DNA from: a virus
DNA: 28,298 nt
Virus record (IMG/VR): IMGVR_UViG_3300023202_000125
Span: 1 to 28,298 of that record
Direction: 5' to 3' (one strand)
This document shows positions 1-28,298 of this stretch, in pieces (position 1 is the stretch's first letter; every line of letters starts with the position of its first letter). A program made the position numbers and the translations under genes. Under the pieces are notes generated by a model. That model had not been told where the DNA came from. It saw only the letters and a list, made by a program, of their open reading frames with translations, and did no database searches.

Positions 1-741
1 GCCCTCATCCTTGGCTTTCTTGTCCATTGCATCTTTTTTGTCATTCGGCATGTGAAGCCCCTTACTATCAAGTGTGAATTTAAAGTGATCCAGCACCGCT
101 ACATCTGGGCCGGCTCGACCCTCTTCAACGCTAGCGAGGTGATTACCACGGATTTCGCGTTGGATAGCATCGTAACGCACTCCATTATACTCACCAGACT
201 TAATCTCGTACAAGCACCGATAACCAATCGATAACTCTTTTTTGCCCTCGTCAATCTGTTTCGCCAGTTTTTCCGAATAAACTTTAAGGTTCGCACGAAG
301 GTAGCCGTCCTCGAAATAAACGTCCTCGCCAATCACGCCTTGAATGCCTTTTACCTCTGGAGGCGTGAGGCCGTCCGCTTCGGCGCCAAGCATAGCGTGT
401 TCATCTACCCACGGTGTTAGACGGAACGATTTAATCGTTTCTGGATCGGACAGCTCTTCGGCTGGGCGGTACACCATATAAACCGCTTCCGGATTGAGGT
501 CTTTACTTATCTGCCACCCGCGATACGGGAACACCCCCACCTTTGAGATTGGATTCCCCTTAATCTCTGGCCAGCCGTTAATATCGTACTCGCGCTGAGA
601 CGGCGTTAACTCACCGTCGCTGGTTTTCTTAGCGTTCGCGTAAGCAATAGCAGTGGCTTGCTTGGCAGGCTTACCTTCTTCAATCAGCGTTTTGATATTC
701 GCTGCAATAACTTTCTGGCTTGCACCTTCTAGTAAAGGCAT
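1..741 (-). CDS. DUF2213 prohead protease, C-terminus cut by window edge
   Basis: The frame is open from an ATG at 741 to the window edge, giving 247 visible residues. AGGTGAG lies just upstream of the ATG. The N-terminus ([19 protein letters not shown], then [13 protein letters not shown]) is a short motif common in phage proteins. The middle carries the DUF2213 (COG3566) hallmarks: a [17 protein letters not shown] segment, [10 protein letters not shown], and the run [21 protein letters not shown] containing the conserved N-H-L-A. DUF2213 proteins are phage prohead or scaffold-processing proteases and usually sit after the portal and gpF-like genes, as here. The gene follows the gpF-like gene by 77 nt. 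That gap holds an unusual repeat element at 749-828. Family assignment is firm; protease activity is taken from the family. Confidence 0.88.
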
Positions 742-748
742 CTCTCAC

Positions 749-828
749 CTCATTTAATCGCTAATGTTGATAGCCAGCTATAAATTTATAGAACGCCCTA
801 AACTGCTATCAATCTCATTTAATCGCTA
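749..828. repeat. 15-bp direct repeats flanking an inverted repeat
   Basis: CTCATTTAATCGCTA occurs perfectly at 749-763 and 814-828. Between the copies is a perfect 8-bp inverted repeat, TTGATAGC (767-774) and GCTATCAA (805-812). Its loop contains the 14-bp palindrome CTATAAATTTATAG (778-791). One direct repeat covers the stop codon of the gpF-like gene and the other adjoins the RBS of the DUF2213 gene. The layout resembles a tiny inserted element with duplicated ends, or an RNA processing hairpin in the late operon. Confidence 0.7.
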
Positions 829-1679
829 TCGTCAAATTCTATCACAGGCACCATCGTACACCGACAGTTTATCGCCTGACCCGGGATACCGCGTACCGGC
901 GACTCGTACCCACGCGCGACCTGCTCTTGGTTTATGACCGGCAGGTTGTCGAAGCTGTAAATGTTACCGCTCATTGCAATATGGCTTTGACGCGGCTGGG
1001 CGCCACCCCCGCTATGCACCCACTCAAACCGCTTCACGCCGATGGCCTGCATGCGTTGCTTGTTGAGAGAGTTATACGCCTTGCGTGTCTGGTCCAATGC
1101 TATATTACGAGCGCGACGTTTGGTAACGCCTCCGTGTTTTTCGATAGCCGGAATTAACTCGTTTATACCTTCACCAAACGTAATCGATCGCATGACTGAG
1201 CCAGTAACATTTTTTAAGTACTGCTCTGGGATGGAGGTTATTAGATTGACGTTCTGTTCGATCAGGGCGTTTGAAACCTGCTTCATGCCTTCGTAGAGTA
1301 TACTCGTGTTTAGCGACAGGCCGCCGCTCAGCTGCTTGAGACTTGCGTGCAGACTGGACTGGCTTGTCTTAATCGTGCCCTCCACCATTTTCTCGGCAAT
1401 CGGTTTTGCTTTTTTGCCGAAGAGCTGGTCGAAGCGGTCCTTGAGCTTATTCATGAGGATGCGAGCCTGACTTGAGATACTAGCGTCCATCGCTGCCGCC
1501 TCTTTCTGCTGCGCAAAATAATCGTCTGCGATATCGCCGTTCATGAACTTGGTAACCACGGCTTTCGTTTCAACCGTCATTTGCTTGACGAGGCGCTCTA
1601 GCTCGCGGCGGTACTTTTCCTGCAGTGCGGCGTTATATGCTAGCCGTTTCCCCCGCATGACATTATCGCGCTTGGCCAT
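819..1679 (-). CDS. Mu gpF-like head morphogenesis protein
   Basis: This 286-residue protein belongs to the phage head morphogenesis family (Mu gpF / SPP1 gp7 type), minor capsid proteins that act with the portal during procapsid assembly. The diagnostic C-terminal part has RRARNIALDQTRKAYN, then RFEWVHSGGGAQPRQSH, then GIPGQAINCRCTMVPVIEF. This matches the family pattern of D-x-x-R, W-x-x-x-x-x-x-x-R-x-x-H and a terminal N-C-R-C. The N-terminal half is helical and charged. A TTG at 1691 would also open the frame, but the ATG at 1679 is preferred because GGAG lies 6-7 nt before it. The gene starts 1 nt after the portal stop, as in many phage head operons. Confidence 0.9.
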   Translation of the reverse strand: MAKRDNVMRGKRLAYNAALQEKYRRELERLVKQMTVETKAVVTKFMNGDIADDYFAQQKEAAAMDASISSQARILMNKLKDRFDQLFGKKAKPIAEKMVEGTIKTSQSSLHASLKQLSGGLSLNTSILYEGMKQVSNALIEQNVNLITSIPEQYLKNVTGSVMRSITFGEGINELIPAIEKHGGVTKRRARNIALDQTRKAYNSLNKQRMQAIGVKRFEWVHSGGGAQPRQSHIAMSGNIYSFDNLPVINQEQVARGYESPVRGIPGQAINCRCTMVPVIEFDDSD

Positions 1680-1680
1680 C

Positions 1681-3201
1681 TTACGCTCCAAGTATCTCGT
1701 TCACGTCGACGTCTTCCTCTTCGGTGTTGACTTCCTTATCTTCTTCAATAAGGCCCGCGTATCCCGACTCTGGGTCGGACACGATACGCTTGCGCTCGTC
1801 CTCACCATCGATGGCGCCAGATTGAATCAGGGCGTTACCTGTTTCAGCTTTGGCCTTGTTGACCTCGGCCATCTCTTTAGCGGTCATCGCGTCAAGTGAG
1901 TTCCACGAAACCGTGGTCTCGAACGGCTTAATGCCGTATTTGGGGCAAATGACGGAGCGCTGCAGCAGCAAGTGATGACGGTCGATAAGAGGCGTGAGTC
2001 CGTGAGTTTGGATACTTTCTAAATGCTCGTGGTATACCGCCTCGTCGTACTCGCCCGTCGCGTTGAAACCTTTGGGGGTGGTGCCCAGAATCTTCGTGGC
2101 TGGCATGTTGGCGATAGCCGCAACTAGCTGGTACTGGGTCATTATCATAGCGTCGAAGTCGGTCAGGCTGGTATCGAACTGCTGCATTTGCTCATCCAGA
2201 CCTAACGCTTTAATACCATAGTTGTCTCGGTTATAAACCCACTGCGCGATACGACCAACGAAGTCTTGCTGGTTAGCGGTAGCGGCCTCGATATCCACGT
2301 TAATCACGTCGGTGCGTTTGGTCAGTGCGAGCATGGGTGCCTCATTGGCTGTACGCTCGGAAGCGTAGACTCGCTCATATATTTTCTGCGGGATAGACGG
2401 ACCACCATAGTAATAGGCCGGCTTCAGGATATCCGCTACCTCTTCCGTGCGGAACCGAATGATGTGGCTCTTATGAACCAGCTTACTGCCAATCTTCCAC
2501 CAAGTCGGTTCATAGAAGTCCTTGGACGTTGGATCCGAGGCCGAGCGCGTATCAAGTTGAGGGGCGCACCAGTACGGGTCAATCTGAGAAATTCCTTTAT
2601 AGCTTCCCGGTCGCACTCCATCCGGGTTAAACGGCTTGGAGTAGTATTCTGGGTCGTTCGATTCGACTTCGAACATGGCTAAACGAATGCCGAACTGGCG
2701 ACCCATTTGAACGAACTCGATCAAGTTTTTATTCAGCTCAAACTCGGCATCTAGCCGGCGCATATCGTCTAAAACCTCGGCTGATACTTCGGTGCCGTCG
2801 TTAACGGTTATTTCGAAGCCGTTACGCGTGGCGTCCTCTGCAGGCACTAAGCAGGCTTTAGCCACCGCCCAGTTCTGAGCCAGTAGCGCACAGTTTTGAT
2901 AGCCAATAAAACCTTGGGACGCATACCACAATATCTGCGATTCGGGGATAGTGTTTCCTGAGCTGTAATTCAGCTTCGGAACGGTAAACGCCCCGGAGTC
3001 CATTGCCGTGCCCGGGATATGTTGCTGCAGCGGACTTAGGGCTTTTTTGAATGTAGCGTCGAGCGCTTTAGCAATCTCTAGCTTGCGTGATTTGACAGGT
3101 GGTAAGAAATCGGTGCTAAACATACCGCGTCTTGCAGCGACTTCCGGAACCTTGTCTTCTTCCGGTTTGGACCGGAACATATTAAGCAGTTTTGTTATCA
3201 C
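1681..3201 (-). CDS. Phage portal protein, DUF1073 type
   Basis: The DUF1073 portal family forms the dodecameric ring at the capsid vertex through which DNA is packaged and ejected. Typical blocks seen are [17 protein letters not shown], the run ending [59 protein letters not shown] and [20 protein letters not shown]. The last is the conserved GFNATGE-x-D segment. I place the start at GTG 3201 because AAGGA lies 7 nt upstream. This overlaps the end of the terminase gene by 20 nt and gives 506 residues. A TTG at 3237 (518 residues) and an ATG at 3180 are alternatives with poorer RBS. The C-terminus is very acidic ([17 protein letters not shown]). Confidence 0.93.
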
Positions 3202-4816
3202 TGAAAAATCCTTTTGCTCGTCTCTTCTCGGGGGCAAAGACTATCATAACCGCATCGGCAAGATTAGGCGACTTCGAACCGTCGGGAGTCTTCTGTACGA
3301 TTAGCTTGCCCGCGTTCCCTTCATCATATATCGGCTGTGACAGTTCTGTAATTAACTGGTTAAGGTTTGGGAGCGAACTTGACAACGAGATAATATCATC
3401 CGGGTGTACCTCGCGGCCCTCGACTACAGCTCGATGGGTAAGTTCGAATCTCCGCCTGAGCGCCCACCAAGATTGGGCTTTGTAATTCTTGAAGAAATCT
3501 TCGTTAGTTCTTCCTTTATCGCGGCTTCGTGGTTCGTTTTGCAACCGGAACGGATCGCCGTCAGGATTGACGACCCCGCCGGACCCGTGAAAAGGGTGGA
3601 ACGTGATCGGCGGGAGTTTCTTTTCCTGCCTCGCTTTGTTAAGAATCCGGGCATCCCCGCGCACGCCCGCGCCCAAGCCATCCGCGTCGTAATCCACCAG
3701 ATCATAATCCAACACGTCGCATACGCCCATCGCCTTCTCAACCGACCAATAAATGTCACGCCCACCTCCTGACCACTGTTGTAAATACTCAACTAAAATC
3801 CCATAACGTCCGGCAAGAGCGTTTTTATCTGTTCCCTTGTCGGCAATATCCATTCCCATTTTACGCATACCTTTCGGCTCGATTTTTAGCTTCACATGCG
3901 CGTCAACTGCAGCACGGACCCAAGCAGAAGGTATAATCACCCCCTCCATCGATGCGGCGTAATCGAGGTCAATTTCCTGCGCGATGACCACAGGGTTGTC
4001 GATATCGTGGCATTTTTTCTGGTACCAGTCGTCGTCTTTACGCGGGTCGTCTCGCCAATGAAACGTGAACACCGATACCTTGCCGCCGAACCTCTTACGC
4101 GCGAACGGGTTGTTCATACCGTGCGGCGTGGAGATATCCTGCCTGCAGTTTGTCGTTTGTGATAGCGACGCCTCGACTAGCTCGGCCCTTGGCAGCCACG
4201 CGCTTTCATCCACCACGTAGAAGCTAGCCCTGTCACCACGGCCAATATTGTCGCCGGCCTCACCCGTGATAATCGAGCCGCTCTCGGGAAACTGGATCTT
4301 CATGAATGTACCGTGCTGACGCTCGTCCCAAGCACCACGAAATTCGCGGGGTAAGAATCTTAAAAATTGTCGAGCTTTATAAAGCAGCGACTTAGGATCA
4401 CCTCGCTTATCCACGTACTCTTCCTTACGCGAGCCGAATCCGGCCACTACGCCATCGTGGAATAAACACAACGTAACGGCCAGCCCAACCGTTAACCAGC
4501 TCATCCCCATCTCACGAGACTTCTCGGTTAAACCGGGCGTTTGTGACTGCCAGCGCTCAAGAAACCATTTGACCCACTCTTCTTGTTTGGGGAACAGGAG
4601 AAAAGGGATTAACGCTGGCAGCCCACGCTCAACGTTCCGCGGGTCGGCTGTAATTCCCCAGTCAATAATGAACTGCGCCGGGTTTTCACGGTAATAACGT
4701 TTGAGCGCTTTGAGTACGCCTGAATCGGACCGAATCTCTTTGAGCCTTTTTTGGCGCCACTTAAAAACCCGGGAGTAATCCGGGTTTTTAAAGTCGAACT
4801 CAAAAGGGATTGGCAT
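3182..4816 (-). CDS. terL: Terminase large subunit
   Basis: The packaging motor ATPase and nuclease, 544 residues. A degenerate Walker [11 protein letters not shown], lies at about 98-107. Walker B is FYVVDESAW at about 199-207, with the catalytic D203-E204. The C-terminal RNase H-like nuclease has [13 protein letters not shown] (D323), a [10 protein letters not shown] acid cluster near 375-384 and a late LADAV acid (D-A-V). The ATG at 4814-4816 shares one base with the stop of the upstream coiled-coil gene (TAATG), so translation is probably coupled. The partner small subunit is not adjacent but lies about 5 kb upstream in the same operon, at 9768-10217. Terminase family is certain; the packaging type (pac or cos) cannot be told. 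Confidence 0.97.
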
Positions 4817-5136
4817 TAAGCAGCCTCTGAGTCTTCATTCAGCTGTTTGGTTAGTTCTAGAACAGTATTCTTAAGTTTGACAATTTCCTGCTCAAACGCA
4901 TTGCTTACCCGCTTCATCCTTTCAAGATTACCTTTGAGCTTCATGATTTCCTGCTGGTTAGCAATATCATTTTGCTGCGCCAGTATCAGGCCTGCTGCGT
5001 TTTCAATATTAGCTTGTATCAGTTGGGTCACCGCTGCGTCTCTAGCTTGGACATTCGCTTGCAGCGTTTGTATCTGCTGACGCATAGACTTCATAAACGG
5101 TTCCGATTGCTTGTTATTTCCATTAGCTTCGCTCAT
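4816..5136 (-). CDS. Small coiled-coil protein, unknown function
   Basis: A 106-residue hydrophilic protein rich in Gln, Asn, Lys and Glu, with no recognised family. Residues from about 15 to 98 follow heptad-like patterns ([21 protein letters not shown], then [14 protein letters not shown], then [16 protein letters not shown]), which predicts a long two-part coiled coil. GGAG precedes the ATG by 7-8 nt. It sits directly before terL with a 1-nt overlap. Its position might suggest a small terminase, but it lacks a helix-turn-helix and a much better candidate exists at 9768-10217. A scaffold-like or packaging accessory role is possible but unproven. Confidence 0.8.
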
Positions 5137-5175
5137 TCTATAACTCCATTATGAAAAAAGTGTGAGAATACGATC

Positions 5176-5745
5176 ATGGACGCTATGATACATCTTGTCA
5201 GATTCCTACGCCACACTGCCACATTCCTTTTCATACTTCTGCCTCTGATGATAGCGGGATGGATTCTATTGCTAATCACGCTGCCATATATCCGCGCCGA
5301 GCAACGCTTCCTGCCGAGATGGCTACGCTGGTTCGATAACGCGGACCAATACGTGGGGCGCGACACAAGCGTTTATTACATGATCTGCGACTCGGGATGG
5401 TGGAACCGTTACACGTGGCTGGCATGGCGCAACCCGATTAATTATTTCCATTACGTCTACATGGGGCTTAAGTGGAAAGGCGGAGAGGCTTACTTGGACT
5501 ACGATCCTGCAGGGGAAAGTGTGGGAGATAGTAGCAGCGACCACCCGGGTTTCCGTCATATCGAGGTGCGTCAAAACGGCTTGCATTATTTCGAGTATTA
5601 CTGGATCTATCGCTACCCGTTCAAACGCGACGTATGCTTCCGCTATCGTCTGGGCTGGAAAATATCCGACACAAAAAACCCACCGGGAACTATCAGCCAG
5701 TGGGTGTTCGTCATATCGCCTTGGAAAAAGTACAGCGGACGTTAA
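5176..5745 (+). CDS. Membrane-anchored phage protein (DUF7338-like), opposite to flanking operon
   Basis: A 189-residue protein with one clear N-terminal membrane helix at about residues 15-38 (LFILLPLMIAGWILLLITL). A soluble domain rich in Trp and Tyr follows: LPRWLRWFDNADQYVG, DSGWWNRYTWLAWRNPINY, FEYYWIYRYPFKRDVCFRYR, then GWKISDTKNPPG. This pattern recurs in hypothetical proteins of many tailed phages (I believe Pfam DUF7338); no function is known. It runs against the structural operon, with a 39-nt gap on the left and a 4-nt convergent overlap with the fibre gene. The arrangement resembles a moron or a lysogeny/superinfection gene. The RBS (GTGAG or GAGAA) is weak and no strong promoter was seen. 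Confidence 0.85.
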   Translation: MDAMIHLVRFLRHTATFLFILLPLMIAGWILLLITLPYIRAEQRFLPRWLRWFDNADQYVGRDTSVYYMICDSGWWNRYTWLAWRNPINYFHYVYMGLKWKGGEAYLDYDPAGESVGDSSSDHPGFRHIEVRQNGLHYFEYYWIYRYPFKRDVCFRYRLGWKISDTKNPPGTISQWVFVISPWKKYSGR

Positions 5746-6497
5746 GTCGATTGATAAACGAACCTGCCGTTAAATGTTCGACTTCCGGAAGCTGTCCAGC
5801 CGCTAACCTGTGAGTTCGTTCCGAGATATAGCGTTGCGGTCGTACCTGTAATACTTGCAGAACAAATATTGTTAACGCTGTTGTCCGTACAGAAATGAAA
5901 ACCCTGCCAAACCCCGTCAGCTAACGTAAAAGGCAAACCGGTTACAGTAAAGCCGTTAGCATTTGCCGTTCCACTTATCGTTAAGTAAACAATAACCGTT
6001 TTGCCGATTTTTTTATACTTACCAATCAACGCCGAGGTCGAAGCGAAGCCGGTCACACCCGGGGTAAACGACGTCCAATCGTCGCTGTCCACGCTGTCTA
6101 AAACAGGATAACCGCTCGACGCGGATTTCCACGTAACGGTCTGATTTACCGCGATAGACGCTGGCGCAATCACACGGATATAGTTCGCGCCGTTCGTATC
6201 GTTCTCGAAATAATCGGTAAACGCGGCGGTGCTACTCGTACCGAAAAACCGATAGCCGCCTGTCCCTTTCGATTGTAACCCTAAATGTATGTTAGCGTCC
6301 GAACCGTTAACGTTGAGAACCGGAGCGTTACCGGTAGAGTTATTAATCAGCGTTAGGTAATTGACCGCGCTCGCCGTCGAACCCCACGAAAACGCAATGT
6401 TGCCGTTCGCGTCGCGCATGATGCCGCCCGTTGCGCCTGTGCCGCCTTGCGACGCAGGAACCGGGATGTTGATGCCCTTAGTAAATCCTTGGCTCAT
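5742..6497 (-). CDS. Short tail fibre / receptor-binding-type protein
   Basis: A 251-residue fibre-like protein. The N-terminus MSQGFTKGINIPVPASQGGTGATGG has the QGGTG motif typical of phage fibre proteins and shares the MSQGF start with the larger fibre at 6844-8034. The middle (FSWGSTASAVNYLTLINN, VNGSDANIHLGLQSKGTGG) resembles beta-rich shaft sequence. The C-terminal half, from about residue 140 (WTSFTPGVTGFAST, then KYKKIGKTVIVYLTISG), looks like the small beta-sandwich tip found at the end of many fibres. GGAG precedes the ATG, which overlaps the upstream stop (ATGA). The exact receptor is unknown. Confidence 0.85.
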   Translation of the reverse strand: MSQGFTKGINIPVPASQGGTGATGGIMRDANGNIAFSWGSTASAVNYLTLINNSTGNAPVLNVNGSDANIHLGLQSKGTGGYRFFGTSSTAAFTDYFENDTNGANYIRVIAPASIAVNQTVTWKSASSGYPVLDSVDSDDWTSFTPGVTGFASTSALIGKYKKIGKTVIVYLTISGTANANGFTVTGLPFTLADGVWQGFHFCTDNSVNNICSASITGTTATLYLGTNSQVSGWTASGSRTFNGRFVYQST

Positions 6498-6844
6498 AAC
6501 AGTTTCTCCGCTTCAAGCTGGTCTAAATACTCCGAGAATTTTAAAGACGCATCAGCGGCCTTTGCTATTCGATACGCAGCTTTAATAGATAGGTCGTCTT
6601 TACATTGACCGTCCCTTATTTTTTTGCGTCTTTTCTCAACGTCCGCTTCCACTTTTTTTAAGGATAGCTCGTCTAACGACTCCTGTGGGGGGCACCCCGC
6701 GCTGTTACTCGCGTGCCAGTCTACTAAATACCCATCGCGTTCAACCGGCTCAGACTCGCCCATGTACGACTCAAGGTCTTTTTCCCACACGCTAAACATA
6801 GCATCCGGAACTAAAAATACTATTTTATTAATCAACGTCTGCAT
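6494..6844 (-). CDS. Putative tail fibre assembly-type protein
   Basis: A 116-residue protein between two fibre genes, overlapping the downstream one by 4 nt and the upstream one by 1 nt. It has the order seen in small fibre-associated proteins (tail assembly / XkdW-like). An N-terminal hydrophobic block comes first (LINKIVFLVPDAMFSVWE). Then come DGYLVDWHASNSAGCPPQE with a following leucine-rich helix, and a charged helical C-terminus (VEKRRKKIRDGQCKDD, then AYRIAKAADASLKFSEY). The W-x-x-x-N-x-x-G-x-P-x-x-E pattern is the best clue. The chaperone or assembly role is inferred from this pattern and from context; a plain hypothetical protein remains possible. Confidence 0.72.
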   Translation of the reverse strand: MQTLINKIVFLVPDAMFSVWEKDLESYMGESEPVERDGYLVDWHASNSAGCPPQESLDELSLKKVEADVEKRRKKIRDGQCKDDLSIKAAYRIAKAADASLKFSEYLDQLEAEKLL

Positions 6845-8034
6845 TAAGGGGTTATCTCCGTAATCGTTAGAACTGAACGCAACGCGCCACCATATATCTG
6901 ACCGCCACTTTGACCATTTACTGTTACGGTTCCAACTCCACTTGCGCCAACTCTAACTTTAAAAGTTGTCGAAGATGTTGTGCCAGCAGCAACTACATAT
7001 TGAAAGCCCGGATTTGCTCCACCATTGGCTGTAGTTGAATAATCATAACCAGCAGCAATACAGTTAGCGTTACTATCTTGGAATAGACATGCAGACAAAT
7101 AACCAGAACCAGCTGTATACGAGAGATTGGTGTTACAAGTGATTACCAAAATATTGCTAGCATTCTTTGGCGTAATAGAAAGCGTACCAATTTCAAAGCC
7201 TTCTGTATTCTGCGGTACAGTGTTATCAAAAGGAATTGTTGTTGTGCCTGATGTGGTTGCAAGTTCTACGCTCTTACGTTGTATTACAGGGTTTGTTGAT
7301 GTTAAGCCAGTACCACCCTGAGAAATTCCTAATGGAAATTCTATCAACTCACCGTAGGTGTTGAGTTGGTAGTATTCGGTAACAATAATAATGCCCGCAG
7401 CACCTGCACCCCCTGCATAACCGGATGTACCAGCAGTACCCGCCGCGCCACCTGCGCCAACACTATAAGAATAAGTGGACGCTGGATTTGTGATAATTCC
7501 TCTAGCATAGCCACCCGCACCACCACCCGCACCACCAACGATATTCGCAGTATTGATTGTGCCGCCACCTGAGCCACCACCGCCAGTGTTAGCAGCAGCC
7601 GATTGACCTGTGCCGCCACCAATTGCACCACCTTTTGCGCCGCCACCAAAAACACTGTTGCCACCTGTGCCGCCATTTGTCTGATTAGCGCCAGTGATGG
7701 ATGTTTCAAGCTGCATGGATGCGCCACCGCCACCACCTGCTAAATTATAGTCGCCACCGGAAGCCCCACCCCCAGAACCTGGAGTAAAGAAACTAGCAGC
7801 CGAACCACCATTTGCAGTTAGTGTTGAAAATGTAGTATTTCCACCAGTTCCGGGAGCACTCCCTGCTACAGAGCCAGAACCAGCGCCACCTCCACCACCT
7901 CCCACTAACTGCACATCAATGTAGAGCACACCAGCGGGCTTTGTATATGTGCCGCTACCGGATGTAAAAATCTGCCGCGTTGGCGCTGTATAGCCTGTAT
8001 AAATTGGAGCTTGTTTTACGAATCCTTGGCTCAT
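6844..8034 (-). CDS. Glycine-rich tail fibre / adhesin
   Basis: A 396-residue fibre protein. Residues 1-40 share the MSQGF anchor start with the fibre at 5742-6497 and then read FTSGSGTYTKPAGVLYIDVQ. A long glycine-rich domain follows (about 40-220, runs such as VGGGGGGAGSG and NTGGGGSGGG). It resembles the glycine-rich receptor-binding modules of T2 gp38-type adhesins, in which polyglycine II helices carry variable loops. A second QGGTG motif (GISQGGTGLTS) begins a C-terminal beta domain. The gene looks more AT-rich at wobble positions than its neighbours, suggesting recent acquisition. GAGAGG precedes the ATG, which overlaps the upstream stop by 1 nt. Confidence 0.87.
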   Translation of the reverse strand: MSQGFVKQAPIYTGYTAPTRQIFTSGSGTYTKPAGVLYIDVQLVGGGGGGAGSGSVAGSAPGTGGNTTFSTLTANGGSAASFFTPGSGGGASGGDYNLAGGGGGASMQLETSITGANQTNGGTGGNSVFGGGAKGGAIGGGTGQSAAANTGGGGSGGGTINTANIVGGAGGGAGGYARGIITNPASTYSYSVGAGGAAGTAGTSGYAGGAGAAGIIIVTEYYQLNTYGELIEFPLGISQGGTGLTSTNPVIQRKSVELATTSGTTTIPFDNTVPQNTEGFEIGTLSITPKNASNILVITCNTNLSYTAGSGYLSACLFQDSNANCIAAGYDYSTTANGGANPGFQYVVAAGTTSSTTFKVRVGASGVGTVTVNGQSGGQIYGGALRSVLTITEITP

Positions 8035-8366
8035 TACACATCCCTCTCATTACCGTACAAGTTGAAGGATAGCGTCGCGTCTGCCGCGTACACCCGCACC
8101 TTGTCGGTTGCTTGTAGGGTCATGCCAATCGTGGCAATGAACGTATCGTTTCCGGCAATTTCCAAGTCGTAATAAATATACTGCTCGTCGCTATCAGCCG
8201 CACCCGCTATTGCCACTGATATACGGAAGCTGGTCGCGGTTGAGCTTCGATTGCATACGACTATTGAGCTACTGACAGCCTCGTGACTCGCCGGTACGGT
8301 GTATAAATCCGTGAGCGTCGTGGCTAACGGATTGGACTGTCCTAATACTTTGTAATTATCTGGCAT
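8034..8366 (-). CDS. Small virion-associated beta-rich protein
   Basis: A 110-residue protein of a type often found beside phage fibre genes. It starts DNYKVLGQSNPLATTLTDLY, then VPASHEAVSSSIVVCNRSS, TSFRISVAIAG, EQYIYYDLEIAGNDTF and TDKVRVYAADATLSFNLYG. The alternating strands suggest an immunoglobulin-like or jelly-roll fold. Function is unproven; candidates are a head-tail or fibre-connecting protein, or a capsid decoration protein. It lies 6 nt after the large fibre gene and overlaps the glycine-rich fibre start by 1 nt. Confidence 0.82.
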   Translation of the reverse strand: MPDNYKVLGQSNPLATTLTDLYTVPASHEAVSSSIVVCNRSSTATSFRISVAIAGAADSDEQYIYYDLEIAGNDTFIATIGMTLQATDKVRVYAADATLSFNLYGNERDV

Positions 8367-8372
8367 GTTTTC

Positions 8373-9578
8373 TTACGCTCCCATCAGCATTAGCGTTGAG
8401 CTGGCCGAGCCGCTCGACGTGTTAAAATTGCTCACCACGCTCCACTCGGTCGAGGTCTTCATAATCTCATAAGACTCGCCGGGTTGTAAGGTCAAAGACG
8501 CGGCCCCATCAATAAACTCGCCGGCCTTTGGCGTAAACGTACAAGGCGAGGCGGACTGGTTCTTCAGGTAAAATACAAAACCGTTCTCAAAAGCTGCAAG
8601 CCCTACGTCGGCATCGAGGTCGAACGGGCCAGCCGTAAAGACAAACGCCTCGTTTGCATCTGCTGCAGCAAGGGATAGGTCCCCGACGATTTCCGTATAG
8701 TTGACGTTGAACCGTACCTCGTCGAGCGTAGCCGTACCGCCGGTGATAGCCACAAGGCTTGCCGCCTGCAGCGCCATATTGCCGAGGCCCAAAGCGGTGC
8801 GGGCCGCCGACACGCTGGTCAGGTCGGAGAGGTTGTTGGCTTTGAGTAACGCGCCGGTGTTGGTTAGGCGTTGGAAGGTAATCGGATCGGTGCCGATCGT
8901 GTTTACCTCTGCGGTTAGCTGCCAGAAAGAGCCAAACAGCGTGTCACCCAATACAACTGTTAAAACATCGCCGAACGTAATCTCAGACGGCTGGTCGTAG
9001 TCAGCGGCGCGGGTAAAGACAGTCGGATTGCTACCGTCGCCTTGCGCAATATCGTACACACCGTTATGCGCCGGATTGCTATTCTCAAACGCGATGAATA
9101 GACGTTTGCCGTCGGTATCCACGGGGTCGAGGCCATCAATCGTCGTGGCGCCGTTAGCCGGAGCTGTTAAGGTACTGCCCACGCCTGCGGTGCCGTTGTC
9201 ATATGTCCAAGTGCTAAACGCGTCAATCGTTGGCTCGGCTACATAACACGCAGGCGTTTCATTCTGAACCGCTGCTTGCAGCTGCTGTAGCGTTACTGGC
9301 GCCAACTGCGCTGCAGCATTGCCTGCGAGCAAAATACCTAACGGCAACGTACCGCTTATCGATGGCTGTCCGCTTCCGTCGGTAACCAGCACGCCGTTGT
9401 TCGCGGTTGGCAGCACTTCCATCGTCGTTGCGTTCGAGAAAATAAGGCCGCCGTCCACTGGCGTGAGGCTCGCCCCTGAGCCGCCTTGAGCCATTGTTAT
9501 GGGAAAGGTTACGGAACCACCCCCGTAGCGTATTTTGAAAATGTTTAGAAACTTTACAAACTCACCCGGATTTATCAT
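8373..9578 (-). CDS. Tail fibre protein with N-terminal virion-anchor segment
   Basis: A 401-residue fibre protein. It opens MINPGEFVKFLNIFKIRYGG, then FPITMAQGGSGASLTPVDGG (a QGG motif). Fibre-like modules follow: NGVLVTDGSGQPSISGTLPL, then FIAFENSNPAHNGVYDIAQG and DYDQPSEITFGDVLTVVLGD, a module in which a gene is read as 'lost property of the receptor'. LLKANNLSDLTSVSAARTAL is a widespread shaft repeat. The C-terminus has a beta domain (VGLAAFENGFVFYLKN). An upstream start at 9593 is possible, but the ATG at 9578 overlaps the previous stop as ATGA and has GGTGG 7 nt before it. Confidence 0.86.
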   Translation of the reverse strand: MINPGEFVKFLNIFKIRYGGGSVTFPITMAQGGSGASLTPVDGGLIFSNATTMEVLPTANNGVLVTDGSGQPSISGTLPLGILLAGNAAAQLAPVTLQQLQAAVQNETPACYVAEPTIDAFSTWTYDNGTAGVGSTLTAPANGATTIDGLDPVDTDGKRLFIAFENSNPAHNGVYDIAQGDGSNPTVFTRAADYDQPSEITFGDVLTVVLGDTLFGSFWQLTAEVNTIGTDPITFQRLTNTGALLKANNLSDLTSVSAARTALGLGNMALQAASLVAITGGTATLDEVRFNVNYTEIVGDLSLAAADANEAFVFTAGPFDLDADVGLAAFENGFVFYLKNQSASPCTFTPKAGEFIDGAASLTLQPGESYEIMKTSTEWSVVSNFNTSSGSASSTLMLMGA

Positions 9579-9766
9579 GGCTGTTCCACCCATTGTGAAA
9601 TGTTAGTGATGTTCGTTCCGTCGTTGGTAAACGTTTGAACGTATGTGACGCCTTGATACTCTACGGTGATGGTCTCTACAAAATCGCCGTCGTAGGTGAA
9701 ATCCATTTCAAGGTTATTAAGTGGGATGGGGGTGCCGTTTGGGGTTGTAATTACCGTTTCGCTCAT
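9575..9766 (-). CDS. Small hypothetical protein before the fibre gene
   Basis: A 63-residue protein (starting MSETVITTPNGTPIPLNNL, ending SQWVEQP) predicted to be a small beta-strand protein: FTYDGDFVETITVEYQG, then VTYVQTFTNDGTNITNI. Similar short proteins occur before fibre genes in other phages, so a virion role is plausible. GGGAG lies 7 nt before the ATG. The gene starts 1 nt after the small terminase stop and its own stop overlaps the next ATG by 4 nt. Confidence 0.8.
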   Translation of the reverse strand: MSETVITTPNGTPIPLNNLEMDFTYDGDFVETITVEYQGVTYVQTFTNDGTNITNISQWVEQP

Positions 9767-9767
9767 T

Positions 9768-10217
9768 TTAGCTCCCTAGCATAATTTTCTGGTATATTTT
9801 GGCCGCTTCCCTTGGGTCGTCCGAACTCTCATCCAAGTCTAGACCGCCATCTTCACCCGGACCGGATATACCGATCGTTTGATGCTCCGCAAACCTAGCC
9901 TGCGTTTTGAGATAGAATATTATGGCACTTAAGTTACCTTTTTTCACGAGTTCTATTAGCTTCCCTGCCACCATCGCTATAGTTCGTGACTTCCCTCGCT
10001 TAACCGCTTCGGCTAGCTCGGGGTGGTTCTTGACCAAATTGTACCAGTACGAATGACTGACGCCATAGTAGTAATGTATCATCTGCTGCGTCAAACCACG
10101 ACCCGATAAAACCTCCACCTCGTCAAGCAGCTGTTGCGTAACAATCAAGAGAGGCTTTGGGCCTCTCTTTGCGGGTTTTTTTGTTTTTGCTTTAGCCTTA
10201 GCTTTCGCTTTCACCAT
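9768..10217 (-). CDS. terS: Putative small terminase subunit
   Basis: A 149-residue protein with the layout of phage small terminases, the subunit that recognises the packaging site and regulates TerL. An unusual very basic tail comes first (VKAKAKAKAKTKKPAKRGPK). A helix-turn-helix follows at about 27-65 (LLDEVEVLSGRGLTQQMIHY, then YGVSHSYWYNLVKNHPELAE). Next is a helical segment (AVKRGKSRTIAMVAGKLIEL, then NLSAIIFYLKTQARF), which matches the oligomerisation region of TerS proteins. The acidic C-terminus resembles a TerL-contact tail. GAGAGG precedes the ATG. The gene overlaps the end of the methyltransferase by 20 nt. It is separated from terL by six minus-strand genes, which is unusual. 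Confidence 0.82.
   Translation of the reverse strand: MVKAKAKAKAKTKKPAKRGPKPLLIVTQQLLDEVEVLSGRGLTQQMIHYYYGVSHSYWYNLVKNHPELAEAVKRGKSRTIAMVAGKLIELVKKGNLSAIIFYLKTQARFAEHQTIGISGPGEDGGLDLDESSDDPREAAKIYQKIMLGS
10147..10177 (+). other. Perfect 9-bp hairpin inside terS followed by T-tract on plus strand
   Basis: AAGAGAGGC (10147-10155) pairs perfectly with GCCTCTCTT (10161-10169) around a TTTGG loop. TGCGGG and then seven T follow on the plus strand. It lies within the coding sequence for the basic terS N-terminus. Read rightward it resembles an intrinsic terminator that would block antisense transcripts; it could also be part of a packaging site, which often lies in terS. Confidence 0.45.
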
Positions 10218-11313
10218 TGAACACCTCTCCTGTTCTTTCTAATACTGCACGTTGACCGCTAAAATCCTGCCAGCGTTTTACTATTACGTCACAATATTTC
10301 GGGTCTAGCTCCATTGTGGCACACTTACGCCCGCGCTTTTCACGCGCTATTAGCGTCGAACCGGAACCGCCGAATAGGTCCAGAATGAGGTTGTTAGGCT
10401 TGGACGAGTTCTCGAGTGCTATTTCGATTAGGGCGATCGGTTTCATCGTAGGGTGCAGCTTGTTTGCGGCGGGCTTGTCGACCTCCCAGAGCGTGGACTG
10501 GGTTTTATCGCCGTACCAGTTATCTTTCTGGTTTAGCTTATGGACATAGAAGATCGATTCGTGCTGGAACTTGTAACGGCCGAACCCCCATGCATGCGTA
10601 TTCTTTGCCCAGATGATTTGGCAACGCACCTCGAAACCGCAATCCTCCAGAGCGTCCTGAAATTCGCGCTGGTAGACCGATCCATGACAGACGTACATGG
10701 AGGCCTCGTCTTTGGTGAAAACCGCGTAATTCGCAAATGTGTCGGCCAGAAGCTCTTTAAACTGCTGAATCTTAAGCTTATCCTTGGTGTATCCCTCATA
10801 ATCGACGTTATATGGCGGGTCGGTAAAAACGAGGTCAGCCTTTTGCTCTGCCATCAATTTGCTCACCGCATTGAAGTCGGTGGCGTCGCCGCACATCAAA
10901 CGGTGCGAGCCTAGTAACCACAGATCGCCGGGTCGAGTGATGGGTTCCGGTCCGGCCTCGGGCACGCTGTCCTCGTCGACCAACCCGGCCTGTATCTCCT
11001 CGGGGTTTAGGATGTCCTGCAGCTCGTCCTCGCGAAAGCCGGTCAGCTTCATATCGAAGCCGTCCTCGTTTAGCTCTTTCAGCTCATCACGCAGTTTGGT
11101 TTTTTCCCAGCTAGCGTTTTGGGCAATCTTGTTCGCCGCTTCAACACGGGCGTGTCCGGAGATAATCACAAGGTCAGGCCCCACCTCTACAGGGTCGTTA
11201 AACCCGTAGGCCTTAATAGAGTCTACAATTTCGGCCAGCTGCTCCTCGTCGTGCGCTCTAGCGTTCCCTTCAAAATCTTTTAACTGCGATACAGCCCGTT
11301 CTATTATTTGCAT
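10198..11313 (-). CDS. ParB-N domain DNA methyltransferase (beta class)
   Basis: A 371-residue fusion protein. Residues 1-100 are a ParB/Sulfiredoxin-like domain (ISGHARVEAANKI, typical G-H-x-R). A DNA methyltransferase domain follows: DLVFTDPPYNVDYEG contains motif IV DPPY at about 165-168, HPTMKP comes later, and LDLFGGSGSTLIA is SAM-binding motif I at about 314-319. Motif IV before motif I is the beta order, and DPPY usually indicates N6-adenine methylation (N4-cytosine is possible). Such proteins protect phage DNA from host restriction or mark it for packaging. ATG 11313 has AAGGA 7 nt upstream and is preferred to the ATG at 11346. It heads the leftward operon and overlaps terS. Confidence 0.92.
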   Translation of the reverse strand: MQIIERAVSQLKDFEGNARAHDEEQLAEIVDSIKAYGFNDPVEVGPDLVIISGHARVEAANKIAQNASWEKTKLRDELKELNEDGFDMKLTGFREDELQDILNPEEIQAGLVDEDSVPEAGPEPITRPGDLWLLGSHRLMCGDATDFNAVSKLMAEQKADLVFTDPPYNVDYEGYTKDKLKIQQFKELLADTFANYAVFTKDEASMYVCHGSVYQREFQDALEDCGFEVRCQIIWAKNTHAWGFGRYKFQHESIFYVHKLNQKDNWYGDKTQSTLWEVDKPAANKLHPTMKPIALIEIALENSSKPNNLILDLFGGSGSTLIAREKRGRKCATMELDPKYCDVIVKRWQDFSGQRAVLERTGEVFNGESES

Positions 11314-11436
11314 TTGTATCCTTCTCCCTTCGCGTAAAAACCACATACAACGGAGCGCAAAAACTTACAACCCCATAGCCCCGCACATACACCACATAAA
11401 GGTAAAAGTCCGGGGTAGACCCCTATTCCTTTATTT

Positions 11437-11465
11437 ATTATATACTTATACTTTAATAATATTAA
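11437..11465 (-). promoter_or_regulatory. Leftward sigma-70-like promoter of the late operon
   Basis: On the minus strand TTAATA (11460-11465), 17 nt, then TATAAT (11437-11442). It would start transcription about 115 nt before the methyltransferase ATG. The -10 is perfect; the AT-rich setting makes chance matches more likely. Confidence 0.5.
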
Positions 11466-11504
11466 ATATATATATAAAATACCCCACTACCCCGCAGAAT
11501 GATA

Positions 11505-11533
11505 TTGCTGGGACGGAAACGCCATAATATAAT
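11505..11533 (+). promoter_or_regulatory. Rightward sigma-70-like promoter of the small-gene operon
   Basis: TTGCTG (11505-11510), 17-nt spacer, perfect TATAAT (11528-11533). It lies about 140 nt before the first plus-strand gene, leaving a long leader that contains TACCCC repeats. Confidence 0.55.
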
Positions 11534-11677
11534 ACGCTCCATCTTAGCACTAGCAATTTACAGGTGTGGAATGGCGGTTTTTTCCCGGATTTCGGGTAAG
11601 ACCAAGTTTTCTTTAGTGCAATCAACTAATTAGGCTTACCCCGCGATTCTACCCCACAGCGGGAGGTATGTGGCAAA

Positions 11678-12121
11678 ATGTCGAAAAAACCGAATAAGTC
11701 TTTTTGCGAACGGAGACGAGCAGCAATGGAGCAAGGGCTGGTTAAGTACCAACCTTTGCATAAATGCACATACGGACACCGCTCATTACGCTACACAAAA
11801 AGCGGCGCGTGCATAGCGTGCAACAGGCTCCGTCCTACTCGTGACAAGGCTGCAGACCGTCGCTTGCAAAGACGCAAGCGGGCCGAGGCGATACGCAACG
11901 GCCAGAGTTATTACTATACAGGCGTGCCGTGCAAGAACGGTCATCGAACGCCGCGTAACGTATCGAACCATAGCTGTCAGGGCTGTGAGCGTGACCGTGC
12001 GCGTATCAGGAGACGCGGGAATGCGCTGGAGCGTTTTGTTGCATATGTACATGCTGAGGATATCCCGGTGCTGCAGGAGCTAGTCGACGCATTGAATATG
12101 GCGCGAAAACTGGTTGACTAG
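11678..12121 (+). CDS. Basic protein with duplicated C-x3-H / C-x2-C zinc motif
   Basis: A 147-residue, strongly basic protein with no full family match. It has two copies of one motif: C30-TYG-H34 with C45-IA-C48, and C85-KNG-H89 with C100-QG-C103. Each looks like one small zinc ribbon, and Arg/Lys-rich helices follow both. This suggests nucleic-acid binding. Related C-x-x-G-H...C-x-x-C segments occur at the start of some phage HNH-type proteins, but no HNH core is seen here. It is the first gene of the rightward operon, so an early regulator or DNA-associated role is plausible. GGGAGG lies 11 nt before the ATG, a long spacing. Confidence 0.8.
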   Translation: MSKKPNKSFCERRRAAMEQGLVKYQPLHKCTYGHRSLRYTKSGACIACNRLRPTRDKAADRRLQRRKRAEAIRNGQSYYYTGVPCKNGHRTPRNVSNHSCQGCERDRARIRRRGNALERFVAYVHAEDIPVLQELVDALNMARKLVD

Positions 12122-12141
12122 CCGATGGCGCGTGCTATTAT
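12114..12141 (+). promoter_or_regulatory. Consensus-like promoter at the end of the zinc-motif gene
   Basis: TTGACT (12114-12119), 16-nt spacer, TATTAT (12136-12141). It overlaps the stop codon of the preceding gene and drives the gene at 12171. A family B operator candidate overlaps its -10 and start point. Confidence 0.65.
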
Positions 12142-12159
12142 TGCCGGCAAGGACAACAA
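12138..12159 (+). promoter_or_regulatory. Family B operator candidate 4
   Basis: TTATTGCCG-N4-GGACAACAA, matching the spacing of the sites at 22967, 25362 and 27371. The right half is the weakest of the four. It contains the perfect palindrome TTGCCGGCAA. The position over the -10 and start point suits repression. Confidence 0.45.
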
Positions 12160-12170
12160 GGGACACTGCC

Positions 12171-12368
12171 ATGAACCAACCACACCGACTGGCACGCGAT
12201 ATTCGTTTCGAGGGATTTGCGGACGCTATTCACAGGGCTCGCCGAGCACTTGCCATTTTAACCGAGAACCTCGGTCGTAATCCCACCCCCGAACAAATGG
12301 ACGCGATGTTAAAACGACTGCTTCAGGGAGAGGCTCGTGATGATACCCAAGGAAATGATAATCGGTGA
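12171..12368 (+). CDS. Small hypothetical helical protein
   Basis: A 65-residue protein (starting MNQPHRLARDIRFEGFADAI), rich in Arg and Ala and predicted helical, ending LQGEARDDTQGNDNR. No family recognised. An upstream frame extension to 12114 exists, but the ATG at 12171 is preferred: it has AAGGG upstream and lies 30 nt downstream of a good promoter. It overlaps the next gene by 29 nt. Confidence 0.72.
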   Translation: MNQPHRLARDIRFEGFADAIHRARRALAILTENLGRNPTPEQMDAMLKRLLQGEARDDTQGNDNR

Positions 12369-12513
12369 CGGTGAGAACCGTATTGAGGTAATGCTGATGG
12401 CCTCAGGAAAGGTGTCAATCATCAGTAACGGCGGCGAGGTGCAGTGCACCCCCGAGGAGCTAAGGGATGCTATCCACGCTGCATTGTGCAAACTATTTGA
12501 GGAGAAATATTAA
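12340..12513 (+). CDS. Small hypothetical protein (57 residues)
   Basis: ATG at 12340 with GGGAGAGG 6 nt upstream; the stop at 12511-12513 overlaps the next ATG (TAATG). The product starts MIPKEMIIGDGENRIEVMLM and ends CKLFEEKY. It looks like a small alpha/beta protein (a strand pair, then the helix TPEELRDAIHAALCKLF). No family recognised. Confidence 0.75.
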   Translation: MIPKEMIIGDGENRIEVMLMASGKVSIISNGGEVQCTPEELRDAIHAALCKLFEEKY

Positions 12514-12707
12514 TGACCGTATTTGTTATGACGCTTTGGTCGGCGCTGTTCGGCGCCATCGCGGGGAACTCGTTCTATATCGTCTGGCTACTCTGCCGCG
12601 TATGGGATACCGAGCGCACCAACCACTCGGTGCTGACCCGCTACCTTGAACACCAGCGGTACTTGAGCGCCATTGAACGCGAGGAGGTGAACCGTGCCAA
12701 TCAGTAA
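12513..12707 (+). CDS. Small single-helix membrane protein
   Basis: A 64-residue protein with an N-terminal membrane helix (FVMTLWSALFGAIAGNSFYI, then VWLLCRVW) followed by a short charged tail (EHQRYLSAIEREEVNRANQ). GAGGAG precedes the ATG. Translation is coupled to the preceding gene by a 1-nt overlap. Function unknown; inner-membrane location expected. Confidence 0.78.
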   Translation: MTVFVMTLWSALFGAIAGNSFYIVWLLCRVWDTERTNHSVLTRYLEHQRYLSAIEREEVNRANQ

Positions 12708-12996
12708 CGAGGAGTTGCAGCATTATAACGACCAGCTAGACGCTATCATCCGAATTATGACTAAGAAGGTAGTTTTTAAACTTCCCGAATTTCAGTCGTT
12801 ACCAAATCAGGACCTTGCTGCTTTTGAGGCCGGCGTTACATGGATAGGCAAGCAATATACTGATGATAACGACCTTCGAAGTTGTCGTCCTATGGAGGAG
12901 GCGCTCACACGCGGGCTTTTAAACTCCGAAGCTACCGCGTTCACCGCTGGCGCATGCTGGCTTATCGAAAATTTGGAGGCGCACTATGGAAAATAA
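12694..12996 (+). CDS. Hypothetical protein with GxxW(L/I) motifs
   Basis: A 100-residue protein starting at GTG 12694 with GAGGAGG directly upstream. Two internal segments share an F-x-A-G-x-x-W-(I/L) pattern: FEAGVTWIGKQY near residue 45 and FTAGACWLIENL near residue 83. The next gene product has FREGAEWLFRIM, so these may be paralogous small helical proteins. Overlaps its neighbours by 14 and 11 nt. Function unknown. Confidence 0.8.
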   Translation: MPISNEELQHYNDQLDAIIRIMTKKVVFKLPEFQSLPNQDLAAFEAGVTWIGKQYTDDNDLRSCRPMEEALTRGLLNSEATAFTAGACWLIENLEAHYGK

Positions 12997-13294
12997 CACC
13001 AAGCCTACCCGGGCGGTCGTCGCACTGATGGATAGGGTAACGCGCATGGCTAAAGAGGCCGGCGTGAATATCACCTTGTCTACATGCGAGCTATTTGCAG
13101 CGACCGCTGGCGACGAGGCCACGCGGCGCAATCTACCACCTGAGCAGCATCGTGGGTTCCGTGAGGGTGCGGAGTGGTTGTTTCGTATTATGGAGCGACA
13201 ACGCGCGAAATTGATTGACCCGTTTGGCGGTGAGATGGGTCTAGAGCAGATATTATTTCCTGAGGATAAGGAGCCGACCGATGAACGAGCTTAG
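12986..13294 (+). CDS. Hypothetical protein, possible paralogue of the preceding one
   Basis: A 102-residue, mostly helical charged protein (starting MENNTKPTRAVVALMDRVTR) with the FREGAEWLFRIMERQRAK segment that resembles the preceding product. GGAGG lies before the ATG, and the gene overlaps the previous one by 11 nt and the next by 14 nt. No family recognised. Confidence 0.8.
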   Translation: MENNTKPTRAVVALMDRVTRMAKEAGVNITLSTCELFAATAGDEATRRNLPPEQHRGFREGAEWLFRIMERQRAKLIDPFGGEMGLEQILFPEDKEPTDERA

Positions 13295-13571
13295 ACGATT
13301 TTTAGTTTGCGCACCGGGTCACTATTACTCACGGGGTAGTCGGTGCCCCGCCGAGCGGTTTTGCGCGTATGCGGAAAACCTGCTCAAGCTGCACGAGACA
13401 TTAGATGCCGAGAAGCACTACGAGGTACTGGGGTCCGAGCCGGTTTTTTGCGACAACTGCATGGCCCATATAACGGGGTTAAACGGACTCGCAACTGCGG
13501 GAACCGAGTATCTATTCGGCTATGACACCCTGTGTGTACCCTGCGCAAGCGAGGCACAGGCCGATGAGTAA
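13281..13571 (+). CDS. Cys-rich hypothetical protein, two C-x2-C pairs
   Basis: A 96-residue protein with CDNC (near residues 57-60) and CVPC (near 86-89), a likely treble-clef or ribbon zinc site. An extra CPAERFC lies earlier. The N-terminus MNELRRFLVCAPGHYYSRGS is compact. AAGGAG lies 6 nt before the ATG. It is one of several Cys-rich small proteins in this operon. Function unknown. Confidence 0.78.
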   Translation: MNELRRFLVCAPGHYYSRGSRCPAERFCAYAENLLKLHETLDAEKHYEVLGSEPVFCDNCMAHITGLNGLATAGTEYLFGYDTLCVPCASEAQADE

Positions 13572-13878
13572 TTTTATGGTAGTCAAGCCGACTCAGGAGT
13601 TCGACATCCTGTTTTGCAGCCGTTGCGGTCTGAAACTAACCGCCCACAACAACACGCTTGATGAAAAGTACCGCGCGTGGGCGCCGATGTGCGGTCGCTG
13701 CTTGACGTTTTACGAGGAGTGCGTGGCGCTCGTTCGCAAGGTGGCTGAGAGCTGCCACGGGGAGCTGATGCGTCGTACTGATAAGGCACGCGAGATACTC
13801 GCAGGTGAATACGGCTCGGACCCGTTTCAACGTAACAACACTGGACTCGCATCGAAGGGGGAGAAACCGGATGAGTGA
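13564..13878 (+). CDS. Small zinc-ribbon-like protein
   Basis: A 104-residue protein starting at ATG 13564 inside the end of the preceding gene (8-nt overlap). CSRCG near residue 19 and CGRC near 45 form a probable zinc ribbon; a helical C-terminus follows (VRKVAESCHGELMRRTDKAR). An upstream frame extension to 13522 has no RBS. Its zinc layout resembles the preceding product. Function unknown. Confidence 0.78.
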   Translation: MSNFMVVKPTQEFDILFCSRCGLKLTAHNNTLDEKYRAWAPMCGRCLTFYEECVALVRKVAESCHGELMRRTDKAREILAGEYGSDPFQRNNTGLASKGEKPDE

Positions 13879-14017
13879 TTTGGCACAGCTTGAGCTATTG
13901 GGACTGGGGTGGTTGTTAGTAGCGTCCCAGCATAAATGCAACACCGCTATAAGTTGTCTGTTTACCTGCGTGGGCGCTCTTCACATGGCATTGGCTTTAT
14001 TACTGGTGCTGAACTGA
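13871..14017 (+). CDS. Very small hydrophobic membrane protein
   Basis: A 48-residue protein: ATG at 13871 with GGGAG 7 nt upstream, overlapping the previous stop by 8 nt. It has two hydrophobic stretches (LELLGLGWLLVAS near 8-20 and AISCLFTCVGALHMALALLL near 27-46). One or two membrane passes are likely. A holin-like role cannot be excluded, but nothing specific supports it. Confidence 0.65.
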   Translation: MSDLAQLELLGLGWLLVASQHKCNTAISCLFTCVGALHMALALLLVLN

Positions 14018-14178
14018 TGTGCCATTGTACTCCAACTAAAAGAACACCGGTCTGCGAAAAATGTCCGCCGGATGTTCGCGCAAAGTGGGACTCGCGTCCT
14101 CTAGCGGAATGCAAACGCTGCGGGCGAACATACTTGCAGCCCCGGAGAAAACTACATGCGCATGGTGGCGCTGCTTAA
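14017..14178 (+). CDS. Small Cys-rich zinc-finger-like protein
   Basis: A 53-residue protein starting at the ATG that overlaps the previous stop (TGATG). Cys pairs C-H-C at 2-4, CEKC and CKRCG suggest one or two small zinc sites, and the C-terminus is basic (RRKLHAHGGAA). The RBS is weak, so translation probably depends on coupling. Function unknown. Confidence 0.62.
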   Translation: MCHCTPTKRTPVCEKCPPDVRAKWDSRPLAECKRCGRTYLQPRRKLHAHGGAA

Positions 14179-14272
14179 AAGCATGGCTGACATTCCCTGC
14201 ATCCACGGAGTGGGGATGTGCGGGTATTGCTGTGCTAGGAACTTATTGAGGGAGATAGGAGAAAATGAATAA
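14156..14272 (+). CDS. Micro-protein of 38 residues with Cys cluster
   Basis: ATG at 14156 has GGAG 8 nt upstream and the frame runs to TAA at 14270-14272. The product contains CIHGVGMCGYCC, a C-x6-C-x2-C-C cluster suited to zinc binding, then ARNLLREIGENE. It overlaps the preceding gene by 23 nt and the next by 8 nt. The size is small, so the call rests on RBS, overlaps and Cys pattern. Confidence 0.6.
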   Translation: MRMVALLKSMADIPCIHGVGMCGYCCARNLLREIGENE

Positions 14273-14435
14273 ACGCGCACTGGCGAAGTCACTGTTTTGG
14301 AACGCGATGGTAATGGGAGGAGCCGCCGGATGGGTTGGGCTTATGGTTACATTTCCCAAGTTTACGATGATAACCACGAGTTTGGTCTGCTTCTGTTTTG
14401 TGGTGAAGCTTGGCTATGACTACTTTAATGCATAG
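14265..14435 (+). CDS. Small membrane protein with two hydrophobic segments
   Basis: A 56-residue protein with ATG at 14265 preceded by AGGAG. Hydrophobic segments are MVMGGAAGWVGLMVTF (about 15-30) and MITTSLVCFCFVVKLG (about 35-50), with a positive N-terminus (NKRALAKSLFWN). A two-helix inner-membrane hairpin is likely. Function unknown. Confidence 0.65.
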   Translation: MNKRALAKSLFWNAMVMGGAAGWVGLMVTFPKFTMITTSLVCFCFVVKLGYDYFNA

Positions 14436-14448
14436 GGGCAGAGGAGTG

Positions 14449-14685
14449 ATGCGGGTCGTTAAGTGGCTGAAATGCAAACTCGGTTTTCACAACTGGAAAC
14501 AGCACCCGATGCCGGAACGGACCCTGCGTAACTTGGCGCTCTTCCTTGAGATTGAGTACGAGGGGCTGCGGCAAATACGCTCGGCCCAGTATATGTTCCG
14601 TTGCACGCGCTGTCCAAAGACGCGCTGGAGTAATCGAATGGAACGAGCATTCAGAGGCAAAATTATTCAGGAGATGGGCTTATGA
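14449..14685 (+). CDS. Small zinc-binding protein, KCKLGFHxW type
   Basis: A 78-residue protein with MRVVKWLKCKLGFHNWKQ at the N-terminus and FRCTRCPKTRW later. The C-x-x-G-x-H...C-x-x-C layout is that of small phage zinc proteins such as DUF1660. The start is uncertain: ATG 14449 has GAGG only 4 nt upstream, and the frame is open back to 14410. It overlaps the next gene by 4 nt. Function unknown. Confidence 0.75.
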   Translation: MRVVKWLKCKLGFHNWKQHPMPERTLRNLALFLEIEYEGLRQIRSAQYMFRCTRCPKTRWSNRMERAFRGKIIQEMGL

Positions 14686-14933
14686 AAGACCGCATAGTCA
14701 TGAGTATTAAACAGACCTGCGGGTTGTGCCCGTCTCAGTGGGAGTTTGTAACGGCTAGCCACAAGGTGGGTCTTGTTCATTATCGAAGAGGCGTGTTAAG
14801 CGTAGACCTTGCGGGTGCCGTACTCCTGTCTTTTAAACTGGCCGGTGACTACGATGGCGACCTCAGCACGCGGCAGATGTTTGCGGTGCTTTCGCTTTTA
14901 GAATTTGATACGTCTATCGCCAAACTGACTTAA
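14682..14933 (+). CDS. Hypothetical protein with N-terminal CxxC
   Basis: An 83-residue protein with an N-terminal CGLC and a following beta-rich segment (QWEFVTASHKVGLVHYRRG, then VLSVDLAGAVLLSFKLAG). GGAG lies 8 nt before the ATG, which overlaps the preceding stop by 4 nt. No family recognised. Confidence 0.78.
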   Translation: MKDRIVMSIKQTCGLCPSQWEFVTASHKVGLVHYRRGVLSVDLAGAVLLSFKLAGDYDGDLSTRQMFAVLSLLEFDTSIAKLT

Positions 14934-14946
14934 GAGGACTGATGAA

Positions 14947-15117
14947 ATGATATGGCGTCTCGTCACCGTGCTATTCGCACTTACGCTGGTCGGCTTGGTT
15001 AACGGCTGGCTGAACCAGTCGGACCATATATACATCCGGGCATTATGGATGGGGTTTACTACAGGCACACTGATTGCGTCTTTAGCATCCGATTGGGTTT
15101 TTAGAAAAGGGAGGTAA
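14947..15117 (+). CDS. Small two-helix membrane protein
   Basis: A 56-residue protein starting at ATG 14947 with GAGGA 8 nt upstream (the ATG at 14942 runs into a stop at once). Hydrophobic segments are VTVLFALTLVGLVNGWL and ALWMGFTTGTLIASLASD. The ends are positive (MIWR, FRKGR), consistent with a cytoplasmic N and C terminus. Function unknown. Confidence 0.66.
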   Translation: MIWRLVTVLFALTLVGLVNGWLNQSDHIYIRALWMGFTTGTLIASLASDWVFRKGR

Positions 15118-15120
15118 TAA

Positions 15121-15492
15121 GTGAATAACTGTAGCTGTATGTGTCACACGCAACACGGAATTAAGTTTGCGAAGGTAGGCAATGACGGACGCTCGGCCGA
15201 ACCGTGCTGCAGCTGTCCTGCGGGAGACCCGGTACATCATCTGGCGCACTATAACTGTGGCAAGGCTCGCTGCCAGATATGCCATCGGCGCATCGAAACG
15301 ATAGATATTACTGAGCACATGGACTTCCTTGACGGGAACGTCGTGAAGTATGTCTGGCGCTATAAACACAAAAACGGTTTAGAGGACCTGCGCAAGGCGC
15401 GTTGGTATCTGGACCGACTAATTAACAAGCTGGAGAAGGAGCAGGAGCTGCTGCCGGACCCAAGGCTAGCCGACGAGGATACTGAGTGCTAA
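15121..15492 (+). CDS. DUF3310 family protein with Cys-rich N-terminal extension
   Basis: A 123-residue protein starting at GTG with AGGGAGG upstream. Residues from about 40 to 110 match DUF3310: HYNCGKARCQ, then MDFLDGNVVKYVWRYKHKNG and LEDLRKARWYLDRLI (hallmarks H-Y-N-x-G, G-N-V-x-K-Y-x-W-R and K-N-G-x-E-D-L-x-K-A). This phage family, sometimes annotated as a nucleotide kinase, has no proven function. The first 40 residues are unusual: CSCMCH, CCSCPAGD, then CGKARCQIC together give many Cys, suggesting an added metal site. Confidence 0.87.
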   Translation: MNNCSCMCHTQHGIKFAKVGNDGRSAEPCCSCPAGDPVHHLAHYNCGKARCQICHRRIETIDITEHMDFLDGNVVKYVWRYKHKNGLEDLRKARWYLDRLINKLEKEQELLPDPRLADEDTEC

Positions 15493-15728
15493 TGACGACA
15501 TATTATTTTACGTTCGGGCAGGACCACGTCCATCCGGGGACCGGCGAGGCGATGAAGGACTACTGGATAGAGGTAGTAGCGTCGGACGCTAATACCGCAC
15601 GAGAGTTTTTTGTTAAACAGTTCGGTTTGAAGTGGTCGCACCAGTACACCGCCGACCAATTCGAGCCGTCGTTTTTTCCCAAGGGCTGTTATGACCAGCT
15701 CAGTACACAAGTAGGAGGTATGTCATGA
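15492..15728 (+). CDS. Conserved phage hypothetical protein (YYFTFG type)
   Basis: A 78-residue protein: MTTYYFTFGQDHVHPGT, then WIEVVASDANTAREFFVKQF and LKWSHQYTADQF. Similar short proteins are common in phage early regions; no function known. ATG 15492 overlaps the previous stop (TAATG). A GTG at 15486 in the same frame has GAGGA at a better spacing (6 nt), so the true start could be two codons earlier. Confidence 0.82.
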   Translation: MTTYYFTFGQDHVHPGTGEAMKDYWIEVVASDANTAREFFVKQFGLKWSHQYTADQFEPSFFPKGCYDQLSTQVGGMS

Positions 15729-16039
15729 ATTTTAGTGAGGCGTTAGATTATATAAAAATGGGTCTTCGCATGACCCGTGTCGAATGGGATAACTGCGAGA
15801 AATTTGTTTATTTGGTACACGGCTCAAAGTTTGAGGTGAACCGCGAACCTTTAAACGCGATGTTCGAAATGGGCAAGGCTATCGAATACCGCCCCCACCT
15901 TGACCTATGCGACCACGATGGTAGCTGTGGCATGTGGACGCCGAGTAACGAGGATTTACTTGCAAGCGACTGGGCCGAAGTTGGCAGCCTGCCTGTAGAC
16001 GCTACACCGCGAAGTATCCCGGAGGGTCGCAATGAGTAG
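15725..16039 (+). CDS. DUF2829 protein, Tad2-type anti-Thoeris/CBASS candidate
   Basis: A 104-residue protein; residues 1-86 fit DUF2829 (PF11195). Hallmarks seen: NFSEALDYIKMGLRMTRVEW, then EKFVYLVHGS, VNREPLNAMFEMGKAIEYRP, a following H-L-D and D-G-S-C-G-M-W, and DLLASDWAEV. This family includes Tad2, which binds the Thoeris signal 1''-3' gcADPR in a pocket and so blocks NADase activation; some members also bind CBASS cyclic nucleotides. Assignment to the family is firm; anti-defence function is inferred, since many DUF2829 proteins are untested. GGAGG lies 6 nt before the ATG. A folded RNA gene begins 20 nt after the stop. Confidence 0.88.
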   Translation: MNFSEALDYIKMGLRMTRVEWDNCEKFVYLVHGSKFEVNREPLNAMFEMGKAIEYRPHLDLCDHDGSCGMWTPSNEDLLASDWAEVGSLPVDATPRSIPEGRNE

Positions 16040-16047
16040 TTTTAATA

Positions 16048-16053
16048 TATAAT
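16048..16053 (+). promoter_or_regulatory. -10 box for the structured RNA
   Basis: A perfect TATAAT whose last base is 6 nt before the first paired base of the cloverleaf at 16059. No good -35 is seen at 16-18 nt, so the promoter may be weak or activated. Confidence 0.45.
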
Positions 16054-16058
16054 GGCAG

Positions 16059-16206
16059 AGCGCTAGCGGGACCACGCGGGTCCGAAGGGGAGTCTCCTCT
16101 CCCTGCACACGGGCGGAACCAGCCGCCCTAGCGCTGAGAATTCACACTGCACCTCCGGTTGGCTATGCAAGGCCAAGTATCTCCTTATCCGGGCGAGTGG
16201 GGGTGC
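16059..16206 (+). ncRNA. Strongly folded RNA, cloverleaf plus second hairpin domain
   Basis: Domain 1 (16059-16135) is a four-way junction. The closing stem is AGCGCTAG (16059-16066) with CTAGCGCT (16128-16135), 7-8 bp. Arms are GGACC/GGTCC (16069-16073 with 16079-16083), GGGAG/CTCCC (16088-16092 with 16099-16103) and GGGCGG/CCGCCC (16111-16116 with 16123-16128). Domain 2 pairs GCACCTCC (16149-16156) with GTGGGGTGC-side bases 16199-16206 (8 bp, one G-T) around TTGGC/GCCAA (16159-16163 with 16172-16176). It is not a tRNA: no T-loop, and two 6-nt loops. It may be a free RNA or the leader of the gene at 16225. The pairing is read from sequence; the role is unknown. Confidence 0.55.
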
Positions 16207-16224
16207 GGGTTACAGGAGACGGGC

Positions 16225-16449
16225 ATGGCACTTAAGTACAAAATAACAAAGCGGTTTGCACCCAATAATGATGAACCCGTTTTCCGCACATATACAAAAC
16301 GAGACTGTTGGTACCGTTTCCTGCTTCCTTGGCGGGAAATCGGCTCCGCCTCAAGCCGCATCTTGGCTGAGTCCCTCATCGACCAGCACTGCAAGGTCTA
16401 TCCCCATAAGGCGTACAGGCTAAACGAAACGTGGATTTATTATCGTTGA
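16225..16449 (+). CDS. Hypothetical protein downstream of the folded RNA
   Basis: A 74-residue protein (starting MALKYKITKRFAPNNDEPVF) with several aromatics (CWYRFLLPWREIGS) and a KAYRLNETWIYYR end. ATG 16225 has AGGAG 6 nt upstream. An in-frame ATG at 16159 lies in the folded RNA and has no RBS, so it was not used. Its expression may be controlled by the RNA before it. No family recognised. The stop overlaps the -35 of the next promoter. Confidence 0.75.
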   Translation: MALKYKITKRFAPNNDEPVFRTYTKRDCWYRFLLPWREIGSASSRILAESLIDQHCKVYPHKAYRLNETWIYYR

Positions 16450-16475
16450 CTCATATACCTCAGTGACGGTATACT
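16446..16475 (+). promoter_or_regulatory. Promoter with family A operator, copy 1
   Basis: TTGACT (16446-16451), 18-nt spacer, TATACT (16470-16475). The operator TATACC-N8-GGTATA (16454-16473) fills the spacer; its left half TATACCTCA matches the ideal half-site. The -35 contains the TGA stop of the preceding gene. Unlike copies 2-5 it lacks the conserved downstream RBS. Confidence 0.8.
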
Positions 16476-16513
16476 GACTCCGTAGTATTATTTTTAAACA
16501 ATTGGAGTTAGAT

Positions 16514-16708
16514 ATGACAAACGATGAAATTGTAAATAAGACCCTGCGGCTGGTTGACGATATAACCGTACATACCCTGCGCACTGCAGACGATGACACC
16601 CTGCGCGAGCTCTTAATGGAGCTGGGCGGCGACCTACCCCGCGTGGCTAGCGTGGCGCAAGAGCTGGCGGAAACCCTAAAGGACATGGACGATAAAGCGT
16701 CTATGTAG
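16514..16708 (+). CDS. Small acidic hypothetical protein
   Basis: A 64-residue acidic, mostly helical protein: MTNDEIVNKTLRLVDDITVH, then LRELLMELGGDL and SVAQELAETLKDMDDKAS. ATG 16514 has GGAG 6 nt upstream; an in-frame start at 16502 has no RBS. It is the first gene behind family A promoter 1. Negatively charged small phage proteins sometimes mimic DNA or inhibit host enzymes, but nothing specific supports that here. Confidence 0.74.
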   Translation: MTNDEIVNKTLRLVDDITVHTLRTADDDTLRELLMELGGDLPRVASVAQELAETLKDMDDKASM

Positions 16709-16766
16709 TAACGGCGCGGGCCTCTGCCACACGGTACGCTCGCGTTATCTAACCGAGGTAATCACA

Positions 16767-17069
16767 ATGAAAAAGCTATTATTAACTGTACTTTTATGTT
16801 ACAGCGCTACCGCCTGCGCGGAGTGCTACATCCCACCCATGTCATGGTTCGGCCCGGACGGCCCGGAAAAGCAGGCCTTTGAGGCTAAGCGCCGCAAGGC
16901 TATCCTACGCGACTGCCGCAAGCAGGAGGAGGCCCGTGAACACCAGCGCCGTATGAAACGGGCCGTCGCCCAGTACAAAGAGCCGCCGGTCCACCACGTT
17001 AACCGAGTAGAGCAGGCCGTTAGCGGGTACGGCGCGGTGCTACTCACGAAAGCGTGGATGGGGCGTTGA
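16767..17069 (+). CDS. Exported small protein with signal peptide
   Basis: A 100-residue protein with a Sec signal peptide (MKKLLLTVLLCYSATACAEC), likely cleaved after A-C-A. The lipobox match is poor, so a lipoprotein is less likely. The mature part is basic and helical (KRRKAILRDCRKQEEAREHQ), with a short C-terminal hydrophobic end. GAGG lies 8 nt before the ATG. A periplasmic or outer-surface role, for instance superinfection exclusion or lysis aid, is possible but unsupported. Confidence 0.78.
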   Translation: MKKLLLTVLLCYSATACAECYIPPMSWFGPDGPEKQAFEAKRRKAILRDCRKQEEAREHQRRMKRAVAQYKEPPVHHVNRVEQAVSGYGAVLLTKAWMGR

Positions 17070-17112
17070 CCTTATACCACCATTGAGGTATACTAGTGTT
17101 ATAAAGAGGAGA
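17066..17112 (+). promoter_or_regulatory. Promoter/operator/RBS cassette, copy 2
   Basis: TTGACC (17066-17071), 17-nt spacer, TATACT (17089-17094), operator TATACC-N8-GGTATA (17073-17092), then a conserved tail ending in GAGGAGA (17106-17112). The right half TTGAGGTATA is the perfect half-site. The TGA stop of the preceding gene lies in the -35. The 47-bp unit differs from copies 3 and 4 at one base at most. Confidence 0.85.
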
Positions 17113-17119
17113 CAATATT

Positions 17120-17470
17120 ATGAGCACAAACGCAATTTTCACTTTTCGCGCTAAAAACCAGCCAACCCACAGAATCTACATGCACTGGGACGGCTCCCCT
17201 GAAGGCGCCAGAATGGCCCTGAAAAACACCCTTAACAACGCATGGGCGCTCCCACGCTTTGAAACCGGAGAGTTTGCTGCAGCCTTCGTATTTTCGAACA
17301 AAGGCGATAGCGGCGGCAACGTGTACCTCCTCGGCAACCGAGAAGGCCACGACTATATGTACCTCTACGATGTAGATTTTTACGACGGGGAGCTACATGT
17401 GGCCGTAACCCACCACAATGTGACTATTTTCAACGGAACCCTTAAAGAGTTTTTTGCTAAATACGCTTGA
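17120..17470 (+). CDS. Conserved phage protein with HWDGSPEG motif
   Basis: A 116-residue protein: MSTNAIFTFRAKNQPTHRIY, then MHWDGSPEGARMALKNTL, FAAAFVFSNKGDSGGNVYLL and YLYDVDFYDGELHVAVTHH. The H-W-D-G-(Y/S)-P segment recurs in small phage proteins of unknown function. It is the only gene behind cassette 2, with GAGGAGA 7 nt before its ATG. No catalytic role can be assigned. Confidence 0.83.
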   Translation: MSTNAIFTFRAKNQPTHRIYMHWDGSPEGARMALKNTLNNAWALPRFETGEFAAAFVFSNKGDSGGNVYLLGNREGHDYMYLYDVDFYDGELHVAVTHHNVTIFNGTLKEFFAKYA

Positions 17471-17513
17471 CTTTATACCACCATTGAGGTATACTAGTGT
17501 TATAAAGAGGAGA
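17467..17513 (+). promoter_or_regulatory. Promoter/operator/RBS cassette, copy 3
   Basis: TTGACT (17467-17472), 17-nt spacer, TATACT (17490-17495), operator 17474-17493, RBS GAGGAGA (17507-17513). Differs from copy 2 only at the sixth base of the -35. The stop of the preceding gene (17468-17470) is part of the -35. Confidence 0.85.
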
Positions 17514-17520
17514 ACATAAT

Positions 17521-17682
17521 ATGAATAAAAACAACCTGACCCCCAAACAACAACAGTTTGCTGACATGCTAATCGAGGCCTTTTGCGAAGCGGAGAGCCG
17601 ACAACGTAAGGCAAGAATGCGCAAAGAAGACGAGGCCTATAAACAAAAACAGCTCGCACGCGCTCAGAAGGCGGCGGAATGA
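17521..17682 (+). CDS. Small basic helical protein
   Basis: A 53-residue protein, ATG at 17521 with GAGGAGA 7 nt upstream. It reads as one long charged helix: LTPKQQQFADMLIEAFCEAE, then QRKARMRKEDEAYKQKQ. It ends by overlapping the next ATG (ATGA). Function unknown. Confidence 0.75.
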   Translation: MNKNNLTPKQQQFADMLIEAFCEAESRQRKARMRKEDEAYKQKQLARAQKAAE

Positions 17683-17822
17683 TTACGGCCCGATTCTATA
17701 ACGAGGCTGCCTTCGGGCACCTCGTCCTACTGGAGGAGCGCCAGTTCAAAACGCTCCCGGCTGCCCGGGATTACGCGCAGGAGCTATTCTTTTGTAACCA
17801 TTGGGAGTATGAAAAGGCTTGA
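17679..17822 (+). CDS. Small hypothetical protein, coupled to the preceding gene
   Basis: A 47-residue protein (MITARFYNEAAFGHLVLLEE, then RQFKTLPAARDYAQELFF, ending NHWEYEKA). ATG at 17679 overlaps the upstream stop by 4 nt, with little independent RBS. The stop lies in the -35 of cassette 4. No family recognised. Confidence 0.68.
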   Translation: MITARFYNEAAFGHLVLLEERQFKTLPAARDYAQELFFCNHWEYEKA

Positions 17823-17865
17823 CCTTATACCACCATTGAGGTATACTAGTGTTATAAAGAGGAGA
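17819..17865 (+). promoter_or_regulatory. Promoter/operator/RBS cassette, copy 4
   Basis: TTGACC (17819-17824), 17-nt spacer, TATACT (17842-17847), operator 17826-17845, RBS GAGGAGA to 17865. The 47 bp are the same as copy 2 as far as read by eye. Confidence 0.85.
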
Positions 17866-17873
17866 ACATAAAA

Positions 17874-18065
17874 ATGACTGATAAAAACCGCGCTTTAAAA
17901 AACCGGGCTGCCAAATTCATCGCCGAGGCCCACGAAGAAGAACTGCTAGACTTTTTCATGGAAAGTTTCGACCGGGACGTTTTATACAAACTGCAAAACG
18001 TAGCGGACGCTGCCATCACCGCTGACCGCGAATACCAAGAGATGATGAAAGGGGAGCAGGAATAA
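17874..18065 (+). CDS. Small acidic helical protein
   Basis: A 63-residue helical protein: DKNRALKNRAAKFIAEAHEE, then LLDFFMESFDRDVLYKLQNV and REYQEMMKGEQE. GAGGAGA of cassette 4 lies 8 nt before the ATG. It is the first of a run of five short genes. Function unknown. Confidence 0.77.
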   Translation: MTDKNRALKNRAAKFIAEAHEEELLDFFMESFDRDVLYKLQNVADAAITADREYQEMMKGEQE

Positions 18066-18280
18066 TGACCGCGATTAACCTAGCAATATTTATAAAGGCC
18101 GGAACCAAGTCAGCGCAGGAGGCGCTAGACGCGTGCCACGAAAGCGCAGGGAGCCAAATCGAGTCAATGAGCGAGCATGAATATTCCGTATCGCTCGGAG
18201 ATGGATCGATACTTTTAATCGACTTGCACAAAAACACAGTTGAAACAGGAGAAACTAAATGGAAAAAGAAGTTACAGTGA
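18065..18280 (+). CDS. Small hypothetical protein
   Basis: A 71-residue protein starting at the TAATG overlap with the previous stop: MTAINLAIFIKAGTKSAQEA, then EYSVSLGDGSILLIDLHKN. It seems to be a helix followed by a beta hairpin. Overlaps the next gene by 22 nt. No family recognised. Confidence 0.76.
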   Translation: MTAINLAIFIKAGTKSAQEALDACHESAGSQIESMSEHEYSVSLGDGSILLIDLHKNTVETGETKWKKKLQ

Positions 18281-18498
18281 TGCACGCTTTCGTAGCAACC
18301 GACCCGGAGGACGGCCGAGAAGGCGTGATAGCCGCTAGCCTTGGCGGCATGATGATGCCGTTGGTAGCTGCAGACCAAGCTCGAATAGACTCGTTGATGC
18401 CGGTAGCGAAAGACATCGCTAAAGCTTCGAAGGCTAAAGTTAGCCTTTTACGCTTCAGCACCCGGGAAACAGTAATTGATGACATAAGGAAAAAGTAA
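18259..18498 (+). CDS. Conserved phage hypothetical protein (HAFVATD type)
   Basis: A 79-residue protein: VTVMHAFVATDPEDGREGVI, then SLGGMMMPLVAADQARIDSL and SKAKVSLLRFSTRETVIDDI. Similar short alpha/beta proteins occur in other phages without known function. AGGAGA lies before the ATG. Confidence 0.8.
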   Translation: MEKEVTVMHAFVATDPEDGREGVIAASLGGMMMPLVAADQARIDSLMPVAKDIAKASKAKVSLLRFSTRETVIDDIRKK

Positions 18499-18499
18499 A

Positions 18500-18694
18500 A
18501 TGGACCAGTACCCACGCGGCAAACTATGTGCAGACGATGAAGGCGTAACGGAAATGGCGGTTGGGGTAGTAGACCGCACCGTCCGAATCGGCTTTAAGAA
18601 ACCCATGCGCTGGATAGGGATGGATAAGCAGCAAGCCATCAAGTTCGCGCAGACAATACTCAAACACGCTCGTACAATCGAAAAGGTAAAATAG
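18500..18694 (+). CDS. Small phage hypothetical protein
   Basis: A 64-residue protein: the beta part VTEMAVGVVDRTVRIGFKKP, then MRWIGMDKQQAIKFAQTI and LKHARTIEKVK. This resembles short phage proteins with a conserved (V/M)-R-W-I-x-(L/M) turn. AAGGA precedes the ATG. Function unknown. Confidence 0.78.
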   Translation: MDQYPRGKLCADDEGVTEMAVGVVDRTVRIGFKKPMRWIGMDKQQAIKFAQTILKHARTIEKVK

Positions 18695-18695
18695 C

Positions 18696-18926
18696 ATGAA
18701 CACCGTAGACGTTTTAAAAAAGTGGCTCGTATCCCACGAGTCAGACTTAAGGGAAATGGAGTCAAACGAGACCCACCTATCCAGCCATATTGAGTTAGTT
18801 AAGTCCCGCGGCGCAACGCCATTAGAACGTGACCTTACAACTCTGGCCCATTACAAAGAGGTGATACCTCCCTGCCGATTAGCGTGTAAGGCGCTGAAAG
18901 ACTTTATTGACTCTATACCTCAGTGA
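18696..18926 (+). CDS. Small helical hypothetical protein overlapping a promoter
   Basis: A 76-residue protein: VLKKWLVSHESDLREMESNE, then YKEVIPPCRLACKALKDFID. A predicted helical hairpin. The last codons overlap promoter 5: the coding end contains the -35 and the left operator half, and the stop TGA lies in the operator centre. AAAGG lies before the ATG. Confidence 0.77.
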   Translation: MNTVDVLKKWLVSHESDLREMESNETHLSSHIELVKSRGATPLERDLTTLAHYKEVIPPCRLACKALKDFIDSIPQ

Positions 18927-18953
18927 AGGTATACTGGTGTTATAAAGAGGAGA
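18907..18953 (+). promoter_or_regulatory. Promoter/operator/RBS cassette, copy 5
   Basis: TTGACT (18907-18912), 17-nt spacer, TATACT (18930-18935), operator TATACC-N8-GGTATA (18914-18933), RBS GAGGAGA to 18953. Here the left half TATACCTCA is ideal, whereas in copies 2-4 the right half is. The -10 side and RBS tail are like copies 2-4. Confidence 0.83.
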
Positions 18954-18959
18954 CAAACT

Positions 18960-19181
18960 ATGAGAAACCGTTTAACTTTTCAAAACCGCGCGAACCGCGA
19001 CACCAAGTACAAAGAGTTGAAAGCCGCTGGCCACAACCCAACACGCTCTCGCTCGACCAACCAGCTGCTCCACCCCCAGTATGTTACCGACTATGACGGG
19101 CTGGAAAAACACGACACGGGTTTAGGCAACACCGTATATAAAACCCATTTCGGCAGACTGTATCATTTGGAGTGGGAGTAA
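18960..19181 (+). CDS. Small basic hypothetical protein
   Basis: A 73-residue basic protein: MRNRLTFQNRANRDTKYKEL, then AAGHNPTRSRSTNQLLHPQY and GLGNTVYKTHFGRLYHLEWE. GAGGAGA lies 6 nt before the ATG. Possible nucleic-acid binding by charge, otherwise unknown. Confidence 0.76.
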   Translation: MRNRLTFQNRANRDTKYKELKAAGHNPTRSRSTNQLLHPQYVTDYDGLEKHDTGLGNTVYKTHFGRLYHLEWE

Positions 19182-19185
19182 AAAT

Positions 19186-19584
19186 ATGCATATCACCCTT
19201 GAGCATTCACAACGCATCATAGAGGCCTATCGGGCCTCTGGTTGCTCACCGGAAATTGACCTGCGGGAGCTCATAGTCGAGATTACGGCCGCGACAAGCC
19301 CGCTGCAGGTCGAGCAGGTACTAACTGATTTTGAACGCCGCTGTGGCATTGAAGTGTATCATCGGTTTTCTCTTCTCCGGTTACTGGAGGAGGGGAAAGA
19401 CGACGAGGGCCAACGCGTGCTCACCAAGGCCCCTAAAAAAGGTGAGGCTAATTTATGGTGGCTGGAGGGCTATACGCTGTCAGGTAGTATGGACGTCATT
19501 GCTGAGTTCACGGACGCCAATCACGCGGTTCGAGTCTATAAGCGCCTTACCAAACAGCAGGTTAAATTGGAGGATATTCAATGA
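19186..19584 (+). CDS. Hypothetical protein before the RHH regulator
   Basis: A 132-residue protein. Its N-terminal half is helical (MHITLEHSQRIIEAYRASGC, then IVEITAATSPLQVEQVLTDF) and its C-terminal half is mixed (WWLEGYTLSGSMDVIAEFTD, then HAVRVYKRLTKQQ). GGGAG precedes the ATG; its stop overlaps the regulator gene by 4 nt, so the two are co-translated. No family recognised. Confidence 0.78.
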   Translation: MHITLEHSQRIIEAYRASGCSPEIDLRELIVEITAATSPLQVEQVLTDFERRCGIEVYHRFSLLRLLEEGKDDEGQRVLTKAPKKGEANLWWLEGYTLSGSMDVIAEFTDANHAVRVYKRLTKQQVKLEDIQ

Positions 19585-19748
19585 AACAGAAAAAACGCTC
19601 GACATCTTTTTATGTAACGCCGGTAATGGAGCGGCAGCTGAACGACCTTCGTGAGTACTATGGCGAGCACACCAGCCAGATTATCGCTCGCTTAGTGGGC
19701 GAGGCGCACACGCGGATGCAGGTAGAACAAAACGGGGATCACGCATGA
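19581..19748 (+). CDS. Ribbon-helix-helix DNA-binding protein, candidate repressor
   Basis: A 55-residue protein with the pattern of RHH (CopG/Arc type) proteins. A basic start (MKQKKR) comes first, then a beta strand STSFYVTP that would pair in a dimer and enter the major groove. Helix 1 is VMERQLNDLREYYGE and helix 2, after the turn, is TSQIIARLVGEAHTRM. GGAGG lies 7 nt before the ATG. RHH dimers bind short inverted repeats, so it is a candidate for the family A operators upstream, but this is inference. Overlaps neighbours by 4 nt on both sides. Confidence 0.75.
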   Translation: MKQKKRSTSFYVTPVMERQLNDLREYYGEHTSQIIARLVGEAHTRMQVEQNGDHA

Positions 19749-19909
19749 CCTCTCGCATTGTACCTGCCGTGCGAATCTTACTAATGCTTGAGCTTATAAG
19801 TAACATCTTAATCGAGATGCCCGACACGGTTGAAAGGCAGGCTATCTATGGCCACCTGAACGAAGCTTGGAAAATTGCCAAGGAGACTTACGAAAGAGAC
19901 GTAAACTAG
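19745..19909 (+). CDS. Small helical protein after the RHH gene
   Basis: A 54-residue protein (MTSRIVPAVRILLMLELISN, then ILIEMPDTVERQAIYGHLNE, ending AKETYERDVN) predicted as two or three helices. ATG overlaps the RHH stop (ATGA). It could be a partner of the RHH protein, as in antitoxin-like pairs, but no toxin fold is recognised. Confidence 0.7.
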   Translation: MTSRIVPAVRILLMLELISNILIEMPDTVERQAIYGHLNEAWKIAKETYERDVN

Positions 19910-19918
19910 TGGTATAAT
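19910..19918 (+). promoter_or_regulatory. Extended -10 promoter
   Basis: TGG-TATAAT at 19910-19918 is a perfect extended -10; the -35 side is weak (TTACGA at 19 nt). It lies 24 nt before the ATG of the next gene. Confidence 0.5.
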
Positions 19919-19941
19919 TTTGACTACTGGAGGCCGCGTCC

Positions 19942-20181
19942 ATGCAAAGAAAAAAGCCACGTTTGCCAAAAATCGAAGTCAAAAAGAAACACTCCTCCGA
20001 GAGCGATTCCGATTCTCCACGCAAAGGTTACGATCCCAGAACCTTCGGGCACAGCAACATTCAACAACACGTCGAAGTAAACGTAATTATGAACGAGCCA
20101 GAAGACGACATGCTGGATAAGTGTTGTGCAGGATGCTTGAACCTATTTAAGAAAGGTGCAACCGCCGCGGGTGGGGCCTAA
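19942..20181 (+). CDS. Small bipartite protein, basic N-terminus and Cys cluster
   Basis: A 79-residue protein with a basic start (MQRKKPRLPKIEVKKKHSSE), a Ser/Asp run (ESDSDS), and a later acidic part ending DMLDKCCAGCLNLFKKG. The C-C-x-x-C may bind metal. TGGAGG lies 8 nt before the ATG. It is the last gene of the plus-strand region; GGGGC/GCCCC (20173-20177 with 20186-20190) just after could be a weak convergent terminator. Confidence 0.76.
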   Translation: MQRKKPRLPKIEVKKKHSSESDSDSPRKGYDPRTFGHSNIQQHVEVNVIMNEPEDDMLDKCCAGCLNLFKKGATAAGGA

Positions 20182-20273
20182 AGCAGCCCCGTCAGTTTCC
20201 CAAAGATATATGTCCAAATAGCCACGCAGCTAACGTACATACCGACCACAATTAAACGATCTGTTCTTGTCAT
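20178..20273 (-). CDS. Possible micro membrane protein, 31 residues
   Basis: Open from ATG 20273 to TAG 20178-20180 on the minus strand, 9 nt after the primase stop: MTRTDRLIVVGMYVSCVAIW, then TYIFGKLTGLL. One hydrophobic helix with a positive N-terminus. AGAAG lies just upstream. The length gives little statistical support, but position and RBS-like sequence are suggestive. Confidence 0.4.
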   Translation of the reverse strand: MTRTDRLIVVGMYVSCVAIWTYIFGKLTGLL

Positions 20274-20281
20274 TTCTTCTT

Positions 20282-22609
20282 TCACTTTTGGTCCTCCGTA
20301 TAGGCCTTGGCTATTTTGACCGGCTCGGTCAGGCCGATCGCAGGGTTGTCGCTTTTGATGTACAAACGTGGCTTGCCGCCGTCTGGCAGCACTGTGTTAT
20401 TTACGCGGCCGTCTTTCAAATGGGGGTGCCAGTCATAGCCTAAAGACTGGAGGACCTCACGGCGCCGATTTTGGGGTATGCGTCGAGATACATTCAGCTT
20501 ATCCAGTAGCCGGTCGAGAGCCATCGATGATATCCATCCGTTTTTAAAACCTGCGGTGCCTTGCTCGATAGTTTCGACTATTTCTTGCTCTACTCCTCCG
20601 AGCCCTTGCTGGATAGCGGTTTCCGTCGAGGAGGTAATAGGAGCGCGTTTACAGTGCGTTGCGGGGTTAAATTCATCGGGTATATCGTAAGTAGAGAGGT
20701 ATTCGTTAACGTACATCATCCCCTCGTCGTTCAGCCACTCATAAATATTGGGAAAATAATCACCTCCCATGCCGTCCCGAATCAGGTCGTCTGCGGTCTG
20801 TTGTGCAGTATAAAAAACCGCAAAGCGGCGGTCGTTACGTGTTTTACGCAGACCGTCCTTGTGGTTAGTGTTGATTAAAAAGTTAGCGCAAACATCCCGG
20901 GTTACCTTAGCCCCACCTTTCGACTCGATCTCCTGCCGCTCACCGGTGACCATCGGCTTCATCGCCTCCATGATTTCGTTGCGGCCGTCTTGAGTATAAA
21001 TATCCTCAACCGCGATGAAAGTCCTGCCGTATATCCAGTCGTTAAAGCGACTAGCCAGCTCGGCCGCCTTGGGATAGTGGGTGTAACGCGTGCCGACCGC
21101 GAAGGCCACACAGCGAGTTAGTAGCGTCTTACCGTTCCCCTCAACTCCCTGAATCACAGGGCACCATTGAAACTTCACCCCCGGGTATTGAATGATGGCC
21201 GCGAGGTAGCAAATTAAAATCTGCTGGTCGCGTTTGTTTGGTAGTAGCAATGCGATATGCCTAAGGAACCGTTCGACGCATCCCTTTTTGCGCATGGTTT
21301 TTATCGGCCACCAAACATTCGCCATCGTTTGCCCGTCTTTTTCTATGATGACGCCAGCGGGCAGGTCCGGGCGAAAGCAGGTCGTATCGGCACGCGGCGA
21401 GACAAAAGCCTGCGACTCCGTGAACGCCTCCCATGCGTTTCTGGTTGTGCGCTCATTACGGCTGTCCATCATCAGTGACCGGCCACCGTAACGAACCCGG
21501 AACCGCTCGGCATTGATAAGGACACCACCCGGGATGAGGGCTTTATGCTCGTCAGTTACATACACGCATCCGGCAAAATGTCTCAGCTGCTCTTCAACAG
21601 ACAAAAAAGTATTTCCAGTAATGATTTCAGCTTTAGTCACGCCCTCTTGACTAGGCGCAGGGTTTGCGTTAGGTTGAGCCGGCTTATCACAGATCCAGTC
21701 CTTTTGTCTCCCGCATGCGCTTTCGATCGTTCGCGGGAGATAGTCCTCACGGTCCCACTTATCTCGACGTAGTGCTGAACGCTCCATGAGCCGCTGAATA
21801 CGCTCGCAGTCGTTACCTGTCCAGAAGGCAAGGTGCTGAGCAAGCGCTGCGTCAGCCGAACTCGCGTTATAAGACCGCTCCGGATCTGGGTATGAAGCTG
21901 CCAGTACCTCCTCATTCGCCTCCCACAGATCGGCAAACGATGCATTGCCCCCAAATATCGATCGGGCTGAGTTCGACTGCAGCGCTCGCCTTAACAGGTC
22001 CTCATCATCTGTTGGGCCGTTCCATCCACTACAAGGCCCATCGGTCCAGCCTTCTCCTGAGGACTCTACCGGACGGAAGTATTTGTCAATAACAGCGGGT
22101 AGCATATTCGTGGCGTCCAACCCCGCGTTACCCATCGCGTTAGTTCCGGTCAGCGCCACAAAGCGATCGCTTGAGTAAAGCTCTATGCCTCTCTCCGCGT
22201 TCCTGCAACTGTGAGGTGGTATTTTTCCACTCCCGATAATGTGAAGGCCTCGACCAGAGCTGGAAATTTCAACCGCTGCGTTGGCCAACATACCCAGTAA
22301 CTCCAGCGCTAGTGGTGACCACGTGTTGTTATCCTGTAAGCAGTTATCGATATCCAAAAACCAGAAAGGGTCGTTTCTCGTGAACACGAAACCCACGCCG
22401 TGCCCATGCCCGAGGTCCTTGGCAAACCGTGAGGCGGTTTCAAAGTCCATCCACCCGCTTGGGTCGAGGGCGCTTATCAAGTATTGCGTTTGAGGGTTGA
22501 TTGGCAGCTTGTCTAATTTACCGGGTCTCTTTTCGCTCGCAACGAGTCGGTACACAACAAATTGGTTATAAGAATTTAAGGCGCATAACGCCTCTGGCAG
22601 CAAATCCAT
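20282..22609 (-). CDS. Primase-helicase, NrS-1-like AEP with DUF5906-type helicase
   Basis: A 775-residue replication protein. An archaeo-eukaryotic primase-type domain (about 1-180) has the metal-binding FLDIDN (D86 and D88) and SSGRGLHIIG (H123). A middle segment (about 255-300), FWTGNDCERIQRLMERSA then RRDKWDREDYLPRTI, is like the helicase-binding segment of the NrS-1 phage polymerase. A superfamily 3-like helicase follows (about 480-610): Walker A GVEGNGKT (488-495), Walker B FIAVEDI (531-537), sensor FLINTNHKDGL and RNDRRF near 591-596 as arginine finger. It primes and unwinds phage DNA. AAGGA lies 8 nt before the ATG. Confidence 0.92.
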   Translation of the reverse strand: MDLLPEALCALNSYNQFVVYRLVASEKRPGKLDKLPINPQTQYLISALDPSGWMDFETASRFAKDLGHGHGVGFVFTRNDPFWFLDIDNCLQDNNTWSPLALELLGMLANAAVEISSSGRGLHIIGSGKIPPHSCRNAERGIELYSSDRFVALTGTNAMGNAGLDATNMLPAVIDKYFRPVESSGEGWTDGPCSGWNGPTDDEDLLRRALQSNSARSIFGGNASFADLWEANEEVLAASYPDPERSYNASSADAALAQHLAFWTGNDCERIQRLMERSALRRDKWDREDYLPRTIESACGRQKDWICDKPAQPNANPAPSQEGVTKAEIITGNTFLSVEEQLRHFAGCVYVTDEHKALIPGGVLINAERFRVRYGGRSLMMDSRNERTTRNAWEAFTESQAFVSPRADTTCFRPDLPAGVIIEKDGQTMANVWWPIKTMRKKGCVERFLRHIALLLPNKRDQQILICYLAAIIQYPGVKFQWCPVIQGVEGNGKTLLTRCVAFAVGTRYTHYPKAAELASRFNDWIYGRTFIAVEDIYTQDGRNEIMEAMKPMVTGERQEIESKGGAKVTRDVCANFLINTNHKDGLRKTRNDRRFAVFYTAQQTADDLIRDGMGGDYFPNIYEWLNDEGMMYVNEYLSTYDIPDEFNPATHCKRAPITSSTETAIQQGLGGVEQEIVETIEQGTAGFKNGWISSMALDRLLDKLNVSRRIPQNRRREVLQSLGYDWHPHLKDGRVNNTVLPDGGKPRLYIKSDNPAIGLTEPVKIAKAYTEDQK

Positions 22610-22631
22610 TTAGAGTGTCCTTGTTCGGGTT

Positions 22632-22943
22632 TTAATTAAAATATGTCAGGGCTTTCTGTTTCAATTCCTTATCTACTGAATGTGCCTGTCGGTCTCCTAA
22701 TGCTAGTCCTTGTGCGATGACGGGCAATATTCCGTTTTGAATTGCCGTCTCCATCACCTCTCTTTTTAAGTTGTCCATGTTAGTGAAATACCAAGTCACG
22801 AGCGCGGTGGACGTTCCCGCTTCGCTTGCCACCGTTTTACGTCTGAGGTTTAGGTATCCAACCCGCTTTGCAAGTCGCAGCGCCGCTTCTAGAATTTCTT
22901 TTCTCCGCTGAATCGGATCTTGTCTTTTTACTTTACTTTGCAT
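22632..22943 (-). CDS. Short TetR-type DNA-binding protein
   Basis: A 103-residue protein with a TetR N-terminal domain. RKEILEAALRLAKRVGYLNL forms helix 1. KTVASEAGTSTALVTWYFTN is the helix-turn-helix (compare the family pattern I-A-x-x-A-G-V-S-x-x-x-L-Y-x-x-F). DNLKREVMETAIQNGI follows. Typical TetR proteins are about 200 residues; the ligand-binding C-terminal domain is missing, so it may act without a small-molecule inducer. Its promoter holds a 22-bp dyad also found at three other promoters, so it is the best candidate for their regulator. GGAGG precedes the ATG. Confidence 0.85.
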   Translation of the reverse strand: MQSKVKRQDPIQRRKEILEAALRLAKRVGYLNLRRKTVASEAGTSTALVTWYFTNMDNLKREVMETAIQNGILPVIAQGLALGDRQAHSVDKELKQKALTYFN

Positions 22944-22957
22944 CGTTCCTCCGAGGC

Positions 22958-22985
22958 ATTATATGGTTATTGCCCGTTACGTCAA
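22958..22985 (-). promoter_or_regulatory. Promoter of the TetR-like gene
   Basis: On the minus strand TTGACG (22980-22985), 16-nt spacer, perfect TATAAT (22958-22963), 15 nt before the ATG. The family B operator 1 lies between and over the -35. Confidence 0.8.
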
Positions 22986-22988
22986 TAA
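22967..22988 (-). promoter_or_regulatory. Family B operator 1 (autoregulatory)
   Basis: TTATTGACG-N4-GGGCAATAA on the minus strand. The outer six bases of each half (TTATTG and CAATAA) are perfectly inverted. It covers the -35 and spacer of the TetR-like gene promoter, suited to autorepression. Confidence 0.7.
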
Positions 22989-22992
22989 TAAC

Positions 22993-23196
22993 TTAAACAC
23001 TTCCGTTTCTTAAAAAGTTCATTACGGTTTGAGTGCATTTGAAACAAGCTGTTCTTTCATTTTTATGCATTCCATTTACAACCGCGGCCTCCACGTCACG
23101 AAAGTGGAACTTGCCCACCTGCAACTCTTCGCCACAAAAACTTTTGTTTTCGTCGTCAAACGAACGAATATGGTCACCACTATCAAGTCCCGTCAT
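22993..23196 (-). CDS. Small Cys-containing protein between nuclease and TetR gene
   Basis: A 67-residue protein starting at ATG 23196, overlapping the nuclease stop as ATGA, with GAGAGG upstream. The longer frame back to 23259 has no RBS. It reads MTGLDSGDHIRSFDDENKSF, then CGEELQVGKFHFRDVEAAVV, then NERTACFKCTQTVMNFL. The Cys at about 21, 54 and 57 and the His residues may bind zinc. No family recognised. Confidence 0.76.
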   Translation of the reverse strand: MTGLDSGDHIRSFDDENKSFCGEELQVGKFHFRDVEAAVVNGMHKNERTACFKCTQTVMNFLRNGSV

Positions 23197-23681
23197 AAAG
23201 TTCCCTCTCCGATTGCAAAGCCGGCGTCGCCACCTAACGCCATAACCATTTCGGCCCAACGCAGCTGAGCCTCCTCTCTGTCTGTTCCGCGGTAAATCCA
23301 GTTACTTGCTTTCACCTCTCGACTAACAAACTGGCCTATAGTGAGCCCTACATGTGCAGGCGTGATTACCACGGGGCGGATTCCGATTAAGTCAGCTGAC
23401 TTTATTTGTTTGTTAAGACGACTGGAGTCGTTAGCCAAACCATAACGAATAAAGTCGCCATTAGAAGTATAGGTGGCGCCCACGTTATTTCGCCACAGCG
23501 GCCATCCTAGCCGCGCGGCCTCTATACGCACTCGCGATTGTATTGACGCTTCTGATGATCGGCTGCTAGTATCGACAGCAAGAATCAGATCTCGGTTCTC
23601 CTCAATTGCAGTCCTTCGGAGGTAGTCGTCCGCTGCCTCTCGTGGGATATTCCATTTCCTTGCCCATTCATAAAACCACAT
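23193..23681 (-). CDS. VRR-NUC family nuclease
   Basis: A 162-residue protein of the VRR-NUC (PD-(D/E)XK) superfamily. After the N-terminal part come SEASIQSRVRIEAARLGW with an E of the active site and PLWRNNVGATYTSNG. SADLIGIRPVVIT follows, with D of the D-x(n)-E-x-K motif, then GQFVSREVKASNW with E-V-K, then EAQLRWAEMVMALGG. Phage members are stand-alone Holliday-junction or flap nucleases of replication and recombination. AGGGA lies 6 nt before the ATG. It lies between helicase and primase, as expected for a replication module. Confidence 0.88.
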   Translation of the reverse strand: MWFYEWARKWNIPREAADDYLRRTAIEENRDLILAVDTSSRSSEASIQSRVRIEAARLGWPLWRNNVGATYTSNGDFIRYGLANDSSRLNKQIKSADLIGIRPVVITPAHVGLTIGQFVSREVKASNWIYRGTDREEAQLRWAEMVMALGGDAGFAIGEGTL

Positions 23682-23697
23682 AATTCTTCCCTAATTC

Positions 23698-25350
23698 TTA
23701 AGCATTGCTTAGCGTATCCGCTACTGCCCACTCCGTCAATAGGCAAGAAGTGAGCCTCTCCGTCAACTCCTCAGCTGCTTTGGTTTTCAGCGTTTGTGCG
23801 CTTAATATGTCTACACCAAATTTAAAATAGAAGGTCCTATAGATCTCAGCGTCATCTTTACCTTCGGCTCTTTGATAGCCGGCCCAATCCGCTATTTTTT
23901 CTCGCAGAACCGCCTGCGCCGCTTGTTTTTCTTTGTGCCTTTTTGCTAACGATACCTGTGCGATGGGCGGCAGGTATGGTGAGATGATCGGGGCATTGTC
24001 GACCTTCTCTATTTCACCACGCATTTTAGCCAGTACTTCTGGGTCGAGTTCTGTCAGGTCGCCGTCCACAAACTCGGGCGCCGTTCGTGCTGCAGGAGGC
24101 GTAAAGTGGCCGCAGTAGGGGCACTGCTTGCTTGTACGCCGGTAGACCAGCATGCACTTTTTATTGAGGCAGGTCTTTAAAGGGATACTATCCTCGGGCG
24201 CTGTTCGGGCACCGCGTCCTTCCCTGCGGTTGAGCGTCCAATTGCGCGGTGAGTCAGGTAGTCCGTGCCGAATAACATTGTCGACATGGTCGATGATGAT
24301 CGCATGATCTTTCCCTGCCATTGGCCTCAAGGCGCGGCCGAATTGCTGTGAGTACAGACCGAACGACTGAGTTGGCCGGGCCATAGAAACAACCTCGATT
24401 GCTGGTACGTCCACCCCCTCTCCCAAAAGATCGACGTTCACCAGCTGGAGGATCTCACGCTTGCGAAAACGGTCCATCACACGGGCGCGGAGAAGGTCGG
24501 GCGTTTTGCTACTGATAACCTCTGCAGACACCCCCGCTAAACGGAACTCTTCTGCAATTTCTGCTGCAGCATCGATATCAACTGCAAACGTGACCCCGAG
24601 TTTGCCGGGCGCGATCTTAAGGTAATGGCTTACAACATCACCAGTGATGTGCGACTTGTGAACGGCCTTCCTAAGTTTGGGCGGGCTATAATCACCGCCG
24701 GCACTAATCGTAACCTCTGATAAATCCAGATTAGAGGGCGGCGCAAATATTCGGTAATCCGTGAGATACCCCCTATTAATAAGATCGCGCATCGATGGGC
24801 CGATCACGATAGCGTCCATGAGGCCGTCAGCGTGACGACCGAGGCCTTTACCGTCGGCGCGAATGGGTGTTGCGGTCGGGTAAAGACCTTTTGCGTTCGG
24901 GAATAACGCTGCAGCTTTGCCCCACTTCTTTTTTTTCAAAGGGTGATGCCCCTCGTCTTGCACGACCAATGTGACGCGTGCAAACCACGGTGTTTTCTCG
25001 CGCATGCGAATCAGAGTATCCACGCCTGCAACGCTAGCCGCCGCTTGGGGGTGGTAGTAGGAGCGGCCCAGCTCGTTCATGTGCATCGTGACGATATCGC
25101 GTACCGCTCGCTTTGGAGCGATGATATTGTGTCGAACACCGTGCCGTCCGAGGGTAAGTGATATCTGGCTCACCAGCTCTACGCGGTGTGCGATGGCGAT
25201 AGAGTAGCCCTTATGTTGGGCTATTATGTGGGAGAAAAGTACAGTTTTGCCTGCCCCGGTTGCTAATTGAGCTAAAACGTTAGTGGCGCCGTTCATCCAA
25301 GCCCGATAAATATCCTGAACAACTTGCTCTTGATAGTCCCTGAGTTTCAT
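23698..25350 (-). CDS. Superfamily 2 DEAH-type helicase with zinc ribbon
   Basis: A 550-residue SSL2/RadD-like helicase. Motif I is QLATGAGKT (to about 36), motif II DEGHH (132-136), motif III YPTATP (about 158-162), motif V DLLGEGVDVP and motif VI QQFGRALRP (335-343). A zinc ribbon follows (C394, C399, C410, C413). The charged helical C-terminus, rich in Lys and Ala, has no recognised role. It unwinds DNA using ATP, probably in phage replication or recombination with the nuclease next to it. ATG 25350 with AAGGA upstream is preferred to an upstream in-frame start at 25407, which lies before the promoter's -10. Confidence 0.93.
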   Translation of the reverse strand: MKLRDYQEQVVQDIYRAWMNGATNVLAQLATGAGKTVLFSHIIAQHKGYSIAIAHRVELVSQISLTLGRHGVRHNIIAPKRAVRDIVTMHMNELGRSYYHPQAAASVAGVDTLIRMREKTPWFARVTLVVQDEGHHPLKKKKWGKAAALFPNAKGLYPTATPIRADGKGLGRHADGLMDAIVIGPSMRDLINRGYLTDYRIFAPPSNLDLSEVTISAGGDYSPPKLRKAVHKSHITGDVVSHYLKIAPGKLGVTFAVDIDAAAEIAEEFRLAGVSAEVISSKTPDLLRARVMDRFRKREILQLVNVDLLGEGVDVPAIEVVSMARPTQSFGLYSQQFGRALRPMAGKDHAIIIDHVDNVIRHGLPDSPRNWTLNRREGRGARTAPEDSIPLKTCLNKKCMLVYRRTSKQCPYCGHFTPPAARTAPEFVDGDLTELDPEVLAKMRGEIEKVDNAPIISPYLPPIAQVSLAKRHKEKQAAQAVLREKIADWAGYQRAEGKDDAEIYRTFYFKFGVDILSAQTLKTKAAEELTERLTSCLLTEWAVADTLSNA

Positions 25351-25361
25351 GCAGCCATTCC

Positions 25362-25383
25362 TTATTGACGGTATGGGCAATAT
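25362..25383 (+). promoter_or_regulatory. Family B operator 2, between divergent replication genes
   Basis: TTATTGACG-N4-GGGCAATAT. Same sequence and spacing as operator 1 but with a different centre (GTAT). It overlaps the -10 of the leftward helicase promoter and forms the -35 of a rightward candidate promoter, so one protein could control both. Confidence 0.7.
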
Positions 25384-25394
25384 AGAAGTATCCT
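25365..25394 (+). promoter_or_regulatory. Weak rightward promoter of the Pro-rich gene
   Basis: TTGACG (25365-25370), 18 nt, TATCCT (25389-25394). The -10 is a partial match, so it may need help or be an artefact of the operator. Confidence 0.4.
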
Positions 25395-25407
25395 TACGGC
25401 CTGTCAA
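25379..25407 (-). promoter_or_regulatory. Strong leftward promoter of the helicase operon
   Basis: On the minus strand a perfect TTGACA (25402-25407), 17-nt spacer, TATATT (25379-25384). It drives the helicase gene with a leader of about 20 nt. Confidence 0.82.
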
Positions 25408-25430
25408 TTGCCAGATAATAAGGAAATTCT

Positions 25431-26150
25431 ATGTTACAGCTACACATTCCCGATCTAACCCGATACAAACCCGTTCAGCTTCGCGCTATTGCAAGATTGC
25501 TATTAGCGATGGCAGGTGATGAGCTAGTTGAAGCCCCTGCTAAAGAGGAGAATATTTTAAAAGAACCAGAAATAACCTCGGCACCGAGCATCCCTGAGTC
25601 GCCGCGCGAGTCTAACGACGATTGCGTAGAAATGGAGTCTCCACCAGCTCCCGATGACGACATGATTCCGGAGACCTTCGAAGAGCCTGTCGCTCCACCG
25701 CCACCGCCGCCACCTGCTACATCAGTCGCTCCACCGCCACCGCCGCCACCTGCTGCGCCTTCGGTTGAGCTTGATAAACGCGGTCTGCCGTGGGACGCGA
25801 GGATCCACTCCAGTTCAAAAAAGTTTAAGGTGGACGGCACTTGGAAAAACCTGCGTAACCTCGATAAAGAGTACGTTAAAAAAATCGAGCAAGAATTACT
25901 TTCGGCTCAAGCCGCACCGGCCGCTACAACCAATCCAGAAGATGAACCTGCCGTCGTGCAGCAGCCTTTTCCTAAGCTAATGGTCGACATCGCAAAATGG
26001 ATTAATAGCGGGAAAATATCTCGACCAGATATCATCGCTATCGCACAAAGCCACGGTATCAAGTCCATTCCACTTATAGCGACTCGTGTTGATTTGATTC
26101 CAACGATACGAGCTGACATTGAAGCTGCCATGATGATGGGAGATGAGTGA
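25431..26150 (+). CDS. Pro-rich phage protein with GLPWDARIHSS motif
   Basis: A 239-residue protein. The N-terminus MLQLHIPDLTRYKPVQLRAI leads into an acidic, Pro-rich linker with two 12-residue units (VAPPPPPPPATS). A conserved module follows, LDKRGLPWDARIHSSSKKFK then WKNLRNLDKEYVKKIEQEL, known from phage replication clusters next to DUF2800 and ssDNA-binding genes. The C-terminal domain is helical (LMVDIAKWINSGKISRPDII). A role in replication or recombination is inferred from context; no enzyme motif is seen. AAGGA lies 6 nt before the ATG, and the stop overlaps the next ATG by 1 nt. Confidence 0.87.
   Translation: MLQLHIPDLTRYKPVQLRAIARLLLAMAGDELVEAPAKEENILKEPEITSAPSIPESPRESNDDCVEMESPPAPDDDMIPETFEEPVAPPPPPPPATSVAPPPPPPPAAPSVELDKRGLPWDARIHSSSKKFKVDGTWKNLRNLDKEYVKKIEQELLSAQAAPAATTNPEDEPAVVQQPFPKLMVDIAKWINSGKISRPDIIAIAQSHGIKSIPLIATRVDLIPTIRADIEAAMMMGDE
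25689..25754 (+). repeat. Two 30-bp direct repeats encoding poly-Pro
   Basis: The 30 bp starting GTCGCTCCACCGCC at 25689 recur exactly at 25725 (period 36 bp), encoding two VAPPPPPPPA units. Slippage or unequal recombination could change the copy number and so linker length. Confidence 0.85.
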
Positions 26151-27370
26151 TGCAACATTCTAAGCTACCGCCTTCATCGGCTGCTCGAAGGGTAGCGTGT
26201 CCGGGGTCGCGAGCATTAGAGGCTCGCTACCCTGAGAACGATTCCCCTCATGCCAAAGAGGGAGAGGCCGCCCACTGGTTGGCAATGTTTATCATGCAAG
26301 AAAAACCGATTTGTCGCTGGGACCAGAATTTCATGTTCTACAACGATCACGACGATAAATGGGACGAGATATTCGAGGCCCCAAACGGGGAACCGCTAAC
26401 CGAGGAGATGTACGACGGCGCCCTGCTTTATCAGAAAGCCATTGAAAAGTATATGACTAGGGATGCATGTTCTTTTCCTGCTCCCGCGCCGGAGCCAGTT
26501 TTACATCTTGAAGAGCGCGTGAGTATCGAGCGTATTCACCCGGACTGTTGGGGAACGCCAGACGCGTGGGCTCACCTCTCAGACGGCTTGCATATCTGGG
26601 ATTACAAATTCGGCTATCTTTTTGTTGAGGTTTACGAAAACTGGCAACTCATAGAGTACTGCGCTGGTATACTGGATGAGGTTAAGGCACGGATGCCAAA
26701 CTTTGACGATAGACACCTTCCTGTCCATTTTCACATTGTTCAGCCTCGAAGTTTTCATCGAGACGGGCCGGTACGGTCATGGCATGTTATGGCGAGTGAC
26801 TTGCGAAGCCATTTCAACATCCTATCCCATGCAGAAGCCGAGGCCTCCAAAGACGACGCGCTATGCAACCCCACTCCGGAGTGTACCTACTGTCGTGGCC
26901 GGCACGCGTGCAAAGCCATCCAACGATCGGCACTTTCCGCAGTAGAAACTAGCATGATGAACACGCCACTGGACCTACACTCTTATGAGGTGGGATCTGA
27001 GTTGCGCATCCTCAAACGAGCTGCCAAACTACTCGACGCTCGAATAACCGGACTTGAGCAGGAAGCGAACAGTATGATCTCGCGCGGTGAGTTCGTTCCT
27101 TATTTCCGACTGGAACGCACGAAAGGCCGTGAACGCTGGACCATGACTCCTGAAGAAGTCGCGGAGGTGGGCGAGGCTTACGAAGTGGACCTCCGTAAAC
27201 CACTCACGGTGATCACGCCTCGACAGGCAGCTAAGCTCAAAATTCCCGAAGACGTAATCCAAGAAATGTCGGAGCGTCCAGACGGACCAACGAAACTCGT
27301 GGAAGACGACGGCCTCAACGCGAAAAAGATATTCGGTGCCGGCGAGTATGAAAAAAGCCAGCCCATTTAG
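26150..27370 (+). CDS. DUF2800 RecB/Cas4-like nuclease
   Basis: A 406-residue PD-(D/E)XK protein of the DUF2800 family. Active-site blocks: KEGEAAHW (about 37-43), WGTPDAW (D138), IWDYKFGYLFVEV (D151-x-K153) and ENWQLIEYCAG. C17 (VACPGS) with the late C245, C248 and C254 (PECTYCRGRHACKA) form a likely four-Cys iron-sulfur site as in Cas4/AddB nucleases. It probably processes DNA ends in phage recombination together with the ssDNA-binding protein downstream. ATG 26150 has GGGAG 7 nt upstream; the in-frame GTG at 26147 is less likely. The C-terminal third is mixed and charged, ending KKIFGAGEYEKSQPI. Confidence 0.9.
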   Translation: MQHSKLPPSSAARRVACPGSRALEARYPENDSPHAKEGEAAHWLAMFIMQEKPICRWDQNFMFYNDHDDKWDEIFEAPNGEPLTEEMYDGALLYQKAIEKYMTRDACSFPAPAPEPVLHLEERVSIERIHPDCWGTPDAWAHLSDGLHIWDYKFGYLFVEVYENWQLIEYCAGILDEVKARMPNFDDRHLPVHFHIVQPRSFHRDGPVRSWHVMASDLRSHFNILSHAEAEASKDDALCNPTPECTYCRGRHACKAIQRSALSAVETSMMNTPLDLHSYEVGSELRILKRAAKLLDARITGLEQEANSMISRGEFVPYFRLERTKGRERWTMTPEEVAEVGEAYEVDLRKPLTVITPRQAAKLKIPEDVIQEMSERPDGPTKLVEDDGLNAKKIFGAGEYEKSQPI

Positions 27371-27392
27371 TTATTGACCTAAGCGGCAGTAA
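27371..27392 (+). promoter_or_regulatory. Family B operator 3, before the ssDNA-binding gene
   Basis: TTATTGACC-N4-CGGCAGTAA. The left half and spacing match operators 1 and 2; the right half differs at two positions from GGGCAATAA. It covers the -35 and most of the spacer of the promoter of the next gene. Confidence 0.6.
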
Positions 27393-27402
27393 GAATTAAC
27401 AT
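27374..27402 (+). promoter_or_regulatory. Promoter of the ssDNA-binding gene
   Basis: TTGACC (27374-27379), 17-nt spacer, TAACAT (27397-27402), 38 nt before the ATG. Confidence 0.55.
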
Positions 27403-27440
27403 TCACTGCTATTTTAAGGACTACATAAAAGGAAATTTAG

Positions 27441-28298
27441 ATGAGCAATCGTAAAGATATCAGGACCCCCGTTGGACGCCTTGTACAAGGCTCGCTATAC
27501 GACGGCAGAACTACAGACGCCGAAGGTAACGCCCTCACTTTTAAATCAGGACCTAAAGTTGGCCAAGCACGAATGGATTATTTCTTCTCCATTGCGATCC
27601 CTAAAGGGCCTGAGGCCCACTGGAAAGATACGCCTTGGGGCACTATCATTTGGTCAGTCGGACAGGCAGGCTTTCCACAAGGTCATGCCAACTCCCCAAG
27701 CTTTGCTTGGAAGGTAAAAGACGGTGACGACACAACACCTAACCGTAACAACCGTAAAAACTGTGATCGCGAAGGTTTCCCCGGTCATTGGATTTTAAAC
27801 TTCTCCAGCAGCAATCCACCTTCCATTTTCAATCGAGACGGCAGCAAACCGCTCCTTGAAAAAGACGCCGTCAAACCGGGCGATTACATTCAAGTTTTCG
27901 GTAACGTAACTGACAACGAATCCACACAGCAGCCGGGCGTGTATTTGAACCATCAAATGGTCGCTCACTCCGGTTACGGCGAGCCAATCATTCTCGGACC
28001 AGATCCAAAAGCTGTCGGCTTCGGTGAAGATCCTTTGCCACCGGGAGCAAGCGAGACTCCGGTCGGAACGGCCTTTGGCGCGACCCCAGAACCCGCAACG
28101 CCTGCTCCTGCTCCTGCAGCACCAGCGCCTGCACCCGCAGCACCAGCGCCTGCACCCGCAGCACCAGCACCAGCGCCTGCTCCTGCTCCTGCAGCGCCTG
28201 CACCCGCAGCACCTCCGGCGCCTTATCCTGAGATCATGAACCCTCCTGCAGTACCGGCCCGCGTGATGACAGCTAAAGCCCAAGGGACGCCGTATGAA
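27441..28298 (+). CDS. Probable ssDNA-binding protein, 3' end cut by window
   Basis: Open from ATG 27441 (AAGGA 7 nt upstream) to the edge: 286 residues seen, no stop. The first 190 residues look like an OB-fold ssDNA-binding protein of phage replication clusters: VGRLVQGSLYDGRTTDAEGN, then ARMDYFFSIAIPKGPEAHWK, WSVGQAGFPQGHAN, and a late block DYIQVFGNVTDNESTQQPGV then YLNHQMVAHSGYGEPI. This resembles DUF2815-like or gp2.5-like proteins, but the family is not certain. A long Ala-Pro linker follows (about 215-263), then EIMNPPAVPARVMTAKAQG. Bacterial SSB tails are often flexible; this one may be a protein-contact arm. It follows the nuclease by 70 nt. Confidence 0.78.
   Translation, partial: MSNRKDIRTPVGRLVQGSLYDGRTTDAEGNALTFKSGPKVGQARMDYFFSIAIPKGPEAHWKDTPWGTIIWSVGQAGFPQGHANSPSFAWKVKDGDDTTPNRNNRKNCDREGFPGHWILNFSSSNPPSIFNRDGSKPLLEKDAVKPGDYIQVFGNVTDNESTQQPGVYLNHQMVAHSGYGEPIILGPDPKAVGFGEDPLPPGASETPVGTAFGATPEPATPAPAPAAPAPAPAAPAPAPAAPAPAPAPAPAAPAPAAPPAPYPEIMNPPAVPARVMTAKAQGTPYE
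28097..28217 (+). repeat. Ala-Pro coding repeat array
   Basis: Short tandem units built of GCACC, GCGCCT and GCTCCT codons encode alternating Ala and Pro; a 21-bp unit beginning GCACCAGCGCCTGCAC is repeated in tandem. The antisense strand shows Arg/Cys-rich frames that are artefacts of the repeat. Confidence 0.8.

Follow-up and report, generated by a model that had tools for sequence, protein, structure and literature searches.

Candidate operators of a short TetR-type phage protein at its own promoter and at promoters of a replication module

Phage repressors with dispersed operators are an already known kind. Lambda Cro, for instance, is small, has no ligand and represses through several dyad operators that lie over early promoters, its own among them. 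Bacterial repressors of the TetR/AcrR type, for example EilR, AmvR, LuxR/SmcR and Mce3R, use a TetR_N helix-turn-helix (HTH) and a palindromic operator over a promoter, and a double TetR motif is described for Mce3R in PMC11667970. Phages also carry a family of short TetR-like proteins, phrog_8723, for which no function is assigned in PHROGs v4, and which is annotated as a 'putative TetR transcriptional regulator' in Jedunavirus, SppYZU01 and VchM-138. One such gene lies in the stretch of DNA analysed here, called the window, which is a whole IMG/VR entry of 28,298 bp, classed as linear and probably a fragment.

The TetR-like protein and its neighbouring genes

The window contains the structural half of a tailed phage and a replication module. 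No match was found at the DNA level when it was compared with phages by megablast. The genes around the tetR-like gene are as follows.

20282..22609, minus strand: DNA primase/helicase (phrog_1829, E 1e-143), downstream of tetR
22632..22943, minus strand: tetR-like gene, 103 aa (Pfam TetR_N, E 7e-9; phrog_8723, E 1.4e-27)
23193..23681, minus strand: nuclease-like gene (phrog_93 endonuclease segment)
23698..25350, minus strand: SF2 helicase gene (ResIII / Helicase_C)
25431..26150, plus strand: Pro-rich protein gene (phrog_11133), divergent from the helicase gene
26147..27370, plus strand: DUF2800 / PD-(D/E)XK exonuclease gene (profile matches)
27441..28298, plus strand: Gp2.5-like single-strand binding (SSB)/annealing gene (phrog_7011), running off the end of the record

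The primase/helicase gene and tetR are probably expressed as one transcript, and the placement of the tetR-like gene within a primase-nuclease-helicase cluster is like that of phrog_8723. An earlier, sequence-only reading of the window had described a short TetR-type protein, and this is borne out by the length, by the match to TetR_N, whose score lies above the gathering threshold, and by the phrog_8723 profile, which covers residues 2-100. All 11 aligned proteins, the window's and those of ten relatives, match both phrog_8723 and TetR_N. The AlphaFold model of the protein (pLDDT 93.8) has seven short helices, those of the HTH at 10-28, 35-42 and 46-53 and the remainder at 56-70, 73-81, 85-88 and 92-101, and its N-terminal part superposes on the TetR DNA-binding domain of 3he0 (Z 10.6, 1.2 A over 68 residues). 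The C-terminal ligand-binding/dimerisation domain is absent, the chain stopping at residue 103, some 33 residues past helix 56-70, and the layout is TetR_N plus about 40 residues. The protein is a TetR_N-domain protein and not a classical full-length TetR. Scuro, SppYZU01, L018 and L063 have a tandem protein of ∼166 aa, and the TetR profile matches its N-terminal half too. No second DNA-binding protein which might be a rival regulator was found among those small genes that were tested with Pfam and PHROGs.

Dyads and promoters in the window

The sequence-only reading had placed a dyad at 22967, 25362, 27371 and 12138, and these coordinates were all exact on re-checking. When its pattern was searched with up to three mismatches, nine strand-matches were observed at five places in the window against an expectation of 0.68 ± 0.87 from shuffling, and none of 100 dinucleotide shuffles reached nine. 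The dyads in the window exceed chance. A motif search over the complete genome had also been proposed; it was run on the complete record, which is this 28,298-bp fragment. The fifth place, 23721-23742 (two mismatches, minus strand), had been overlooked. The candidate operators are listed below with their scores, where given, against a matrix derived from other genomes.

22967..22988, no strand assigned: O1, over the -35 (22985-22980, minus strand) and spacer of the tetR promoter; matrix score 19
23721..23742, no strand assigned: O2, inside the helicase gene near its 3' end, with the nuclease start ∼40 bp further on
25362..25383, no strand assigned: O3, in the divergent helicase/Pro-rich promoter region; matrix score 20
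27371..27392, no strand assigned: O4, before the ssDNA-binding/annealing gene; matrix score 15
12138..12159, no strand assigned: possible weak operator of doubtful membership, half-sites TTGCC / GACAA, N6

Sites O1-O4 lie at four promoter regions of the replication module, tetR's own included. The proposed four-site family thus stands at 22967, 25362 and 27371, with 23721-23742 better supported as a member than 12138. The proposed form of the dyad holds insofar as the inverted halves recur, but each copy is imperfect (6-7 of 11 pairs) and the real core is TTGMC-N6-GKCAA. At 12138 there is no -10 behind either half and the relatives give no support, so that its role as an operator is doubtful. 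It does share bases with the -10 of a promoter-like sequence, TTGACT-16-TATTAT at 12114-12141, a geometry also found on the helicase side of the 25362 dyad.

Promoter-like sequences under the dyads are as follows.

22958..22985, minus strand: tetR promoter TTGACG-16-TATAAT, 11/12 consensus, TATAAT ending at 22958
25379..25407, minus strand: helicase promoter TTGACA-17-TATATT, 11/12 consensus, -10 overlapping O3
25365..25394, plus strand: Pro-rich gene promoter TTGACG-18-TATCCT, 9/12 consensus, -35 inside O3
27374..27402, plus strand: SSB promoter TTGACC-17-TAACAT, 9/12 consensus

The dyads had been said to lie over core promoters, and this is the case for sigma-70-like promoters at 22967, 25362 and 27371 but not for 12138, which lacks a -10 of its own. 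The dyad at 25362 carries the -35 of the Pro-rich gene and overlaps the divergent helicase -10 (TATATT), and the nuclease site contains TTGACG with a weak -10 (TACGCT). One half-site is indeed the -35 at 22967, 25362 and 27371; the left half had been assigned this role at three of the four proposed sites, although tetR uses the right half on the minus strand. The observation that the promoter does not explain the inverted right half remains valid, since a -35 needs no inverted half and only the N6 spacing is enriched. Of 27 sites, 78% show a -10 separated by 16-18 bp from their TTGAC half, compared with 19% when the flanks were shuffled. Since the -35 box usually coincides with one of the two half-sites, a bound protein would probably repress by occlusion.

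The same dyad in other phages

Relatives were picked without using the motif. A tblastn search with the TetR protein gave 88 phage records, all at <60% identity, and ten of these were taken whole for comparison. The nearest relatives by primase are L016-L020 from IMG/VR. Searching IMG/VR with the single TetR protein found no relative and the 11-member TetR alignment was too diverse as a query, so the routes to relatives were the primase, the phage records and the dyad itself.

In Acinetobacter phage Scuro, clustering of palindromes blind to the motif gave one five-member family, TTACTGACATTATTGTCAATAA and its kin, compared with clusters of 1 (20-mers) in shuffled sequence. Its members lie at tetR (21956), at the helicase/Pro-rich pair (26262), at the SSB gene (28347) and at two further promoters. 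L016 has TTATTGACGGGTTCGTCAATAG before the SSB gene, TTATTGACGAACTAGTCAATAG before the helicase gene and CTATTGACGAAATAGTTAATAG before the nuclease gene, places that match those of three sites in the window, the overlooked nuclease site among them. No site was found directly before tetR in L016, where autoregulation of tetR would run through the upstream nuclease promoter. KpV52 has an eight-member family which includes sites at the SSB (35497), Pro-rich (38224) and nuclease genes (40737, within the 3' end of the helicase gene) and extends to small genes in the structural region; its tetR site (41617) was identified separately. Counterparts of O2 are found in L016 (8527), KpV52 (40737), MEW1 (10613) and L184 (8246), orthologous sites for O3 in L016, L009, L010, L402, L404, L184 and others, and those for O4 in L016 (3476), L009 (35497), L010 (28347), L007 (32532), L200 (2398) and L227 (6524). 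With the matrix from other genomes, the slots of the window scored 20 (helicase/Pro-rich), 19 (tetR), 17 (nuclease) and 15 (SSB), the last a value reached in about 2% of 290-bp windows taken at random. Further TetR-positive phages, five from Jedunavirus/Peatvirus together with VchM-138 and PEi21, contain 3-7 dyads. The sites track the TetR gene in phages of Klebsiella, Acinetobacter, Shewanella, Vibrio, Pectobacterium and Edwardsiella.

The spacing of the half-sites was counted in a set of 22 TetR-positive genomes or fragments (656 kb in all) whose selection made no use of the motif. TTG[AC]C-Nk-G[GT]CAA occurred 53 times at k = 6, a count inflated by over-representation of Jedunavirus, versus 0-5 times at any other k between 0 and 14, and shuffling gave 2 to 7 at k = 6. 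A peak at a single spacing is predicted by no plain promoter model. Proceeding from the motif, a search of IMG/VR for exact copies of TATTGAC-N6-GTCAATA found the replication module in 19 of 151 loci and the N7 control found it in 0 of 127 (Fisher 5e-6, or 8e-5 discounting four possible duplicates). The stricter TATTGMCG-N4-CGKCAATA matched at least 120 stretches with 11 module loci among the matches listed, while its N5 control matched 26 stretches in the whole IMG/VR collection and the module in none. Sites in the IMG/VR module loci lie 27-84 bp before helicase matches and 56-71 bp before SSB matches, while others follow directly on the helicase or primase gene and so precede the next gene. 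Conservation and the motif-first search together support the regulon suggested by the sequence-only reading, in which the TetR-like protein would control itself and replication.

Conservation of the dyad beside homologous genes holds for the nearer clade but not for L006, L008, L011-L015 and L017, which keep TetR and lack the exact dyad, an outcome that the sequence-only reading had named as a refutation. Three such phages are AeroV_348, PD0307 and VP16C. In these three the tetR and helicase/Pro-rich promoters share a different word, TTGCCCTTTTTGATAGTA in AeroV_348 (15/18), ACGCGGAGAAAATTAGCA in PD0307 (16/18) and GCCGTTAGATTAGCGTTA in VP16C (17/18), none of which was equalled in 100 shuffles. 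The PD0307 word contains GGAGAAA just before tetR and part of the match could be a ribosome-binding site. The best shared word in AeroV_348, GGGCTAACTGTAGCCC, was set aside as it resembles a terminator stem, and a GTAGCGC palindrome family in PY6 (L015) looks like gene-end hairpins rather than operators. No convincing word shared between tetR and helicase was found in L011, L012, L013 or L015 (in L011, 3 of 100 shuffles were as good), nor a convincing shared promoter word in L017, and these five phages speak against the proposal. In the three with a different shared word the link between tetR and an operator appears to persist while the sequence changes, which fits co-divergence better than no link. 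The module also occurs with no clear TetR in Vibrio 1.023.O, Salmonella Sergei and HMSP1-Susan, the last having a weak TetR-like ORF (E 3e-7). None of these showed sites above its own shuffles; with three phages this control is small, and it is confounded by their phylogenetic distance.

A proposed brake on replication and its relation to known repressors

What the sequences show is where the sites lie, that they overlap promoters, that they are conserved with one specific spacing and that they co-occur with the gene. We infer that the TetR-like protein binds them, that it dimerises, that it represses and does not activate, and when shut-off happens. The dyads are probably operators of the phrog_8723 protein, placed over its own promoter and those of replication genes and acting by occlusion as a Cro-like brake. 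The protein would bind TTGMC-N6-GKCAA as a symmetric dimer or as a pair, the half-sites being 11 bp apart, one turn of DNA, and so on the same face of the helix. When bound it would cover the -35 or the -10 and keep RNA polymerase off tetR (with the primase downstream), the nuclease gene, the helicase/Pro-rich pair and the SSB gene. Most of the target promoters are near consensus and should therefore be used by host polymerase soon after infection; a rising level of repressor would then silence these early replication promoters, that of tetR included. Given the absence of a ligand-binding domain, a concentration-dependent brake without an inducer is preferred, and it would be the simplest use of such a protein in phages that are probably mostly lytic, Jedunavirus among them.

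The main rival to such lytic timing is that the operators do belong to the TetR-like protein but serve immunity, lysogeny or pseudolysogeny, silencing the replication module of a resident or superinfecting phage. The operators, the autoregulation and the choice of targets would be identical, and an integrase could lie outside the incomplete fragment. Against this, fully annotated relatives such as KpV52, Scuro and R9Y1 have no annotated recombinase beside the gene, and the 'putative integrase' genes of VP16C and PY6 have the size and position of the primase, which looks like misannotation. A role in immunity or lysogeny is considered unlikely, though it deserves more weight than the remaining alternatives.

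It is less probable again that the dyads are bound by some other protein, from the phage or the host, and that tetR is simply one of the regulated genes. Binding by the TetR-type protein is argued from sequence, and in IMG/VR the dyad is common outside the module (132 of 151 loci), so that such a sequence can serve other proteins. However, the sites follow the TetR gene over phages of six host genera, an argument against any one host factor, and are missing from module phages that have no clear TetR. The different word shared by the tetR and helicase promoters of distant relatives fits co-change with TetR. That the dyads lie within the replication module might suggest origin or packaging/partition sites instead of operators, but single sites dispersed over four to nine promoters, mostly on a -35 or -10, and the KpV52 sites preceding small structural-region genes make this very improbable. 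Hardly any credence is left for strong -35 boxes with fortuitous inverted halves, even though one half is a -35 box in most sites: the peak at N6 (53 versus 0-5) already contradicts chance, and the motif-blind family of Scuro and the orthologous positions in relatives also speak against it.

The preferred reading, operators of the TetR-like protein, allows a wider and distinctly tentative suggestion: phrog_8723 could be a widespread family of TetR_N-only, ligand-free repressors and a so far undescribed master regulator of a mobile replication module, with protein and operators co-diverging by lineage, cross-immunity only where the dyads match and the tandem double-HTH form acting as a single-chain dimer. 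Under the preferred reading phrog_8723, which occurs in phages of Klebsiella, Acinetobacter, Shewanella, Vibrio and others, would acquire a function open to test, an operator sequence and a regulon, and the replication promoters under its control could be predicted from sequence alone. It would also offer a natural series of short ligand-free TetR-type proteins, each with its own operator, for the study of specificity change and replication timing.

The family phrog_8723 itself has no assigned function or operator, and both are proposed here. No earlier study of this regulon was found in the open-access PMC literature, which is weak evidence of absence. The TetR/AcrR repressors are alike in the HTH, in the palindromic operator over a promoter and in probable autoregulation, to which the dyad over the tetR -35 at 22967-22988 points. 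The phage protein differs in its 103 aa without a ligand-binding/dimerisation domain of normal size and in having its candidate sites at phage replication genes. The 166-aa tandem relatives are reminiscent of the double TetR motif as described for Mce3R (PMC11667970). In function the closest parallel may be lambda Cro, given several dispersed candidate operators which include the protein's own promoter. The fold is unrelated, the sites are single at each promoter rather than tandem triplets, and the TetR-type protein has no known partner repressor. What appears to be new is the combination of a TetR_N-only, ligand-free protein with a predicted replication-module regulon conserved across many genera.

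Reach of the dyad beyond the replication module

In IMG/VR the dyad TATTGMCG-N4-CGKCAATA greatly outnumbered its N5 control, being found in at least 120 stretches as against 26. Among the viral-contig matches listed, most of these stretches did not lie in this replication module, and single loci could hold several copies (three in L126 and two in L095, for example). With this excess mostly outside the module, the same dyad is probably also used by other regulators. Four additional operator-like sites were present in the structural region of phage KpV52 (4552, 7522, 14026 and 18802), each ahead of small hypothetical genes, thus the regulon may extend past the replication genes.

Other repeats and a fused gene

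The window also contains five copies of a second promoter-operator-like family, distinct from the TTGMC-N6-GKCAA dyad, in which TTGACY is followed by a spacer holding the dyad TATACC-N8-GGTATA and then by TATACT.

16446-16475, second-family copy
17066-17131, second-family copy
17467-17532, second-family copy
17819-17884, second-family copy
18907-18972, second-family copy

Four of the five have a near-identical leader, GTGTTATAAAGAGGAGA, ahead of small genes. At 10198-11346 the window encodes a DNA methyltransferase fused to a ParB-like N-terminal part, matching phrog_620 and phrog_498. In Pseudoalteromonas phage PY6 a GTAGCGC hairpin recurs five times where genes end (7106, 8013, 12381, 19991 and 28187); these copies are probably terminators.

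Regulators and promoters in relatives

Both halves of the following tandem double-HTH TetR-like proteins matched the TetR profile.

Acinetobacter phage Scuro, 21427-21924
SppYZU01, 38065-38562
Locus L018, 1636-2136
Locus L063, 5068-5565

Two such halves are split over separate overlapping frames in locus L071 (6630-6962 and 6368-6661). The tetR and helicase promoters have a word in common, unlike the main dyad, within VP16C (39672 and 36755) and likewise within PD0307 (36237 and 31019); these words are candidate operators of other specificity.
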